From Lentilactobacillus sunkii DSM 19904 (GTDB lineage Bacteria; Bacillota; Bacilli; Lactobacillales; Lactobacillaceae): 64,000 nucleotides of DNA. A program made the position numbers and the translations under genes. The notes below the pieces were generated by a model that saw only the letters and a program-made list of their open reading frames with translations, had not been told where the DNA came from and ran no database searches. Shown piece by piece: positions 1-64,000 of the stretch. The stretch covers positions 124,001-188,000 of the forward strand of contig NZ_AZEA01000002.1 in assembly GCF_001435575.1 (NCBI RefSeq), in the 5' to 3' direction. Within the stretch, counting starts at the first letter, position 1. Each line of letters opens with the position of its first letter.

Positions 1-361
1 TGACCCCAGCCATCTTCTTATCAGGGGCCTCTTTCATTTCAGCCGGTGTTCGTAAATCAACATCCACGGCCACGCGATGTTGTTTTGTTAAAATGGCTTC
101 ATCATTTGCGGTCAGTGTATTCAGCTTGGCTGAGCGAACCAGCATGTTGGGCTTAATGACTTTACCGGATTCGGTTTTGTAGCCACCTAAATCACGGACA
201 TTAACTGCGCCTTCCAGCTTGATCTGTGAGCCCGGTACAACCGTTTCTTTGGTTGTTTGGGTGGCTGCAATCGCGGTCGGTGCAGCATAATGGGATGCAA
301 CGGGTGCTCCAACGGAAAATAAACCTAAAGTAATAGCAATTAACGCAATTTGCTTTTTCAA
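1..361 (-). CDS. Secreted tyrosine-protein phosphatase-like protein (partial, 3' end outside window)
   Basis: The 5' portion of a reverse-strand gene, about 120 codons, runs off the left edge. It starts with TTG at 361 behind a good ribosome site (TTGGAGG, about 8 nt upstream). The N-terminus is a signal peptide (KKQ, a hydrophobic stretch with LIAITLGLFSV, then small residues). The mature part has NVRDLGGYKTESGKVI and LVRSAKLN followed by VDVDLRTPAEM, the layout of the IphP/Y_phosphatase3 family of tyrosine phosphatases. The catalytic HCxxGxxR loop would lie beyond the window, so activity cannot be judged. Such proteins are exported or cell-surface phosphatases acting on phosphotyrosine or phosphoinositides; the substrate here is unknown. 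Confidence 0.75.
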   Translation of the reverse strand, partial: MKKQIALIAITLGLFSVGAPVASHYAAPTAIAATQTTKETVVPGSQIKLEGAVNVRDLGGYKTESGKVIKPNMLVRSAKLNTLTANDEAILTKQHRVAVDVDLRTPAEMKEAPDKKMAGV

Positions 362-466
362 GATTGTTTCCTCCAATTACCCTTTAATATGTTACGGGTA
401 CATCATAGAACCCGCTTGTAAAGTTCAGGTAAAAGGAGCGTAAAGGTTTGGTTGAAATACAAAATA

Positions 467-500
467 AAGCACCAACCTCAATCATGTGAGGTTGGTGCTT
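467..500 (-). terminator. Rho-independent terminator of the LRR surface protein gene
   Basis: A perfect 14-bp stem (AAGCACCAACCTCA paired with TGAGGTTGGTGCTT) with a 6-nt loop lies just downstream of the stop at 507 and is followed on the minus strand by a T-rich tail. Confidence 0.85.
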
Positions 501-506
501 ATTTGA

Positions 507-2636
507 CTAATAGGACAGTTTTACGAATTTAGGATTGGCGGTAATGTAACCACCCTTAACCTGGAACCGCTTGGTGCCGGACTTGGTATTATCATACTTG
601 TGGCTGTAATCATAAGCCCTGATACTAATCTTAGTTCCCTTCTTGTAATGACCATTCTTCTTAGTGGTATTGACAGTGGTGTACCGATTAATCGCTTTTT
701 TAACGACCACTCGTTTCGGTTGTTTCTGACTGCCACTGATCACAAGCTTTCGATTGGCAGTGATAAAGTTGCCGTTGCCTAGCATGTAACGGGTTGTCAA
801 ATTATGCTTCACAATTGAGTTGACTTTCAAGACAGTTCCCTGTTTGAAGTTTTTAATCTTTGTTCCCAAATGTTTTTCGTTATATTCATTAACACCATTG
901 GCACTAATCACCGTGACGGTCTTTGGCTGTGCCCTATAATAGACTGGACGAACATACTTCTGGTTGGCAGTGATGTAGCCAACCTTCGCTGCATGTTTGC
1001 TGTGATGGTTGACGTCACGAACTTTATACCTCAGCGCGCCACCCTTGGACCGTTGATAATCCAGGACCACAAACATCGGCCGATTAATTCTTGGCTTCTT
1101 CACGTACATCGCAATTCGCTGAGACTTTTTGAAATCAGCGTGTTTATAAATGTAAATCTTCTTGAGTGAATAGACGACGCCATTCTTAACCTGGGCGTAG
1201 TTTGGCAATTGTGTTCCATCTGGAAGTGTTGGACGAGTTGGAAATACCGGTACTGTCGGTGTTGGAGTAGCCGGTGGATTTGGCGTGTTGGGATTTACCG
1301 GATTAACCGGATTACCGTTCTTTGTGTAAACCAGCTTGAATGTCTGGGCAGTATCGCTGATCTTGCCAGTCTGTGCCGGATCGTACTTCTTAAATGTATA
1401 TCCGGCAATATTTAATTTATATTGATTAGTCGACAAGTCGAATGCCTGGTCAATGTTACCGGTAATTGTCTGGGCTGCATGAATTGAATTGCCCTGCTCA
1501 TCAACGTATTGAACGGTCACCGGCTGAGCAGTTTGTGGGGTGATTGTGTATGGCATCAGATATCGTAATACCACAACATCTCGCATATCTGGATAAACGT
1601 AGTTGGCAATCATGTAATAGGTATAGGGGTTTTGAACCACTTTGGCAGAACCACCCCATGGATTAGTGGTATCAATACCTGGCATGATTTGATCAGATAA
1701 GCCTTGATACTCAAAATCATCCCCAACAATTTTCTGGGTTCCTTTCACGGTACCGTTTCTGAAAACCTGTATGCCTTGATAAGGACTATTTGCATCCAGT
1801 GGAATGCCAAAACCTGCACCAGATAGTTCCAATGCGTCCCGTTGGTATGGCTGATATGATTTAATGTCTGAAGCTTTAACATTCTTTGGCAACGCATTCA
1901 CGAACGGTGCTTTCCATGTATAAGAGTTGGTATGAAGGTTTTGAACTGGAAAAATGACCGTTTGATCCAAATAATTGAACCCATTTGTGTATTGATCAGC
2001 GTCAAGAACATTCAGGTTGGAGATGCAATTGACGTTAATATAAAGTGTTTTGACATCTGGTAACTTGGCAATTGGTGAAATATCGGAGATTCGGTTCCCA
2101 CTCAAGTCAATATAAGTTAATTTTGTTAAACTTTTCAGCGGCGATATATCAACAATATCTCCATGGAAGAATTCTGGACCATAGTTCAAATCTGTTGCAA
2201 GTTTGAGATTCGTTAGGTTTTTTGCATACTCGATTCCTGTAAGCGAATAATTCCCTGGATTAACACTTGCAGGTCCAATTGCGCCGTTACCCCCATCGAT
2301 CAATTGGGTGGCAACATTTTCATCATAGGTGCCAATCGGCCAACTCAGGCTTGTCAATTTCCCGAGGTCGGTTTTAAAAGTGTCAGCGGTAAAATCGCTC
2401 ATCTTAAAATCAGGTCGCACAATATTTTGGCTCTTCATATTGAGTAAAACCAATTCCTGAAGCTTTTGATTCGGCATGATTTCATTAATGGCCTGTTGAT
2501 CAGTTGCGTCGGCTTTAACGACAATGCAAGTAAAATTGTTGCCGGTGTTTAAGTTGGTATTTAAAGAAGCAAACGAAAAGAATACGAGTGAAATCAGCGA
2601 TACAATAGTTCCTAATATCCATTTAGTGACTTTCAT
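507..2636 (-). CDS. Exported LRR-MucBP surface protein with three-repeat C-terminal (DUF5776-like) module
   Basis: A 709-residue exported protein; the start at 2636 follows GAGGAGGG at good spacing. Order: signal peptide (1-30), a region with internalin-type leucine-rich repeats (about 130-215; LTYIDLSGNRISDISPIA), an unassigned region, a MucBP domain (about 370-445; VTVQYVDEQG), a Pro-rich linker, and a C-terminal module from about residue 485. That module has three degenerate repeats of about 65-75 residues, each ending in a GxYITANxKxV-like motif; it resembles what I know as DUF5776 and is SLAP-like. No LPxTG sorting signal is present, so wall attachment is probably non-covalent through the basic C-terminus. 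A mucus/surface adhesin role is inferred. It is one of six paralogues in the window. Confidence 0.85.
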   Translation of the reverse strand: MKVTKWILGTIVSLISLVFFSFASLNTNLNTGNNFTCIVVKADATDQQAINEIMPNQKLQELVLLNMKSQNIVRPDFKMSDFTADTFKTDLGKLTSLSWPIGTYDENVATQLIDGGNGAIGPASVNPGNYSLTGIEYAKNLTNLKLATDLNYGPEFFHGDIVDISPLKSLTKLTYIDLSGNRISDISPIAKLPDVKTLYINVNCISNLNVLDADQYTNGFNYLDQTVIFPVQNLHTNSYTWKAPFVNALPKNVKASDIKSYQPYQRDALELSGAGFGIPLDANSPYQGIQVFRNGTVKGTQKIVGDDFEYQGLSDQIMPGIDTTNPWGGSAKVVQNPYTYYMIANYVYPDMRDVVVLRYLMPYTITPQTAQPVTVQYVDEQGNSIHAAQTITGNIDQAFDLSTNQYKLNIAGYTFKKYDPAQTGKISDTAQTFKLVYTKNGNPVNPVNPNTPNPPATPTPTVPVFPTRPTLPDGTQLPNYAQVKNGVVYSLKKIYIYKHADFKKSQRIAMYVKKPRINRPMFVVLDYQRSKGGALRYKVRDVNHHSKHAAKVGYITANQKYVRPVYYRAQPKTVTVISANGVNEYNEKHLGTKIKNFKQGTVLKVNSIVKHNLTTRYMLGNGNFITANRKLVISGSQKQPKRVVVKKAINRYTTVNTTKKNGHYKKGTKISIRAYDYSHKYDNTKSGTKRFQVKGGYITANPKFVKLSY

Positions 2637-2688
2637 GACACTGCCCTCCTCAAATATGACTATCTACTCATTAAGATGATAGCATGGA

Positions 2689-2702
2689 TGTAAGCGCTTT
2701 AT
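2689..2702. promoter_or_regulatory. cre-like (CcpA) box upstream of the LRR surface protein
   Basis: TGTAAGCGCTTTAT resembles the catabolite-responsive element consensus, with the core AAGCGCTT intact and the last two positions off. It lies about 55 bp upstream of the start at 2636. Confidence 0.4.
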
Positions 2703-2746
2703 TGATTTATTGCTTGTGAAAATGTCCCCAATAAATATGTCCCATC

Positions 2747-2794
2747 AAATAAAACACCAACCCTAGAATGTCATCTAAAGTTGGTGCTTTATTT
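2747..2794 (-). terminator. Terminator downstream of the MucBP surface protein
   Basis: AAATAAAACACCAAC pairs with GTTGGTGCTTTATTT (one mismatch) immediately after the stop at 2799, with a T-rich 3' arm on the minus strand. Confidence 0.75.
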
Positions 2795-2798
2795 AATA

Positions 2799-4700
2799 TT
2801 AATAATATACATTTACATATTTGCTGTTGGCAGTCACATAACCACCTGGAACATGGTAACGCATTGTTCCATGCTTCTTCGCAGAATATCGATCAGAGTA
2901 GGTCCAAGATTTTACTTTTAGAATTGATCCTTTCTTGATGAGTTTGTTTCGCTTGCTGAAATCGGCATTATTATAACGGTAGATGACTTTCTTTACTTTA
3001 ATCTTTTGTGGCTGTTTGGTTTCACCGCTAATCACCAACTTTCGGTTACCAGTAACATAGTTTCCATTCGCTAATTGGTAACGAGTGGTCAGGTTATGAT
3101 GCACAAATCCGATCACTTTCAAGGTTGTTCCCTGCTTGAGGTTTCTAACCTTGCCGGTCAAATTCTTGTTGGTATATTCATTGACGCCGGTTGGGTTAAT
3201 CACCGTTACCTTTTTGTGATTACTTTGATAGTAAACTGGACGGACAAAACGCCATGAGGCTGTGAGATACCCCTTCATGCCGGAAGTCTTTGAATGATGG
3301 TTAACATCTTTCACGATGTAACGCAACTTTCCTTGGCTATCCTTGGCGTAATTGAGGACAACAAACATTGGTCGATTAATCCGGGGCTTCTTGGTATACG
3401 CAGCAATCCGTTGAGACTTTTTAAAATTAGCGTGTTTATACAGATAAATCTTATTCAGTGAATAGACCACACCGCCTTTTGCGCCAGCATAGTTAGGCAG
3501 CTGGGTTCCATCAGGCATTGTTGGACGAGTAGGAAATACCGGTACGGTTGGCTTTACATCAGGCTTTACATCTGGTGTCGGGCCAGGTCCCGGATTTGGC
3601 GGGGTGACATTACTCTTCTTATATTTGAAAGTAATTGTCGTATCCTGGCTGAGCTTGCCCGTCAAATTCTTATCACTGATTAAAGTATAACCGGCAATAT
3701 CCGGAGCAGTTTCGTTATAGCTTTCGTTGGCAGGAATTGTCTTTGTTTGATCTTTTTGGGAAGCGATTGGTTGACCGTTTTCATCAAGGTATCGAATCGT
3801 CAATGTGTTGGCAAACTTTTCATAGACATAAGTGTTGGTCGAGCCTGGATCAAGATTTGTCAAAACAGTTCCATAATAAGTTAAAACGTCCAACGGATAA
3901 ATATGTTGGTAGGTAATATCGTTAACTGGCACGTCAGCCCGCAGCCCGGCAAACAGTTTGTCAGCTGAGAACACGTATGTTCCATCGCTTTTAGGCTTTC
4001 GCATGACCAATGCCGTAAATTTATAATTACCAATTGTCGTTGGGAAGTTCGGATCTCGTTTGGGCAGATCAGCATTTAGGTAAGTCTTGGATTCTTTTAA
4101 TTGCTTACCATAGATGTCAGTGTAAAATATCTTAACTTTGTCACTTTCTTTGTTTTGAGCATCAGGAGTCAACGTAATTTTATTAGGTTTTGTCGACTGA
4201 TGATCTTCAAAGACAAAATAGACATTAGTGACGGAAACATCTGCCAGTCTTTTTGGCCAATTAACATCGACAAAAGTAAAATTCATGGTTGTGTCTTTTT
4301 GATCCCGGAAATACATTTTCCCAATGTCCGTTTTTTGATCATTGTAAAACCCTCGAAAAGTGTATCTGCCATTATCAAAAGACATCTTTAGATATTTTGA
4401 AGCGTCAAAATAGGTATCGAAATATTTGTCAGTTGAACGTACCGTGATTTCTTGATTATTAAATGGGACATCAATCGGATCGCCATAAAGGTCGACGCCG
4501 TGCAGCACATATTTCACTTCATTTACATCAGCCGATACTTGGGTCGACCGAAATAAAGAAAAGTGATGGTCATTTTCAGAATTATCCCGATTAAACAAAT
4601 TAATTCCGAAAATAATTAACAGAGTCATCAAAGCAACAGTAAATCCCTTTAGTAGACAGGTGAAATAACGCCTTTCATTCTTACTTGAGTTTGCCATCAT
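2799..4700 (-). CDS. Exported MucBP surface protein with three-repeat C-terminal module
   Basis: A 633-residue exported protein. An upstream in-frame ATG at 4754 exists, but AGGAGG with a 6-nt spacer fixes the start at 4700. Order: a long positively charged N-terminus and a transmembrane/signal segment (about 22-42), an unassigned beta-rich region, a MucBP-type domain (about 298-370; LTIRYLDENGQP), a Pro/Asp-rich linker, and a C-terminal module from about 411 with the same three repeats as its neighbour at 507-2636 (KKPRINRPMFVV, DVNHHSK, GVNEY, GNRKLVISG). No LPxTG motif. The two genes are tandem, share strand and C-terminal sequence, and look like a duplication followed by divergence of the N-terminal halves. 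Confidence 0.85.
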   Translation of the reverse strand: MMANSSKNERRYFTCLLKGFTVALMTLLIIFGINLFNRDNSENDHHFSLFRSTQVSADVNEVKYVLHGVDLYGDPIDVPFNNQEITVRSTDKYFDTYFDASKYLKMSFDNGRYTFRGFYNDQKTDIGKMYFRDQKDTTMNFTFVDVNWPKRLADVSVTNVYFVFEDHQSTKPNKITLTPDAQNKESDKVKIFYTDIYGKQLKESKTYLNADLPKRDPNFPTTIGNYKFTALVMRKPKSDGTYVFSADKLFAGLRADVPVNDITYQHIYPLDVLTYYGTVLTNLDPGSTNTYVYEKFANTLTIRYLDENGQPIASQKDQTKTIPANESYNETAPDIAGYTLISDKNLTGKLSQDTTITFKYKKSNVTPPNPGPGPTPDVKPDVKPTVPVFPTRPTMPDGTQLPNYAGAKGGVVYSLNKIYLYKHANFKKSQRIAAYTKKPRINRPMFVVLNYAKDSQGKLRYIVKDVNHHSKTSGMKGYLTASWRFVRPVYYQSNHKKVTVINPTGVNEYTNKNLTGKVRNLKQGTTLKVIGFVHHNLTTRYQLANGNYVTGNRKLVISGETKQPQKIKVKKVIYRYNNADFSKRNKLIKKGSILKVKSWTYSDRYSAKKHGTMRYHVPGGYVTANSKYVNVYY

Positions 4701-4938
4701 GATCGACCTCCTATGGTGCGGTAACTGCGATCTTGCCAATGTGTTATATACCATATTACATCTTAATTATACTTGGTTAACACACGACTGTCATTATTTT
4801 TGGCTGGAGTCGAAACGCTTCATAAGTAATTTATGAGTAATTGGGATTCCAAATAATCATGTTTAATAACAAGCTTCTGTGATGACGTGTTCGTCTCTCA
4901 TATATTTACTAATATGTTCTTTAAACTTCCTTAACAAA

Positions 4939-4980
4939 AAGGACGATCCTCACAACTAACACCTGTGAGAATCGTCCTTA
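4939..4980 (-). terminator. Terminator downstream of the flavodoxin pseudogene
   Basis: AAGGACGAT-C-CTCAC pairs with GTGAG-A-ATCGTCCTT; on the minus strand it is followed by TTTTTGTT. Confidence 0.75.
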
Positions 4981-5012
4981 TTTGTATCATATATAATAAT
5001 CAGACTCGAAAA

Positions 5013-5416
5013 CTATTCGGTCTCCGTCTCCTGAGCAAATTCCGAAATTTCTTCTTTTTGATGGCCATTGATATTGCCTAATTTAGGCATCAAGCATGCA
5101 GGAATAAGTGATCGGTCTCCACTTTGATTCCCTTTTTATCCAAAATCTTGGTTAACTGCTTCTCGACCGTAAACAAACTGCCGGAAGTTCCAAACAAGAA
5201 TACTTCTTTGACCATCTTTGGATCAAGATTGCGGGCAAAGTCCTTCAAATGGGCGTCCACATTTAAATTATAGACACCGCCGCCAAGATATAATCGATCA
5301 ACCGGCTCACTAATTGGTGTGTCGATTGTCTTTGCTTCAAGATTTAATTGCTTGCCCAACAAATTGGCAAGCTTTTCAGTATTCCCCGTGCGTGAATAAT
5401 ATCTAATTGCATCCAT
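5013..5416 (-). pseudogene. Frameshifted short-chain flavodoxin
   Basis: The N-terminal part encodes a flavodoxin-family protein: MDAIRYYSRTGNTEKLA contains the FMN phosphate-binding loop, followed by the LYLGGGVYN and LFGTSGS loops. The open frame stops at 5090 after FLHA. Adding one base near 5087-5091 restores reading into MPKLGNINGHQ and EEISEFAQETETE with a stop at 5013, giving about 135-140 residues, the usual size of this family. The start is taken at 5416 because AGGAG lies 9 nt upstream; the ATG at 5425 abuts the ribosome site. The FMN loop is intact, so either this is a recent inactivation or the read carries an error. Divergent from pyruvate oxidase. Confidence 0.7.
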
Positions 5417-5446
5417 ATTTGCCATCTCCTAAAATCAGTATAGTTC

Positions 5447-5460
5447 TGTATGCGCTTACT
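5447..5460. promoter_or_regulatory. cre-like box between flavodoxin and pyruvate oxidase
   Basis: TGTATGCGCTTACT keeps the TG..CG..T..C positions of the CcpA-binding consensus. It lies close to the flavodoxin start and may act on the divergent promoters. Confidence 0.35.
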
Positions 5461-5524
5461 TTCAATTAAGAACGCTAATCCTTGGCGCTTGCCTGATTGA
5501 GGTGAAATAACTTCGAAGTTAAAA

Positions 5525-5538
5525 GTAAAGCGTTTACA
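5525..5538. promoter_or_regulatory. cre-like box upstream of pyruvate oxidase
   Basis: GTAAAGCGTTTACA matches 12 of 14 positions of the usual cre pattern; only the first two bases are swapped. It lies about 75 bp upstream of the pox start. Pyruvate oxidase genes of lactobacilli are known CcpA targets, which makes this site credible. A possible -10 (GATAAT, about 5578) lies downstream. Confidence 0.55.
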
Positions 5539-5612
5539 TTTCACAAATATGGCACTACACTTAAGTAAGTAACAAGAAGATAATACAAATAGTCTTAGGG
5601 GGTTATTTATTT

Positions 5613-7373
5613 ATGGTTGAAACAATTAGTGGTTCAGATGCTGTTCTTAAAGTTTTGGAACAATGGGGTGTTAAGAACATCTACGGCCTGCCAGGCGGCT
5701 CATTTGACTCGACCATGAATGCAATTCACAATCAAAAAAATGAAATCAACTACATTCAAGTCCGTCACGAAGAAGCTGGCGCAATCGCCGCTGCCGCAAC
5801 CGCAAAGCTGACCGGCAAAGTGGGCGTTTACTTCGGCTCAGCTGGTCCTGGCGCTGTTCATCTATTGAACGGGCTTTACGATGCCAAAAGTGACGGTGTT
5901 CCTGTCGTTGCCTTGGTCGCTCAAGTTCCTACCAGCAACATGAACATGGACTTCTTCCAGGCAATGGATGAAGAACCCATTTTCGATGACGTTGCCGTTT
6001 GGAACCGCACCGCAATGACAGCTCAATCACTGCCGCAAATGACTGACGAAGCAATCCGTCAAGCCTACATGAAACATGGTGTTGCCGTTTTGACAATTCC
6101 AAAGGATTTGGGTTGGGCTGACATTAAGGATACTTACGAGCCAAATGTTAAGTCTCATCAAACACCAATCTATCCAAGTCCCCGTCCTGAAGATGTTCAA
6201 GACGCCGTTAAGCTGATTAATGAAGCAAAGTCTCCTATGATTTACTTCGGAATTGGTGCTAAGGACGCTGCCGATGAATTGAAGGAAGCTTCCGAAAAGT
6301 TCAAGATGCCATTAGTTTCATCATTCCTTGCAAAGGGTATTATTCCTGACGACTACCCTGCCTACCTTGGATCAACCGGACGAGTTGCACCAAAGCCGGG
6401 TTCGGAAGTTGGCTTCAACACAGACTTAATTCTCTGGGTCGGCACCAACGTTCCATTCAGTGTCTTCCTGTTTAATAAGCACGCCAAAGTTATTCAAATT
6501 GATATTCAAAGTGAAAAGCTTGGCAAACGCCGTCACAACGATGTTTCAATGCTGGCTGATTCTAAAGCCGCACTGCGAGCCATTCTGGATGCCGGTGAAA
6601 GCCGTGAGCCATCTGATTTGTACGAAGCAGCCATTGCTGACAAGAAGAACTGGACCGACTGGCAGGACAGCTTCAAAGACTCGGATGAGATGCCCGTTCG
6701 TCCAGAACCAATCTTTGATGTTTTAAACCATACTGCCTCTGACAAAGCTGTCTTCGCTGTTGATGTCGGCAATGTCGATATCAACTTCGAGCGTTTGATC
6801 AACATGCATGGCGATCAGAAGTGGGCAACTTCAGGCATTTACGCAACCATGGGCTTTGCATTGCCAGCATCAATCGCAGCTAAACTGGAATATCCGGATC
6901 GTGACGTTTACAGCTTGAGTGGTGACGGTGGCTTTGCGATGTTGATGGAAGAGGTTATGACCCAAGCCAAATACAACTTGCATGTTGTCAACATCATCTT
7001 CACCAACGAAACTCTTGGCTTCATTGAAGCTGAACAGACTGATGATACAAATCAGCCACTGGAAGGTGTTGATTTACCCGACACCAACTGGGCCGAAGTC
7101 ACTAAGGGTATGGGCGCCGTTACCTACACCGTCCACACCAAGGAAGATATGCAAAAGGCCATCGAGGACGCAAAGCAGACCGACAAGCCGGTTGTCATCG
7201 ATGTTAAATTAACTCACAAGATGCCGTTAACCACTCAACACATGTTCATCGACACCTCATGGCAGGATAAAGATAAAGTTGCTGAATTCGTCAAGAAGTA
7301 TGACGCTCAAGACTTGAAACCATTGAGCTACTTCTTGAAGGAAGCAAAAAATAAAGAACTTCAAACGAACTAA
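5613..7373 (+). CDS. pox: Pyruvate oxidase (acetyl-phosphate and H2O2 forming)
   Basis: A 586-residue ThDP- and FAD-dependent enzyme converting pyruvate, phosphate and O2 to acetyl-phosphate, CO2 and H2O2 in the cytoplasm. The start follows AGGGGG with a suitable spacer. The N-terminal PYR domain has RHEEAGAIAAAATAKLTGK with the ThDP-activating Glu, and YGLPGGSFD. The middle FAD-binding domain is about 185-340. The C-terminal PP domain has the ThDP/Mg motif beginning GDGGFAMLMEE near residue 436. The length is close to the L. plantarum enzyme. A RibF-like FAD synthetase lies just downstream and a cre-like site upstream, which suggests aerobic, sugar-limited expression. Acetolactate synthase is the main alternative, but the sequence fits pyruvate oxidase better throughout. 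Confidence 0.93.
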   Translation: MVETISGSDAVLKVLEQWGVKNIYGLPGGSFDSTMNAIHNQKNEINYIQVRHEEAGAIAAAATAKLTGKVGVYFGSAGPGAVHLLNGLYDAKSDGVPVVALVAQVPTSNMNMDFFQAMDEEPIFDDVAVWNRTAMTAQSLPQMTDEAIRQAYMKHGVAVLTIPKDLGWADIKDTYEPNVKSHQTPIYPSPRPEDVQDAVKLINEAKSPMIYFGIGAKDAADELKEASEKFKMPLVSSFLAKGIIPDDYPAYLGSTGRVAPKPGSEVGFNTDLILWVGTNVPFSVFLFNKHAKVIQIDIQSEKLGKRRHNDVSMLADSKAALRAILDAGESREPSDLYEAAIADKKNWTDWQDSFKDSDEMPVRPEPIFDVLNHTASDKAVFAVDVGNVDINFERLINMHGDQKWATSGIYATMGFALPASIAAKLEYPDRDVYSLSGDGGFAMLMEEVMTQAKYNLHVVNIIFTNETLGFIEAEQTDDTNQPLEGVDLPDTNWAEVTKGMGAVTYTVHTKEDMQKAIEDAKQTDKPVVIDVKLTHKMPLTTQHMFIDTSWQDKDKVAEFVKKYDAQDLKPLSYFLKEAKNKELQTN

Positions 7374-7403
7374 CGTTTAATAAAGTCCGATAAAAAGTTT
7401 ATC

Positions 7404-7434
7404 AAAGGCTGGAGACATAACGTTTCCAGCCTTT
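7404..7434 (+). terminator. Terminator after pyruvate oxidase
   Basis: AAAGGCTGGA and TCCAGCCTTT form a perfect 10-bp stem with an 11-nt loop; the T-tail is short, so read-through into the next gene is possible. Confidence 0.6.
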
Positions 7435-7469
7435 GACTTACATAGATTCAACTTCGAGGGGTGCAATAA

Positions 7470-8306
7470 ATGAAAGTGATTTATCTAAATCAAAACTCGC
7501 AAGCACATCAACAAATTGCGACAGAACGCCCACTTGTATTGGCACTTGGTTTCTTTGATGGCGTTCATAAAGGCCACCAAAAAGTCATTGGGACAGCAAG
7601 AAGGATCGCCCATGAGCACGGATATGACCTCGCTGTCATGACGTTCAATCGCCATGCCTCACGAGTTTTTAATCATGGTAAAACCGCAAGCTTTCGCTAC
7701 CTGACAACCTTGAAACAAAAGATTGAATTGGTAAAAGCAAATCAGGCCGATATTTTATACGTCATTGATTTCACCAAACAATTTGCGGCCCTTTCTCCCA
7801 AAACCTTTGTCACGCGTTACGTCCTGGGCCTCAATGCCAAAATTGTGGTTGCCGGATTTGATTACACCTTTGGCAAGGGTGGCACGACAACCATTGATTC
7901 ACTTGGCAAAATCAGTGGCGGCAAGGTCAAAACTGTTACTGTCCATGAACTGTCCAGTGAGCAGCAGAAAATCAGTTCAACACGGATCAGACATTTAATT
8001 GGCGCTGGTGATATAGATGAAGCCGATCGCCTGTTGGGTCATCCTTACGAAACTACCGGCAAGCTGATTCACGCGCAGACAAATGGATTGTCCATCGTCA
8101 ACCCTTCCAGCCGCCTGCAGCAGTTGCCGGAAAGCGGCCGCTATCACTGCGAAGTCCGGGTGGCTGACAAGACTGCCACCATCCCGGTGAAGGTCGTCCA
8201 TACCAATGACGATCAGAGAGGCGGCATCATCTATATCAACCGCAAACGATTCCAGAAACTGCCGCATATCAATTCCTTACCTGTTTCGATTAAATGGCTT
8301 AAATAA
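7470..8306 (+). CDS. RibF-like FAD synthetase lacking the usual riboflavin-kinase motif
   Basis: A 278-residue protein with GAGGGG upstream of its start. The N-terminal half is a clear FMN adenylyltransferase: GFFDGVHKGHQ nucleotide-binding motif (about 28-38), VVAGFDYTFGKGG, and SSTRIRHLIGAGD followed by RLLGHPY. A bifunctional RibF normally continues with a riboflavin-kinase domain marked by GRxLGFPTAN; here that motif is absent and the C-terminus (about 190-278) is short and divergent. It may therefore make FAD from FMN only, or be a second RibF. It lies about 100 bp downstream of the FAD enzyme pyruvate oxidase on the same strand, which suggests a cofactor-supply role. That link is inference. 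Confidence 0.8.
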   Translation: MKVIYLNQNSQAHQQIATERPLVLALGFFDGVHKGHQKVIGTARRIAHEHGYDLAVMTFNRHASRVFNHGKTASFRYLTTLKQKIELVKANQADILYVIDFTKQFAALSPKTFVTRYVLGLNAKIVVAGFDYTFGKGGTTTIDSLGKISGGKVKTVTVHELSSEQQKISSTRIRHLIGAGDIDEADRLLGHPYETTGKLIHAQTNGLSIVNPSSRLQQLPESGRYHCEVRVADKTATIPVKVVHTNDDQRGGIIYINRKRFQKLPHINSLPVSIKWLK

Positions 8307-8318
8307 AACAGTACAAAA

Positions 8319-8348
8319 AACGGAGGCCGAAGATAGATGGCCTCCGTT
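8319..8348. terminator. Bidirectional terminator between ribF-like and surface protein genes
   Basis: AACGGAGGCC and GGCCTCCGTT form a 10-bp stem with T-tracts on both sides, serving the convergent genes ending at 8306 and 8363. Confidence 0.85.
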
Positions 8349-8362
8349 ATTTTTCTTGTTCA

Positions 8363-10285
8363 TTAACCAATCACTTTAACATACTTACCATTTGCAGTTA
8401 CGTAACCGCCGGTAACATGGTAAACCTTTGTTCCGTGTTTCTTGGTGGAATACGGATGGGAATAAGTCCATGTCTTAACTTTTAGAACTGTGCCCTTCTT
8501 GATGAGCTTGGTTTTCTTGCTAAAGTTGGCATTGTTGTAACGATAGGCAGCTTTCTTAACTTTGATCTTGTGTGGCTGGTTCATCTTACCGCTGATCACC
8601 AACTTCCGGTTACCGGTAATGTAATGTCCGTTGCTTAACTGGTAACGAGTGGTCAGGTTGTGATGGACGATTGCTTTAACTTTCAGAACCGTACCCTGCT
8701 TGATGTTCTTAACCTTTCCTGTCAGGTTCTTATTAATATATTCATTCACACCGGTTGGGTTAATCACGGTCATAACGCCATGGTTACTTTGATAGTAGAC
8801 TGGACGGACAAAGGACCAGCTTGCTGTGATATAGCCCCGTTTGCCATCAGTCTTACTGTGATGGTTAACGTCTTTTACAGCATAACGCAGAGCGCCATTC
8901 TTAGCCTGAGCAGTGCCGGTCACCACAAACATTGGACGGTTAATCCGTGGTTTCTTGGTGTAGCTGGCAATTCGTTCGCTCTTCTTAAAATCTTTGTTCT
9001 TGTAAACATAGATTGGCTTCAACGCATAAACTGCACTGCCCTTTTTAGCCTCCACTACCGGCTGATTACTTGGAGTCGGAGTTGGTTGAGGAGTTGGTGC
9101 AGGCGTTGGACTCGGTGTTGGATTTGGGGTAGGAACGGGATCTGGTTTTGGTGTCGGCTTTGGATCCGGGCCTGGTTTAGGTGGCGTTGTTGACTTGTTG
9201 TACCAAAAGATAACTGCCTGTGGCAATTCACCAGTTGAAAGTGATTTGGTCACATTGCCATTTTCAAAGGTGTTGTCTTTGGTACTGATCAATTCATACA
9301 TCAAACTACTAGCCTTCTCGCATGTCTGGCATGTTAGGAACCCGTATGCCAGCGCTTCACTTCGAGCATCAGGATCAGTCAAAGTAGTGTATGAATCAAC
9401 GGAATCTTGAGCTTCCATTTCCGCTTGCTCTTTAGTTGCACCATGCTCTATTGCGCCATCGTAGAAAAATTTATAAATCTTATCTTTATCGAAATCTGCA
9501 TTCAGATACTGAATTCCTTGATTTTTCTTAAGTTCATAACCGCTGATGGTTGGTGCAGTAACAGTAGAATTGAAACCGGCTTTTTGATTCTGCCCGATTA
9601 TTGTGGGATTTTGAATATCCTTCCCGGTCGTTGCGTCTTTATAGAATACCCGGATTAATTCTGGCAAATCAATGATCGCAGGAGCCTGTGGATAAAGGTG
9701 AACTCCCCTACCAGCTGTTGGAACAGGTGTGAACTCATAAATAATTTTGTTTGTAAATGCAATCTTATCATTGATATGGTTACTGTCTATAGACTTAGGA
9801 ACGGAACTTGGTATTGGAGCAGAAACAAGATAGTTAAACCAATTTTGGGGATCCGTACCAAGTTCAGTTACTTGATATTGATCAGGTGTCAACTCTTGGC
9901 CATCATTAAATACATTTAACTTCATTGAAGTTGGCTTTTCACCGGCCTTTTGAAGAACAATTTGAAATTGATCCGGTCGTGTGAGGGTAGCAACAACGTC
10001 ACCAGAGGCTCTCCACTGATAATCATGGTTGATAGTCACGTAATCGCCGGCATATTCTGACTGGTTTATGGGTCCAGTGTCGGGTTCATCAATAAATTTC
10101 AACAATGGATTGTTCTGCCACTTCGTCCAATTAACTGGATTCGACACACTCTCGTTGCTATGCGGATCAGTGGCAGCTTTGGAAATAATAGTTGTCATCC
10201 CTAGTGTCAGCATGAATGCCGCAACACTTGCTAAAATAATCATCAATTGTTGCAGCCAGTGTCGGGTACGAATTGTGTTAGTCAT
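8363..10285 (-). CDS. Exported surface protein with MucBP-like domain, CxxC segment and three-repeat C-terminal module
   Basis: A 640-residue exported protein. The start is placed at 10285 because AAGGGGGTT precedes that ATG; the in-frame ATG at 10360 lacks a site. Order: signal/TM segment (about 10-33), an unassigned region, a MucBP-like domain (about 207-290; LIRVFYKDATTGK and ISGYEL), a helical segment with TCQTCEK (about 315-321), a Pro-rich linker of PxP repeats (about 368-412), then the shared three-repeat C-terminal module. No LPxTG motif. Cysteines are rare in exported proteins of lactobacilli, so the CxxC is odd. Convergent with the ribF-like gene through a shared terminator. Confidence 0.83.
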   Translation of the reverse strand: MTNTIRTRHWLQQLMIILASVAAFMLTLGMTTIISKAATDPHSNESVSNPVNWTKWQNNPLLKFIDEPDTGPINQSEYAGDYVTINHDYQWRASGDVVATLTRPDQFQIVLQKAGEKPTSMKLNVFNDGQELTPDQYQVTELGTDPQNWFNYLVSAPIPSSVPKSIDSNHINDKIAFTNKIIYEFTPVPTAGRGVHLYPQAPAIIDLPELIRVFYKDATTGKDIQNPTIIGQNQKAGFNSTVTAPTISGYELKKNQGIQYLNADFDKDKIYKFFYDGAIEHGATKEQAEMEAQDSVDSYTTLTDPDARSEALAYGFLTCQTCEKASSLMYELISTKDNTFENGNVTKSLSTGELPQAVIFWYNKSTTPPKPGPDPKPTPKPDPVPTPNPTPSPTPAPTPQPTPTPSNQPVVEAKKGSAVYALKPIYVYKNKDFKKSERIASYTKKPRINRPMFVVTGTAQAKNGALRYAVKDVNHHSKTDGKRGYITASWSFVRPVYYQSNHGVMTVINPTGVNEYINKNLTGKVKNIKQGTVLKVKAIVHHNLTTRYQLSNGHYITGNRKLVISGKMNQPHKIKVKKAAYRYNNANFSKKTKLIKKGTVLKVKTWTYSHPYSTKKHGTKVYHVTGGYVTANGKYVKVIG

Positions 10286-10431
10286 ATGAATAACCCCCTT
10301 CGGCAGATGGAAAGCCAAGCATTCAGGTGGTATCTGTTCGCTTTTAATGACCGTTTCCATCCCTAGACTTCGGAATATTACAAAACAATTTGGAAATGTT
10401 TAACCAAACTGCTCTCTTGTTCACAACTATA

Positions 10432-10445
10432 TGATAACGCTTTCG
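10432..10445. promoter_or_regulatory. cre-like box upstream of the 8363-10285 surface protein
   Basis: TGATAACGCTTTCG fits the cre pattern (TG..AACG.T..C) with the last base off. It is about 150 bp upstream of the start. The rest of 10286-10618 is AT-rich leader in which I see no other gene. Confidence 0.45.
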
Positions 10446-10618
10446 TTAAGATTTTTGTTGTAATTTGACTTATTATTTTAATCTCAAAAAGTGTCGTGTC
10501 TTGTTGTTCCTCATGGGATCACACTGTTTACAATCTGGTTATTATTATTCATTATAAGTTATATTTACACCATACTTTATCCTGGATTGGTAAAGAAAAT
10601 AACATTGAGACAACATAA

Positions 10619-10668
10619 AATAAGAGCATCTCACTCCTGGCAGCCGGCCGGCGTAAGATGCTCTTATT
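10619..10668 (-). terminator. Terminator of the choloylglycine hydrolase gene
   Basis: AATAAGAGCATCT pairs perfectly with AGATGCTCTTATT around a GC-rich loop that contains GCCGGCCGGC. Confidence 0.8.
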
Positions 10669-10694
10669 AATCTTAATTGAAAGAATTTAGTATG

Positions 10695-11681
10695 TTATTT
10701 GTTCAGGTCTTGAAATTGCTGCTTTTTTTGAATGGGAAACTCTGTGGGCTGATCTCTATTCATCAATTCTTCGGTCAATGCGACTTTGTATATCGTCTGA
10801 TCATCATATGGCTGCATATAATAGGTCAAATTTTGGGTATCCATGTAACCACGGTACTGGGTGTAATCCTCAGAACCATCCTTCTTAATCTTGACACCCT
10901 TTGGAATCTCAACTGAATTTAAAATATGGCTTAATTGTGTCACCGTCTGGTCTGTCGATACCTGATCAGTATATTCCCGCATGAATACGGTCCGGATAAA
11001 TCTTGAAACAGAGGTGTAGTCACCAGGCAGTCCCAACCCACCGCTTCCGGGGCCAAATGACGTGACTTGATAGCCGTCATAATCTCGTGTTGGATGTGGA
11101 GTTGGCTTGAGTTGGGTATAGTTGCTCAAATTCTTCAAATGCCAACCAAAGTCTGGGCTGTTGGTCATAACCCCAACTGGATTCCTCATGTAACGGACGC
11201 CATCTTTGCCAACTTCCAGGACGTAGCTGTCCCCGGAATGATCCGTGATAATCCAGTGAAGCGGCACACTGAAGCCCATCAATTTGACTGGTGCAGAAAC
11301 GATATTCAGATGTGCCAGAAGATTGGACAAATCGGCACAGCTGTCGGCGTTGCCTAAAATCCAATTCAGAACTTCATGTGGGGCAATGTTGGTTTTGCCA
11401 TCTTTAAGTTCCTTGGCAAATTGGGCTTCACCACTAAAATACAGAGCTGCAGCACTTAGCCCCTTTTCATTGACGCCATCGACCAGGATATAATTGTCGA
11501 GATTCCGACCAGTTCCCACAAAACTGTATTGGGTATGATATTCTGATCCTTTTACATCACTTTGAAATGTTTGATCTCTGGGAATAACTACCGGCCGACC
11601 TTTTAGTTCAAAGCCAAAATCCATCGTTCGAGCTAAAAAGTTGTCGCCGGTTTCAGATAAGAAAGTTACGCTTGTACACAT
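10695..11681 (-). CDS. Choloylglycine hydrolase family protein (bile salt hydrolase / penicillin acylase type)
   Basis: A 328-residue Ntn-hydrolase of the linear amide C-N hydrolase family. After removal of Met1, Cys2 would be the nucleophile. The family residues Arg18 and Asp21 (FLARTMDF), the Asn in VMTNSP and the Arg in TSVSRFIR are all present. The start follows a GAGGCG site. Members hydrolyse conjugated bile salts, penicillin V or N-acyl-homoserine lactones in the cytoplasm; the sequence alone does not settle which. The gene stands alone with its own terminator between two surface-protein genes, so context gives no further clue. Confidence 0.88.
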   Translation of the reverse strand: MCTSVTFLSETGDNFLARTMDFGFELKGRPVVIPRDQTFQSDVKGSEYHTQYSFVGTGRNLDNYILVDGVNEKGLSAAALYFSGEAQFAKELKDGKTNIAPHEVLNWILGNADSCADLSNLLAHLNIVSAPVKLMGFSVPLHWIITDHSGDSYVLEVGKDGVRYMRNPVGVMTNSPDFGWHLKNLSNYTQLKPTPHPTRDYDGYQVTSFGPGSGGLGLPGDYTSVSRFIRTVFMREYTDQVSTDQTVTQLSHILNSVEIPKGVKIKKDGSEDYTQYRGYMDTQNLTYYMQPYDDQTIYKVALTEELMNRDQPTEFPIQKKQQFQDLNK

Positions 11682-11903
11682 GTTTGTTTCGCCTCGTGAT
11701 ATTAGATTTAATCAATGAGTTAAGTTTACAAGGACAGTAGTTGATTGGCAATACAGGTCAATTAGTGGGCACTTTTTAAATAACGGTTTTGTAATACTCT
11801 TAAAGATACAATTATATAATTCATATACATACATGTTATAAACTACATCTAATAGAAAGTGGATCTCAACTTTCTTTGCTGGTATTTTTAGGAACATAAA
11901 AGT

Positions 11904-11984
11904 CTAACAACGAACGTACTCAACAGGCGTCTTAAGTTCAATCGCTAATTGAATCCGATCAAATTGAATAATGTACTTGTCCCT
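11904..11984 (-). pseudogene. Possible C-terminal remnant of an IS3-family transposase
   Basis: A reverse-strand frame of about 26 codons ends at 11904 and reads RDKYIIQFDRIQLAIEL, then KTPVEYVRC. The pattern YIxxFxRIQ...TPVEY resembles the C-terminus of IS150/IS3-type OrfB. No upstream transposase sequence or terminal repeats are visible, so it would be a decayed scar. It lies in the 416-bp gap 11682-12097, which otherwise holds only the leader of the next gene. Confidence 0.35.
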
Positions 11985-12042
11985 TTATCCAATTATTTTT
12001 TAACGCACCTTACCTTTACATGAGATTACCAAAGAGTTATAT

Positions 12043-12056
12043 TGAAAGCGTACACA
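12043..12056. promoter_or_regulatory. cre-like box upstream of the BspA-type surface protein
   Basis: TGAAAGCGTACACA matches the cre consensus well. It is about 42 bp upstream of the start at 12098, a position typical of repression by CcpA. Confidence 0.5.
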
Positions 12057-12097
12057 TCTTGATGAGTTATCGATTGCAGTTTAAGGGGGTTATCGAA

Positions 12098-14071
12098 ATG
12101 AATATTCGCAAAATTTCAGTTTGGACACTTGGTATTATTTTACTTCTTCTGATGATAGGCCCTGGTAATCCGGCCCAGGCATCTGCTTTGGCAAAACCTC
12201 GGATTAATAGAACCAGTCACCACGTTGCCGCCAACAAATTAAACACTAAGAAGTCAGCACGTGCACATGTCACTGCGAGTGAAGGTACGTGGGGGACGTG
12301 TCCTGTCACACTGTCCGATGATAAAGTGTTGACTATTTATCCCGGAACGTTGGGAACTAATGAAGAAATGCCATCATTTATTGACAGCTTTTCAGTTGAT
12401 AAAATTATTTTTCGAAAAGGTGTTATTTTACCAAAGAATTCATCGAAACTGTTTTTTGCAATCGGAGTGAATAGCTTCGAAGGCATTAATGATCTTGATA
12501 CCAGCCATGTAACAAATATGAGACAGATGTTCCAGTATGATCATGGCCTTCAGGGACACTTAGATCTTTCAAACTGGGACACAAGCAAAGTTACCAACAT
12601 GGGCGGAATGTTTGCATCCTGTTTCGGGCTATCCAGCATCAATGTTGCCGATTGGGATACCAACAATGTAAACGATATGAATTATATGTTTGGAGAAGAC
12701 CAATTCAAAGATATAGAAGTTTCGAATTGGAACACCGATAAAGTAACAGACATGGGGTCAATGTTTCAGGGTGACGAACAATTGACCCATTTAAACATCT
12801 CAAATTGGGACACCAACAACGTTATTTATATGCCTCAAATGTTTAAACGCATGCCCAAATTACAGTCGTTAAATCTAAGCAAATGGAATACCAGGAAGCT
12901 TCTTCCAAACCCAGATGGGCCTACACAAGATATTTTCACCGGCGACACGAACCTTTGGCAGCTTAAGCTTGGACCAAATACTGTTTTTGATGGAACCGAA
13001 GGCCTCATCACCCCACCCGGCAACAATACCGCGCTGCCTGATGGAAGTGGCAACTTGAATATCGGCCCAAAGTGGATGGCTGTTGATCAAAACGGTGTCG
13101 ATAATGGTACCGGTGACGTTCATAATCCAGCAGGTCAAACCTATTCGGTCAACGAATTGTATCAAAAATACAATCCACAAACCACTAATGCACCAGTTGA
13201 AACTTACGTTTGGCAGCAAAAGACCGTCTCAGCACCCATCACCATCAAGTATGTCGATGAGAATGGCAATGTGATTCTGCCAGATAAACAAATCACTGGC
13301 GAATTCGGAAGTGCCTACGACGCTTCAACAGCTCAATATAAAGTTCCAACGATTAATTATAATGGAAGCATTTATAATTTGGATAACGCCAAACTTCCAC
13401 CAATGACCGTACTGAAAGGCAATATTGGTGCCACCAAGCAAACCATCACATTCGTTTACCAAAAGGCACCAACACCAACCCCTAATCCAGTTAACCCGGT
13501 CAATCCTGTAGTTCCAAATCCACCGGTCACACCGGTGATTCCAACCAACCCAGAACAGCCAACAACTCCAGGTGGAACACAAACCAATTACGCTGCTGTC
13601 AAAGGTGAGGCAGTCTACGCCGTTAAGAAGATTTACATGTACAAGTCCCCTAATTTCAACAAATCAAATCGCAAGGTTCGTTACAACAAAGCGCAACGAA
13701 CAAAGCGACCAATGTTTGTCGTAACCGGATATGCCCGTTCGAACAACGGTGCCTTGAGATACCGCGTTCGTGACGTTAACCATCAGACTAAAAATGCCGG
13801 GAAGAAAGGCTACGTCACTGCCAGCACGAAGCATGTGGTTCCGGTTTATTATCAATCTATCCCGAAATCACGTATCATCAAGGTAATTAACTCCAAGGGA
13901 ATTCATGCTTACAAGAACAGGAATTTAACAGCCAGGGTTCATTCATACAAGAAGAATACCCGACTGCACGTCAAGAAGATCGTCAAGCACAACTTAACCA
14001 CCCGTTATCAACTGACAAACGGTCGATATATTACTGGGAATAAGCTGTTCGTGATTCAATCGAAACGTTAA
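12098..14071 (+). CDS. BspA-like (DUF285) leucine-rich surface protein with MucBP domain and two-repeat C-terminal module
   Basis: A 657-residue exported protein; AAGGGGG before 12098 decides the start over the in-frame ATG at 12020. Order: signal peptide ending about AQASA, a BspA-type repeat array (about 134-267) of roughly 24-residue units such as LSNWDTSKVTNMGGMF, a MucBP-like domain (about 377-455; ITIKYVDENGNV), a Pro/Asn linker, and from about 500 the C-terminal module. Unlike the three minus-strand paralogues it has only two C-terminal repeats, ending at KLFVIQSKR, and uses GIHAYKN instead of GVNEY. No LPxTG motif. Cell-surface binding is inferred. Confidence 0.86.
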   Translation: MNIRKISVWTLGIILLLLMIGPGNPAQASALAKPRINRTSHHVAANKLNTKKSARAHVTASEGTWGTCPVTLSDDKVLTIYPGTLGTNEEMPSFIDSFSVDKIIFRKGVILPKNSSKLFFAIGVNSFEGINDLDTSHVTNMRQMFQYDHGLQGHLDLSNWDTSKVTNMGGMFASCFGLSSINVADWDTNNVNDMNYMFGEDQFKDIEVSNWNTDKVTDMGSMFQGDEQLTHLNISNWDTNNVIYMPQMFKRMPKLQSLNLSKWNTRKLLPNPDGPTQDIFTGDTNLWQLKLGPNTVFDGTEGLITPPGNNTALPDGSGNLNIGPKWMAVDQNGVDNGTGDVHNPAGQTYSVNELYQKYNPQTTNAPVETYVWQQKTVSAPITIKYVDENGNVILPDKQITGEFGSAYDASTAQYKVPTINYNGSIYNLDNAKLPPMTVLKGNIGATKQTITFVYQKAPTPTPNPVNPVNPVVPNPPVTPVIPTNPEQPTTPGGTQTNYAAVKGEAVYAVKKIYMYKSPNFNKSNRKVRYNKAQRTKRPMFVVTGYARSNNGALRYRVRDVNHQTKNAGKKGYVTASTKHVVPVYYQSIPKSRIIKVINSKGIHAYKNRNLTARVHSYKKNTRLHVKKIVKHNLTTRYQLTNGRYITGNKLFVIQSKR

Positions 14072-14101
14072 AAACAACTAAAAATGATTTATAGCAATAA
14101 C

Positions 14102-14139
14102 AAAGGTGACACTGATATCTAATTATCGGCGTCACCTTT
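14102..14139. terminator. Bidirectional terminator between BspA-type protein and guaD
   Basis: AAAGGTGAC pairs with GTCACCTTT around a 20-nt loop, between convergent genes ending at 14071 and 14150. Confidence 0.75.
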
Positions 14140-14149
14140 GTTTGTCATA

Positions 14150-15499
14150 TTAACCTTTTGCCAGTCTTCCCTGAACAAAGACCTGCTTCACATCGTCTTT
14201 TGATGCATTATAAATGATCTTCTCAAAAATCTGGTCCATGGTTTCTTCATTAAATGACGGCATTGGTGATTTGACGACTTGCAAGTCAGCCAAATAGCCC
14301 GCTTTGATCTGGCCAGTCTTTATATGAAGGCTCTTAGCCCCACCAACTGTGGCAAGGTAGAAACCGTTTCTAGCTGAAATTGCATCGTTCTCAGTTCCCC
14401 TTTGAGCAGGATCCAGTTGAGAATTCACACCATCATGAAGCATCCGTGATGACATGACCGCCTGACGAATATTCTGGTACAAGCTTGGCGAATACCCGCC
14501 GGAAATGTCAGTTCCCAAGCCAACTTTGACATTCTGCTTCAAAAGCTTGCTAACTGGTAGAACGGCATTGCCAAAGTAGACGTTTGAAATCGGGCAATGG
14601 GCCACGGCAACTCCGCGTTCTTTAAAGGTATCCAGATCAGATTGATTCAGCAAAGTTCCGTGAGCCATTACCGATTTGTCAGTCAAGAGGCCATATTCAT
14701 CAAGGACTTCTGCATCCCGTTTATGATAATGTTCCAAAGCAAAACCATTCTCCCAGTCACTTTCACTACAGTGGGATTGAACCGGCAGATCATACTTCCT
14801 CGCCAGCCTTCCCAACCCTTTCAAAGACGCCGGTGTACAGCTGGGCACAAACCGCGGTGTGATCACAGGTGTTTGTTGAATGTCAGCGGTCTTGTTTAAT
14901 TCCATCATTTGTTTGATGAAGGTTTCCGTATCAGCAACTGCACTTTCTGCAGAAGCATCCCGATAGTAATCAGGTGTCTGATCCGGATTATCCATCGCGA
15001 CTTTACCAATGAATCCGCGTTGATTATGGTTCATACAGGCTTTGGCCAACTCAAGGTTTGCCTGATTATGAGTCGTTCCAAAATACAGCACCGTGGTGGT
15101 TCCATTTCCCACCAGCTCGGTAACCAGGTTATCGTAAACCCGTTTGGCAAAGTCAACATCGGCATACTTCGCTTCAAGTGGAAATGTGTATGTATCCAGC
15201 CACTCATTTAACGGTCGATCCAACGCCACACCGGCATTCGGCCACTGTGGTGCGTGGACGTGAAGGTCGATGAAGCCCGGTAGCAGGTATTCGTCCAGTT
15301 TTAATGTGGTAAGTTGGCCAGCTTTATTGGCTTGCTCCTTAACTGCTGAAAAATCAGTTTCTGATTCATCGATGATTCGATCGATATATCCCACGCTATC
15401 AATGCAGATAAGTTGATGCTGCCGACACTCAATGGATGATTTGTCTGCTGATGTGATAGTGGGACCCTCGATTACTTTGACAATTGCGATAATGATCAC
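14150..15499 (-). CDS. guaD: Guanine deaminase
   Basis: A protein of up to 449 residues in the amidohydrolase superfamily; it deaminates guanine to xanthine in purine salvage. Motifs: metal-binding PGFIDLHVHAPQ (about 75-86), VQSHCSES, MAHGTLL and the catalytic GLGTDISGGYSPS. These are the signature elements of GuaD rather than cytosine or chlorohydrolase relatives. The assigned start is GTG at 15499, but TTGGAG directly abuts it, so translation may begin a few codons later at a non-ATG codon; the exact N-terminus is unsettled. It is a single-gene unit, convergent with the upstream surface protein gene and codirectional with the liv operon. Confidence 0.9.
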   Translation of the reverse strand: MIIIAIVKVIEGPTITSADKSSIECRQHQLICIDSVGYIDRIIDESETDFSAVKEQANKAGQLTTLKLDEYLLPGFIDLHVHAPQWPNAGVALDRPLNEWLDTYTFPLEAKYADVDFAKRVYDNLVTELVGNGTTTVLYFGTTHNQANLELAKACMNHNQRGFIGKVAMDNPDQTPDYYRDASAESAVADTETFIKQMMELNKTADIQQTPVITPRFVPSCTPASLKGLGRLARKYDLPVQSHCSESDWENGFALEHYHKRDAEVLDEYGLLTDKSVMAHGTLLNQSDLDTFKERGVAVAHCPISNVYFGNAVLPVSKLLKQNVKVGLGTDISGGYSPSLYQNIRQAVMSSRMLHDGVNSQLDPAQRGTENDAISARNGFYLATVGGAKSLHIKTGQIKAGYLADLQVVKSPMPSFNEETMDQIFEKIIYNASKDDVKQVFVQGRLAKG

Positions 15500-15580
15500 T
15501 CCAAGTTTTCAAATTTACATTGACTTGAATATATCATTGAACCGCAAGTTTGAATAGGCTTAAATAATTGCTAACTAAAA

Positions 15581-15606
15581 AGGGCCACAGAAATTTCTGT
15601 AGCCCT
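15581..15606 (-). terminator. Terminator of the liv operon
   Basis: AGGGC-C-ACAGAAA pairs with TTTCTGT-A-GCCCT just past the CBS-ACT stop; a short T-tract follows on the minus strand. Confidence 0.7.
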
Positions 15607-15630
15607 CGGGGTTGAATCACATTTGGATTT

Positions 15631-16281
15631 TCAATCGACCTTCTTATAGTGAGCAGCTTCCTTCGCATCAAACCCGGCTTCCCGTAACTTGGAAGCAACC
15701 GAGACCCCATCTTCTTTATCGACATGGATTTCAACAACCTTGGTGGTCCCTTGGTGGGTGACCATTAACGTCTGAATATTTAAATCATTTTCAGCCATTA
15801 TCTTGCCAATATCAAAAATTACTCCCGGCCGATCCTTTGGAATAAAGACCTGAACCACCGTGCCATCCTCGTTATAATCGGTGACGTCCAAGAACGCATC
15901 CAAAATATCGTTGTTGGTAATGATCCCGACAACATCCCCCTGATCGGTCACCGGCAAGACACCCACTTGATACTTTCTCATTTCATAAATGGCGTCTTCC
16001 AGAAAGTCATCTGCCTCGATGGTCCGAACCGTTGTCTCCATCACTTCTTTGACGGTCATTTTGTTCAATAAGTAGTTATATTCATAAATTGATAAACTTG
16101 TCGCTTTGGATGGTGAAGCCGCCTCAACGGTGCCTTGAGTGACCAGACCAACTAACTGTCCGTCACTAATCACCGGTAATCGGTGAATGTTATTTTCTTT
16201 CATCATATTCACCGCCACACTGACCTTGGTCTCGGGCGGCACGGTGATGACGTTGGTGGACATAAAATCTCTTACACTCAT
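15631..16281 (-). CDS. CBS-CBS-ACT regulatory protein (AcuB-like), last gene of the liv operon
   Basis: A 216-residue cytoplasmic protein with two CBS repeats (about 7-58 and 75-130; DFMSTNVITVPPET, LPVISDGQLVGLVT, GVLPVTDQGDVVGIIT) and a C-terminal ACT domain (about 141-205; DRPGVIFDIGKIMAENDLN). CBS pairs bind adenine nucleotides and ACT domains bind amino acids. It starts 2 bp after livF, behind GGGAGG, so it is translated with the transporter. The likely role is sensing amino acid and/or energy status to modulate transport or metabolism. That function is inferred; the family (AcuB-like) has no firm biochemical assignment. Confidence 0.85.
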   Translation of the reverse strand: MSVRDFMSTNVITVPPETKVSVAVNMMKENNIHRLPVISDGQLVGLVTQGTVEAASPSKATSLSIYEYNYLLNKMTVKEVMETTVRTIEADDFLEDAIYEMRKYQVGVLPVTDQGDVVGIITNNDILDAFLDVTDYNEDGTVVQVFIPKDRPGVIFDIGKIMAENDLNIQTLMVTHQGTTKVVEIHVDKEDGVSVASKLREAGFDAKEAAHYKKVD

Positions 16282-16283
16282 TT

Positions 16284-16991
16284 TTAACCTCCCAAATATG
16301 CCTTTTGGACATCTTTATTTGCCAGCAGCTCGTCGCCTGTACCGGTCATTTGGATCTTGCCGGTCGCTAAAACATACCCGCGATCAGCGATGGACAAAGC
16401 CTTTTTGGCGTTTTGCTCAATTAGTAGAACTGTTGTCCCCTGTTTGTTGATTTCTTTAATGATGTCAAAAATTTCATTGATAAAGATTGGTGCTAACCCC
16501 ATGGATGGCTCGTCAAGCAAAATTAATTTCGGATTGGCCATCAATGCCCGGCCCATGGCAAGCATCTGCTGTTCACCACCGGATAATGTCGCGGCATCTT
16601 GATTCTTCCGCTGTTTCAAGATCGGAAATCGTTCAAAGACTTCATCAAAGTTTTGCTTAATCTTCGCCCGATCCTTCACCAGAAATGAGCCCATTTGAAG
16701 GTTCTCCATAACCGTCAAGCCGGCGAAAATGTGGCGGCCTTCAGGCACCTGTGAGATTCCATCCGCAACTACTTTCGGCGCAGACTTGGATTGAATTTCC
16801 TGATCCTCATAGGTAATCTTGCCGCTTTTGGGTCTCAACAATCCGGAAATTGTCTTTAGAATGGTAGATTTTCCGGCCCCGTTTGCGCCAATCAACGAAA
16901 CAATTTCACCTTCGTTAATATTGAAGCTGACGCCTTTCACAGCGTTGATCACACCATAATTTACAAATAAATCATCGACTGTCAATAACAT
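16284..16991 (-). CDS. livF: Branched-chain amino acid ABC transporter ATP-binding protein LivF
   Basis: A 235-residue ABC ATPase. Walker A is GANGAGKST (about 36-44), the signature is LSGGEQQMLAMGRAL, Walker B is LILLDEPSMGL with the LivF-typical GLAPIFINEIF, and the H-loop position reads LLIEQN as expected for LivF. It starts behind GGAGG, 3 bp after livG. With LivG it powers the LivHM permease for Leu/Ile/Val or related hydrophobic amino acids. Confidence 0.93.
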   Translation of the reverse strand: MLLTVDDLFVNYGVINAVKGVSFNINEGEIVSLIGANGAGKSTILKTISGLLRPKSGKITYEDQEIQSKSAPKVVADGISQVPEGRHIFAGLTVMENLQMGSFLVKDRAKIKQNFDEVFERFPILKQRKNQDAATLSGGEQQMLAMGRALMANPKLILLDEPSMGLAPIFINEIFDIIKEINKQGTTVLLIEQNAKKALSIADRGYVLATGKIQMTGTGDELLANKDVQKAYLGG

Positions 16992-16994
16992 GGG

Positions 16995-17777
16995 TCAATC
17001 CACCTCCTCGCCAAGATAGGCTTTGATAACTGCCGGGTTCGATTGAATTTCGGCAGGCGTTCCCTTGGCCAGTAATGAGCCATGATCCAGAACGTAAATT
17101 CTTTGTGCCAAATTCATGACCAGCGACATGTCATGCTCGATCAACAAGATTGTGATGTGAAACTTTCGTTGAACCTTAATGATCAACTGCGTTAGTTCGG
17201 CTGTTTCCTCAGGGTTCATCCCAGCTGCCGGTTCATCCAAGAATAGAATTTGCGGTTCGGTTGCCAAAGCTCTGACAATTTCCAGCTTTCGTTGCGTCCC
17301 ATAAGGCAGATTCTTCGCGAGAACATCAGTATCATTCTCCAATTCAAAGATTTCAAGCAGCTGTTTGGCCTTTTCAGCCAGCTGTTTTTCAGTCTTGTAA
17401 TAACTTGGAAACCGAAAGATGGTGGGGATGAAGCCTTCTTTGACTTTACTGGTCATGGCAATTAAAACATTCTCCATAACCGTCAAGTCCTTGAACAAAC
17501 GAATATTTTGAAACGTTCGCGACAACCCCATCTTGGCAATCGTATAAGCGGGTTTGCCATTTAACGGATAGGTCCCACTGTCGCTATTGAGTACGATTGA
17601 CCCAGAAGATACCGGAATCACCCCAGTCAGCAAGTTAAACAGCGTCGTCTTGCCGGCACCGTTTGGACCAATCAGCGCTACTAATTCATTGGTATCCAGG
17701 TGCATGGAAACATTTGATACAGCAGTCAATCCGCTAAAGTTTTTAACCACGTTATCCACTTTCAAAAGCGTCCTCAT
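16995..17777 (-). CDS. livG: Branched-chain amino acid ABC transporter ATP-binding protein LivG
   Basis: A 260-residue ABC ATPase: Walker A GPNGAGKTT (about 37-45), a LivG-type insert with GLSRTFQNIRLF, signature LPYGTQRKLEIVRAL (YG instead of SG, usual for LivG), Walker B ILFLDEPAAGMNPEE, and H-loop LLIEHDM. Its ATG overlaps the livM stop as ATGA, so the two are translationally coupled. Confidence 0.93.
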   Translation of the reverse strand: MRTLLKVDNVVKNFSGLTAVSNVSMHLDTNELVALIGPNGAGKTTLFNLLTGVIPVSSGSIVLNSDSGTYPLNGKPAYTIAKMGLSRTFQNIRLFKDLTVMENVLIAMTSKVKEGFIPTIFRFPSYYKTEKQLAEKAKQLLEIFELENDTDVLAKNLPYGTQRKLEIVRALATEPQILFLDEPAAGMNPEETAELTQLIIKVQRKFHITILLIEHDMSLVMNLAQRIYVLDHGSLLAKGTPAEIQSNPAVIKAYLGEEVD

Positions 17778-18733
17778 GATTCAACACGCTCCTTTCGTTT
17801 GGATCGGCTGAACAGCCGCTTAACCGAGAACTCCCAAGTTCCAAGGAGTCCGGATGGTTTGAAGATCATGATCATGACCAACGCAATCGCGTAAATCACC
17901 ATCCGCAGAGCACCGAAGTTCTGAAGCACCGTATCCAGCACCCCAAGGACAACTGCGGCCACAAACGTGCCGGTGATACTGCCGACACCGCCAAGGACGA
18001 CGATGATCAGAATCGAAATTGATTCCATGATGCCAAAGTCGTTGGGGGCAATTGTCTGCAGGTATGAAGCGTGAAGCGAACCAGCCACTGCGGCAGTCGA
18101 TGCCCCCAGGACGAAGGCGGCGAGTTTCCATTTGGTGATGTTAATCCCCATAGCTTCAGCGGCAATCTCATCTTCACGAACTGATTTAACTGCCCGGCCG
18201 GCCCGACTATGGATAAAGTTGACGATGATAATGGTAGTTAGACAAACCATGATGTAGACGGTCGGCCAGTCGGCAAATTGGGGAATGTTGAACATCCCGG
18301 CAGCCCCACCCGTCATCTTCAGGTTATTAATAATAATCCGGATGATTTCAGAAGCCCCCATGGTCGCGATGGCCAAATAGTCACCCCGAAGTCGCAAGGT
18401 TGGAATTCCAACGATTAGTGCAGCAATGATTGAAACGATAATGCCAATAAAGATTGAAGCATAGAATCCGACTGGTGAACTGGCAGTTTGGGTCACAATT
18501 GCGGTCGCATAGGCCCCAATCGCCATGAAGCCGGCATGCCCCAGTGAGAACTGACCGGCAAATCCAATAATCAGGTTCAACCCGGTTGCCAGAATGATGT
18601 TAATCCCGATGGTCACCAGCATGTTGGCAATGAATGAGTCGATCACCCCGACGAGAATCAGTGTATTGATGAGATAAAAGCCGGCAATCATCACGATCAG
18701 CCAAATCAAGTTGTATTTAAAATTTGCTTTCAA
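17774..18733 (-). CDS. livM: Branched-chain amino acid ABC transporter permease LivM
   Basis: A 319-residue multi-spanning permease with the LivM features GLNLIIGFAGQFSLGHAGFMAIGAY (about 52-76) and the EAA-like cytoplasmic loop (SVREDEIAAEAMGINITKWK). The start is TTG at 18733 after AGGTG. It overlaps livG by 4 bp and follows livH by 10 bp. Confidence 0.92.
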   Translation of the reverse strand: MKANFKYNLIWLIVMIAGFYLINTLILVGVIDSFIANMLVTIGINIILATGLNLIIGFAGQFSLGHAGFMAIGAYATAIVTQTASSPVGFYASIFIGIIVSIIAALIVGIPTLRLRGDYLAIATMGASEIIRIIINNLKMTGGAAGMFNIPQFADWPTVYIMVCLTTIIIVNFIHSRAGRAVKSVREDEIAAEAMGINITKWKLAAFVLGASTAAVAGSLHASYLQTIAPNDFGIMESISILIIVVLGGVGSITGTFVAAVVLGVLDTVLQNFGALRMVIYAIALVMIMIFKPSGLLGTWEFSVKRLFSRSKRKERVES

Positions 18734-18743
18734 ATGTGATCAC

Positions 18744-19622
18744 CTACACTTTTTCTTTTGTATTCTTGCCAAATATTCCAGCTGGCAGAATCAGGAGAAT
18801 GACGATCAAGACGAAGTAAACCACTGCGTCTTTGTATGCTGACAAGCCAATTGACTGAACGAATGTCTCCAGGATTCCGATGATAAAGCCACCGACAGAT
18901 GCGCCGGGAACCGAACCGATGCCTCCAAGAACCGCTGCCACAAAGGCCTTGATTCCGGGTGTCATCCCCATAAGTGGGTCAATCGAGTTATAGTACAGCC
19001 CAATCAATACGCCGGCTGCCCCTGCCAAGGAGGAACCCAAGGCAAAGGTGAACGAAATGGTCCAATTGATGTTGATACCAACCAGTTCTGCGGCGTCGGC
19101 ATCAACTGATACCGCCCGCATGGCCCGGCCCATCTTGGTCTTCTTAATAATCAATTGAAGTAAAATCATCAAAATACAAGAAGTGGCCAGAATGAGAATT
19201 TGAATATTTGAAATTTGGACCCCGCCGAGATGATAGTTCACCTGCTTAATAATTTGCGGGAAATCCCGGGTATTTGACGTAAACAGGTATGACATCCCAT
19301 TTTCAAGCAGAAATGAGACGCCAATTGCAGTGATCAACGCGGTAATTCGTGGTGAATGGCGGAGCGGCCGGTACGCAAAGTACTCGATGATTACCCCGCT
19401 GGCGGCTCCTACCAACATGGCAGAAAGCAGTGCGCTGATGAAGTTGAAGTGCCACACGTTGATCACGTAGTACCCCCAGAAGGCGCCCAGCATGTAGATG
19501 TCGCCGTGGGCAAAGTTGATCAGCTTAATGATGCCGTAAACCATGGTGTACCCGAGAGCAAGTAATGCGTATATGCTTCCTAATGAAAGCCCGTTGATGA
19601 TCTGCTGAAAAAATGTTTGCAC
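18744..19622 (-). CDS. livH: Branched-chain amino acid ABC transporter permease LivH
   Basis: A 292-residue permease: LGSIYALLALGYTMVYGI and INFAHGDIYMLGAF near the N-terminus and the conserved loop RAVSVDADAAELVGININ are diagnostic of LivH. The start is GTG at 19622 behind GAGAGGAG. It is separated from livJ by about 250 bp that contain a very long inverted repeat and a G-depleted leader, so its expression relative to livJ is probably set there. Confidence 0.92.
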   Translation of the reverse strand: MQTFFQQIINGLSLGSIYALLALGYTMVYGIIKLINFAHGDIYMLGAFWGYYVINVWHFNFISALLSAMLVGAASGVIIEYFAYRPLRHSPRITALITAIGVSFLLENGMSYLFTSNTRDFPQIIKQVNYHLGGVQISNIQILILATSCILMILLQLIIKKTKMGRAMRAVSVDADAAELVGININWTISFTFALGSSLAGAAGVLIGLYYNSIDPLMGMTPGIKAFVAAVLGGIGSVPGASVGGFIIGILETFVQSIGLSAYKDAVVYFVLIVILLILPAGIFGKNTKEKV

Positions 19623-19639
19623 GGTTGTGGATCTCCTCT

Positions 19640-19737
19640 CGTTGGTAGATTTGGTTTGATTTGTGATTTATTAGTTGTGATTTGTAGTTTTGGAGTTTGG
19701 GATTGGTTTGATATTTGTTTTTTTGAAATAGTCGTTG
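19640..19737 (-). promoter_or_regulatory. G-depleted, CA-rich 5' leader of livH
   Basis: On the minus strand about 90 nt before the livH ribosome site are almost free of G (repeated CAAA, CCAA and ATCACA words). Such a leader would be unstructured. It may aid ribosome loading or RNA processing between livJ and livH; the function is inferred. Confidence 0.4.
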
Positions 19738-19767
19738 CTCGACTGCTACTTGGATTAGGACTGCTCC

Positions 19768-19860
19768 ACGCAACTGATGCGGTGTGTAAGGAAAAAATGA
19801 TTAAAATCCAAAATCGGGATTTTATCATTTTTTCCTTACACACCGCATCACCCGTTGCGT
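19768..19860. repeat. Long near-perfect inverted repeat between livJ and livH
   Basis: The arm 19775-19801 is the exact reverse complement of 19824-19850 (27 bp). The stem continues inward (TAAAATCC with GGATTTTA) to a short loop and outward (ACGCAAC with GTTGCGT after a 3-nt bulge). No T-tract follows on either side. It lies 14 bp after the livJ stop. Confidence 0.85.
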
Positions 19861-19873
19861 TCCGCACACTACA

Positions 19874-21070
19874 CTATTTCACATTAAACGACTCACTAAC
19901 CTTCCCCTTGGTCAGCTCTTCAATCGCAATCGGCTTCTCCGGGTTATGTTCCTTGTCCATTGTGATATTCCCGGTAACGCCGTCGAAGTTCTTGATCTTT
20001 GCCAAGCCCTTTGCGATTTTTACTGAATCTGCTGATTTTTCATTTTCAATTGCCTGCTTGATCATGTATACCGAATCGTATGCCAATGCTGAGAAGGTTG
20101 GTGCGTCCTGGTTATACTTTGCCTTGTACTTATTCATGAACTTCACAGCGGTTGGGTTTGCCTTCGCTACATCGTCCGAGAATGGGGTTGTGTAGTAAAT
20201 CTTTGAGGCATTGTTGTTACCAGCGATTTGAGCCAGCTTAGGATCAGCCATTCCATCACTACCAACGATTGGCACATTGATGCCGGCTTGACGGGCCTGC
20301 TTGATGATCAAACCAATTTCTGTGTAATAACCCGGTGCGTAAATGGCATCAATTTTCTTTGATTTAAATGATGTCAAGACTGCATTGAAATCTTTGTCGC
20401 CAGCCGTGAAGAATTGGCTGTCAACGACTTTACCGGTGTAGGCTTTCTTAAATGCTTTTGCCAATCCGGTTCCATAATCACTTGAGTTGTCAGCATATAC
20501 GGCAACCCGCTTAGCCTTCAAGGTGTTGGTCATAAACTTGGCAGCTGTTGCGCCTTGGAAATTGTTTTGGTAACAAGCTCTAAATACATATGGCTGAACT
20601 TTGCCGTTCTTCTTGAGCGTGTATGCCGGATCAGTCGCTGATGGACTGACACTCGGCACGGCTGCTTTGGTGATATTTGGAATTTCAGCGGTTCCGGCGT
20701 TGGTGGTTGCAGGGCCGACAATTGCGACCACTTTATCGTTGTTGGTCAACTGAGCGGCAACCGATGCTGATGTGTTGTTGGAAGTCTTGTTATCCCGAAT
20801 CACCAGCTTGATCTTTTTCTTCTTGCCGTTGACGTTGATGCCGCCATCTTTGTTAATTTCAGATGCAGCTAATTGAATCCCCTGCTTTTGTGATTGGCCA
20901 TAGCCGGCAGCTGCGCCGGAAAGTTCCATGTTGACACCAATCTTGATCGTGTTTCCAGTTGTTTGATTTCCCTTGGTCGTTGTCTTGGCGGTACTACATC
21001 CGGCAAAAACCCCTGCGGTCATTACAATTGCGGCCATGCTGACAACTTTTTTCATCGTGCTCTTCTTCAT
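19874..21070 (-). CDS. livJ: Branched-chain amino acid-binding lipoprotein LivJ
   Basis: A 398-residue substrate-binding lipoprotein, first transporter gene of the operon. The signal sequence ends in a lipobox, VFAGC (Cys about 25). The mature part is a type I periplasmic-binding fold of the Leu/Ile/Val family: IKIGVNMELSGAAAGYGQSQ, AIVGPATTNAG, SVSPSATDPAYT and VAVYADNSSDYG. It delivers branched-chain or related amino acids to LivHM at the outer face of the membrane. It lies downstream of a candidate attenuator, and TTGAAG/TACATA around 21083-21112 could give a second, internal promoter. A long hairpin after the stop may protect its mRNA and favour LivJ over the permease. Confidence 0.92.
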   Translation of the reverse strand: MKKSTMKKVVSMAAIVMTAGVFAGCSTAKTTTKGNQTTGNTIKIGVNMELSGAAAGYGQSQKQGIQLAASEINKDGGINVNGKKKKIKLVIRDNKTSNNTSASVAAQLTNNDKVVAIVGPATTNAGTAEIPNITKAAVPSVSPSATDPAYTLKKNGKVQPYVFRACYQNNFQGATAAKFMTNTLKAKRVAVYADNSSDYGTGLAKAFKKAYTGKVVDSQFFTAGDKDFNAVLTSFKSKKIDAIYAPGYYTEIGLIIKQARQAGINVPIVGSDGMADPKLAQIAGNNNASKIYYTTPFSDDVAKANPTAVKFMNKYKAKYNQDAPTFSALAYDSVYMIKQAIENEKSADSVKIAKGLAKIKNFDGVTGNITMDKEHNPEKPIAIEELTKGKVSESFNVK

Positions 21071-21164
21071 AAAATCTACCCACTTTCAATTTGTATGTAT
21101 TTTGTCTAACTGCGAACTTCAATCATTTGGATCAGGTAACACCGATAAGCATCCCTCCTTGGGC

Positions 21165-21247
21165 AAATAAAAAACCTCATTCTTTAATGAATGAGGTTTT
21201 GAATCTGGATGTATCAAGCCCTCATCATTAAAAACGAAATAAGGGCT
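21165..21247 (-). promoter_or_regulatory. Candidate transcription attenuator: terminator and competing antiterminator ahead of livJ
   Basis: Minus-strand RNA contains three elements after the leader peptide stop. Hairpin 1 pairs AGCCCT (21247-21242) with AGGGCT (21222-21217). A terminator pairs GAATGAGGTTTT with AAAACCTCATTC (21189-21200 and 21171-21182), with a T-rich tail TTTTTTATTT. The 3' arm of hairpin 1, TAATGATGAGG (21230-21220), can instead pair with CCTCATTCATTA (21196-21185), the 5' arm of the terminator, leaving one bulge. These structures are mutually exclusive, as in peptide-coupled attenuation. Confidence 0.6.
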
Positions 21248-21277
21248 CAACTTGTATGATTGCCTGGTAGCTATTCA

Positions 21278-21382
21278 CTACTTCGGAATCAATGTCGGGT
21301 CCTTGATTTTTAATAATAAGGCTAAATCCTGGTTGAAAGATGGTGCCACTCGGTTGTTAATAATTGAATTAATAAGTTTCAT
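21278..21382 (-). CDS. 34-residue Leu/Ile/Val-rich leader peptide of the liv operon
   Basis: A short ORF of 34 codons with an excellent ribosome site (GGAGG, 8 nt before ATG at 21382), about 30 nt downstream of the predicted transcription start. The sequence begins MKLINSIINNRVAPSF and ends NQDLALLLKIKDPTLIPK. Twelve of 34 residues are Leu, Ile or Val, including a run ALLLKI near the middle. It is followed by the competing hairpins described separately and then livJ. It is too short for the usual gene-calling cutoff. It could alternatively be an independent small protein that uses the downstream terminator. Confidence 0.6.
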   Translation of the reverse strand: MKLINSIINNRVAPSFNQDLALLLKIKDPTLIPK

Positions 21383-21421
21383 GACGCCGTCCTCCGTTTC
21401 CAAAATTTTATTATGAGTAGA

Positions 21422-21450
21422 ACTATAATTTAGTTTTCATATTCTGTCAA
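21422..21450 (-). promoter_or_regulatory. Strong sigma-A promoter of the liv leader and operon
   Basis: On the minus strand a perfect -35 TTGACA (21450-21445), a 17-nt spacer and -10 TATAGT (21427-21422). The predicted start is near 21414, giving a leader of about 340 nt before livJ. Confidence 0.8.
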
Positions 21451-21637
21451 CTGTTTTAATAAAATGTTTTGTAACAGGATTCTGATAAAACCTCATAAAC
21501 ATGTTATTTAGTGCCGCTATTACCTGCTTTTTAGGCAAGCTACAATAACAGAGGCTTTCCGTTGCTTTTAAAAATTATTTGGGATAAGTTGGAACCAGAA
21601 TCTGACAAAACAATTGATGAAAGCCGAGGCGGTCATT

Positions 21638-22333
21638 TTGACAAATACAATTCTGCTGGTTGAAGATGAAGAAGCTCTGAGCTCATACCTGATTCCGGAA
21701 TTGAAGTTCGAGGATTATCAGGTCTATTTGGCAAAAGACGGCCTTGAAGCTTTACAGCTATATGATAATAATCGGGGAAATTTGGATTTGATTATATTAG
21801 ATTGGATGTTGCCCAAATTGGACGGTCTGGAAGTTCTTCGACGCATTCGGAAAAATGACGACATTCCAATCATCATGATGACCGCCCGTGATTATGTCGG
21901 CGATAAAGTTGCAGGCTTGGACAGCGGTGCCGATGACTATATTACCAAACCATTTGAAATTGAAGAACTCCTCGCCCGGATTCGGGTCATGCTGCGTCAC
22001 GAGAACAAGCATACGAAAAAGAGTGACTTATACACGGTCGAAGATTTAACGTTGAATACCAAATCGCGTCAGGTCACCCGGGTCAACAACCTGATCCAGC
22101 TGACGCAGCGGGAATACGAGCTGCTATTGACATTGATCCGTCATGCCGGCGACACCCTCACCAGAGATGAACTCTTGGACTCGGTATGGGGAGTTGATTT
22201 TGAAGGCCAACCCAACGTTGTTGACGTCTATATTCGCTACCTGCGTAATAAAGTGGATCGCAATTATCCAAAGCAATTGATCCATACCGTCCGCGGAATT
22301 GGTTACGTCTTATCTGGAAATTATCAGGAATAG
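21638..22333 (+). CDS. OmpR/PhoB-family response regulator
   Basis: About 231 residues. The receiver domain begins TILLVEDEEALS with the phospho-acceptor Asp in IILDWMLPKLDG (about 54-55), then IIMMTARDYVGDKVAG and the Lys in DYITKPF. The C-terminal winged helix reads LTQREYELLLTLIRHAGDTLTRDELL and PNVVDVYIRYLRNKVD. The longer frame from 21614 lacks a ribosome site; TTG at 21638 follows GAGGCGG and gives the normal family N-terminus. The stop is 10 bp before the kinase start, so they form one operon. Targets are likely the following envelope genes; that is inference from synteny. Confidence 0.9.
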   Translation: MTNTILLVEDEEALSSYLIPELKFEDYQVYLAKDGLEALQLYDNNRGNLDLIILDWMLPKLDGLEVLRRIRKNDDIPIIMMTARDYVGDKVAGLDSGADDYITKPFEIEELLARIRVMLRHENKHTKKSDLYTVEDLTLNTKSRQVTRVNNLIQLTQREYELLLTLIRHAGDTLTRDELLDSVWGVDFEGQPNVVDVYIRYLRNKVDRNYPKQLIHTVRGIGYVLSGNYQE

Positions 22334-22343
22334 GAGAATCAGC

Positions 22344-23762
22344 GTGCGAAGAAAAAAACGTCAGACTACTTTTCAAGCAATCCGCCATAATTTTATTATT
22401 TTATTTTCCTGCTTTGCCTTTTTGACCGGAACAGCAGTCGTGATTGTTGTCGGCGTCAACCTGGTTCACCAGCGCCAGACCGAGTCGGTGGAACTCCTGC
22501 GAAGCTTAAATCGATCTTTCATTGACGATAAGCCCGACTGGCACCAGTGGCGGCGCAACAGCAGTATTAATACTCAGGATACTTACGTCAGAGTCTCCAG
22601 TCAGGCCATTTCACAAGAGCAATCAGTGTTATTTTACTCTAAAGGTGCAAAACAATTTCTGGCAGCCAAACCAAATGAAATCTCAAAAATCATTCATCTG
22701 CCTTTCTTTCCCGCCCTCATTTACGCGAAGGGATACGGCCTATTTTACTATCGGTCAGGTGTCCGGCACGGAGATCAAAAAAATATACATTCCGAAATTT
22801 GGATCAGTCTCAATCCGATCATCAAAACGTTAGGCTCAGTGGTCTTGGTCGTCATCATCGTCTTAATTTTGGGATTAATTCTGGGCTGGTTCCTAATCTC
22901 ACTGATTGCCAAACGCCTGACAAGATCCTTGCGTTTATTGCAGGAAACAGCTCAACAGCAAAGTAAGTCGGTCACAAATGTTGAAAATCTGCTTCCGGTT
23001 CCCGACTCGCCAACTGAAGTTCATGAACTCTCGGCCAGCTTCAACGCACTACTAACAGCAATTATTGAGAATAATAATAAAGAAAAAGCCTTCATTTCAA
23101 ACGCCTCCCATGAACTACGGACGCCAATTGCCGCGATTCGTGGTCACATTTCACTCGTCAAGCGCCGGGGTAAAGAGCATCCGGAAATCATCGATCGTTC
23201 ACTGAATTTTATTGATGATGAGTCAGCGAAAATGCAGGCGCTGGTTAACAGTCTGCTGGCCCTTTCACGGGCTGACAAGGAAGTCGTTGAAAAGAGCCGC
23301 TTTGACTTGGTCGGTATTGTGAATGAAACCGTAGAAGAAGAACGCGTCGTTCTCAAACAACCGATCAAAGTTATTGGTGAGCCTTCCATGATGGTAGTTG
23401 CAAACCAAACCAACATTTCACAGATTTTGTCAGTCTTACTCGATAATGCCGGCAAATATTCTCCTAAATCAGCCGACATCACAGTTCTGATTCACCAGGA
23501 TAACGGTCAGACGACCCTCTCTGTCCAAGACACGGGGGCAAGTATTGCCGACGAAGATAAGCAGCATATCTTTGACCGCTTTTATCGCGGCGATCATGCT
23601 CATAACAGCCAGATAGCCGGGAATGGGCTTGGACTGTCGATCGCCTCTCAACTGGCAAAATTGAATAATCTGACCATTACAGTGACCGATATTCAGCCCC
23701 AGGGTGTCAGCTTTAACGTGATATTTCCAAAGGATGGACCGCTTGCCAATCAACCAAACTGA
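22344..23762 (+). CDS. Sensor histidine kinase paired with the upstream response regulator
   Basis: A 472-residue membrane kinase. GTG at 22344 follows AGGAGA. Two transmembrane helices (about 15-37 and 165-192) flank a roughly 125-residue extracytoplasmic region; a HAMP-like linker follows. The H-box is FISNASHELRTPIAAIRGH (His near 256), the N-box SVLLDNAGKYSP, then QDTGASI and GNGLGLSIA. In the G1 region DTGASI replaces the usual DxGxGI, so one Gly is Ala-Ser. The stimulus is unknown. Confidence 0.9.
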   Translation: MRRKKRQTTFQAIRHNFIILFSCFAFLTGTAVVIVVGVNLVHQRQTESVELLRSLNRSFIDDKPDWHQWRRNSSINTQDTYVRVSSQAISQEQSVLFYSKGAKQFLAAKPNEISKIIHLPFFPALIYAKGYGLFYYRSGVRHGDQKNIHSEIWISLNPIIKTLGSVVLVVIIVLILGLILGWFLISLIAKRLTRSLRLLQETAQQQSKSVTNVENLLPVPDSPTEVHELSASFNALLTAIIENNNKEKAFISNASHELRTPIAAIRGHISLVKRRGKEHPEIIDRSLNFIDDESAKMQALVNSLLALSRADKEVVEKSRFDLVGIVNETVEEERVVLKQPIKVIGEPSMMVVANQTNISQILSVLLDNAGKYSPKSADITVLIHQDNGQTTLSVQDTGASIADEDKQHIFDRFYRGDHAHNSQIAGNGLGLSIASQLAKLNNLTITVTDIQPQGVSFNVIFPKDGPLANQPN

Positions 23763-23853
23763 GAAATTCACAGAATCTGCTCATCTCAAGCTACGTTCAC
23801 ACTTGATTGGAAACAGCTATCATGATCACATCAAATGAATTGAGGTAATCTGC

Positions 23854-24504
23854 ATGATAACCATTTTTCTCACAACAGTTCTTCATCTGAGCACCACCCT
23901 GCCTGCCATGATGGCCAATTACGGTGCCTGGGTTTACGGCATTCTGTTTTTATTGGTCTTCGCCGAAACCGGCCTAGTTGTGGCGCCGTTTCTGCCCGGT
24001 GACTCCATTCTCTTTTTATTCGGATCACTGGCAGCTTTTCACAATTCAATTAACATTTACAAGCTGATCGTCATCCTTTCAATCGCCGCCACGATTGGCG
24101 ATTTTATTAATTTTCATATTGGCCGCCACTTTGGCAGCCAACTTGCGGATCACCCGCATTTATCAAAACTAATCAGTCCAGCGACCTTACAAAAATCACA
24201 AACTTTCTTTGCCCGTCACGGAAACGTCGCGGTTTTTCTGGGCAGGTTTGTTTCAATCATTCGGACACTGGTTCCGTTTACTGCGGGCATGAGTGGCATG
24301 CTTCCCAATACCTTCATGAAATATAACGTAATCGGCGGCATCAGCTGGGTCATGCTGACGAGTTTAAGCGGCTTTTTCTTTGGTAATGTTCCCTTCGTCA
24401 AAGAAAACTTTCAACTCATGACGCTTGTGATCGTCCTTATCTCAACCATCCCAATGGCCATGACGTTGTTAAACAATCGGTTCCGTCACCGAGCCTCACG
24501 ATAA
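23854..24504 (+). CDS. DedA-family membrane protein
   Basis: A 216-residue multi-spanning protein of the DedA/SNARE-associated (VTT) superfamily: FAETGLVVAPFLPGDSILFL near residues 36-55, and FLGRFVSIIRTLVPFTAGMSGM (about 129-150). Some DedA proteins are undecaprenyl-phosphate flippases. It lies 90 bp downstream of the kinase and upstream of PAP2 and YfhO genes, a set consistent with lipid-carrier recycling and envelope glycosylation. The functional link is inferred. Confidence 0.88.
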   Translation: MITIFLTTVLHLSTTLPAMMANYGAWVYGILFLLVFAETGLVVAPFLPGDSILFLFGSLAAFHNSINIYKLIVILSIAATIGDFINFHIGRHFGSQLADHPHLSKLISPATLQKSQTFFARHGNVAVFLGRFVSIIRTLVPFTAGMSGMLPNTFMKYNVIGGISWVMLTSLSGFFFGNVPFVKENFQLMTLVIVLISTIPMAMTLLNNRFRHRASR

Positions 24505-24541
24505 ACTGTTAAAAACTGAATAGCACAATAAACCATTGGCT

Positions 24542-24575
24542 CTAAGAGTACCTCTCTTAGGGTCATTTTTTAACG
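24542..24575 (+). terminator. Terminator after the dedA-like gene
   Basis: CTAAGAG and CTCTTAG form a short stem followed by TCATTTTTTAA. Some read-through to the PAP2 gene is possible. Confidence 0.55.
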
Positions 24576-24680
24576 TCCACTTTCTGATAAATTCTCATTT
24601 TCTTCTTTTTTATCGCCTGTATAAGCTTTTCGCCAACCACTGTATTCTTTAAGCGTCAATCAAGCACAGGAAAGGAGAAC

Positions 24681-25355
24681 ATGATGAGAATCGAAACATT
24701 CACGAAGCACCCCTACATCACCATCGGTTGGGCCACGTTTCTCACCCTTGCCATTACGGTTGTTGTCCGACTGCCACAGTTGATCCTGTTGGATATGCAG
24801 GCGCTTGAATATGTTCACCGCTTTATAACGCCTCAACGGACTGAAATCTTTAAAGCGATCACGTTTAGTGGGAGTCCAACGGTCACAATTTCGATTGTGT
24901 TGATTTTGGCAATTATCCTTTGGAAAATGAAAATGGTCTATGAAGCACTGATCACAATCACGACTGCTGTCACCGGAAACGTTGCCTGCCTGTTCGTTAA
25001 ATTCATCGTTCAACGGCCCCGACCGACAACCATGATCACGCCGGCTTCCGGCTACAGTTTTCCCAGTGGCCACGTCGTTGGATCGGTCATTTTGGTCTTT
25101 GTCATTGTTGAATTTGGATTTCAAATCATATCTTCTATCCGACTAAAAATTTCACTCACCATGATCATGGCTTTTTGGTTGGCAATGGTCGCAATTTCTC
25201 GGGTCTATTTCCAAGTTCACTACCCCGTCGATGTATTTGGCGGCGGCTTGTTCTCACTGCTATGGTGCGAAACGGTATTGGCAGCTTTTCGTCAAAAACA
25301 AGTTGACCTGACTGAATTGATCCATGATAAAAGAGGGATCACTCATGACCTTTAA
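24681..25355 (+). CDS. PAP2-family membrane phosphatase
   Basis: A 224-residue membrane protein with the three PAP2 phosphatase motifs: KFIVQRPRP (about 106-114), PSGH (about 126-129) and SRVYFQVHYPVDVFGG (about 173-188). The family includes lipid phosphatases such as undecaprenyl-pyrophosphate phosphatase (BcrC type) and phosphatidylglycerophosphatase. The start follows AAAGGAGA. The gene overlaps the YfhO start by 11 bp, so the two are translationally coupled. Confidence 0.9.
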   Translation: MMRIETFTKHPYITIGWATFLTLAITVVVRLPQLILLDMQALEYVHRFITPQRTEIFKAITFSGSPTVTISIVLILAIILWKMKMVYEALITITTAVTGNVACLFVKFIVQRPRPTTMITPASGYSFPSGHVVGSVILVFVIVEFGFQIISSIRLKISLTMIMAFWLAMVAISRVYFQVHYPVDVFGGGLFSLLWCETVLAAFRQKQVDLTELIHDKRGITHDL

Positions 25356-27945
25356 ATCAATCAAATCGCAAACCGTCTTGTTCATGCTCGTCTCTGGATG
25401 CTTATCATTCATGACGATCGCAATCATATTGGCGGTCAATCACATCACCCCCTTTGGGAACCAGAATCTTCTGGTTGGCGATATGGGTGCTCAATATTCA
25501 CCGTTTTTCTCGTTTTTTAAGCATGCCATTGCGACAGAAAATTTCTCAACGTTCTCATTTCACACGGGGGTCGGTGAAAATATAGTGCCGTTGGTGGCTT
25601 ACTATCTCTTGAGCCCATTTAATGTCATTATTCTGCTGTTCTCAACCAGCCAGGTTCCAACGGCGATCACCATTATTCTGATGCTGAAAGTGAGTGCCAT
25701 TTCGGCAGCCATGAGCTTCTATCTGGTCAAACATTTTCAGAGTTTCAACTGGATGAACCCGATTTTTGCCGTGGTGTTCGGCATCTGTGGTTACGTGACC
25801 GCGAATTTCATCAACATCATGTGGCTTGACGGACTCATTTGTCTGCCATTAATCTGTTATGGAATCGATCGGATCAAGGACGGTCATTCCGGCAGTCAGC
25901 TGTTTATCTGGTTTAGTCTGTGTATCATCGTGAATTACTATATTGGTTATATGATTGGCATTTTCACAATCATTTATGCCGTCAACTTGATGTTGGCTGG
26001 CCACTTGTCCGACTCCGGAGTCAAAACCCGGCTTAGCAGGAATCTGCCCTTCATTAAGTCCTTCAGTTTTACACTGTTGTGCAGTGTTCTAACAAGCATG
26101 GTGGTGCTGCTTCCTGCAGGATTGGGGATGTTTCAAACTGCCAAAACATCACCAGGGGATGCATCTGCCATGGGTGCTGTGACTCACCCGCAATTTGGAT
26201 TTGAAGTTTTTTCTCAATTGGGCCTTGGCGGTCAGGACTACGTTAACCGACTATTCCATGCACCGGCCATCTTTTCATCGCTTGCAATTATTCTGCTGGT
26301 TTGTGTCTATTTTGTTCATCCAAAAATTAACCAGCAACGTAAAGTCGGCACTGCTTTTACGCTGATTACTTTATTTCTAAGTATGTTGATCGAGCCGGTC
26401 AATCTTGCCTGGCACATGTTCAATGAGCCGTCCGGATCGCCGTTTCGCTACTCATTTTTGCTGAGCTTCATGCTGATAGTTACCGCTTATGAAGCGTGGC
26501 TGTCGAACCCAAAGCTGATTGCCCAACGCTTTAAGTTCGGCATTCCAATAATGATCGAAGTCTTGCTGATAATCGGCTGGCTGTTCATCAAATACGGCAG
26601 TTTCACCCCGATTAGCGGTTACCTGGGACTCCAGCCCAATTCGCCGAAAATTCTAACAGGCAATTTGGTGTTGGTACTGATGTTTGCAGTTCTGGTGTTT
26701 GTTGCCCAGAAAAGATTGACCAAGATTGCATTTGGCAGTCTCGTCTTATTTGAAATGGGCAGCAACTTTGTTTCCACCCTGCAAAGCGAGCCCTTTGGCA
26801 ATCAGACAGCATATGCAACTCGATATACGCGTGAATCTGCCCAACTTTCACCGCCATCAAGCCCTGGACAGCAGCTTTACCGAAGCAATGTCAGCGATCC
26901 ACTATTAACTCCGGCGTTTACAGAACATTATTTGGGCTATAACGACCCGATGCTGTTCAACTTCAATGGCCTTCAAGAGTATAGCTCGACATTAACCGAG
27001 TCGTTGCGGCAATCATTGAAGGAACTTGGATTATTCAGCAAAAATCAACGGCGGATATCCACTGCCGGGACGACGGCCATCTCCAACATGCTTCTGGGAG
27101 TGAAATATACCCACCAGGAAAATACACCGCCGGTTCAGAACACCACTTATGTTGGCATGGGCTTTCCAGTCACCGCGAACTTTACTGCACTTAGCCTCAA
27201 GCCGGGCGATATCTTTTCGAATCTGGAAAACGTCCTTCAACGTATCAAGCCGACTACCCAGCCATACCTAATTAAAGACTCGATTTTAAAGAGCACGCGA
27301 ATCCAGACGCACCAATCAGGCGCATTTGAATTCACAATGAGGCTTACTCCCACCATGAGCGGGCCGGTGTATATGGATACGTTGGACCCAAGCTTTGATT
27401 ACTCTGCAATCTTAGTTAACGGCCACCATCTTGAGACCATTGCGAATACCCTTCATAAAAGATACCTGGTCAAGCTTGGTACATTTGGCAAAGGGCGTTC
27501 TCTGATTGTTAAAGTCAGAAGTAATCATGCCAAGACAATGGCTGAGATGAATTTTCGGACGCTCAATGAACCGCAGCTGATTGGATTAGCACAAAGATTA
27601 AAGTCCGAATCGTTTAAGCCAACTTTCAGCAACAACCGCCTTGAAGGAAACGTGACTCGGACAGACACTCGTCAGCAATGGTTGTATACGTCGATTCCGT
27701 ATGACTCCGGTTGGTCTGCTAAGGTGAACGGCCAACAAGTCATGACCAGAAAAGTCTTGGGTGACTTTACGGCAATCCCGTTATCGGCCCAACATGACAC
27801 AATCAGCATGCGTTACCGAACCCCGGGTCTGCTGATCGGCTGTTTCCTTTCGCTTTTTGGCTTGATCGGGTTTTACGCCAACTTGCTGTTCAAGCGATTA
27901 TCGGAGGTTGATGGGCGTCACTCGGAGGTTAAAAAATCACGTTAG
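25345..27945 (+). CDS. YfhO-family membrane glycosyltransferase-like protein
   Basis: An 866-residue protein; ATG 25345 is chosen because AGAGGGA lies 7 nt upstream. The N-terminal half has about a dozen hydrophobic helices with an early LLVGDMGAQYSPFFSFFKH and GENIVPLVAYYLLSPFN, hallmarks of the YfhO family (GT-C-like fold). The C-terminal extracytoplasmic domain is about 480-840, and a final TM lies at about 830-855. B. subtilis and Listeria relatives decorate lipoteichoic acid or other polymers with sugars using lipid-linked donors. Context with DedA and PAP2 fits such a pathway. The substrate is not predictable. Confidence 0.87.
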   Translation: MTFKSIKSQTVLFMLVSGCLSFMTIAIILAVNHITPFGNQNLLVGDMGAQYSPFFSFFKHAIATENFSTFSFHTGVGENIVPLVAYYLLSPFNVIILLFSTSQVPTAITIILMLKVSAISAAMSFYLVKHFQSFNWMNPIFAVVFGICGYVTANFINIMWLDGLICLPLICYGIDRIKDGHSGSQLFIWFSLCIIVNYYIGYMIGIFTIIYAVNLMLAGHLSDSGVKTRLSRNLPFIKSFSFTLLCSVLTSMVVLLPAGLGMFQTAKTSPGDASAMGAVTHPQFGFEVFSQLGLGGQDYVNRLFHAPAIFSSLAIILLVCVYFVHPKINQQRKVGTAFTLITLFLSMLIEPVNLAWHMFNEPSGSPFRYSFLLSFMLIVTAYEAWLSNPKLIAQRFKFGIPIMIEVLLIIGWLFIKYGSFTPISGYLGLQPNSPKILTGNLVLVLMFAVLVFVAQKRLTKIAFGSLVLFEMGSNFVSTLQSEPFGNQTAYATRYTRESAQLSPPSSPGQQLYRSNVSDPLLTPAFTEHYLGYNDPMLFNFNGLQEYSSTLTESLRQSLKELGLFSKNQRRISTAGTTAISNMLLGVKYTHQENTPPVQNTTYVGMGFPVTANFTALSLKPGDIFSNLENVLQRIKPTTQPYLIKDSILKSTRIQTHQSGAFEFTMRLTPTMSGPVYMDTLDPSFDYSAILVNGHHLETIANTLHKRYLVKLGTFGKGRSLIVKVRSNHAKTMAEMNFRTLNEPQLIGLAQRLKSESFKPTFSNNRLEGNVTRTDTRQQWLYTSIPYDSGWSAKVNGQQVMTRKVLGDFTAIPLSAQHDTISMRYRTPGLLIGCFLSLFGLIGFYANLLFKRLSEVDGRHSEVKKSR

Positions 27946-27978
27946 GATGAAAATCCCGCCCCACTGGAAGAGAAAAAA

Positions 27979-28021
27979 TACCCCCAGAAACCAAATATGT
28001 CGTTTTGGCTTCTGAGGGTAT
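27979..28021 (-). terminator. Terminator of the metNIQ operon
   Basis: ATACCC-CCAGAA pairs with TTCTG-AGGGTAT; on the minus strand a run TTTTTTCT follows. It lies between convergent yfhO and metQ. Confidence 0.8.
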
Positions 28022-28044
28022 TGCTGTCGATTAATAAAATATCG

Positions 28045-28905
28045 TTACTTCAGATAAGACAGTGGCTTCTGAACTTCAACTTTGGTGCCGTCGTATTTAT
28101 CTTTGATATATTTTTGAATGGTAGCATTGTGATAAAGCTTAACCAACTTCTTGTAGTTGGCGTTGTTCTTGTTCTTCTTGGCAGTTGCCAAAATGTTGAT
28201 GTTGCTCCTTGTGCTGACATCAATCTTTTCATGGAAGATTGAATCTTTCAATACGTTCAAGTGACCTTCCAAGGCAACCGTGTTGGAAATCAATACGGCA
28301 TCCAAGTCATGAACCACTCGTGGGCCGGTGGTATCATCAATTTCCTTGAATTTCAGATGTTTAGGATTGGATACAATGTCGTTGGTATTTCCAAGAGCTG
28401 GGAAGTTCTTCTTGAGCTTGATTAAGCCGGCACTTTGGAGGAGCAGCAAGCCCCGAGCGGTGTTGGCCGGATTGTTGGCAATGGCGATTGTGGCACCATT
28501 TGGAATTTGGCTGATTTTCTTGTACTTATCTGAATAAATTCCCAGTGGTTCCAAGTACGTCGTACCCAAAGCAACCAACTGGTTCTTCTTATGCTGTTGG
28601 TTGAAAGCCTGGAGATATGAATATGATTGGAAGGCATTCACATCAACGCTGCCTTGAGCCGTGGCATTGTTGAGCTGAACCCCATCAGTAATCTGTTTGA
28701 CTTTAATTTTTAATCCTAACTTTTTAGCCTGCTTACTATCTGCGATGTGATTCCAAATATCATAATCCGATCCCTGGGACCCAATTGTGATTGTGGCATT
28801 TTTTGCAGTTGATGCATTTCCTGTGAACGAATGAATACCAAACACAATACCGATAATGACCACCAGGCCAATAATTGTATAAATAATTCCCTTACTATTT
28901 TTCAT
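28045..28905 (-). CDS. metQ: Methionine ABC transporter substrate-binding protein MetQ, membrane-anchored without lipobox
   Basis: A 286-residue NlpA/MetQ-family protein: ITIGSQGSDYDIWNHIAD, VNAFQSYSYLQAFN, PLGIYSDKYKKISQIPNG and IAIANNPANTARGLLLLQ. It binds L- or D-methionine for MetNI. The N-terminal hydrophobic segment (about 7-25) lacks the lipobox cysteine seen in most relatives (it reads GIVFGIHSFTGN), so it is probably anchored by an uncleaved helix or released. The start follows AGGGAGA. Last gene of a T-box-controlled operon. Confidence 0.9.
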   Translation of the reverse strand: MKNSKGIIYTIIGLVVIIGIVFGIHSFTGNASTAKNATITIGSQGSDYDIWNHIADSKQAKKLGLKIKVKQITDGVQLNNATAQGSVDVNAFQSYSYLQAFNQQHKKNQLVALGTTYLEPLGIYSDKYKKISQIPNGATIAIANNPANTARGLLLLQSAGLIKLKKNFPALGNTNDIVSNPKHLKFKEIDDTTGPRVVHDLDAVLISNTVALEGHLNVLKDSIFHEKIDVSTRSNINILATAKKNKNNANYKKLVKLYHNATIQKYIKDKYDGTKVEVQKPLSYLK

Positions 28906-28933
28906 GTGAGATCTCCCTTAGTTTTAAATTAAA

Positions 28934-29611
28934 TTACAAATGAACCGTTTTTCTTGCCAGCCAGTCGCCCAAAAATTGAACAAGAAAGACCATTAGTAAA
29001 ATCACGAGCATAGCAGCAATGGTGACATCATTTTGATATCGGGCATAACCGATACTGATTGCGACATCCCCAAGGCCCCCCGAACCAATCGCCCCAGCCA
29101 TTGTGGTTAAGCCAATCAAACTGATGACGGTCACAATCGATGCTCGAATCAGGTCGGGCAAGCCTTCGCGCAAATATATTCTGAAGATGATTTCAAGATT
29201 CCCGGATCCCATCGACCGTGCCGCTTCAATAACTTGTGGATCAATTTCCAGCAATGCATTTTGAACCTGCCGTGCATAGAACGGAAAAATACCAACAACC
29301 AAGGGGACCAATGCTGCCGTGGTTCCGACGGTTGTATGGACAATAAAATTAGTGATCGGAAACATCACCGCCAGCAAGATAATGAATGGAATTGACCGAA
29401 GCAGATTGACAACTTTGTCCGTTAAACCGTAAACGTAGCTGTCTTCTGCGATGCCGCCTTCTTGGGTAATCACTAGGATGATTCCAACGACCAATCCAAG
29501 CACACCGGCGATAACCGATGACCAAACCGTCATATAAATGGTGTCCCAAATACCTTGAACAAATTGTGGCCAGATATGGGCAACGTTAGGAAATATTTGC
29601 TTCAGCATCAT
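28934..29611 (-). CDS. metI: Methionine ABC transporter permease MetI
   Basis: A 225-residue permease with five or so TM segments and the MetI EAA loop (LEIDPQVIEAARSMGSGNLEII), plus GLTTMAGAIGSGGLGDVAI. It overlaps the metN 3' end by 26 bp and starts behind AAGGGAG. Confidence 0.93.
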   Translation of the reverse strand: MMLKQIFPNVAHIWPQFVQGIWDTIYMTVWSSVIAGVLGLVVGIILVITQEGGIAEDSYVYGLTDKVVNLLRSIPFIILLAVMFPITNFIVHTTVGTTAALVPLVVGIFPFYARQVQNALLEIDPQVIEAARSMGSGNLEIIFRIYLREGLPDLIRASIVTVISLIGLTTMAGAIGSGGLGDVAISIGYARYQNDVTIAAMLVILLMVFLVQFLGDWLARKTVHL

Positions 29612-30677
29612 TATCAGCTCCCTTCTTGCCAGGCAATAGTTGAACTCTTACCCCGTGGCGATTTAAAAAGTTAATCCCGTCAGCCAACCTTTTGGGGGTT
29701 CCTGACAAAATGATGATGAGATACCCAATCGACGTGGTTTGAATGCGTTCAATATTTGCAAATAAGATATTCGCTTTGAGCTGATAGAGCTCGGTCAAGT
29801 CTGAGATTAATGACTCTTTTGTTGCTTTATTTCTAAATTTCAAATACAGGATTCTTTCACCTTCAGCCAAGTCCTGCAGATCCGGATCGGCTTTGATTTG
29901 CTCCAAAGCACCGGTCACGTTGGCGGATGAATCGACGAAGTTTTGCGTCAGGGCTTGTTGCGGATTCGAGAATACTTCCGCTACCTCACCCCGCTCGATA
30001 ATCTTGCCGTCATCCATCACTGCAACATGATGACAGATGGATTTTATCACCTGCATTTCATGAGTAATCAGGACGATTGTCAATCCTAATGTCTCATTCA
30101 GATGCTTAAGAAGGTCCAAAATATCGTCAGTGGTTTTGGGATCCAACGCACTGGTGGCTTCATCGCTCACCAGAATATCTGGGTCATTCGCCAAGGCTCT
30201 GGCAATCGCCACTCGCTGCTTTTGGCCCCCGGACAATTGCTCTGGATACGAATGTTCAAATTCGGCCAACCCAACAACTTCCAACAAATGCTTGGCCTTA
30301 GCTTGACGTTTTACTTTGCTAATTCGTTGGCTTAGCAACGGATATTCAACGTTGTTGAGGACTGTTCGTGAATTCAACAAATTGAAATGTTGAAAGATCA
30401 TGCCAATCTTTTTTCGAGCCTTTCTCAACTCGGAACTGGAAAGCTGCAGTAAATCTTTACCACTCACGGTTACTTTTCCAGCAGTCGGCTTTTGGAGAAG
30501 ATTGATGGTTCTAACCAATGTGCTTTTGCCGGCTCCGGAATAACCGATAATCCCGTAAATATCACCTTGTTTAATCTGTAAATTAACTTTATCGACCGCG
30601 TGGAGTGGCTTTCCATTTGACTGAAAAGTCACACTCACATCGTGAAGATCCACAATTGGGTTCTGTAAATCAGTCAT
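29586..30677 (-). CDS. metN: Methionine ABC transporter ATP-binding protein MetN
   Basis: A 363-residue ABC ATPase: Walker A GYSGAGKST (about 44-52), signature LSGGQKQRVAIARAL, Walker B ILVSDEATSALDP, and H-loop LITHEM. A C-terminal NIL regulatory domain (about 285-355; LYLKFRNKATKESLI) binds methionine and inhibits transport when the pool is full. The start follows AAGGAG, just below a Met T-box. Confidence 0.95.
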   Translation of the reverse strand: MTDLQNPIVDLHDVSVTFQSNGKPLHAVDKVNLQIKQGDIYGIIGYSGAGKSTLVRTINLLQKPTAGKVTVSGKDLLQLSSSELRKARKKIGMIFQHFNLLNSRTVLNNVEYPLLSQRISKVKRQAKAKHLLEVVGLAEFEHSYPEQLSGGQKQRVAIARALANDPDILVSDEATSALDPKTTDDILDLLKHLNETLGLTIVLITHEMQVIKSICHHVAVMDDGKIIERGEVAEVFSNPQQALTQNFVDSSANVTGALEQIKADPDLQDLAEGERILYLKFRNKATKESLISDLTELYQLKANILFANIERIQTTSIGYLIIILSGTPKRLADGINFLNRHGVRVQLLPGKKGADNDAEANIS

Positions 30678-30704
30678 ATTTTCACTCCTTACTTATTTCA
30701 TGCC

Positions 30705-30975
30705 ATCAAAAAAGCGCTCCTGTATCAATACAGAAGCGCAAAAACGCGGTACCATTCTGAGTTCATCTCATTAGTTGCCTAACAAGATCTCAATTACCAT
30801 CTCAAATTGAAATGGCAAGTCGCATAACGAGGACTACCCGTCTGTCATTTTCATTGACGATCATGACAGCCAATCATCGGCCATTTTCGTTTTCAAACAA
30901 AGATCGGCTTTCATCAACTGCCGACTCTCTGGACAATGTTTGCAAACTACTTTCCGAATCAAATTGTTTCATCAT
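30705..30975 (-). promoter_or_regulatory. T-box riboswitch, Met specifier, controlling metNIQ
   Basis: The minus strand carries the T-box sequence AATGGTACCGCG (about 30755-30744) followed by a terminator (AAGCGCTCCTGTA with TACAGAAGCGC, 30711-30738, T-rich tail). Upstream is a stem I with the AGAGAG motif (about 30930-30924) and GAAAATGGCC, whose ATG (30884-30882) sits at the specifier position. Uncharged tRNA-Met would promote antitermination. Confidence 0.87.
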
Positions 30976-30985
30976 ACTTCGTTAA

Positions 30986-32104
30986 TTACTCGATGTTCCA
31001 AACACTCTTAGCGGTCTTAATCACCAACGCCAGCTTGTTCCACTGGTCTTCTTCGGTCAAATGGTTTCCCTCTTCAGTTGAGGCAAATCCACATTGTGGT
31101 GAAATACATAGGTTATCTAGTGGAATATACTGACTGGCATCCTTGATTCTTGCCTTCAAGAAGTCCTCTGATTCCAACTCGGGTTTCTTGGAAGTGACAA
31201 TTCCGATGACTACTCGTTGGTTGCGACCGTTGTCAGCAATCTTCTTTAATGGTTCAAATCCGCCTGAACGTTCATCGTCATATTCGAGGAAAAAGCCGTC
31301 GATATGGAGTTGAGCCAGGTAATCCGCAACTGGATCATAGGCGCCGGCACCGGCCCAAGTTGAATCATAATTACCTTTGCAGACATGCATGGTAATGGTT
31401 AAATCGTCTGGTTTGCTGTCCACAATTGCATTAATTGCTTTAACCGCAGCCTCAGCCAATGGTTTGAGCTCGGGCTTCAACGTCTTGTTGGAGAAGCTGG
31501 CCCACATCCCCCACGAGGTGTCATCAAGCTGGAGATAGCGACAGCCCAAGTCGTAAAAATGTTGAACAGTCTTTTTGTAGGCTTCTATTTCATCATTTAA
31601 AAATGTGTCAAAATCGCCATCGTAGTATTCGTCAAATACTTTGGCATCCTTGTTAGGGAAGAATACCGATGGACTTGGGATGGTTTGCTTGGCAGTGACG
31701 TCTTCAGGGACGATGCTGTTCAGATGCTTGAATCCGTCAAAGAATGGATGGTCCGGATTATATTCGATTTTACCGGTAAATTTAACCCCGCCGGCACGAG
31801 TTTCTTCGCCATTGAAAATAAAGCCATGTTCTGGAACGAAGTATGTCACACCTTTTAATCCGGCAAAGAAATCAAGATGCCACCAGCTGCGACGAAATTC
31901 ACCATCGGTTACATCCTTCAAGCCAAGTTCAACCTGCTTTTTAACGATTCGACTGATTTCTTGATTTTCAACTTCACGCAGCTGGTCGACACTGATCTTC
32001 TTAGCTTCGTAATCTGCCCGTGCCTGCTTTAATTTGCTGGGTCTTAATAAACTACCAACTTCATCATACCGATATGGAAATTTTACCTTTGTTGCAACTG
32101 TCAT
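30986..32104 (-). CDS. MetE-like cobalamin-independent methionine synthase family protein (catalytic domain only)
   Basis: A 372-residue protein. The open frame extends to 32209, but AAGAGGAG 7-8 nt before ATG 32104 fixes the start; the longer frame would read through the T-box. It matches the short MetE-like (YxjG/YxjH) family: FPYRYDEVGSLLRP at the N-terminus, DVTDGEFRRSWWHLDFF, YLQLDDTSWGMW, zinc ligands in MHVCKGN (His, Cys) and CISPQCGFAST (Cys). The family transfers a methyl group to homocysteine from an uncertain donor. The Met T-box upstream supports a methionine role. Confidence 0.88.
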   Translation of the reverse strand: MTVATKVKFPYRYDEVGSLLRPSKLKQARADYEAKKISVDQLREVENQEISRIVKKQVELGLKDVTDGEFRRSWWHLDFFAGLKGVTYFVPEHGFIFNGEETRAGGVKFTGKIEYNPDHPFFDGFKHLNSIVPEDVTAKQTIPSPSVFFPNKDAKVFDEYYDGDFDTFLNDEIEAYKKTVQHFYDLGCRYLQLDDTSWGMWASFSNKTLKPELKPLAEAAVKAINAIVDSKPDDLTITMHVCKGNYDSTWAGAGAYDPVADYLAQLHIDGFFLEYDDERSGGFEPLKKIADNGRNQRVVIGIVTSKKPELESEDFLKARIKDASQYIPLDNLCISPQCGFASTEEGNHLTEEDQWNKLALVIKTAKSVWNIE

Positions 32105-32127
32105 TCCAATCACTCCTCTTAATTTTT

Positions 32128-32417
32128 CGAATAAAAAAGTCCTCATACAGGATTTACCTGTACAAGGACGAAATTGTCGTGTTACCACCTTAGTTTTCAC
32201 GCAGTTCACACTGCATGACTCATAGAGTGCTCAAGCAGATGCTCGAATACTCCAACGCGATAAGGTGCGTTCGCCATGCCGGCTTACTGAAGCTCGCCAA
32301 CATTTACTCAAAGACCATATTCACCGACTCCCAGCAGTTCACTTTCACCAAACGTGAACTCTCTAAGTGCTGTTTGTCGCCTACTCATCTTTTCACTGCT
32401 TTTGTTTATCAATTTAA
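32128..32417 (-). promoter_or_regulatory. T-box riboswitch, Met specifier, controlling the MetE-like gene
   Basis: The minus strand has AAGGTGGTAACACG (T-box sequence, about 32192-32179), a terminator formed by GTCCTTGTACAGG and CCTGTATGAGGAC with TTTTTTATT, and a stem I with AGAGAG and GGTGAA. The specifier loop GAATATGGTC contains ATG at 32318-32316. Confidence 0.87.
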
Positions 32418-32423
32418 CATTAG

Positions 32424-32451
32424 ATTTTAGGCTTTATTATGAGAATGTCAA
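32424..32451 (-). promoter_or_regulatory. Promoter of the MetE-like gene T-box leader
   Basis: -35 TTGACA (32451-32446), a 16-nt spacer and -10 TAAAAT (32429-32424) on the minus strand. Confidence 0.7.
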
Positions 32452-32612
32452 GTGAGAATTTTTAATTTTGCAATATATGTGAGCCAGGTAATTGCAAAAA
32501 TAGGATTTTACTCAGTTGCAATTTTAGTTTTTTCTACCGCTTAACGTATATAATTATGAATAAGATCTATAATAAAAGTGTTAAATCATATTATGACTTG
32601 GGGGAATAAATC

Positions 32613-34136
32613 TTGAAAAACAAACATTTTCTTTCACTCATTTGTGCTAGCTTAATTACGACTGGTGTCTTAGGTGCCGCTGCCATTATCTCGCCTAATA
32701 TCACGCCCACTGCAATTGTTGCACATGCGGCAGATACAAACTTCGATATTAGTAATTTTAAGGATGGCCAATGGTTTCTCTACTGGTTGCCTGATGATGA
32801 CATTTTGCCAGATTACATCAATAACAACTTTAGTAACCAACTAAATAGCCTGAGTGAACCAACTCAAATACCTGCCACAGCTATTAGTAATGATAGGGAT
32901 AACGGTACTGACGGACAATCATTTACAGTTTCCAGACTTCAACTTTTTCCTAATAACTTAGCAATTGTTGGATATGCTCCGTATGTTAGTGACGCCGTCA
33001 AAATAGAGGTCGGTGAGTTTTCACCAACCGGTGCAAAAATTTCAAATGGCAGCTTAAAGGTCGAACCGGCCGACGCCCAACATACAAATGACAACTATGG
33101 GATTATTGATGGCATCAACACAATTCAGAACAATAATATTGCTGTTGTTAAGATGACTCCTGTAAAAGCGAATTTGACCGGTACCTTGTATTTATTCTTT
33201 AAAAAAGCAGGAACAGGCCAATTCAAGCCAACTTATGCATATTCATATGCATTCGATAGTTCAGCTACGCCAACTCAAATTACTGATACCACTGGCACAA
33301 GCACAATTGACGCACCCACTGGATCCAAAACATTGCAATTAGCACAGACAGGATATATCGATCCACAGTGGACTGGTGGAGATTCTAACGTTAAGATCGA
33401 TGCAAATGGAAAGATTACTGGACTCGACAACCCGGATGAGGCTGGTAAATCAGTTACATTCACTATCAAAGATCAGGCAGCACCAACGGTTACACACACA
33501 TTTATCATCAGAGTTCCGGCAAAGTCTAATCCAAATAATGGTGGTGGTTCAACAAGTGTAATTACTCCAACAACACCAAGTACGCCGACACCAACGAATC
33601 CTAACTGGAATCCATCCACTCCAAAGAATCCAAATGGAACCGGCTTACCAAACTACGCTGCAGTTAAAGGTTCAGCTGTTTATGCCATCAAAAAAATCTA
33701 CATGTACAGGAGTGGCGACTTCAAGAAGTCACAACGGATTGCCACTTATCCAAAACAAAGGCGGATTAATCGACCGATGTTCGTTGTAACCGGCTATGCT
33801 CGTTCGAATGGTGGTGCATTACGATACAAGGTTCGTGACGTCAATCATCACAGCAAGACCGCTGGCAAGCGTGGTTACATTACAGCTAACCGCAAGTATG
33901 TTGTGAGAGTTTACTATCAATCGATGCCTAAGAGTAAGCAAATCATCGTTATCAATCCCAAGGGTGTTCATGCATATAAGAACCAGAACCTGACCAACTA
34001 TGTGAAGCACTTTAAGAAAGGCGCTCACTTGCGGGTCAAGAAGATTGTTAAGTATCATTTGACCAGTCGTTATCAGTTGACGAATGGGAATTATGTCACA
34101 GCTAATAAGAAACTGGTTATTCAAGGAAAACATTGA
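32613..34136 (+). CDS. Exported surface protein with Ig-like domain and two-repeat C-terminal module
   Basis: A 507-residue exported protein; the start is TTG at 32613 behind GGGGG. A signal peptide ends about VAHAADT. An N-terminal unassigned beta-rich region (about 35-215) is followed by a bacterial Ig-like segment (about 222-303; WTGGDSNVKIDANGKITGLD), a Thr/Pro linker, and the shared module with two repeats (from about 347; IYMYRSGDFKKSQRIATY, RRINRPMFVVTGYARS, GVHAYKNQNL), ending VIQGKH. No LPxTG. It is most like the C-terminus of the protein at 36803-38842, including at the DNA level. Attachment to the wall via the basic module is inferred. Confidence 0.85.
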   Translation: MKNKHFLSLICASLITTGVLGAAAIISPNITPTAIVAHAADTNFDISNFKDGQWFLYWLPDDDILPDYINNNFSNQLNSLSEPTQIPATAISNDRDNGTDGQSFTVSRLQLFPNNLAIVGYAPYVSDAVKIEVGEFSPTGAKISNGSLKVEPADAQHTNDNYGIIDGINTIQNNNIAVVKMTPVKANLTGTLYLFFKKAGTGQFKPTYAYSYAFDSSATPTQITDTTGTSTIDAPTGSKTLQLAQTGYIDPQWTGGDSNVKIDANGKITGLDNPDEAGKSVTFTIKDQAAPTVTHTFIIRVPAKSNPNNGGGSTSVITPTTPSTPTPTNPNWNPSTPKNPNGTGLPNYAAVKGSAVYAIKKIYMYRSGDFKKSQRIATYPKQRRINRPMFVVTGYARSNGGALRYKVRDVNHHSKTAGKRGYITANRKYVVRVYYQSMPKSKQIIVINPKGVHAYKNQNLTNYVKHFKKGAHLRVKKIVKYHLTSRYQLTNGNYVTANKKLVIQGKH

Positions 34137-34217
34137 CTTCAACAGTAATCAGGATGTGTTTTCATGATTACGCTGCCTGAAATAGAATGGCCTCACCATC
34201 TGTTCTGATTCTAAATG

Positions 34218-34249
34218 AAAAGCACTGGCTAATTATAGTCAGTGCTTTT
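34218..34249. terminator. Bidirectional terminator between surface protein and SDR gene
   Basis: AAAAGCACTG and CAGTGCTTTT form a 10-bp stem with A/T tails, between convergent genes ending at 34136 and 34259. Confidence 0.8.
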
Positions 34250-34258
34250 TGCTGCTCT

Positions 34259-35011
34259 TTAATTCATAGTCAATCCGCCGTCCACTGTCACATTCTGTCC
34301 GGTCAACCCACTACCTGCATCCGATCCTAGAAAAGCAACTGTTTTAGCGACGTCTTCAGGGGTCGTCACTTTCCTTAGTGGTGTACTATCCTGAATCATT
34401 TTAAAGACTTCCGGCGTAGTGACTGCACTGGCATCCGTCATCTTGAGCAAACCACCCGATACCACGTTCACGGTAATGCCATACTGGCCCAATTCCACAG
34501 CTAGATTCCGTGAAAAACCAATGAGTGCCGCTTTGGCGGTTGTGTATTGATGATAGGCCACCACTGGGTTTTGATAAAGATTGGTACCAATGCTGACAAT
34601 CTGACCACTATGCTGTTTCTTCATTGTTGGTAGTGCACTTTGAATCACATTGAACGCACCTTTAAGGGTTCCGTCCAGTTGGGCTTGATAGTCATCCCAA
34701 GTTAAATCAGCAAATTCCTGCTGCGCAACGGGATCAAATTTGAATCCGACCAACGCATTGTTGACCACTGTATCAATCGATCCAAACTTATCTAGTGCCT
34801 GCTGAATCATTCGATCGACTTCTTGGCGGTTGCGAACATCCGCTTGAATCGCAACGGCATGATCAGACCCAATCTTGGCAACAACCTGCTCTGCTAAATC
34901 CTGGCTGTGGAAATAGTTGACCACATCGTTGTAACCAAGTTTTGAAAACTGAACCGCAATTTGTGCACCTAACCCACGACTTGCACCGGTAATTAATACT
35001 GTCTTCGACAT
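34259..35011 (-). CDS. Short-chain dehydrogenase/reductase (FabG-like), downstream of a TPP riboswitch
   Basis: A 250-residue classical SDR: TGASRGLGAQIA cofactor loop (about 9-20), VNNALVGF, catalytic Ser in SIGTN and YTTAK (YxxxK), and an N-terminal Rossmann fold that fits NAD(P)H. The start is at 35011 because TTTGGAGGT precedes it. FabG-type reductases are one option, but the gene is isolated from fatty-acid genes. The only visible control element is the TPP riboswitch and terminator 70-235 bp upstream on the same strand, so its substrate may be tied to thiamine or pyrimidine metabolism. That is inference; the true physiological substrate is unknown. Confidence 0.87.
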   Translation of the reverse strand: MSKTVLITGASRGLGAQIAVQFSKLGYNDVVNYFHSQDLAEQVVAKIGSDHAVAIQADVRNRQEVDRMIQQALDKFGSIDTVVNNALVGFKFDPVAQQEFADLTWDDYQAQLDGTLKGAFNVIQSALPTMKKQHSGQIVSIGTNLYQNPVVAYHQYTTAKAALIGFSRNLAVELGQYGITVNVVSGGLLKMTDASAVTTPEVFKMIQDSTPLRKVTTPEDVAKTVAFLGSDAGSGLTGQNVTVDGGLTMN

Positions 35012-35080
35012 GTTGAATACCTCCAAATGATATTAGAATGACTACCGCTTTTTCATTAATCACAAGGAACCCATAAGCAC

Positions 35081-35114
35081 AAAAAGAGGTTGAACTCATA
35101 AAGAATTCAACCTC
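35081..35114 (-). terminator. Expression-platform terminator of the TPP riboswitch
   Basis: GAGGTTGAA and TTCAACCTC form a 9-bp stem, with TTTTTGTG following on the minus strand. It lies between the TPP aptamer and the SDR gene. Confidence 0.75.
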
Positions 35115-35154
35115 AAAAACAGGATTTTAATAAAGATTTTCTCCAGTAATATTA

Positions 35155-35247
35155 GTTGCATTCCTACGCTGGTACTAACCAGATCAGGTAAAAAGGGTCT
35201 AAGATTGCAATGCAATCTAATCTCAGCACAATGGCTCCCCTTGCAGT
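35155..35247 (-). promoter_or_regulatory. TPP (THI-box) riboswitch
   Basis: The minus strand carries the conserved TPP aptamer words in order: AGGGGAGCC, GCTGAGATT, then a variable P3 stem, AGACCC, ACCTGATCTGG and CCAGCGTAGGAATGC. P1 pairs TGCA with TGCA. A terminator hairpin follows at 35081-35114, typical for TPP-dependent premature termination. Confidence 0.92.
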
Positions 35248-35344
35248 TAATTTAAGCAACTAGATTATAACAGAAAATGATGATAGTTACTTCAAATACT
35301 CTTACTTGTTATTTGTCGATCCAAAAATGTTAACCACCCACAAA

Positions 35345-36295
35345 TCAAGCCAGCTTAATCAACACAACCCCAACCAGCATCACAATCATCCCCACAATCT
35401 GTGCAAGGACCACCTGGCTTTTAACCGACCGCCACCAGCCAAATTGCTGAATCAAAATGGAGCCGAATATCTGGCCGATTAGCCCCATCATGATTGTGAG
35501 ACCGGCACCGATCTTAGGCACCGTGATCACTGATACGAGGACAAATAACGCACCTAAGAATCCGCCAAGCCAGTTCCATGGCTTGGCTTTTTTTAACTCT
35601 TGGATACTTGGAACGCGTTTATCAACAGCCAACGCCACGATGATGACGATCACCGTTCCAACGCCAAAAGAAATAAACGATGCTTGGCTTGGGGATGCCA
35701 ACAACGTTCCTAAATGGCCGTTAATGGCCTGCTGAATTGCGGCAATAAAGCCAACCAACACAGCCCAGCTTTGCCAGCCCATCACGACCAATCGATCTTT
35801 ACCAGACACCGTTGATGAATCAAACTCTCGAACATCTTTATTTCCAACACTCGGCAGTACGACCGCAGTTAAAACGCCAACCGTCATAATGGCAATTCCT
35901 GCCAATCTTGCCAGTGTTATTGGAATCTGACTGGTACCAAACCAGCCAAACATATCAATGACCGATCCCATGACAATTTGCCCCAGGACTGGCAGAATAA
36001 CCGTTTGAATTGCCCCAATTTTGGGAAATAATAAAACATTTGATGTTAAATAAACTGAACCAAGTACCCCACCCAACCAAATCCAAGCAGGCTGAGTCTG
36101 AACAAATGTTGAACTCGGAAACACCCTGCCGCTCATGACTAACGAAGTGACGGCCAAGAAAATGGTTCCGACCACAAATGAAATTGCAGCAGCGATAAAT
36201 GGTGACTTCACAATTGTTCTTAAGTCAGAATTGATTGGGCTTTGGTTGGCCAGCATGAATCCGGCCACCACGGATATAAGCATGAATAATAGCAT
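35345..36295 (-). CDS. DMT-superfamily YdcZ-type permease, two fused units
   Basis: About 316 residues with roughly ten TM helices. Two homologous halves (about 1-150 and 170-316) each resemble a YdcZ unit (WLGGVLGSVYLTSNVLLFPKIGA in the first, WLGGFLGALFVLVSVITVPKIGA in the second). ATG 36295 follows GTGGGAG; the longer frame from 36334 lacks a good site. YdcZ proteins are uncharacterised drug/metabolite-type transporters. The gene is upstream of the TPP riboswitch on the same strand, so it is not itself controlled by it unless transcripts read through. Confidence 0.85.
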   Translation of the reverse strand: MLLFMLISVVAGFMLANQSPINSDLRTIVKSPFIAAAISFVVGTIFLAVTSLVMSGRVFPSSTFVQTQPAWIWLGGVLGSVYLTSNVLLFPKIGAIQTVILPVLGQIVMGSVIDMFGWFGTSQIPITLARLAGIAIMTVGVLTAVVLPSVGNKDVREFDSSTVSGKDRLVVMGWQSWAVLVGFIAAIQQAINGHLGTLLASPSQASFISFGVGTVIVIIVALAVDKRVPSIQELKKAKPWNWLGGFLGALFVLVSVITVPKIGAGLTIMMGLIGQIFGSILIQQFGWWRSVKSQVVLAQIVGMIVMLVGVVLIKLA

Positions 36296-36421
36296 TTTGA
36301 TTTTCTCCCACTTCAAATAATAGTCAGTATTCATTTCTCAAGTAGGTCGTTATTATACACGACTCTTAAGAAATGTTACGAATATTGGCCTGATGATTAA
36401 GGAGAGCAACTACTCAATAAT

Positions 36422-36580
36422 TTAATACAACTTTGTTGTCCCGTCCTTATCAGTCTTAGGGGTCATCAACTTCATGTATTCGAGATACTCTTTTTTCGCC
36501 CATTCAGGCACTTCGGGGTCAATATAATCCCCATTTTTGCCCTCTTTCCAATATTCAAGTCCTTTTGGTGCATCTAACAT
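36422..36580 (-). CDS. Small conserved-looking cytoplasmic protein
   Basis: A 52-residue ORF beginning MLDAPKGLEYWKEGKNG, acidic and Tyr/Lys rich (VPEWAKKEYLEYMKLM). The longer frame to 36661 is not used because AAAGGAG lies 9 nt before the ATG at 36580. I do not recognise the family and see no membrane segment or signal peptide. It is transcribed divergently from the surface protein at 36803. Confidence 0.55.
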   Translation of the reverse strand: MLDAPKGLEYWKEGKNGDYIDPEVPEWAKKEYLEYMKLMTPKTDKDGTTKLY

Positions 36581-36802
36581 AGCCAGCATCTCCTTTATTG
36601 TAAGCATACCTGAAATCAGATTAGAAGCCACGAAAATCGACATTTTTCTTGAAATCATCATTCATTTAAGTTAGATTCATTAGCGGAAAAAGATAAGACT
36701 TTCTGCTTGAGCTAAAACGGCTTGTTTGTTATTGTTAAGCAAGTTAGGTGCATTACATACGGCTTAAGTTTTCGCATATCCATTATTCATGGGAGGGCAA
36801 TT

Positions 36803-38842
36803 ATGAACCAGGGGCTGAAACGATTTTTAGGAACATTACTGACTGTTATTGGAATCTTTCTATTTTTCGACACATTTGTGAAAGCGGATACATTGTCGAA
36901 CAACCTGCCAACCGGCAATACGAGTCAGTTGCTGAAGGATGATCCGATTCCAATAGAGGGTCAAAGCGGCAAGATCGGAACCGTTGACTGGCGCTTTGAT
37001 GGCGATCATACGCTTTACATCGGGCCGGGAACAATTACCAGTGAGGATTTACCAGCTGAATTTGCAGAAGTAGGCGACAACTATCCCTGGAATGGTGTTC
37101 CTGCACAGTATATAGTTGCAGAATGGTATTTGTGGAAACGAAAAGTCACAACAATGGTTATCGAAGGCCCTCTTTATTTAGAGGGAAAAGCTCCTGTAGA
37201 TTTTTTTGCAAACATGAATAATTTGACAACTATCGTGGGTATGGAGAACATGGACACGTCTAAAGCAACGAGCATGTCAAGAATGTTCTATTACTCTCGG
37301 TCACTAACTTCAATCGACTTATCACATTTGGATTCCAGCAATGTAACTGATATGTCGATGATGTTTTCGACCGTTTTCACTGACAATTTAGATCTGTCCC
37401 CTTTAGATACCAGCAAAGTTACCAACATGTGGGGAATGTTTAGGGAAGCCGGAATTAAGCACCTCAATCTTAATTCTTTCAACACCAGCAGCGCGACCAA
37501 TATGAACAGTATGTTTTTCTATGCTGATCAGTTGACCAGCCTTGATGTGTCAAAGTTTGACACTCGTAATGTAACGGACATGGGCTGGATGTTTGGTAAT
37601 TTACCGCAACTAACAACACTTGACTTGAACAATTTTGTAACACCAAATTTGCTTACGAGTGCATCCATGTTTTCGGGCGATTACTCACTGAAGTCGCTGG
37701 ACTTATCAAACTTTGACACTACTAAAGTCACAAACATGCAAGATATGTTTGCCATCGACCAACAATCCAATCGACAATCTCAACTGTCTAAATTAGTGCT
37801 TGGGCCAAAAGTTAATTTATTGTCCGATGCTCCTTTACCTGCCCCGCTTGGTTCTGATAAATGGCAAGCTGTTGACAAAGGAACGATTACTAAGCCTTTA
37901 GGCAGACCGGCGTATCTTCCTGATGATTTAGCCGCCCTATATGGTGCCACTAATCCTAAGCATCCAACCGGGACTCAAACTTGGGTTCCGGGAGGTGATT
38001 TACCAGACTCGACAACACTTAATGTTCATAATGTCACCATATACGTTGGTGATAAGTGGGATCCTAAATTGGCCTTCACTTCGGCCACTGACATAGATGG
38101 GAATCCTATAGGCTTGGATAAGATCACCGTTTCAGGGACAGTGAACCCTGATGTACCGCAGATTTACAAAGTAACCTATACAAATGGGAAAATTTCCACA
38201 GGCATCAAGGTTCATGTCATGCCGAAAACTGCCCCGAAACCTAATCCCACACCTGTGAACCCAACACCAAATCCGACCCCTACTCCAAACCCAACTCCCA
38301 ACAATCCAAACTGGAATCCATCAGATCCAAATCATTTAAATGGAACCGGATTGCCGAACTACGCTGCAGTTAAAGGTTCAGCGGTTTACGCAACTAAGAA
38401 GATTTATATGTACAAACACGGGAATTTCAAGAAATCCCAACGCATTGCCACTTATCCGAAACAGAAGCGAATCAATCGGCCAATGTTTGTGGTGACCGGT
38501 TATGCCCGTTCCCACGGTGGCACCTTGAGATACCAAGTCCGTGATGTTAACCATCACAGCAAAACTGCCGGCAAACGTGGTTACATTACTGCCAACCGGA
38601 AGTATGTGGTGAGAGTCTATTATCAGTCAGTTCCTAAGAAGAAATTGATCACCGTTATTAATCTTAAAGGTGTTCATGCTTATAAGAACAAGAACCTAAC
38701 CAAGCAGGTCAAACACTTCAAAAAAGGTTCACATTTGCGGGTTAAGAAGATTGTTAAGTGGAACTTGACCACCCGTTATCAGTTGACCGATGGGACTTAT
38801 GTGACGGCTAATAAGAAGCTGGTTATTCAAGGGATGTACTGA
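36803..38842 (+). CDS. BspA-like (DUF285) surface protein with Ig-like domain and two-repeat C-terminal module
   Basis: A 679-residue exported protein. GGGAGGG 5 nt before ATG 36803 decides the start over 36722. Signal peptide (about 1-30), then a BspA/DUF285 array (about 146-322) of repeats like LDTSKVTNMWGMF and VSKFDTRNVTDMGWMF, an Ig-like domain (about 402-475; VTIYVGDKWDPKLAF), a Pro/Asn/Thr linker, and the two-repeat C-terminal module from about 520, ending VIQGMY. No LPxTG. BspA-type repeats occur in adhesins of oral and gut bacteria. Its closest relatives in the window are 32613-34136 (C-terminus) and 12098-14071 (N-terminal architecture). Confidence 0.87.
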   Translation: MNQGLKRFLGTLLTVIGIFLFFDTFVKADTLSNNLPTGNTSQLLKDDPIPIEGQSGKIGTVDWRFDGDHTLYIGPGTITSEDLPAEFAEVGDNYPWNGVPAQYIVAEWYLWKRKVTTMVIEGPLYLEGKAPVDFFANMNNLTTIVGMENMDTSKATSMSRMFYYSRSLTSIDLSHLDSSNVTDMSMMFSTVFTDNLDLSPLDTSKVTNMWGMFREAGIKHLNLNSFNTSSATNMNSMFFYADQLTSLDVSKFDTRNVTDMGWMFGNLPQLTTLDLNNFVTPNLLTSASMFSGDYSLKSLDLSNFDTTKVTNMQDMFAIDQQSNRQSQLSKLVLGPKVNLLSDAPLPAPLGSDKWQAVDKGTITKPLGRPAYLPDDLAALYGATNPKHPTGTQTWVPGGDLPDSTTLNVHNVTIYVGDKWDPKLAFTSATDIDGNPIGLDKITVSGTVNPDVPQIYKVTYTNGKISTGIKVHVMPKTAPKPNPTPVNPTPNPTPTPNPTPNNPNWNPSDPNHLNGTGLPNYAAVKGSAVYATKKIYMYKHGNFKKSQRIATYPKQKRINRPMFVVTGYARSHGGTLRYQVRDVNHHSKTAGKRGYITANRKYVVRVYYQSVPKKKLITVINLKGVHAYKNKNLTKQVKHFKKGSHLRVKKIVKWNLTTRYQLTDGTYVTANKKLVIQGMY

Positions 38843-38861
38843 GATTAATCAGAATATACGA

Positions 38862-38895
38862 AAACGGCTCTCGACAGAAATGTTGGGAGTCGTTT
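38862..38895 (+). terminator. Terminator after the BspA-like surface protein
   Basis: AAACGGCTCTCGACA pairs with TGTTGGGAGTCGTTT (two imperfect pairs), followed by ATTTGTT. Confidence 0.75.
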
Positions 38896-38970
38896 ATTTG
38901 TTATATTGGTTTAACGCTGCTTACATTTATTTTCATAAATGATGAAATAAATGTTTTCTCCATTACAAGG

Positions 38971-38993
38971 TAGATATATAATTAACATGTTAA
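38971..38993 (+). promoter_or_regulatory. Promoter shared in form with the island genes at 43428 and 49506
   Basis: TAGATATATAATTAAC gives a -10 TATAAT at 38977-38982, immediately followed by the palindrome TTAACATGTTAA. Nearly the same segment precedes the gene at 49506, and a related one precedes 43428. Confidence 0.55.
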
Positions 38994-39040
38994 TTCAGCA
39001 ATGATGTTAACTAATGATAAGCAAAGAGGGGATTACGTAA

Positions 39041-39382
39041 ATGAAGAAACGGAAAATATTGTTGGGAACAGTTGCCCTGTCGCTAGGATTGTTATTTGCA
39101 GTTGGCAATTCGAATGATGTGAACGCTGCAAGTTGGCATAAGGGATCTCCAAAAGCATTCATTGGCACTTGGAAATCTGATGGTTATGCTGCATACAAAT
39201 TTACTAAGAATAAGATCACTGTATATGGAAAAGGCGGTGGAACTTCCAAGTCCATGTATAAATACCTTGGCCATAAAAAGTATACCGTTAAATACAAAGT
39301 TCAAGGATACCATTACAAAGAAACCTTCACTTATATTAATGGCCATAAGCTCAAAGGTCAGGGCTATTATTTAACTAAATGA
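39041..39382 (+). CDS. Small secreted protein, SWHKG family
   Basis: A 113-residue protein with a signal peptide (KKRKILLGTVALSLGLLF) cleaved near VNAASW. The mature part begins ASWHKGSPKAFIGTWKS, has KITVYGKGG, then YKYLGHKKYTVKYK, and is basic and Tyr/Gly rich. It is one of seven small paralogues in the window, all with a (S)WHKG(T/S)P...GxW or RGTW start. The GxW motif and beta-rich look suggest a small lipocalin-like barrel, but that is a guess. The start follows AGAGGGG. Function unknown. Confidence 0.75.
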   Translation: MKKRKILLGTVALSLGLLFAVGNSNDVNAASWHKGSPKAFIGTWKSDGYAAYKFTKNKITVYGKGGGTSKSMYKYLGHKKYTVKYKVQGYHYKETFTYINGHKLKGQGYYLTK

Positions 39383-39434
39383 TCGCCTTCTTACCCACCA
39401 TCATCAATAAAGAATGTAAATAAAAGTTTAAAAG

Positions 39435-39477
39435 GAAGCCTGCCGCAAGAGATTTCATCTCCATGCGGCAGGCTTTC
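39435..39477. terminator. Terminator shared by the small secreted protein and the convergent secreted protein
   Basis: GAAGCCTGCCGCA pairs with TGCGGCAGGCTTTC; T-rich on both sides. Confidence 0.85.
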
Positions 39478-39544
39478 TTTCATTACTATTTATAATACCG
39501 ATTCATTTAATCTGACCCGTACAAATTGGAAATATCTACACTCA

Positions 39545-40387
39545 TTAATCACCTTCAGATATCTCTACCAGATAATAGAATTGATGACCGCCAACGGAGT
39601 ATCTCGTCCAAATGCCCTGTTTCCAGTCCTCATCGCCATAGTTCCACTTCTTACTAACAGTTTGGTGTTTAGTGATTGATAAGCGATAATATTTGGCCGA
39701 CACCTTTTTTTCAGTTAATCCAATAACCGGCTTTTTGTAATAAATGTAGGATGTCTTGCCTTTTGTTTTAAAAGAATAAATTTTGACCGCTGTAGTTGGC
39801 TTAATGGTCCAGATTGGATTATCAACCGCACGGGATTCATGGGTTGCTTCCCAGCTATTTTGAATACCGTAATGTTTTAATCGCGGGGTGCTGTAATACT
39901 GGAGGTATCCATCGAGGGTAATGTAAAAAATGGGTTTATAGTTGCCTGCCTTGCTGTTGGTAAATCCAGTTCCAGCCTGTAAAGCAAGCGTTCGAACCGG
40001 CAGCTTTAACTTGTATGGCCTGAAATACTTGGTCGTATAGTGCTTGTTGTAAGTTTTCGTAGTTTGAGGCACCTGATAGATCCGCTGCTGCTTTTTATAA
40101 CTAATTGCACCACGGGTAAAATATGCCCAAGATCCGCCATTGGTAGCTTCTACTTTGAGGATTGTTCCTTTTGGCGAGATAATCTTGTGACCTTTCTTGC
40201 CGTTTACCTTGGTGTATTGCCCGGTGAACAAAGGCCGTTTAACCTTGACGTATTGAATGTCGCTGTTTTCGCCCAAATTAGTGTAAGCATGAGCAGAAGC
40301 TGGTAATGACAGCAAGATGCCAATACTTAAGATGCCACTCAAAATTAATTTTTTAGTTGCATGTGATAGTTTCAATTTCATGAACAT
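39545..40387 (-). CDS. Secreted basic protein of unknown function
   Basis: A 280-residue exported protein; GAGGGGG 6 nt before ATG 40387 fixes the start (the frame extends to 40438). A signal peptide ends about ASAHAYT. The mature protein is rich in Lys, Tyr and Thr with repeated short beta motifs such as VKRPLFTGQYTKVNGKKGHK, PKGTILKVEA and AVKIYSFKTKGKTSYIYYKK, resembling SLAP/SH3-like surface modules without being clearly homologous to them. No anchor motif. Divergent from cadD. Confidence 0.7.
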   Translation of the reverse strand: MFMKLKLSHATKKLILSGILSIGILLSLPASAHAYTNLGENSDIQYVKVKRPLFTGQYTKVNGKKGHKIISPKGTILKVEATNGGSWAYFTRGAISYKKQQRIYQVPQTTKTYNKHYTTKYFRPYKLKLPVRTLALQAGTGFTNSKAGNYKPIFYITLDGYLQYYSTPRLKHYGIQNSWEATHESRAVDNPIWTIKPTTAVKIYSFKTKGKTSYIYYKKPVIGLTEKKVSAKYYRLSITKHQTVSKKWNYGDEDWKQGIWTRYSVGGHQFYYLVEISEGD

Positions 40388-40574
40388 TGTCTTCCCCCTC
40401 AAACCATTTTCAATTAAACGATTCAAATGCATAATCATGATACCATCTTCAGCCTTGATGATAAAACATGGGAAAATCTGTTTCCCTCATAGTGCCTAAA
40501 AGCAATGGTAACCTGCCACTTACGTTATACTAAAAGTAGTTGAATTTACTGAACACGTTAAGGCGGTATGCGAC

Positions 40575-41219
40575 ATGATTGCGACAATCATCACCAGCAT
40601 TATTTCATTCATTGGGACCAATATTGATGACACGTTTGTGTTGGCAGTCTGGTTCTCACAGGTCGATTCCCACTTTCAGAAGAAAGATGTTGTGATCGGC
40701 CAATTTGTTGGCTTTGAATTTTTAGTTCTGATCAGTGTGTTTGCCGCCTATGGATTGAGCTTTTTACCCACAGACAAGGTCGGTTGGCTGGGTGTTATTC
40801 CAATCATCGTCGGCATTCAAAAGTGGTATCAATACCGCAAAAAGACTGCAGAGAACCCTGAAGAAACCGCAGTTAAAAAAGTGATTAATCATGACTTAAA
40901 ATTCCGCATTAACAAAAAATTGCCCCACCTGACCCGGATCATTCGAACACAGATGCTGTCAGTGGCATTTGTGACCATTTCCAACGGCGCCGGGAACTTA
41001 ACCGTGTACATCCCATTATTTTCGGAATATTCGGTTGGAGAGCTCATCCTCACCGTTGTCGTCTTCACGATTATGACCGGCGTCTGGTGCTTTATCGGTT
41101 ACACAATCGCCAACTTACCATTTATTAAGGACAAGGTGGAGCACTACAAGGAAATCATTATTCCGATTGTGTTTGTGGCTATTGGACTTTATGTGTTGTG
41201 GGAAAGTGGGATTATATGA
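40575..41219 (+). CDS. cadD: CadD-family cadmium resistance/export membrane protein
   Basis: A 214-residue integral membrane protein with five or six TM helices. The N-terminal SFIGTNIDDTFVLAVWFSQ and GQFVGFEFLVLISV, and the later FVTISNGAGNLTVYIPLF, match the CadD family (transport of Cd2+ or related cations, sometimes annotated as quaternary amine transport). The start follows AAGGCGG. No ArsR-type regulator is adjacent. Confidence 0.85.
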   Translation: MIATIITSIISFIGTNIDDTFVLAVWFSQVDSHFQKKDVVIGQFVGFEFLVLISVFAAYGLSFLPTDKVGWLGVIPIIVGIQKWYQYRKKTAENPEETAVKKVINHDLKFRINKKLPHLTRIIRTQMLSVAFVTISNGAGNLTVYIPLFSEYSVGELILTVVVFTIMTGVWCFIGYTIANLPFIKDKVEHYKEIIIPIVFVAIGLYVLWESGII

Positions 41220-41239
41220 GGATAATGTTCGAGAATATT

Positions 41240-41270
41240 AAAGCGGGAATCTGTGATGGATTCCCGCTTT
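41240..41270 (+). terminator. Terminator after cadD
   Basis: AAAGCGGGAATC pairs perfectly with GATTCCCGCTTT, followed by TTGTG. Confidence 0.85.
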
Positions 41271-41581
41271 TTGTGTACACAGCATGATAGATTTTGTTTT
41301 GAAGTGAAGTCGAAACCTGTTTCAGTGGTTAACTGGTTAACTCATCTAGATGTATCGATTAAAAGTGGTCTCAGGCTCTCAAAATTAAGAAATGATTGGA
41401 TGGAGCAAGGAAAACAGATGGATAAATAGTACGCTAAAGTAAAAGCATTACCGGAGCAATAATTAATATACCCAGGTTGATTACCCAAAATTAATAGCGA
41501 TGATTAATAGTAATTGAACTATAATGTAAATGTTCAATGTTTGAGGGATCGTTAAAAAAACGATTGAGGGGAGTTTTTATC

Positions 41582-43006
41582 GTGAAAAAATCAATTATTG
41601 CGGTGGCAATGGCAGTAACATTATTTAGTGGGGCCACTTTTCCCACCGTTGCCCAACCAGTTACCGTAACCGCCAAGACACATTCAATAAAAAAAGCCAA
41701 GGTAGTGAAATACTATCATCACCACTACCAAAACTTAAAACTGAAAAAGGGCTACTTGTATCAAACTAAGACGCTGACAAGGAAAATACATAAAGCCAAA
41801 ACTTATCAGAATCGCACTTTCAAATCCAGGACCCAGGTTAAGTTAAAGAAGGCTAATGGCAAAAACGCTTTATATTATTTTGTCTATTCCGGCAAAATAA
41901 AGGGCTACATTTGGTCCGGCTATATCAAACACAGCAAAGTCAAAACGACCACCAGTCAAAAGCCAGCCACACCAACCCAATCGAATAATAATTCTGGTAA
42001 TTCAACTAACGCTGATGCTAAGCCGTCAATTACTAAAGACCAATTGATGACCTTGATTAATCAGAGCCCGGATTTGGATCCGACCGGTCAACTACTCAGT
42101 TTAACCAACGCCGATTACGTGGCTTATGCTGATGTTTTGTGGAAAAACTATAATTTATCCGGCTTCATTAATGATGCCGATAATTTTCCACACGACCAGC
42201 AAAACATTACAGTTGCGGACTCGGTATTAACTCCATACGTTAAAGTGGCCATTGATAAATGGAATGCGGCATTAGGACAGACCGTCTTTACAATGGATTC
42301 CAGTAAACCGGCGCAACTAACTGTCGATTTTGGTAGTTTAACGAATGCCGATGGTCAATTTGGGGGTAGCACGATTGATATTGATCAAGCAGCATTCAAT
42401 GACTCAGAAACTCACCACCACGACGGAACTGATTCGGCTCAACAACAGGCCGCTGCCAACTTTAAAGCATTAGAAGCTCAACGGCAGCAAAACATTGCCA
42501 ACTATCAACAACAAAAGCAGGCCATTAAGGACAAGTATCAACAATTATTGAATCAATTGCCAGATGCGGCGGGGACTCAGACTGGTATGGCAGAGCGTGA
42601 GCAGTTAGGCAAACAAAGGCAGGCTGAATTAACTGCGGCGATGCGAAATTATAATCAAGTTAATGACCAAATCAACCAGCAAGAGGCAATGGCTGACGAA
42701 AGTGACAGTAATTACAAAAACAATCCAATGGATCCATCACGCGCAGCGACTGATTATTGGTCAGGTGTTTTGGTCCACGAATTTGGTCACGATTTAGGTC
42801 TTGATCATACTCCTTACCTTTCCGATATAATGGGTGCTTATTGGTATACTGCCACCGAAGATGGCTTGCCGCAAGAATATTATAAATATTCTTGGGATCG
42901 AGAAAAAGATGATACGACCAATCACGACAGTGGCGTAAACACCGTCACCCTTTCCCAACGCGATATTGATCGCGCAAAGTTGACCCACGCTATGAAGGCT
43001 TGGTAA
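41582..43006 (+). CDS. Secreted matrixin-like zinc metalloprotease with N-terminal surface module and Gln-rich coiled-coil insert
   Basis: A 474-residue exported protein. GTG 41582 follows GAGGGGAG. A signal peptide (about 1-30) is followed by an SH3/SLAP-like segment (about 35-115; NGKNALYYFVYSGKIKGYIW), a Ser/Asn/Thr linker, and a matrixin-type catalytic domain. The zinc site HEFGHDLGLDH (about 400-410) and a Met-turn SDIMG follow. Between the central beta strands and the active-site helix lies an inserted coiled coil of about 85 residues rich in Gln, Ala and Glu (about 286-372). No cysteine-switch propeptide. Probable targets are surface proteins or peptides; this is inferred. Confidence 0.82.
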   Translation: MKKSIIAVAMAVTLFSGATFPTVAQPVTVTAKTHSIKKAKVVKYYHHHYQNLKLKKGYLYQTKTLTRKIHKAKTYQNRTFKSRTQVKLKKANGKNALYYFVYSGKIKGYIWSGYIKHSKVKTTTSQKPATPTQSNNNSGNSTNADAKPSITKDQLMTLINQSPDLDPTGQLLSLTNADYVAYADVLWKNYNLSGFINDADNFPHDQQNITVADSVLTPYVKVAIDKWNAALGQTVFTMDSSKPAQLTVDFGSLTNADGQFGGSTIDIDQAAFNDSETHHHDGTDSAQQQAAANFKALEAQRQQNIANYQQQKQAIKDKYQQLLNQLPDAAGTQTGMAEREQLGKQRQAELTAAMRNYNQVNDQINQQEAMADESDSNYKNNPMDPSRAATDYWSGVLVHEFGHDLGLDHTPYLSDIMGAYWYTATEDGLPQEYYKYSWDREKDDTTNHDSGVNTVTLSQRDIDRAKLTHAMKAW

Positions 43007-43022
43007 AAATCAATCTATCAGT

Positions 43023-43055
43023 AATGTCACCTTCTGGGTGGCATTTTCGTTTTGC
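43023..43055 (+). terminator. Terminator after the metalloprotease gene
   Basis: AATGTCACC pairs with GGGTGGCATT (one mismatch) followed by TTCGTTTTGC. The remainder of the gap to 43427 holds the promoter of the next gene (TATAAT at 43371-43376) and no convincing gene. Confidence 0.65.
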
Positions 43056-43427
43056 TTTAATTAACTATAACGTAGACTGGTTTTAAACTCTTTCATAACC
43101 GCATCCTTCTCAACCTTCGCTAAACTTTTTAACTGCTTTCTTTTGCTCTGCAACTTGCATGTCGGTATCGCCAAAGGACTATTACTGGTTGCATTAACAT
43201 ATCAGCATACAATTACTAATATCTGGCTATTCTCCTAGATAAAGCTGAATTTTGAACATATCCTGCCCTTCGTCCCCCTTATAATCGAAAGCTATTTACA
43301 GATGTGACAAAAAAGTTGAAATTATTTCAACTTTTTATGAAACATGCATTTTATCTATTCCTGATAGCGATATAATTAAATCGTTAATTTTGTTGGGTTA
43401 ATGAATAATTATTGGGGGGTTACATAA

Positions 43428-43784
43428 ATGAAAACTAAAATAATGATCGCAACAGGACTACTAACAATTGGACTCGGACTTGGGGCTGTTAACACTCCTG
43501 CTAATGCGTCAAGTTGGCATAAGGGAACACCAAGAGTCACAAGAGGTCATTGGACGAACGGAAATGCCAAATGGTATGTTACCAAAAAAGGATATAACCT
43601 TGGTGTGGTAGGTGGAACTGGGTACAACATGTTTTGGGGCAAACCATATTACAAGTACGTTGGTCATCATGTTTACAGAGTAAAATGTTTTGATTTTCCA
43701 TTAAACCGTATCAGAACTATGCACGTTAAATACTACTCATCACATAAGGTCAGCTTTGGTGGCACAATTATGCACCGATATTAG
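43428..43784 (+). CDS. Small secreted protein, SWHKG family
   Basis: A 118-residue protein with a signal peptide (KTKIMIATGLLTIGLGLG) that is almost identical at DNA level to those of 49994, 50449 and 50986. The mature start is SSWHKGTPRVTRGHWTN. The rest (YKYVGHHVYRVK, Gly-rich) diverges. The start follows TTGGGGGG. It lies outside (left of) the island, while five of its relatives are inside. No known domain. Confidence 0.75.
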   Translation: MKTKIMIATGLLTIGLGLGAVNTPANASSWHKGTPRVTRGHWTNGNAKWYVTKKGYNLGVVGGTGYNMFWGKPYYKYVGHHVYRVKCFDFPLNRIRTMHVKYYSSHKVSFGGTIMHRY

Positions 43785-43922
43785 TAAGTATCATTGCAAA
43801 AGAAAAGTAGGAAAGTTCATTACTTTAGTACCAAACATGTAAGAATATATTCCTATTGACATAAATTGGATTTGTACAAATAAATATTGCTCCAAAAATA
43901 AATTTTCTGAGGGGAATTATGT

Positions 43923-44834
43923 ATGAAAAAAGGATTTGCTTGGGCCTTAATGTTTATGGCTATATTTATCAGTTTTGATTTGTTTAATACTAGTAATGCT
44001 TATGGTTCCAGAATTAAGTATCTGGCGAAATGGGATGCAACTCCAGTTCCCTATAATCTGAAATTAGTTGGAAAACAGACAAAAGTTCCCGTGTATTCTT
44101 CAAACGGAAAAATCAAAAAATACTATGTTGAAAGATATGGTGAAGTAAATGATTTTAATGACGATCATTTCTTTACACGAAAAGCTAAGATTAATGGTCA
44201 TGTATACTACAAAGCGGTTTACGAAAATCCATATCATATCAATCCATCAAAATTTACGTATTATGGCTGGATCAAAAGTCAAAATGTTAATAAGAAAGTT
44301 ACATCATATTTTGGACCATTATACGCAACCAGTTTTGCAGATAATGGATTTATATCTGGATATTCTGAAAATAAGGCCCCATACTTCGGCCTATATGGAC
44401 TGCCCAAACAATGGACTGATAATATTAGCGACACCGTGGCAGGGTTCAGACAATTCAATGAACTTGATGTAACCTTCAGAACAACACAGGAAAATGATTC
44501 TATTGGGCTTTTAATTTGTCGTGGAACTGCCCATACAATAATAATCAGTGGTTATGGACAAAAGCATCACGGAAAATCCACTGCAATTAATTCAGATATT
44601 GTCGTCAGGAGTGGTAAGACTCGGTCATTTCGACTTTGGGACAACGTTAATAAGTGGATTACAGGGGAAGTATCGAATAACCGCGATGGGCATTGGCTGA
44701 CTTATAAGTATCAGTTTAGGCATGCTAACCATATCGTTACTGTCGATAATACTGGAAAATTCGTTTTCGACGGAGTAACAACACATTATGGGCTTAGTTC
44801 CGTTGTCGATTCAAAAGATGTGCCTAATAATTAA
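43923..44834 (+). CDS. Secreted protein of unknown function with N-terminal SH3-like region
   Basis: A 303-residue protein with a signal peptide (KKGFAWALMFMAIFISFDLF, cleaved about NAYG). Residues about 45-125 look like a small SLAP/SH3-like fold (TKVPVYSSNGKIKKYYVER, YYGWIKSQNVNKKV). The C-terminal 170 residues have no recognised motif. The start follows GAGGGGA. Codon and base usage are more AT-rich than in the liv/met region. It is the last gene before the island's left attachment site. Confidence 0.7.
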   Translation: MKKGFAWALMFMAIFISFDLFNTSNAYGSRIKYLAKWDATPVPYNLKLVGKQTKVPVYSSNGKIKKYYVERYGEVNDFNDDHFFTRKAKINGHVYYKAVYENPYHINPSKFTYYGWIKSQNVNKKVTSYFGPLYATSFADNGFISGYSENKAPYFGLYGLPKQWTDNISDTVAGFRQFNELDVTFRTTQENDSIGLLICRGTAHTIIISGYGQKHHGKSTAINSDIVVRSGKTRSFRLWDNVNKWITGEVSNNRDGHWLTYKYQFRHANHIVTVDNTGKFVFDGVTTHYGLSSVVDSKDVPNN

Positions 44835-45028
44835 TGATGGCTTCCATTGGTTATCACTTTCAAATCAATATCTTTAAATATTGCTAACTTACATTCAGCA
44901 GCTAAGCAATGGCTTTTTATAGGATCCTTTTGATTGTGTTTTAGGATTCAGCTGTGTGCCCAGAGCCAAAACAAAAAAGCCACCGATCACTCAGCGACTT
45001 CCCTTATCAAACTCGATTTAATTCATTA

Positions 45029-45042
45029 ATGCGTCCCCCGAG
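45029..45042. other. attL-like core of the tRNA-Arg island
   Basis: ATGCGTCCCCCGAG is identical to 61754-61767, which is the 3' end of tRNA-Arg. It marks the probable left end of the integrated element. The 195 bp to its left (44835-45028) contain no gene. Confidence 0.7.
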
Positions 45043-45145
45043 GACACTCGTGCACTTCGTACCATTTAGTGCATCACCGTAAAACACCGTCATAATAGGA
45101 TTCATGACCAAAGTGATCTTCGTAGATTCGTATCTATTCAATCTA

Positions 45146-45182
45146 TTTTCGGTAAGTTTTCGGTAAACTTTCGGTGAAAAAT
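45146..45182. repeat. Integrase arm-type repeats, left end
   Basis: Three direct copies of an 11-bp word: TTTTCGGTAAG, TTTTCGGTAAA and TTTCGGTGAAA, about 105 bp inside attL. Two further copies lie just inside attR. Such repeats flanking the core are expected binding sites for the N-terminal domain of a tyrosine integrase. Confidence 0.65.
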
Positions 45183-45201
45183 AACTTTAGTGAGGGCAAT
45201 G

Positions 45202-45235
45202 AAAAGTCGCTATCCACAACGGATAACGACTTTTT
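45202..45235. terminator. Terminator at the left end of the island
   Basis: AAAAGTCG-C-TATCC pairs with GGATA-A-CGACTTTT, with T-rich tails; serves the minus-strand genes ending at 45242 onward. Confidence 0.75.
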
Positions 45236-45241
45236 TGATTG

Positions 45242-45388
45242 CTATGATTTTTGATTTTTTTCGGAACGATGAAATAGTGAGCCAATAATTTCTGAACTGT
45301 AATCAGACAATATTCCAAACACCACGAAGATGTATCCGATAAACGTCCACATATTCATATTCCATACACAATCAATTAATTCTTTCAT
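45242..45388 (-). CDS. Small membrane protein (48 aa)
   Basis: ATG at 45388 with AAGAAGGA upstream opens a 48-codon frame: MKELIDCVWNMNMW, one hydrophobic helix (TFIGYIFVVFGIL), then a polar tail ending SEKNQKS. It follows the 45406 gene by 17 bp on the same strand and precedes the terminator. Not recognised; single-pass membrane protein by appearance. Confidence 0.5.
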   Translation of the reverse strand: MKELIDCVWNMNMWTFIGYIFVVFGILSDYSSEIIGSLFHRSEKNQKS

Positions 45389-45405
45389 TTTGTTTATTCC
45401 TTCTT

Positions 45406-46026
45406 CTATTTATTTTTTATCAGGTCACGAGTATCAACGCCAATATAGCTTTGTCCAACATATCGAATTGCTTTGAAGATTTGAAGCTTAACATGCTTCT
45501 GTCTGATACGTCTTTGACTAATAAGCGAGATCAAAGCCTGTTTAGCATCTCGATAATCCCGAAAATATTCTGTTTTAGTACTCCCAAATATCGGTTGCGA
45601 CTTTTCTCCATAAGTAAACGTAATTACGCGACCATTAGTATATGTCCCGATGAAATACATATCCTGATGGCTCCTGATCGTTATTGCGAGATACTCATTT
45701 TGTTCACCAATCCCCTTACTAGGAAAATTACATAGTTGAAAAACTTCATGCACATCAGCTAACCCATAATCCATCATGTCTGAATTATGATGAGAATAGC
45801 ATTGACTCTTTGCCTTGAACGAAACAATCTTACCGATACTCTTATCTTGTCTTCCTGGTAAAACTTTAATTAGTCTCTGCACCCAGACATGGTCAGTTAC
45901 CAATTTGCCTTGCTGATCTCGAACATTTTGAACTGCTGTTGTTGGAAATCCGTCTTCATCGGCACCATAAGCGCTGATCTGGCAAATAAAATCCCGGTAT
46001 CCGACATTTGCCAGGTGCTTACGCAT
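45406..46026 (-). CDS. Unknown island protein, overlaps the upstream nuclease gene
   Basis: A 206-residue protein with no signal peptide or membrane segment. Its start at 46026 overlaps the 3' end of the zinc-ribbon nuclease gene by 8 bp, with GGGGCGG as ribosome site, so they are translationally coupled. Features: GADEDGFPTTAVQNVRDQQGK, CYSHHNSDMMDYGLAD, EYLAITIRSHQDMYFIG, and a basic C-terminus (SQRRIRQKHVKLQIFKAIRY). I cannot assign a family. The coupling suggests it works with the nuclease. Confidence 0.6.
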   Translation of the reverse strand: MRKHLANVGYRDFICQISAYGADEDGFPTTAVQNVRDQQGKLVTDHVWVQRLIKVLPGRQDKSIGKIVSFKAKSQCYSHHNSDMMDYGLADVHEVFQLCNFPSKGIGEQNEYLAITIRSHQDMYFIGTYTNGRVITFTYGEKSQPIFGSTKTEYFRDYRDAKQALISLISQRRIRQKHVKLQIFKAIRYVGQSYIGVDTRDLIKNK

Positions 46027-47032
46027 GAATCCGCCCCTGTGCTTTCTTGGAACATGAACTTAGATCTATGGCATCCAATGAAGCTTTAACATTATCACGA
46101 ATTTGGTCTTCACTTGTACGATTTTTCTCAGGTTCATACAGATAAATCAGTTGAATACCATTATCATCACAATACTGTTTCTTAATCCTGTCATGCCTTT
46201 GTGTTGTCGTTAATTGATCTGAATTATAAACCGTAACTAAGTGTTGTCTTCCTTGATACTCAATCGCAATTAAAGGTTCCTGATCCTTGGAATACAAGAT
46301 AAAGTCGAACGAAAGGACCTTTATATCTTTGCAACCCTCAAAGGAAACTTGCTCTTGGAAACTCATCCCATATACCTTCAAGTAATCATGAACCGCTCTT
46401 TCTCCATGAGAAGCATTGAAGCAATAGTAGCAGCAGTGCTGCTGATCTTTATCAAGAACACTATGAGGGATAACCATCATGTCTTGTTGGCAATTCCGAT
46501 GGTAAATCCTGACTGTTGAATGTGTATCTTCATAAGGACCGTCTAAGATATACTCCCCATCTTTCGGGTACTTCTTGTTCAATTTTTGGATAAATGTGCC
46601 ACCGTCCATCGGAATTTTATCATTACATATAGGACAACAAGTCTTACCGTCAAAACAACTACGCGCCGTCACTCGAAATTCGTGATCGCACTCATGATGA
46701 TAAAGTAGGACCTCATGGCCTTCACGGATGTACTCACTTCGAAGCTCAAATTTGCCTTCATTCGCAAACTGGTCATTTATATGATCAATCAGCCTTCTAC
46801 TTGTCCACTTCTTCCGATCACCACAATTCGGGCACGGATTATAATGTTTGGTTTTTCTGGGCTTGCATATTGTGTGAGGTGTCGTTTGCCATTGAGCATG
46901 GCAGCTATTACAGACTAAGGTTGTCTCCCGCTTAAAGGCGTGATAATCAGATTCGCTAAGAATCGAGATCCTATTGCCCGTTAGTTCTTGCACCCTTCTA
47001 TTTGCTTCTTGAAAAGTAATGATCGTACCCAT
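46019..47032 (-). CDS. Zinc-ribbon protein with C-terminal PD-(D/E)XK/Vsr-like nuclease domain
   Basis: A 337-residue protein; ATG 47032 is preceded by AGGAGG. The N-terminal two-thirds has repeated Cys-pair knuckles: CNSCHAQW, CPNCGDRKKW, HECDHEF, CCPICNDK, HRNCQQD and CCYYC, spaced by GRxYE/DGPY-like strands as in phage 'probable zinc-ribbon' proteins. The C-terminal about 110 residues look like a restriction-endonuclease fold: GERAVHDYLKVYG, then FDFILYSKDQEPLIAIEYQGRQH (D...ExQ catalytic pattern) and QRHDRIKKQYCDDNGI. It may be a homing or defence nuclease. Family name uncertain, catalytic pattern seen. Confidence 0.7.
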   Translation of the reverse strand: MGTIITFQEANRRVQELTGNRISILSESDYHAFKRETTLVCNSCHAQWQTTPHTICKPRKTKHYNPCPNCGDRKKWTSRRLIDHINDQFANEGKFELRSEYIREGHEVLLYHHECDHEFRVTARSCFDGKTCCPICNDKIPMDGGTFIQKLNKKYPKDGEYILDGPYEDTHSTVRIYHRNCQQDMMVIPHSVLDKDQQHCCYYCFNASHGERAVHDYLKVYGMSFQEQVSFEGCKDIKVLSFDFILYSKDQEPLIAIEYQGRQHLVTVYNSDQLTTTQRHDRIKKQYCDDNGIQLIYLYEPEKNRTSEDQIRDNVKASLDAIDLSSCSKKAQGRIHA

Positions 47033-47510
47033 AACATGAATCCTCCTATCGTCTGTTATCACCTACAAAGTGAATGCATGAACGTTGTAGATTGATTATA
47101 ATCGCACACTTTAAATAATCAATATCTAATCTAATGGTATAGGTATCGCTTATATATTGAATCACTATTGTGCCAGTTTATGACTAGTTATACTCTTATA
47201 TTCCATGGGTGTTATGGATTCTAAAGCTAACCAAACAATTGCTAATCAGTTACAACAATTGACACTGACCACCTTGACCACCAAAAAATTCAATCAGGTA
47301 CACACAACATACAAATATAAATACTTTTAAAATTTGTCATAAAAAGTAATGGTATCTATGGTCAACCCGACGAGTAACCACCTTAATTCAAGGTAATCTG
47401 ATGGAAAAATAAATTTGGTATAGTTGGAGATGAATATGGCTTGCTTTGCTTCTTTTTAGGCACATAGGTCGAACCATCAATATGTGGTTAACCTTGGTAA
47501 TAGAGAGGTA

Positions 47511-47595
47511 TACTCTTCGCCTTTACGGCGAAGAGTACTATGAGCCGCAGGCGAAATAGTGCCCAGGAGCAAGCTTGCTTGCGGGCCGGCAGGCC
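47511..47595. repeat. GC-rich hairpin cluster in the island
   Basis: In an otherwise AT-rich gap (47033-47601) are, in order, TACTCTTCGCC/GGCGAAGAGTA (11-bp stem, 5-nt loop), the palindrome GCAAGCTTGC, and GGCCGGCAGGCC. They lie just 3' of the primase gene. The rest of the gap shows no gene I can support. Confidence 0.6.
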
Positions 47596-47601
47596 AATGT
47601 C

Positions 47602-49089
47602 TTATTCTCTGAGATACCCCCGCAGATAATGGCCAGGGCTTGTTTTTCGCTTGGGTTTGAATCCTTTCTTCTTGGTCAAGATACTTAAGAGTTCGTTTTT
47701 GCTAAGGACTTTCATATTATGAACACGCGACCATTCACTGTAATTACGACTTAGCTGTTCGCCTGATAGGAAATTCCCTTTCCAGAATGATTCTCGATCA
47801 TCCAACCAGCTGCCAACAGAATCATTTGAAAGAATCCAAGCTTTAGTGGCTTTTGTGATATCGGGTGTATTCCCAAATGCGATCCCCGATTGTTCCTTTC
47901 TCGCTCGCATAAACTCCTGAAGGCATTGATGAACAAATGCTGGCCGTTCATTTTCAATCTGATCGGTGGGATGCTTTTTCTTGAATGCCTTGTTAATTTT
48001 TGGAGCAATTACTGGCAAAATTTTGAATCGTCTCAAAACACCAGTATCGTTGAGATCGTTTAACTGTGGCAAAACATTGGCACTAAAAAGCATTTTCGCA
48101 TGGTTCTTCATCTGAAAGCCATCAGCCCCTTTAAACTGAATAAACATGGTGTCTTCGCCAGTGGCACCCTTAAGAAATTCCAGATTTGTCATGACTGTTG
48201 AATCAATGTCGGCAAAGATGTTTAAGTCCTTATGATATAAACCACTCGTGTTGAACTCTGAGCGACCTGATAACTGCTTGAGTGACAATGCTGAGGTATT
48301 ACTGAACCCGACACACTTTTCAATATAATTGAGCAGGTGCGACTTACCATGTCCACCCTCTGACTGAATGATCAAGATGATCTGTGAATAGTCATAAGAG
48401 CGGTAGAAACAATATCCAATGTATGCCATTAGGAATTGTACGTTTCCTTCACCTACTAGATCGTTGAGCCATGAAATAGTGTGTGGCGTTTCCTTTTTTT
48501 GTGTGTCCAAAGCATAATCATGGGAGCTAAGGATATAGTCTTCCTTTTTTGACTTCTGGAGCTTGCCGGTATTTAAGTTGAATGTTCCATTCGTGAAGGC
48601 AACCAAATTTGGATCACTCTTATCAAAGGGGTTATCCAAACCTTTGTCGTCATAGGAACTGGCTTCTATAAATTCAGTAATTGTACTAGAACGCTGTTTA
48701 TTCCACTGAACTTCATAAGGATCTGTTTCATTCACTAGCTGCTTCTTAATGTGACGCTTCATTTCTTGCCCTTTAAACAACTTCCAAGCCCCTAGTCTGG
48801 AACTATACCAAGCACCCGTTTGTAGTTGTGAAACACTGTGGTAAGAATGCTTTTTGAGGATATATTTTGCTAATAATCGTTCATTGATTATCGGTTCTAA
48901 CTTTTTGTCCTTAATTTCTTGACCTGACATCTTAAATGAGATCCAAAAAGGTGAATTCTTATTTGCTAATTTTACATAATTATCACCCAAGGTTTCCCAA
49001 GCTTTACGTCCATGTTTATCAATATATTTGTCAGTCTTGTCACCTTCATATAAATGTAGTTTGACCTTTGTCCATTTCTCTTGCTTCAC
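47602..49089 (-). CDS. P4-type primase/helicase (DUF5906/D5-like) of the island
   Basis: A 495-residue protein with GTG start at 49089 behind TTGGAG. Superfamily 3 helicase motifs: Walker A SEGGHGKSHLLN (about 252-263), Walker B DLNIFADID, and motif C-like FQMKNHAKMLFSANVLPQ. It matches the C-terminal helicase part of phage/plasmid P4-family primases; the usual N-terminal primase domain is not obvious. Likely replicates the excised element. The adjacent hairpin cluster might be its origin. Confidence 0.85.
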   Translation of the reverse strand: MKQEKWTKVKLHLYEGDKTDKYIDKHGRKAWETLGDNYVKLANKNSPFWISFKMSGQEIKDKKLEPIINERLLAKYILKKHSYHSVSQLQTGAWYSSRLGAWKLFKGQEMKRHIKKQLVNETDPYEVQWNKQRSSTITEFIEASSYDDKGLDNPFDKSDPNLVAFTNGTFNLNTGKLQKSKKEDYILSSHDYALDTQKKETPHTISWLNDLVGEGNVQFLMAYIGYCFYRSYDYSQIILIIQSEGGHGKSHLLNYIEKCVGFSNTSALSLKQLSGRSEFNTSGLYHKDLNIFADIDSTVMTNLEFLKGATGEDTMFIQFKGADGFQMKNHAKMLFSANVLPQLNDLNDTGVLRRFKILPVIAPKINKAFKKKHPTDQIENERPAFVHQCLQEFMRARKEQSGIAFGNTPDITKATKAWILSNDSVGSWLDDRESFWKGNFLSGEQLSRNYSEWSRVHNMKVLSKNELLSILTKKKGFKPKRKTSPGHYLRGYLRE

Positions 49090-49420
49090 GTTAAAACTCC
49101 AATTCTAAAATTATTCGGTTTTTCCATACTTTTTAAATACTTTTATTCTGAAAAATCCGTATCAATACTTTACCATACTCAAATTATAAATAGCAACCCC
49201 ATCATCATATATTTTTTTGCGTACCCTTTTAACAAAATAATGTTCGAGGTTGAAGATCACAATAAAAAGCTCAGCAATAACTTGCTGAGCCTTGACATAG
49301 GCGCTATGTGAACTCTCACAATAATGATGATGAAGTGATGATTGAGTACAAAGTTATCCTAATTCACAAAAAAGTGTGTCCCTGAACAAACTTTTTTCAC
49401 AAAAAGATAAAATATTCATT

Positions 49421-49460
49421 TTATCTATTCCTAAGTAGATATATAATTAAAATGTTAATC
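49421..49460 (+). promoter_or_regulatory. Promoter of the small secreted protein array
   Basis: CATTTTATCTATTCCT, then ATATATAATTAA (-10 TATAAT at 49442-49447). The first word also precedes the 43428 gene and the second also precedes 39041, so the promoter region is conserved between the island and the chromosome. 49090-49420 holds no other gene I can support; a hairpin with GCTCAGC/GCTGAGC words lies around 49270-49290. Confidence 0.55.
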
Positions 49461-49505
49461 CAGCAATGGCATTAACTAATAGTAAGCAAAGAGGGAATTA
49501 CATAT

Positions 49506-49961
49506 ATGAAGAAATGGAAAGTGTTGTTGGGAACAGTAGCTCTATCGCTGGGACTATTTTTTGCTGTTGGTAGTTTAAGCAGTGTAAGTGCGGCAACATG
49601 GCACAATGAAACTCCCACTGTATTACGTGGTAAATGGGAAACCAAGCCCTTTAAAGTCCGTTATTATTATGATGATGGTCATAAGGGTTGGGGGCAAGCA
49701 TCATGGGGCTATCACATTACAAAGCATCATATCGGTGGTTGTGAATTACAAACCGATTTGTTAACTGGCAAGGTTACTAAAACCAATAGCTCTGGCCCAT
49801 ATTATCACATTCATTCCTATAGTAATTTTGCTGAAGGTTCATATAAAGTCGACAAGATTAAACGGCTGTCTAGGAACAAACTATTAATCAAATCAGGTAA
49901 TAAGAATCGCGTTTACTATCGGGTTAGACATTTTCATATTTATGCCAAGCCTTTATCTTAA
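49506..49961 (+). CDS. Small secreted protein, SWHKG family, first gene of tandem array
   Basis: A 151-residue protein: signal peptide KKWKVLLGTVALSLGLFFAVG (closest to that of 39041), mature start ATWHNETPTVLRGKWETK, then aromatic and basic beta-rich sequence (SWGYHITKHHIGG, YYHIHSYSN, RVYYRVRHFHIY). The start follows AGAGGGA. It heads five codirectional genes separated by 14-54 bp. Confidence 0.75.
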   Translation: MKKWKVLLGTVALSLGLFFAVGSLSSVSAATWHNETPTVLRGKWETKPFKVRYYYDDGHKGWGQASWGYHITKHHIGGCELQTDLLTGKVTKTNSSGPYYHIHSYSNFAEGSYKVDKIKRLSRNKLLIKSGNKNRVYYRVRHFHIYAKPLS

Positions 49962-49993
49962 TATTGTTTACTTTAAAGGAATGAGGAAACCAC

Positions 49994-50434
49994 ATGAAAA
50001 CTAAAACAATGATCGCAACAGCAATATTAACAGCTGGATTAGGAATTGGTGCGTTGACCACGACTGCTAATGCAGCGAGTTGGCATAAAGGTACACCTTC
50101 TGCACTACGAGGACTGTATCAATATAAGCTCCCTAAAAACTCAGCTTTAGGATTTGGAACTTTCGTGCGAATTACCCGAAACAAAATTGAAATTAGTCAG
50201 TCGGGAATGTCTGCACGTGTAATAAAAAATGTTACATATCATAAATTCGGAAAATATTATCATATCCACGGTCATCGGATCCATATGGGTATGTACAATA
50301 GCGGCAATGAGAACTTAGTCATGTATCGAAAAAATAACTATTTTGCTTTCAGAGGGTATAAGCATTTTGTAACTTCTGGATTTTATGGGGCGCACTATGC
50401 AAAGAAAACAAACCATATCAAAGAAAATGGATAA
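49994..50434 (+). CDS. Small secreted protein, SWHKG family
   Basis: A 146-residue protein. The signal peptide KTKTMIATAILTAGLGIGAL is nearly identical to those of the next two genes; mature start AASWHKGTPSALRGLYQYK. Then ITRNKIEISQSG and FGKYYHIHGHRIHMGMY. It starts behind GAGGAAA, 32 bp after the previous gene. No known domain. Confidence 0.75.
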   Translation: MKTKTMIATAILTAGLGIGALTTTANAASWHKGTPSALRGLYQYKLPKNSALGFGTFVRITRNKIEISQSGMSARVIKNVTYHKFGKYYHIHGHRIHMGMYNSGNENLVMYRKNNYFAFRGYKHFVTSGFYGAHYAKKTNHIKENG

Positions 50435-50448
50435 AGAGGATTATAAGA

Positions 50449-50931
50449 ATGAAAACTAAAACAATGATCGCAACAGCATTACTCACTGCTGGATTAGGAT
50501 TAGGTGCGGTAAGTACGACTGTTAATGCAAAGGCCACAACAATACCCAAGAATATTCGGGGAACATGGTATCACAAGTATCCTTATGATCCTGCCTTTAA
50601 TACAAACCCATATGTCACGAAGATAAAAATGTATGCCCACTCAGAAACAATCAAAGATGGAAATAAAAAATCATTTATTATAGGTAAGAATCATCTAATG
50701 GGGAACAACTTTAAATCAAAGTTTCGCTTTAAAGGTGGTAAATATCATATTGTCACTGTTCATGTGATAGGAATGGGCGATGCCCCTGCGTACATTTCTG
50801 CACATATTAGAATTAACGGACATAAGCATCATGTTTTGCTGGAAGCCCCGCAACAGGGTCATACATTTGATGTGTTTACACATTTTAAGCCCACAAAAAA
50901 TTATCACATTCAGGGAACAATCAAGTATTAA
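50449..50931 (+). CDS. Small secreted protein, RGTWYH subfamily
   Basis: A 160-residue protein with the same signal peptide type (KTKTMIATALLTAGLGLGAV) but a different mature start: KATTIPKNIRGTWYHKYPY. It ends with HHVLLEAPQQGHTFDVF and THFKPTKNYHIQG. The protein at 51435-51923 shares RGTWYH and HVLLESPQQGPT...TRFKPSKVYQISG, so these two form a subfamily. 14 bp after the previous gene. Confidence 0.75.
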   Translation: MKTKTMIATALLTAGLGLGAVSTTVNAKATTIPKNIRGTWYHKYPYDPAFNTNPYVTKIKMYAHSETIKDGNKKSFIIGKNHLMGNNFKSKFRFKGGKYHIVTVHVIGMGDAPAYISAHIRINGHKHHVLLEAPQQGHTFDVFTHFKPTKNYHIQGTIKY

Positions 50932-50985
50932 ATATCAATCTTATTGAGAATCTGTTTCACAAATCACTTTTAAAGGGGTAATCGA

Positions 50986-51399
50986 ATGAAAACTAAAACA
51001 ATGATCGCAACAGGACTGCTAACTGCTGGATTAGGATTAGGTGCGGTAAGTACGACTGCTAATGCAGCAAGTTGGCATAAAGGTACACCAAGTGCATTAA
51101 GGGGCAAGTGGAAAACCAAGCCGTGGACTCAGTCTGGGTATAAATATGATTATCGCAGTTTTATATCTGCACATAAGATTATTTCCGAAGTACGCGGCTT
51201 AAACGGCGGTCCAAGTGACATGGCTGCGCCAACAGTGCAACATGCAAGGTATAAATATCTAGGGAACCATCTCTACAAGTTCAAAGGAACAAGTTTGGGA
51301 ACGTCACCAAGTAGCTGTTACATCAAGTGGAAAAGTCACAATCATATTGTGATCAAACCTTGGTCAAACAACAAAGTGTTCAGTTATTATCGTTACTAG
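50986..51399 (+). CDS. Small secreted protein, SWHKG family
   Basis: A 137-residue protein with the conserved signal peptide and AASWHKGTPSALRGKWKTKP. Downstream: KIISEVRGLNGGPSD, ARYKYLGNHLYKFKG, and SHNHIVIKPWSNNK. The start follows AAAGGGG. Confidence 0.75.
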   Translation: MKTKTMIATGLLTAGLGLGAVSTTANAASWHKGTPSALRGKWKTKPWTQSGYKYDYRSFISAHKIISEVRGLNGGPSDMAAPTVQHARYKYLGNHLYKFKGTSLGTSPSSCYIKWKSHNHIVIKPWSNNKVFSYYRY

Positions 51400-51434
51400 A
51401 TAAAATTTGAATTTTATATGTGAGGAGAATGAAT

Positions 51435-51923
51435 TTGAAAAGAATTATATTGGGGATTTTAGCCACCTCTGGAATGGCATTGGGCTTGGTTGGAAACAAT
51501 CAGGCAAGTGCAAATAAACAGCTTAAATCTGCCCCAGTTTCTATTAGAGGAACTTGGTACCATTTTTATGGTAAATACTACGGAACAAGGGCACATATGA
51601 ACAAAATGGTCATCGGTAAGCATTCGCTTACTGAGTACTCCAATGGTCATACTTACTACTACAAGGGCAGCAAATTTGGTGTTGATCAGTATAGAGAAAC
51701 GATACGATATAATGGATATAAAAAGCACTACTATTATTTCCACCACTTAGTTACATTTGGAGATACCCCAGCATATGCTCCTGCACACATGAAGGTAGCT
51801 GGCAAATATCGTCATGTATTGTTAGAGTCTCCACAACAAGGTCCAACACCGATTTACACTAGATTTAAGCCATCAAAGGTTTATCAAATTAGTGGGCATT
51901 ATCTTGGCAGCTATTTCTATTAA
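51435..51923 (+). CDS. Small secreted protein, RGTWYH subfamily, last gene of array
   Basis: About 162 residues. The signal peptide reads KRIILGILATSGMALGLVG; the mature part begins near NKQLKSAPVSIRGTWYHFYGK. TTG 51435 is preferred because GAGGAG sits 6 nt upstream; ATG 51429 is too close to it. Shares the C-terminal HVLLESPQQGPT and RFKPSKVYQISG with the 50449 product. Function unknown. Confidence 0.7.
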   Translation: MKRIILGILATSGMALGLVGNNQASANKQLKSAPVSIRGTWYHFYGKYYGTRAHMNKMVIGKHSLTEYSNGHTYYYKGSKFGVDQYRETIRYNGYKKHYYYFHHLVTFGDTPAYAPAHMKVAGKYRHVLLESPQQGPTPIYTRFKPSKVYQISGHYLGSYFY

Positions 51924-51998
51924 TATTGTAATTAGGTGAAGATAAAATCACAGTTTTATCTGAATGAATTGCAAAATAGAAATAGTTTGTTGTTTTTG

Positions 51999-52027
51999 TT
52001 GACTGAGGTAGATACATTGTATATACT
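51999..52027 (+). promoter_or_regulatory. Promoter of mazEF
   Basis: TTGACT (51999-52004), a 17-nt spacer and TATACT (52022-52027). The spacer and -10 form an imperfect palindrome (GTAGATACATTGTATATAC), a likely autoregulatory site. Confidence 0.65.
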
Positions 52028-52057
52028 TTACTCATAAAGAGTAAAGGAAGTGTTCTT

Positions 52058-52330
52058 ATGTCTCAAACCTTAAATGAAGATGGCAAAACAAAATTATCCA
52101 AATGGGGTAATTCAAATGCTACCAGAATACCACGGAACCTAATTGAACAATTGGGTTGGAAAGACAATGAGAATCTATCGATAAATATTGAAAACAATTC
52201 TTTAGTTCTAAAGCCCCTGTCTAATCGCCCTGCCAATATCCATGAGCTATTCGCTGGTTGGAAGGATGATGGCAAACGCGACACCGAACTGGATTGGGGA
52301 GAAAGTAAAGGTAATGAGCTGAAATGGTAA
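52058..52330 (+). CDS. mazE: MazE-type antitoxin (AbrB fold)
   Basis: A 90-residue protein. The N-terminal swapped-hairpin AbrB domain reads KLSKWGNSNATRIPRNLIEQLGW; the acidic C-terminal tail (FAGWKDDGKRDTELDWGESKG) would wrap the toxin. It overlaps mazF by 7 bp and starts behind AAAGGAAG. Confidence 0.88.
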   Translation: MSQTLNEDGKTKLSKWGNSNATRIPRNLIEQLGWKDNENLSINIENNSLVLKPLSNRPANIHELFAGWKDDGKRDTELDWGESKGNELKW

Positions 52331-52662
52331 GACAAGGCGATATCTTTATTGTGAACTTTAACCCCAGTAAGGGGCATGAACAAATGTCACAACGACCAGC
52401 AATTGTATTGAGTAATGATTTAGTTGCTGAAACAAGCAATATGACAATTGTTGCACCAATTAGCAGCACTTCAAGGCACTATCCTATGTATCATCGGTTA
52501 CAAACAACGACGAAGGTGTATGGACAAGTTCTATTAGATCAAACTACCGCATTAGATCTACGTGCTCGTGGCGTTGATGATAATAGCGTCGTTGAACACA
52601 TATCTCGGCAAGAACTTGAAGACATCATTTACCAATATAGTTTGTTATTTGATATTGGGTGA
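52324..52662 (+). CDS. mazF: MazF/PemK-type endoribonuclease toxin
   Basis: A 112-residue PemK-fold protein: VRQGDIFIVNFNPSKGHEQMSQRPAIVLS (basic loop and the conserved GxEQxxxRPxxV), VAPISSTSR and VLLDQTTALDLRARG. An mRNA interferase that is neutralised by the overlapping antitoxin; probably stabilises the island. Confidence 0.9.
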   Translation: MVRQGDIFIVNFNPSKGHEQMSQRPAIVLSNDLVAETSNMTIVAPISSTSRHYPMYHRLQTTTKVYGQVLLDQTTALDLRARGVDDNSVVEHISRQELEDIIYQYSLLFDIG

Positions 52663-52703
52663 TGAAATCACGATTTTATTCATAACAAAGCAAACACAAA
52701 AAT

Positions 52704-52734
52704 GGCTCTCGACATTCATTGTCGGGAGCCTTTC
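52704..52734 (+). terminator. Terminator after mazEF
   Basis: GGCTCTCGACA pairs with TGTCGGGAGCC, followed by TTTCTG. Confidence 0.75.
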
Positions 52735-52845
52735 TGATGGATAAAATTGGGATTTTATCAGGAATATTGATTCCATTAAGGGTGATAGATGTATAATAAA
52801 TATGTTAAATATTGATAGGGTATATTAATTATTGGAGGGATTAGT

Positions 52846-54549
52846 TTGGTAAGAAAAATACATTGGAAAAATATTCTGTTAATTGGGTTTATGGCAATTA
52901 TTGGTTTTATGACATTCAGCCCAAACTCTCAAAGAGTTCTTGCAAGTTCACAAGGCCAAATGTCTAACCTTGGTACTACTAAAGGGACTCCAACAACAAT
53001 TACGCCTAAGCTTGCAAAGATTCCAACTGATGATAAGCAGAACTTGGATACATCTGCACATATTGTCAATGGAAATCATATCAATTTGCAAACAGGATCT
53101 TTTTTACTTCAAGAAATGCAAGCGAAGTATATGTTGGACAATATATGGACTACCCAAGTCCCCAGCGTTTTAAATAAAGCTGGCTCAGATGAGGGAGAGA
53201 ATTGGACGGGAACTGGTCATACTCGCGATGGCATTACAGGTGAGGGGAAAGATGGAGCAGGCGTAACATATACATTCACAGATGGAAAGCTCTTGATCGT
53301 ACCCGATGACTCAAACATAGTTTCACAAACTGATACGCTTTGGAATGCTGCTTATTACACAATTGACGAACACCACATAATGATTAAATGTATGGGTGGA
53401 ACTTGGGACGGTACAAAGAAAATGGATGATAATACATACACATACTTCTTTGTAACAGTCACAGGACCTTCTAGTATCAACGTTAAATTCATGCCATTTT
53501 CTGGTCATTATGATGGTCTAGACTACATCCATTTCCTAATGGATCTAGATCTTACCGAACAGGAGACGAAAGGTACAAACATTGACAATCCAAGTAGCAA
53601 AACAACTGATAAATATACTAATGTGATGGCATTCAACTTACCTCCACGCCATTCAGATGATGCGTCAGAGCCTTCATGGCAAGTATATATTCCAACTAGA
53701 AAATTAAATAGTTTTACAAATCAAATATTTTCTAAAAACCAAATTATGAAAAAACAGTTAGCTATTGCCAAACGAGATCCATGGCATGTTCAACAGAAGA
53801 TCGAGACCGATGCGTGGCAAGAAACAAACGGCAACTTCCTTAAAAGCCTATACGATACATTAAAATCTGTGGAAAGCCCTAAAAGTATTTCGAATTTTAA
53901 AAAAGCTGTTAATATAATGAAAGCCCCTAATCCAGAAAAGGACTACCCAAAATTCAATAAGTTCATTAAGAAATACAAGAATAAACATCCTAAAGCATAT
54001 AAACAAATTCGTTCATTTGAGAAGAAACATCCAAGCAGTATCACCAAAGAACGAATGAAGTTAGAGCCGATGACAAGGATACAACGATCGCAAATCGAAT
54101 CGTTAAAAGAATATATGATTCAGTATGCAAATGCAAAGCTGAGTAAAGGTGATTACGACTACAATAAGCTTAATAAAATTAGTTCAAAACTTGATACTGT
54201 ATTGCGAGGCAAGGCTGAGTTTAAAGAAACCTTTGATAAATACATGAGAGGTTATAATATCTTAAATGATGTTATATCATTTGAACGAGCCATTGTATAT
54301 GTTGGCGAGAGTCAAAATGACCCAGTTTCATTCATTAATAATCAACGGGACTTAGAGTCATTCCCTGTTCAGAAAGTTGAAAGTCAGAATATAATTAATG
54401 CTTTCGCACAAGCTTATCAAATTAATAATAAAACTAAGTCAGGTTATATTGAAATGACCGCTCATGTAAAAGAAAATGGCTATCCAATGTACATCACAGT
54501 CCAACAAACAAATGATGCACCAGATGGTCTCGTTCCATATACTTATTAG
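52846..54549 (+). CDS. Large secreted protein of unknown function
   Basis: A 567-residue exported protein; TTG start at 52846 behind TTGGAGGG. The signal peptide/TM is about 8-30 (NILLIGFMAIIGFMTF). The N-terminal half is beta-rich and acidic (KDGAGVTYTFTDGKLLIVPD, TYFFVTVTGPSSINVKF); the middle is Lys-rich and helical (FNKFIKKYKNKHPKAYKQI, SFEKKHPSS); the C-terminus has NAFAQAYQINNKTKSG. No anchor motif. I do not recognise the family; it is typical of lactobacillar surface or secreted effectors of low conservation. Confidence 0.65.
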   Translation: MVRKIHWKNILLIGFMAIIGFMTFSPNSQRVLASSQGQMSNLGTTKGTPTTITPKLAKIPTDDKQNLDTSAHIVNGNHINLQTGSFLLQEMQAKYMLDNIWTTQVPSVLNKAGSDEGENWTGTGHTRDGITGEGKDGAGVTYTFTDGKLLIVPDDSNIVSQTDTLWNAAYYTIDEHHIMIKCMGGTWDGTKKMDDNTYTYFFVTVTGPSSINVKFMPFSGHYDGLDYIHFLMDLDLTEQETKGTNIDNPSSKTTDKYTNVMAFNLPPRHSDDASEPSWQVYIPTRKLNSFTNQIFSKNQIMKKQLAIAKRDPWHVQQKIETDAWQETNGNFLKSLYDTLKSVESPKSISNFKKAVNIMKAPNPEKDYPKFNKFIKKYKNKHPKAYKQIRSFEKKHPSSITKERMKLEPMTRIQRSQIESLKEYMIQYANAKLSKGDYDYNKLNKISSKLDTVLRGKAEFKETFDKYMRGYNILNDVISFERAIVYVGESQNDPVSFINNQRDLESFPVQKVESQNIINAFAQAYQINNKTKSGYIEMTAHVKENGYPMYITVQQTNDAPDGLVPYTY

Positions 54550-54570
54550 GGTTATTTCAATTTAGAAATG

Positions 54571-54610
54571 AGAAGTGTTGAACCAAAACGGGCAACGCTT
54601 CTTTTTTTTG
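54571..54610 (+). terminator. Terminator after the large secreted protein
   Basis: AGAAGTGTTG pairs with CAACGCTTCT (one G-T pair), followed by a run of eight T. Confidence 0.85.
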
Positions 54611-54867
54611 CATGGTTGGATTTAATGAATAGCGCGCATCTAATCTCAAAAAACATATGAATTTTGATTATACTAAAAAAGCCCGAATTCAATTCGGATT
54701 TTCCTAGTGATTGCAAATATTTGGAGCGATTGAACTCCGTATAGGATTGTAACACATTTAATTGCCATTAGATATTCGAGGCAATCCCCTTTTTCTATAG
54801 GATTCTTTAACCCAAAATGACATATGGGGTTGAGCAAAAGTAGACGAAAGTGCAACTTTTTGATAAT

Positions 54868-54881
54868 TTAAAGCGCTTACT
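54868..54881. promoter_or_regulatory. cre-like box upstream of the OYE-family oxidoreductase
   Basis: TTAAAGCGCTTACT matches the cre pattern except at the second base; about 45 bp upstream of the start. The rest of 54611-54926 is AT-rich and shows no gene. Confidence 0.45.
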
Positions 54882-54926
54882 TTACATGTTAATATAATCA
54901 CATACAAACAAGGAGGATCACTGATA

Positions 54927-56111
54927 ATGAAGAAAATACTTGATAAAGTAACATTAAAACATGGTGCAGTTCTGAACGATCGACTTGTGATGGCCCCGAT
55001 GGTCACATGGGCAGGAAATGATGATGGAGACGTCACTCAGGAACAACTCGATTACTATGCAGCTCGATCTCAAGTTGCTGGAATGATTATTACCGAAGCA
55101 ACGTATGTCGACCCAGCAGGTATAGCATTTAAAGGACAAATTGGAATTTCATCAGATAAATATATCTCAGGATTAACGAAGTTAGCTGATGTAATCAAAT
55201 CACATGGTGCGAAAGCAATACTTCAACTTCATCATGGCGGGCGTCAAGCTGCTGTTTATTATGATCGTGGAGGAAGTCCAGTTGTTCCAACCGAGAAAGA
55301 TTATCCTTTCATAGATTATCCAGTCAGGACAATTACTGAAGGGGAAATTTTGAGGGTAATCAAAGAATTTGGTGAGGGAACTATTCGTGCAATTAAAGCA
55401 GGATTTGATGGCGTTGAAATTCATGGTGCTAACCACTACTTATTACAACAGTTCTTTTCTGCATACTCAAATGAGCGGACCGATTGGTACGGAGGATCAC
55501 TGGATAAGCGAATGAACTTCATTTTAGATATCATTTCTGAAGTGGAGAAAGTTGCTAAAGAGTACGCAAAGCCAGACTTTATTATTGGGTTAAGAATTAG
55601 TCAGCAAGAGATTCATGGAGAAAATTACGGCTTTGGTTGGGAAGATAATTGTGAATTTATCAAACGACTGAATTCTACTGCGTTAGACTATTTGCACATT
55701 TCGGCAATGGGTAATGCTGTAGATGGTTGGAAAGCACAACCAAACGATAAAGATGCTAGTTTTACAGAACTATATGCAAAGTCAATTGATCCAAGCATTA
55801 AACTGATTGCATGTGGTGATATCCTAACAGTTGAGGATGCAAAAGAGGCTGTACAAGTTGCAGATTTAGCTGGATTAGCAAGAGAAGCGCTAATGGATCC
55901 GAAGTTTGGTAAAAAGTTGCACGATGGTAAACCAGAAACAGTTGTATCAAGAATATCAAAAGAACGATTACCATTGCTTAAATGGCCTTCAGGATTATAT
56001 GATGTAATTATCAAGGGCGAAGGATGGCAGGGGGATATCCCAAAACACGGTTATGTTACGGATGTACCGATGCCCGGCGATGAAGAAGTTGTTGAATATC
56101 AAAGAAACTAG
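54927..56111 (+). CDS. Old-yellow-enzyme family NADH:flavin oxidoreductase
   Basis: A 394-residue FMN-binding TIM-barrel reductase: RLVMAPMVTWAGNDDG, QLHHGGRQA, the signature GVEIHGANHYLLQQFFSAYSN (about 166-186) and DWYGGSLDKRMNF. It is single-domain (about 390 residues), without the Fe-S/FAD extension of 2,4-dienoyl-CoA reductase. These enzymes reduce activated alkenes with NAD(P)H. The start follows AAGGAGG. A LysR gene lies convergent on the 3' side. Confidence 0.9.
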   Translation: MKKILDKVTLKHGAVLNDRLVMAPMVTWAGNDDGDVTQEQLDYYAARSQVAGMIITEATYVDPAGIAFKGQIGISSDKYISGLTKLADVIKSHGAKAILQLHHGGRQAAVYYDRGGSPVVPTEKDYPFIDYPVRTITEGEILRVIKEFGEGTIRAIKAGFDGVEIHGANHYLLQQFFSAYSNERTDWYGGSLDKRMNFILDIISEVEKVAKEYAKPDFIIGLRISQQEIHGENYGFGWEDNCEFIKRLNSTALDYLHISAMGNAVDGWKAQPNDKDASFTELYAKSIDPSIKLIACGDILTVEDAKEAVQVADLAGLAREALMDPKFGKKLHDGKPETVVSRISKERLPLLKWPSGLYDVIIKGEGWQGDIPKHGYVTDVPMPGDEEVVEYQRN

Positions 56112-56113
56112 AT

Positions 56114-56156
56114 AACTAAAAGCAACGGTCCAATTACAGGATCGTTGCTTTTAGTT
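56114..56156. terminator. Bidirectional terminator between OYE and LysR genes
   Basis: AACTAAAAGCAACG pairs with CGTTGCTTTTAGTT; the lysR stop codon lies within the right arm. Confidence 0.85.
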
Positions 56157-57053
56157 TGTTAATTTGTTAGTTGTTTTCTGCATAATATCCATTAACATTG
56201 GTGATAATAACTTACTATTATCATAAACCCAGCCTAAAACAAATCTATCGTCTACCAAGTTTTCGACACTTATGCTTGGCAACTTTTCCAGTGGAGAATA
56301 GACAGAAAATTTGGTTTGCCAGTCACGAGCGAACGTTACAGCATTCAATTCACGAATGGATGACATTATTGTCCATGGATCACTAGTTCTAAGAACAACA
56401 TCTAATGGGCCGCACAAATACTGAAGTTGTCGGAAGATATTTTCGTTATAAGGATCATCAAACAGCACAAACCTTTGTTGCCGTAATTGGGTGGTCGTAA
56501 CTTGACGACAGTTCTTCAATTCATTATGTGCAGATGTAAATAATCGAAGATGACCGTCATGAACGGGGCGGAATGCCAAATGTTTGATATCATTATGACT
56601 ATAATCATTGATCGCTGCAAAGCCGAGATCAACACTATGATGAGCAACTAAATCGACCACGTCAGCAGAAGAGGTCTGTATAAGATTTAGTCTGAAACTC
56701 ATATTTTGCTTTTGCATTTGAATGTACTCATTTAAAAACGGCTTTAAGATTGTATTTGCAAAAGCAACCGTAAATACTTCTTTCCTTTTTACAATTCCTA
56801 GATTGGATGCATAGTCCTTAAACTTAGACGCATTATTTGATATCTGTTTGGCAAGTGGTAAAAGCTCCTCTCCTTCAGGAGTGAGTTGTGTACCATTGCG
56901 ATCCCTTTCAAAAATTTTGACGCCAAGCTCTTCTTCAAGTTGAGAAATTGACTTACTAAGTCCTGACTGACTAATATGTAATGCATCAGCAGTGTTCGCC
57001 AAAGTTTGATATTTTGAAAGTTCAACTACATAGATTAATTGGTCCAAAGTCAT
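56151..57053 (-). CDS. LysR-family transcriptional regulator
   Basis: A 300-residue protein: N-terminal winged HTH (LDQLIYVVELSKYQTLANTADALHISQSGLSKSI) and a LysR substrate-binding domain (about 90-290). The start follows AGGAG. The probable target is the adjacent oxidoreductase, though the usual divergent layout is absent; the genes are convergent. Confidence 0.88.
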   Translation of the reverse strand: MTLDQLIYVVELSKYQTLANTADALHISQSGLSKSISQLEEELGVKIFERDRNGTQLTPEGEELLPLAKQISNNASKFKDYASNLGIVKRKEVFTVAFANTILKPFLNEYIQMQKQNMSFRLNLIQTSSADVVDLVAHHSVDLGFAAINDYSHNDIKHLAFRPVHDGHLRLFTSAHNELKNCRQVTTTQLRQQRFVLFDDPYNENIFRQLQYLCGPLDVVLRTSDPWTIMSSIRELNAVTFARDWQTKFSVYSPLEKLPSISVENLVDDRFVLGWVYDNSKLLSPMLMDIMQKTTNKLTN

Positions 57054-57100
57054 GTTAGTGTCTCCTTTTGTCTTTACGGGGCATTAAATTAAAGGCACAG

Positions 57101-57694
57101 TTAAATCCCGATGCTGAAGTGATCAAGTGAATTGTCAATCTCATCCTCAGTGATGCCGATGTAGCGTTTCGTAATTTGTTGTGATGAATGATTGAAAATC
57201 TCCATCAATGTAGCAATATCATGCGTGCGCTTGTAATAATGGTAGCCGAATGTTTTGCGCATGGTATGTGTGCCCAAGTCATCACGGCCCATCTGTTTAC
57301 CCAACACCTCGAACATTCGGTAAACGCCATTTACAGTCAAGTGTTTGGATCGATCTTTGTATGATGGAAACAGCCAATCATCATCCGATTTATCAGCAAT
57401 ATATTCATCGATTTGTTCGGCAAGGTTTGATAAGTTTAATTTGCGACGTTTGTGAGTTTTTTCTTCCACTATATAGGGCTTTTTGGTATTTCGAAATTCA
57501 CCAACTTTTCGAACGACAATATCGCTGGCACGGAGCCCCGTATTAATTCCGAACAAAAAAAGTAATAAATCACGTTTGCCCATTTTGTTTTTGCTCAAAA
57601 AGAATTTTGCAGTTTCAATATCGGTTTGAGTGCGCAAAGGTTGGACGTTTAATTTTTGACCTTTATTAGTATTATGCTTTTTAGTTTCCATCAT
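57101..57694 (-). CDS. Small catalytic-domain-only tyrosine recombinase
   Basis: About 197 residues. Catalytic residues are all present: Arg in TGLRASD, HTMRKT (HxxR), His in NHSSQQ, and Tyr in RYIGIT. There is no N-terminal core-binding domain, so it is about half the size of a phage integrase, like the short recombinases of some lactobacillar and staphylococcal plasmids. ATG 57694 is used because GAGGTGG lies 5 nt upstream. An array of inverted repeats lies immediately upstream (57728-57887). Confidence 0.87.
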   Translation of the reverse strand: MMETKKHNTNKGQKLNVQPLRTQTDIETAKFFLSKNKMGKRDLLLFLFGINTGLRASDIVVRKVGEFRNTKKPYIVEEKTHKRRKLNLSNLAEQIDEYIADKSDDDWLFPSYKDRSKHLTVNGVYRMFEVLGKQMGRDDLGTHTMRKTFGYHYYKRTHDIATLMEIFNHSSQQITKRYIGITEDEIDNSLDHFSIGI

Positions 57695-57727
57695 TTGATC
57701 CACCTCGATTACAAATTCATTTTACAC

Positions 57728-57887
57728 TAACGCACGCTTACATTCAATACCGTGCGTTATAACCAGTGAAAATTTAACGCACGGTTCCGAGGATAATCTC
57801 GTTAAACCGTGCGTTAGAAATGAATCGTTTTAAGAAGCCTGATTTAACGGTAAATGTTACGCACGCTTTTACCCAAAAGCGTGCGTT
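57728..57887. repeat. Array of six alternating CGCACG/CGTGCG repeats upstream of the recombinase
   Basis: Three inverted pairs: TAACGCACG (57728-57736) with CGTGCGTTA (57751-57759); TAACGCACGGTT (57775-57786) with AACCGTGCGTTA (57805-57816); ACGCACGCTTTT (57859-57870) with AAAAGCGTGCGT (57875-57886). The first pair shares only the 9-bp core, the other two have 12-bp perfect arms with spacers of 18 and 4 nt. Confidence 0.85.
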
Positions 57888-57970
57888 AGCATGTCAGATA
57901 CTTGCCTATATATTTTGCTTAGGAAGAAGTTGTCATATAATCTAAATACACAGCTGAAGGAGGAAACGTC

Positions 57971-58234
57971 ATGAATAAAAAAATATTTGTTACTAGAGTA
58001 TCTTCAAACAACCAAGTTACGATTCCAAATACAGTTCTCAAAGCTTTACATGTCAATCCATCCGATGAAATTGAATGGACTGTAGAATTGAACGACCTAA
58101 TTACTGTAAGGAAAGCATCCCCACAAAAGAACGACTTCTGGAAAGCAGTTGATGCACAAGAAAGAAAATACGGCAGTGTGAATACTTCAGAAATCAACTG
58201 GGGAAAAGACGTCGGCTCAGAAAAACTAGAATAA
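57971..58234 (+). CDS. AbrB/MazE-type antitoxin-like protein, without an adjacent cognate toxin
   Basis: An 87-residue protein with an AbrB-type N-terminus (TRVSSNNQVTIPNTVLKALHV) and acidic tail (NWGKDVGSEKLE). The start follows GAAGGAGG. No toxin gene follows on the same strand; the next gene (Fic) is convergent. It might be an orphan antitoxin or an anti-addiction remnant. Confidence 0.78.
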   Translation: MNKKIFVTRVSSNNQVTIPNTVLKALHVNPSDEIEWTVELNDLITVRKASPQKNDFWKAVDAQERKYGSVNTSEINWGKDVGSEKLE

Positions 58235-58254
58235 TACAGTCACTCATTCTCGGC

Positions 58255-58902
58255 TTAATTATCAATTGCCACCACACAATACATCTTCATCCAGTCAATC
58301 ATCCTATTAGGGTTGCCATCCATATAATATTGGCTTAACAATCGATTGAACATATCAAACTGCTTAAGTGGAACATTGATCAAGTGATGTCCTTTGCCCA
58401 GCAGGATAGCATTTGCTGCCACGATGGCTGTTCGCTTATTGCCATCCCAAAACAGCTGTGAGCGCATCAGATAAAGCATCAGCTCCAAGGCAGCATCAAG
58501 CAATGAACGCCCCTCACCCATCACATTGATCAATGACCGTTGGACTGACTTTTCATCAGGAATGGGAGGAATGTAACTGACTCCACCGATTTGAACACTG
58601 CCCGTGCGAAGCTTACCCCACTCAAGTGACTCATCCTTTGCAACAAAACCATTGATTGTTTTGATGGTTGAAAGATTAAAATCGGGTTTTGTGTTAATAA
58701 TGTAGCTCCAGGCATCCCTTAAGTTGGCTATTACGAGTTGGTCGTCATCTGAGACGGCTTGAAGCTTGTTACCTTGTAGCAACTCACCCACCTGGTCGTA
58801 CGTAGCATGAATATCTTCAAATTGAGCTTCCGAGTAAATCAGATTAATCAGATTGGACTTTATGAACTGAATATTATTATGTATGTTTGCTTTGTGCGTC
58901 AT
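58255..58902 (-). CDS. Fic/DOC-family protein with Gln in place of the catalytic His
   Basis: A 215-residue Fic-domain protein. The motif region reads SQLFWDGNKRTAIVAAN (about 146-162), where the family consensus is H-x-F-x-D/E-G-N-x-R; the first His is Gln. Other Fic features remain: TGSVQIGGVSYIPP (flap) and the helix LEWGKLR. The start follows AGGAGG. It would be expected to lack standard AMP-transfer activity, or to act differently. Convergent with the antitoxin-like gene. Confidence 0.83.
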   Translation of the reverse strand: MTHKANIHNNIQFIKSNLINLIYSEAQFEDIHATYDQVGELLQGNKLQAVSDDDQLVIANLRDAWSYIINTKPDFNLSTIKTINGFVAKDESLEWGKLRTGSVQIGGVSYIPPIPDEKSVQRSLINVMGEGRSLLDAALELMLYLMRSQLFWDGNKRTAIVAANAILLGKGHHLINVPLKQFDMFNRLLSQYYMDGNPNRMIDWMKMYCVVAIDN

Positions 58903-59407
58903 CCTTTAATGCCTCCTGAATATAGTGGTATTCGTCATTTTATGGGAATAATTCTATGTGACAAAACACCTGCAGATACTTATTATCACCATAACAAATT
59001 TAAAAGCTTCAATTTTTTGAAGCTGCAATATTTAGAATATCTAACATTCATGTCCAACCAAAGCTATGCACCCTGAAAAGCGGGGGTACTTTCCTCGTTT
59101 GTTCAAAGCATGATCAGCTAATATGTGGTAGCTGGTGCAAATATTTATCATGGGGTAATTGAAGATAAGGTTCTCAATTCACAAATCAAATCTTAAGCCT
59201 TTTTCTTACTCAAAGAATAGCGTCTTGAAGCCGTTCTACCCCAGATATTAGAAATTATTGGGCCAGGCTTTTTTGACTGGCCTCATGGGTGTTTGCACTC
59301 CTTCGTCCAGTCACTATTACTTGTGAATTTTTAAAATCAGGTATTTGGTTGTTATTATAATCGAAAAAGCCTGATGGTGCTCACACCGTCACATGATTGT
59401 AAAAAAA

Positions 59408-59432
59408 AAGAGGCGTCTCAATGACGTCCCTC
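59408..59432 (-). terminator. Terminator downstream of the excisionase-like gene
   Basis: On the minus strand GAGG-GA-CGTC pairs with GACG-CCTC, followed by nine T. The stretch 58903-59407 shows only degenerate sequence without a gene I can support. Confidence 0.6.
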
Positions 59433-59447
59433 CTATAGATGATAATA

Positions 59448-59462
59448 ATTGCCCTCGCTAAG
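59448..59462. repeat. 15-bp direct repeat, copy 1
   Basis: ATTGCCCTCGCTAAG is repeated exactly at 60496-60510, flanking the excisionase and XRE genes. Confidence 0.6.
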
Positions 59463-59473
59463 ACTAATTAATT

Positions 59474-59746
59474 TTAATAATTGTTATGTTCGTAAAACTC
59501 GTTGCAGGCTTCTTTGGAAATTCGCAAAAGGCCTTCGATATTGATAACCTTTAACCCTGCTGGGATGAACTTTCGTTCTAGTGTGGATCTCGAGCAATTC
59601 ATATACTTGGCTGCTTGATCAATCTTCATATATTCAGGAAATTGTGACTCTACTTTTGATTGGCCAAACATTTCATGCACGGTACTTTGAATGACGGATT
59701 GAAGTTGCTCTAAGAATTCCTTTGGTAATGATAAAGTTGCTTCCAT
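59474..59746 (-). CDS. Excisionase-like helix-turn-helix protein
   Basis: A 90-residue protein with MKIDQAAKYMNCSRSTLERKF, the MerR/Xis-type winged-helix motif (about 40-60), and a C-terminal RISKEACNEFYEHN. The start follows AAGGAG. Beside the integrase it probably acts as excisionase (Xis) or element regulator. Confidence 0.75.
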   Translation of the reverse strand: MEATLSLPKEFLEQLQSVIQSTVHEMFGQSKVESQFPEYMKIDQAAKYMNCSRSTLERKFIPAGLKVINIEGLLRISKEACNEFYEHNNY

Positions 59747-59902
59747 ACACGTCTCCTTATCTAAAATTTTGCTATGTTTCTCAGCTTTATTATGATATCA
59801 TATAGATGATTTTAAAACAATACTTTTTAGATACTATTTATCAGTAAAAGTTGATTCAATACTTATCTCAATATAGAGAAATTCTGAAAGAGGTGTTCAT
59901 GG

Positions 59903-60481
59903 ATGGTCAATGTAAACAATCAAGACTCGTCCAAGAAAGCAAATGCTACCAAAAATGATGTGAATGAATTTACGTCTCCAGGGATGCGGATCAAAAAAAT
60001 CAGAGTAGAGAACAGTATGACTCAACAACAATTCGCTGATGTTCTCAATGAACTAACAGGCACCACAACAATTTTAAAGGGCAGCGTCAACAATTGGGAA
60101 CATGATCGTAACTTGCCCAATAAGAAACGTCTAGGGGCAATTGCGCACTTAGGTAACACATCTGTATCAAGCATCGTGAGTGGTCGGTCGTTTGGTCAGC
60201 AGATACTCATTAATGAGTCAGGGATGGATGTTATCAAAACAAAAGTCAAAGAAGCATTGGCATCCCAGAGCAACATTGAACTCACCAAAAAGGATGAGCA
60301 ATTAATTGATGCGTTCATTGGCCTACTCAACGCTTTAAAGTGGTCAGGAAAGACAACGCTTGGAAAAGATCTTGATAATATCCTCAAGACCTTAACAGAC
60401 GTTATCAACACCCCTAAGAAAGTAAACGTTCAAAAGTTGAATATTCTGTTTATTGAATTTGTAGAGAACTTAAAAAGATAG
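59903..60481 (+). CDS. XRE-family transcriptional regulator of the island
   Basis: A 192-residue protein: an N-terminal extension, then an XRE HTH (about 30-75; MRIKKIRVENSMTQQQFADVL and SVNNWEHDRNLPNKKRL) and a C-terminal helical domain of unknown function. The start follows AAGAGG. It is divergent from the excisionase-like gene, as in phage immunity regions, and 51 bp upstream of the integrase. Confidence 0.82.
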   Translation: MVNVNNQDSSKKANATKNDVNEFTSPGMRIKKIRVENSMTQQQFADVLNELTGTTTILKGSVNNWEHDRNLPNKKRLGAIAHLGNTSVSSIVSGRSFGQQILINESGMDVIKTKVKEALASQSNIELTKKDEQLIDAFIGLLNALKWSGKTTLGKDLDNILKTLTDVINTPKKVNVQKLNILFIEFVENLKR

Positions 60482-60495
60482 CCACTTCCCCATCC

Positions 60496-60510
60496 ATTGC
60501 CCTCGCTAAG
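60496..60510. repeat. 15-bp direct repeat, copy 2
   Basis: ATTGCCCTCGCTAAG, identical to 59448-59462; located between the XRE stop and the integrase ribosome site. Confidence 0.6.
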
Positions 60511-60532
60511 CAACGATGGAGGAATAACTAAC

Positions 60533-61684
60533 ATGAACAAAGGTGTACATGCATACAAGAAACAAAACAAGACTTATTACCAATTCCGTGATTATTTGGG
60601 GACTGATCCCATCTCAGGAAAGAAAAAGGAAGTCACCCGTTCTGGATTTAAGTCAAAACGTGAAGCAAAGCTTGAGCTAGATCGCCTGAAGTATGAATAT
60701 GAACATTCCAATCCGTTCCAAAACACCAATATCACGTATGGTGAAGTGTTTGAGATGTGGTACAAGGTTTGGTCTACAACCGTTGTCGAAAGCACCCAGA
60801 ATCGCGTTTCTGGCATATTCAAGCATCATATCTTACCTGTCTTCAGCCAGCGACCAGTTTCCAAGCTTGATGTTCGCTTTTGCCAGAAGTATGTCGATAC
60901 CCTTGCGAGTGATATCAAGAGTGTCGCCAGCATTCGAAAGACTGGGTCATACGTTGGTGCCGTGTTCCGACATGCGATGAGATTGGGATACATCAAGAAC
61001 AATCCGATGACTTTGGTGATTTACCCAAAAAGCAACGTTACACAGAGTAATAACTTTTGGAACAAGGACCAATTAAAGCAATTCTTGAAGATATTGGATG
61101 AGCATTACGCTGATCATCCCCAAATGCGGACATACTTTTACTTATCAGCAGTAACTGCATGCCGAAAAGGTGAACTGTTAGCCTTGCAGTGGAAAGACAT
61201 CAATTTCAAAGAACGATCAATCACAATCAATAAAACCGTTACTCGGACTTTGGATAACAGTCAGGCGATTGGAAAGCCGAAAACTGCCAACTCAAACCGT
61301 GTAATCTACATTGATGAGCGGACTGTCCAATTGCTCAAAGAATGGAAGACTAAGCAAAAAGCCTTTCTACAACGCAATGGATCGAATACCATCAAAATTG
61401 ATCAATTCATATTTACCACGAGTGAGAATACGCTGCTATCATTGATGACGCCTAACCATTGGCTCACTAAGATCATCAACAGATTCAACTTAAAGCAAAT
61501 TTCACCCCATGGGCTTAGACACACAGTTGCCACCCTACTGAGTCAATCAGGCATCCCTATCAAGCAAATTCAGATGCAGCTCGGTGATTCAGACGCGTCA
61601 ATCATCTTAAATACCTACACCCATGTGGATGAGGCCATCAAAAAAGAAACCACTCAAAAATTCAGCAGTTTCTTGGCACTTTAA
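60533..61684 (+). CDS. int: Tyrosine integrase of the tRNA-Arg island
   Basis: A 383-residue phage-type integrase. ATG 60533 follows GGAGG; the longer frame from 60497 has no site. N-terminal AP2-like arm-binding segment (about 5-50; YYQFRDYLGTDPISGKKKEV), core-binding SAM-like domain (about 62-160), then the catalytic domain with Arg in AVTACRKGELLALQW, HGLRHT (HxxR), GDS in LGDSDASI and the nucleophile in NTYTHV. It lies 70 bp from attR at tRNA-Arg, typical of site-specific integration into tRNA 3' ends. Confidence 0.93.
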   Translation: MNKGVHAYKKQNKTYYQFRDYLGTDPISGKKKEVTRSGFKSKREAKLELDRLKYEYEHSNPFQNTNITYGEVFEMWYKVWSTTVVESTQNRVSGIFKHHILPVFSQRPVSKLDVRFCQKYVDTLASDIKSVASIRKTGSYVGAVFRHAMRLGYIKNNPMTLVIYPKSNVTQSNNFWNKDQLKQFLKILDEHYADHPQMRTYFYLSAVTACRKGELLALQWKDINFKERSITINKTVTRTLDNSQAIGKPKTANSNRVIYIDERTVQLLKEWKTKQKAFLQRNGSNTIKIDQFIFTTSENTLLSLMTPNHWLTKIINRFNLKQISPHGLRHTVATLLSQSGIPIKQIQMQLGDSDASIILNTYTHVDEAIKKETTQKFSSFLAL

Positions 61685-61687
61685 ACA

Positions 61688-61713
61688 TTTTTCGGTAAAT
61701 TTTCGGTGAAAAA
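61688..61713. repeat. Integrase arm-type repeats, right end
   Basis: TTTTTCGGTAAA (61688-61699) and TTTTCGGTGAA (61700-61710), the same words as in 45146-45182, just inside attR. Confidence 0.65.
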
Positions 61714-61717
61714 AATA

Positions 61718-61744
61718 AGAACCCTTGATATATCAAGGATTCTT
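61718..61744 (+). terminator. Terminator after the integrase
   Basis: AGAA-CCCTTGATA pairs with TATCAAGGAT-TCT; a near-perfect hairpin with short loop. Confidence 0.6.
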
Positions 61745-61753
61745 GCCTGTATT

Positions 61754-61767
61754 ATGCGTCCCCCGAG
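61754..61767. other. attR-like core within tRNA-Arg 3' end
   Basis: ATGCGTCCCCCGAG equals 45029-45042. It covers the acceptor 3' strand and part of the T-arm of the tRNA, which the insertion leaves intact. Confidence 0.7.
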
Positions 61768-61826
61768 AGTCGAACTCGGATCATGAGGACCGAAATCTCA
61801 TGTGCTATCCATTACACTAAGGACGC
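61755..61826 (-). tRNA. tRNA-Arg (TCG)
   Basis: A 72-nt cloverleaf on the minus strand: acceptor GCGTCCT with GGGACGC, D-arm GTGT...GCAC, anticodon loop TTTCGGT with anticodon TCG (61793-61791), T-arm CCGAG-TTCGACT-CTCGG, discriminator A. CCA is not encoded. The last anticodon-stem pair is A-C. Intact target of the island. Confidence 0.92.
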
Positions 61827-61877
61827 CTTACATCATTTAATTATAGCGGTTTTTGTATATTAATACAACCGGCAAGC

Positions 61878-62207
61878 TTATGAAAATTCCGCCGCAGCTT
61901 TGTCGGCTTGATCCTCTAAGTACCACATTAATTTGTTGCCGTCTTTCTCAAAATCGGCTTCAAAGGAATCGCCCATTGGCGGGATCTTCTTGAGTAAGTC
62001 ATGATGGACACTCTTAATTTGAATCTCTTTACCGACCAATTCACCGGTATCATAATGGCCTTCTTCAGCTTCATCCAGGTAACCTTGAAACGCATCTTCA
62101 ATAACCTGTTTCATCAGTCCGTCCCTTGTTGTTTCGGGGTGACGGGCTTTTTCAATTGCGAATCGATCTTCAAATTCATGCATATTTTCTGGATAATCTA
62201 AAGACAT
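61878..62207 (-). CDS. Small acidic cytoplasmic protein of unknown function
   Basis: A 109-residue protein; ATG 62207 follows TTGGAGG. Acidic and helical (MHEFEDRFAIEKARHPE, QVIEDAFQGYLDEAEEGHYDTG, LMWYLEDQADKAAAEF). No signal peptide or TM. It appears to be a stand-alone housekeeping gene on the right flank of the island; the family is not recognised. Confidence 0.7.
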   Translation of the reverse strand: MSLDYPENMHEFEDRFAIEKARHPETTRDGLMKQVIEDAFQGYLDEAEEGHYDTGELVGKEIQIKSVHHDLLKKIPPMGDSFEADFEKDGNKLMWYLEDQADKAAAEFS

Positions 62208-62340
62208 AATCAAACCTCCAACTTTTCTCTTACAACCTATTATAAGACAGGAAAATCATAAATAACACGGATATTGTTTGTATGCACCCTATTTTTTTAT
62301 TACTGGCTTTTACCCTCCTCTAAACGTGTGCTGACGAACC

Positions 62341-62417
62341 AGATGCTCACTTCTAAGGTAACTTTGGCTCAAACCCAAGCCCGGGGTTTAAACCAAAGTT
62401 ACCTTAGAAACCGCATC
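62341..62417. repeat. Long inverted repeat upstream of nnrE
   Basis: TCTAAGGTAACTTTGG (62352-62367) is the exact reverse complement of 62393-62408; inner AAACCC/GGGTTT and outer AGATGC/GCATCT extend it. No T-tract. About 100 bp before nnrE. Confidence 0.8.
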
Positions 62418-62514
62418 TACCGGTTCTGATTACACTCTTTTCGCTTGCATTTAACTACTGGATAGCCCACCATATAAGGTGTGAACTGCTTTCATCACGA
62501 AAATGGGAGGTAAT

Positions 62515-63165
62515 ATGATGACACAATCAATTACAGTCGAAGAATCACGTGAATTAGATGACAAAACCATCAACAAAATCGGCATCCCTTCCCTAGTATT
62601 AATGGAACGTGCCGGACTCAAGATTTATGAAGATATGATTAACAACAAAGATTTAAACCTGGACAATGTCCTGATCTTAGCCGGAACCGGCAACAACGGC
62701 GGTGACGGCTTGGTAGTTGCCCGCTTACTGGAAACCCACGGCTACAATGTCTCAATCCTAACTGTCGGCAATCCGGATCATGCAAGCCATGACCACAAGG
62801 CGCAAGCCCACATTTGTGATTACTATCAAATCAAGAAAGTCTTCATGAACGAAAAATTTGATAAATACACAACGCTGGTCGATGCTCTCTTTGGCAGCGG
62901 CTTGTCACGCAATGTTGGCGGTGATTTTGCGACAATTATCGACAAGGCGAATGCTTCTGCAGCGAAGATCCACGCCATTGACATTCCATCCGGCTTAAAC
63001 GGCGACACTGGTGAAGTCATGGGCACGGCAATCAAAGCAGCCTCAACTTCAACCATCGCCTATCCAAAGGTCGGCATGCTCAAAGATGAAGCAAAACCAT
63101 ACACCGGCAAAATTTATGTTGATGATATCGGCATATATCGTGGAAATTCATTTGAAAATGAATAA
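62515..63165 (+). CDS. nnrE: NAD(P)H-hydrate epimerase
   Basis: A 216-residue YjeF_N protein: SLVLMERAGLKIYE, ILAGTGNNGGDGLVVARLL (about 53-71), VDALFGSGLSRNVGG and AIDIPSGLNGDTGEVMG. It epimerises damaged NAD(P)H hydrates for repair. GGGAGG before 62515 fixes the start; the frame opens at 62503. Its usual dehydratase partner (NnrD) is not in the window. Confidence 0.92.
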   Translation: MMTQSITVEESRELDDKTINKIGIPSLVLMERAGLKIYEDMINNKDLNLDNVLILAGTGNNGGDGLVVARLLETHGYNVSILTVGNPDHASHDHKAQAHICDYYQIKKVFMNEKFDKYTTLVDALFGSGLSRNVGGDFATIIDKANASAAKIHAIDIPSGLNGDTGEVMGTAIKAASTSTIAYPKVGMLKDEAKPYTGKIYVDDIGIYRGNSFENE

Positions 63166-63221
63166 TTATTAATATATTATTAACTTAACTAGATTTCTCT
63201 AATATTAGCGGAGGTGCCCTC

Positions 63222-63785
63222 ATGGCTGACAAAAAGACACAAGGCTACATTAATCTTCACGACGTTGACCCAGACATCATTTTTGACTTGAAGTATGCGA
63301 CAGAAGATAATTTTACCCATCAGGTTGTGTATGATTTTGACCAGGCAATTGCGCGAATTGACACAGCGAAAAAGCTCGCCAATGCAAGTAAGGACCTCAA
63401 AAATCAAGGCTACCGAATTAAGATCTGGGACGCTTACCGACCGACATACGCGCAGAAGCGGTTGTTCGAAGTCTACCCTGACCCAACGTGGGTAGCGGAG
63501 CCGGATCCAAACTTCAGCCATCAAAAAGGCGTGACATTTGATCTGACTTTGACCGATTTAGATGGCAACGAAATCGAGATGCCGACCCCATTTGACGATT
63601 TCAAAGGCGGTGCCAAACGTAGTGAGAAATCATCATGGACACCAACTGCGCAAAAGAACTACGATATTCTTAACGAAGCAATGCTCAAGGCAGGATTCAA
63701 AGGGTATGAAAATGAATGGTGGGACTTCCGCGATTCAGACATGGACGAATTTGGCCCATTAGAGGTCGATCCAAAAGATTATTAA
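63222..63785 (+). CDS. VanX-like D-Ala-D-Ala dipeptidase family protein with EWWD motif
   Basis: A 187-residue M15D peptidase: IKIWDAYRPTYAQKRLF (Arg of the substrate pocket), zinc motif SHQKGVTFDLTL (His and Asp ligands), and ENEWWDFRDS where VanX has EWWH. Two zinc ligands and the catalytic Glu are kept, but the third ligand His is Asp. The start follows GCGGAGG. It probably trims D-Ala-D-Ala or related peptides in the cytoplasm. Confidence 0.85.
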   Translation: MADKKTQGYINLHDVDPDIIFDLKYATEDNFTHQVVYDFDQAIARIDTAKKLANASKDLKNQGYRIKIWDAYRPTYAQKRLFEVYPDPTWVAEPDPNFSHQKGVTFDLTLTDLDGNEIEMPTPFDDFKGGAKRSEKSSWTPTAQKNYDILNEAMLKAGFKGYENEWWDFRDSDMDEFGPLEVDPKDY

Positions 63786-63809
63786 TTTGAGATATTGGGA
63801 GTATATGAC

Positions 63810-64000
63810 ATGAAAGTTGGAATTATTGGAGCTGGTCCACGGGGGATCTTGATGACCTCCCAATTATTTAATCAATATAAATATCACAGCGAACAAACCG
63901 AACCATTATCGATCACGCTGTTTGACCCAATCGGAATCGGCGGTCGGGTATGGCGGACTGACCAATCAGACGAACTGATTATGAACAGTGCGGCTGATCA
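63810..64000 (+). CDS. FAD/NAD(P)-binding protein (partial, 3' end outside window)
   Basis: The first 63 codons of a gene that runs off the right edge. ATG 63810 follows TTGGGAG and lies 25 bp after the dipeptidase. The N-terminus is a Rossmann dinucleotide fold, MKVGIIGAGPRGILMTSQL, followed by LFDPIGIGGRVWRTDQ and LIMNSAADQ, as in the NAD_binding_9 (FAD-NAD(P)-binding) family. The reaction is unknown. Confidence 0.8.
   Translation, partial: MKVGIIGAGPRGILMTSQLFNQYKYHSEQTEPLSITLFDPIGIGGRVWRTDQSDELIMNSAAD

Follow-up and report, generated by a model that had tools for sequence, protein, structure and literature searches.

On its minus strand, the window (the whole stretch of 64,000 nucleotides analysed here) carries a leader upstream of livJHMGF that probably (probability about 0.85) brings about ribosome-mediated transcription attenuation of these genes by leucine supply. 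Leader-peptide attenuation of liv had been proposed from the sequence of the window alone, and it is the best-supported reading after comparison with relatives, in which leader codons are conserved and compensatory base changes are found. The mechanism is a known one; the target class, an importer, appears to be new, and the wider attenuator family described below is apparently undescribed.

Anatomy of the leader upstream of livJHMGF

The features of the locus, as located in silico, are listed in the order of transcription.

21422..21450 (-), sigma-70-type promoter TTGACA-17-TATAGT, 11 of 12 matches in the consensus scan
21391..21395 (-), leader ribosome site GGAGG, 8 nt 5′ of the leader ATG
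21278..21382 (-), leader-peptide ORF MKLINSIINNRVAPSFNQDLALLLKIKDPTLIPK, 34 codons and a stop codon, with homologous leaders in relatives
21311..21319 (-), control codons TTA-TTA-TTA (Leu-Leu-Leu), the Leu triplet being present in 46/46 aligned and 13/15 further copies
21306..21326 (-), segment A over the Leu codons, partner C (fold, covariation, partner swapping)
21294..21302 (-), segment A′ (GGACCCGAC), partner B (covariation, partner swapping)
21239..21251 (-), segment B, partner A′ or C (covariation, partner swapping, consensus fold of the leuABCD class)
21213..21235 (-), segment C, the hub, partners A, B or D5 (covariation, partner swapping)
21165..21200 (-), intrinsic terminator, arms D5 (21189-21200) and D3 (21171-21182) and a T tail
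21079..21087 (-), likely livJ ribosome site GAAAGTGGG, from sequence
19874..21070 (-), livJ, BCAA-type (branched-chain amino acid) substrate-binding protein
18744..19622 (-), livH, permease
17774..18733 (-), livM, permease
16995..17777 (-), livG, ATPase
16284..16991 (-), livF, ATPase

The sequence-only reading had named a consensus promoter, a 34-codon ORF with a good ribosome site and 12 Leu, Ile or Val residues (a number that we reproduced by hand), a hairpin, a T-tailed terminator and then livJ, and all of these were located. Among 46 relatives, 38 have a promoter-like site with at least 10 of 12 matches 5′ of the leader, versus 7.7% of shuffled stretches. The folding energy of the 250-nt leader is -69.2 kcal/mol (z = -5.74), a stability equalled by 0/200 shuffles, and the terminator stem (21200-21171) has 12 pairs followed by the T tail. 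Pairing of the 3′ arm of hairpin 1 with the 5′ arm of the terminator, also predicted earlier, is supported in silico: segment C can form a duplex of -20.0 kcal/mol with the terminator 5′ arm and loop, and C:D5 covaries in relatives. A second promoter suspected near 21083-21112 had no minus-strand site in the consensus scan, and the place overlaps the likely livJ ribosome site. The locus as a whole has the parts of a leader-peptide attenuator, namely a short translated-looking ORF with a ribosome site a little 3′ of a promoter, a conserved run of control codons for the regulated amino acid, and, in silico, mutually exclusive antiterminator and terminator structures with the terminator before the first gene.

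The leader is single-copy in its own genome, the remaining matches being weak or the reverse strand of the terminator. leuB, ilvD and CodY gave no match in the same assembly (99.78% complete as listed), with controls behaving as expected, and judged by this gene content the source organism is an apparent auxotroph. Given that the three genes were not detected, a leucine-sensing importer switch would suit the need of such an organism. CodY control was rejected; the CodY gene was not found, and the window holds 12 CodY-box-like matches versus 9.3 expected, none of them near the leader. Closely 3′ of livF lies a gene (15631-16281, minus strand) whose product combines CBS and ACT domains and might regulate the importer by binding amino acids.

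In Firmicutes, numerous amino-acid genes are under T-box control (PMC2494555, as far as the excerpt goes), and two T-boxes are present elsewhere in the window; both points favour a T-box, or another RNA sensor that works without translation, at the leader as well. We regard this as highly improbable, since no Rfam family matched the leader at threshold, the best match at a lax threshold had E = 1.3, and a run of codons underlies the conserved structure. Riboswitches and known leader families were rejected for the window leader by the same scans. Attenuation had earlier been considered an oddity for such an operon, T-boxes being the usual solution, and this expectation did not hold: the 58 livJ loci that were scanned, out of 90, contained no T-box at the Rfam threshold, and leaders related to this one stand before many BCAA genes. 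The two T-boxes that the window does contain, at 32161-32405 and 30729-30971 on the minus strand, lie upstream of a Meth_synt_2 gene and of a set of MetNIQ-like ABC transporter genes and seem to serve methionine. A TPP riboswitch (35144-35251, minus strand) precedes a short-chain dehydrogenase gene (34259-35026), an unexpected neighbour.

Conservation of the leucine triplet and of the competing pairings

The element was recovered by DNA search in 12 of 24 genomes of the genus, source genome included. LivJ was found in 83 of 301 genomes of the family, and upstream stretches were collected for 90 of 97 LivJ matches, seven fragments, weak or second copies being omitted. Covariance model R1 matched 56 of these 90 livJ loci in the sense orientation at E ≤ 1e-5 (counted by hand from the table), corresponding to 41 training copies and 15 new ones. 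The aligned set of 46 copies was chosen with a substitution-only core pattern that contains the Leu run, duplicates per genome being skipped, and the 15 livJ copies found by the model only were left out of the covariation counts. An exact-pattern scan of titled genome contigs gave 46 loci, 43 in lactobacilli and three apparent chance matches; the latter, titled Opitutales, Woeseia and Thermococcaceae, had no leader and no real livJ match. The 43 were from Lentilactobacillus, Secundilactobacillus, Lactiplantibacillus (including L. plantarum), Levilactobacillus, Liquorilactobacillus, Pediococcus and Paucilactobacillus, with two titled Lactobacillus, and all 43 possessed an in-frame leader with a ribosome site. 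livJ comes next in 38 of them, and in the other five the examined stretch ends at most 340 nt further on. At five loci, a Ref68/Lacto-3 RNA was observed a few hundred bases 5′ of livJ (L062:522-626, L067:539-644, L069:702-810, L070:523-627 and L110:528-632).

All 46 aligned copies, chosen by a pattern that itself contains the run, have the Leu triplet, as three TTA (40 copies), three CTA (four) or three TTG (two), and none has a mixed run. LLL was also present in 13 of the 15 livJ copies recovered by the model only and in all 13 other livJ leaders read, while the other Leu, Ile and Val positions and the N-terminal part of the peptide drift among the 46 copies. The two exceptions, L057 (VLII) and L074 (LIII), are possible natural changes of the sensor. 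The importer family takes up all three branched-chain amino acids. This breadth of transport, the 12 Leu, Ile or Val residues among the 34 codons, the two mixed livJ leaders of 15 and the mixed leaders before ilvD and ilvB (see below) would fit a switch that senses isoleucine and valine as well as leucine. Such broader sensing is unlikely, as only LLL is conserved in the 46 copies, the remaining positions drift, and the modelled antiterminator is most probable with the ribosome on the run or immediately 5′ of it, rather than on the N-terminal Ile and Val codons. The earlier suggestion of Leu/Ile/Val sensing therefore stands for leucine, whose triplet is conserved, and is weakened for the other positions.

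A leader of this kind may also act through its peptide, as in TnaC, where a nascent peptide senses a ligand within the exit tunnel. The stretch LLLKxKDP looks conserved as peptide in many copies, which is what arrest of a TnaC-like nascent chain would predict, but the N-terminal halves of the peptides vary, and LLL stands directly before the stop codon in 32 of 33 leuA/leuB leaders. In L046 and L052, the loss of one base shifts the reading frame downstream of LLL, and the L071 leader ends with a stop codon after LLLSN; AGGACC and the next bases are nevertheless kept in the RNA of all three. These frame changes and the early stop indicate that the run and the RNA are conserved rather than the C-terminus of the peptide, and we give nascent-peptide arrest very little weight compared with stalling on the Leu codons.

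Covariation in alignment A1 supports A:C, which is embedded in the ORF, A′:B and the terminator, and the C:D5 antiterminator is supported by partner swapping as well. A:C, A′:B and D5:D3 together had 92.9% paired cells and double changes in 18 of 38 pairs; the 96 double-change cells compare with 22.1 in shuffles (0/500 as high), and sliding the partners by 1-3 columns lowered pairing to 33-55%. For C:D5, 84.0% of cells were paired and 28 cells had double changes versus 10.0 in shuffles (0/500 as high), although the number of pairs with double changes was 7 versus 5.1 in shuffles, 74 of 500 shuffles reaching 7. B:C had no double changes in the alignment columns of the 46-copy set; the leuABCD class has a consensus fold made up of B:C and the terminator. 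When partners were swapped between genera, the cognate duplex was stronger than the other-genus mean in 46 (A′:B), 45 (D5:D3), 43 (A:C), 41 (C:D5) and 39 (B:C) of 46 copies, against 9, 13, 15 and 21 of 46 for control combinations. Within-genus means exceeded between-genus means in 9 (A′:B), 9 (D5:D3), 8 (C:D5), 7 (A:C) and 7 (B:C) of nine genera, against 3, 4 and 3 for controls and 6 for the A′:C control; relatedness of the sequences inflates both the covariation and the partner-swap counts. The alignment of relatives that had been suggested as a check thus returned both a conserved Leu triplet and compensatory base changes. The competition between hairpins proposed earlier is supported in silico, but the switch has more parts, C having three rival partners in A, B and D5.

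Modelled ribosome positions and the proposed switch

In a first model, the transcript of each of the 46 copies was cut before D3 and the probability of the antiterminator (C:D5) was computed for successive ribosome positions. The mean was 0.13 for ribosome-free transcripts and 0.61-0.66 when the A site lay on the first Leu codon or anywhere 5′ of it as far as the codon preceding the conserved stretch; it fell to 0.51 on the second Leu, 0.29 on the third and 0.25 on the next codon, and was ≤ 0.17 beyond the codon after LLL, with a stop-codon value of 0.12. A second computation, in which the cut was moved slightly and four footprints were used, gave a mean maximum on LLL of 0.65-0.75, versus 0.22 without a ribosome and 0.19-0.22 at the stop codon. 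A ribosome on LLL raised C:D5 above both other states in 40-43 of 46 copies, failing to do so in 3 to 6, and the excess over both was > 0.3 in no more than 23-28 of them. When the full-length RNA is folded to equilibrium, the terminator wins in every case; the mechanism would therefore rest on the order of folding.

The copy in the window did not reproduce the off-state, the modelled antiterminator being 0.54-0.61 without a ribosome and 0.83-0.89 at the stop codon. This small predicted difference between states is what would be expected if leader and terminator were conserved without any response to amino acids, as an attenuator of fixed level with an incidental ORF. In-frame leaders, ribosome sites and the Leu triplet are maintained across genera, however, the codons of the run change synonymously in coordination, and the competing pairings covary, all of which makes a fixed-level attenuator distinctly improbable.

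The preferred reading, attenuation responding to leucine, can be put as follows. RNA polymerase would initiate at the promoter (21450-21422) and a ribosome on the leader ORF. When charged Leu-tRNA is scarce, the ribosome would stall on TTA-TTA-TTA and mask A, leaving A′ free to occupy B; with B occupied, C would be available for the newly made 5′ arm and loop of the terminator, and the resulting C:D5 antiterminator would let transcription continue into livJ. When leucine is ample, the ribosome would advance and mask A′, so that B is freed, pairs with C and allows the terminator to form; alternatively A, once uncovered, may re-pair with C with the same outcome. If no ribosome loads, A:C and A′:B would form one long hairpin and the terminator would follow (superattenuation).

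A probable wider attenuator family and its relation to known systems

At E ≤ 0.01, R1 gave matches in 129 of 397 Lactobacillaceae genomes and 43 of 395 genomes of the order, the matches near the limit including false ones. Sixty further loci were read, genes being assigned by reading with an HMM check of representatives. Thirty-three lie before leuA (23) or leuB (10), each with LLL, which directly precedes the stop codon in 32; 13 lie before livJ, all with LLL; two have Ile-run leaders. One leader precedes an oligopeptide-binding-protein gene (L197), and a mixed one precedes another amino-acid ABC transporter (L212). At L199:345-464, an ALLL leader with a terminator has no leu gene behind it; the first long ORF, about 250 nt on, encodes an MFS transporter, and this leader is possibly orphaned or captured. 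Nine loci were discarded for lack of a plausible leader (L209, L230, L233, L235, L239 and L253-L256). PF08502 was dropped as a test for leuA in favour of leuB, as the LeuA behind one leader has no dimer domain. That LeuA (L198:510-1670, 387 aa, behind a Leu leader) lacks the dimer (feedback) domain, and its control may rest on attenuation instead, as far as one protein can suggest.

A DNA search from one Ile leader gave matches in 13 of 76 genomes of its family; examples of the leaders are MFSLSQNIIIIIKSRA, upstream of liv genes, and MQLLSQQNIIIIINNRT, upstream of BCAT. A covariance model of 12 Ile-type leaders (R2) had matches at E ≤ 1e-4 in 86 of the 395 genomes of the order. In the 43 R2 loci read, where the candidate ORF was the one with the longest Leu/Ile/Val run as chosen by script, leaders precede BASS-type, BCAT, liv, BrnQ-type, ilvD and ilvB genes (HMM for single representatives, the rest by eye). 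Ile-run or mixed leaders of this kind, before liv, BASS, BCAT, ilvD and ilvB genes, occur in Lactobacillales families outside the Lactobacillaceae. Ile/Val-run leaders stand before BASS-family (PanS-like) transporter genes at L281, L283-L291, L313, L317 and L318 (with an HMM check of L281 only), a hint that these transporters take a branched-chain substrate.

The ribosome model was extended to both classes. In the leuABCD class (33 copies), C:D5 was 0.26 without a ribosome, 0.57 on the first Leu and 0.20 four codons further; it rose again to 0.35-0.72 well past the stop codon, at positions that a translating ribosome would not reach. Alignment A2 includes L199 and leaves out the divergent L205. 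In the Ile class (four-footprint computation only), it was 0.31 without a ribosome, 0.52-0.69 on the run and 0.02-0.04 at the stop codon, the run exceeding both other states in 9 of 10 copies, by > 0.3 in 4-6 of 10.

As judged from sequence models, kinship of the Leu and Ile classes is well supported from one neighbour to the next and weakly across the whole chain. R1 finds an Ile leader at 2.4e-5; R2 finds leuA leaders (4.8e-9 and 1.7e-8) and rli60 (1.2e-8), and the window copy only at 0.0093, near chance matches in the same table. Rfam scans identified rli60 at L303 (183.6 bits) and L306 (60.1 bits) and no family at the other eight loci scanned; over the leaders of 17 leu- and Ile-class loci no family was found, the sole match, a T-box in L216, lying elsewhere. 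We lean towards one homologous attenuator running through the Lactobacillales, in a sense that includes the genome bearing rli60, in which the codon run would have been exchanged and the RNA switch kept: LLL before livJ, leuA/leuB and the oligopeptide-binding-protein gene in Lactobacillaceae, Ile before liv, BASS, BCAT and BrnQ-type genes, and mixed Ile/Val/Leu runs before ilvD and ilvB, including rli60. An origin of the Ile class by frame shift (ATT versus TTA in one run) is not claimed, codon replacement fitting equally. This would be a large family of which the Rfam scans made match only the rli60 branch. The run seems exchangeable between Leu, Ile and mixtures, so that re-specification of the sensor can be tested by codon swaps, and the leaders suggest a way to predict the substrates of the transporters behind them. 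Translation-coupled attenuation would extend beyond biosynthesis to a BCAA importer, in lactobacilli possibly devoid of CodY and of genes for BCAA synthesis, as the source genome appears to be.

Among the matches listed from the open-licence literature, none concerned a leader attenuator of liv or of lactobacilli by its title or the start of its abstract. Attenuation of BCAA biosynthesis is named in Staphylococcus aureus, Listeria monocytogenes, Lactococcus lactis, Corynebacterium glutamicum and Streptococcus (PMC6123439, available excerpt), and Staphylococci, Listeria and several Streptococci are reported to lack T-box regulation of BCAA synthesis (PMC2494555, available excerpt). The nearest known system is rli60 (RF02414), the ilv-leu leader of Listeria, an experimentally supported ribosome-mediated attenuator according to the excerpted text of PMC5864092. 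Like the window leader, it has a short BCAA-rich ORF followed by competing antiterminator and terminator hairpins, and it is linked to the window family through covariance models, being recovered by the Ile-class model. It differs in standing before ilvD, in its 13-codon leader (MKTTKSVITILLL in L303) with mixed Ile and Leu codons, and in the four segments described there; the window gave no RF02414 match, and livJ, not ilvD, comes next.

The Leu/phe leader (RF01743) is of peptide-leader nature. It comes from the same order as the window's leader, with only Lactococcus lactis listed in the part of PMC2864571 at hand, and gave no match at the window leader. The leucine-rich attenuator peptide of the S. 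aureus ilv genes resembles the present leader in being Gram-positive, rich in leucine and tied to BCAA genes, but governs a biosynthesis operon alongside CodY; the likeness is at the level of description (PMC5794164, in its excerpted form). The leu and ilv attenuators of proteobacteria, likewise compared by description (PMC6123439, same excerpt), share the control codons, the stalled ribosome and the choice between antiterminator and terminator; they serve biosynthesis operons, whereas here the target is an importer and an extra segment places the control codons 5′ of A′. T-boxes (RF00230, without a match at the leader) likewise sense an amino acid by codon identity and control termination, but they bind tRNA without translation. 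If the homology proposed above is true, a single attenuator family would do through translation what the specifier codon does in T-boxes, and it may explain the BCAA operons reported to be without T-boxes.
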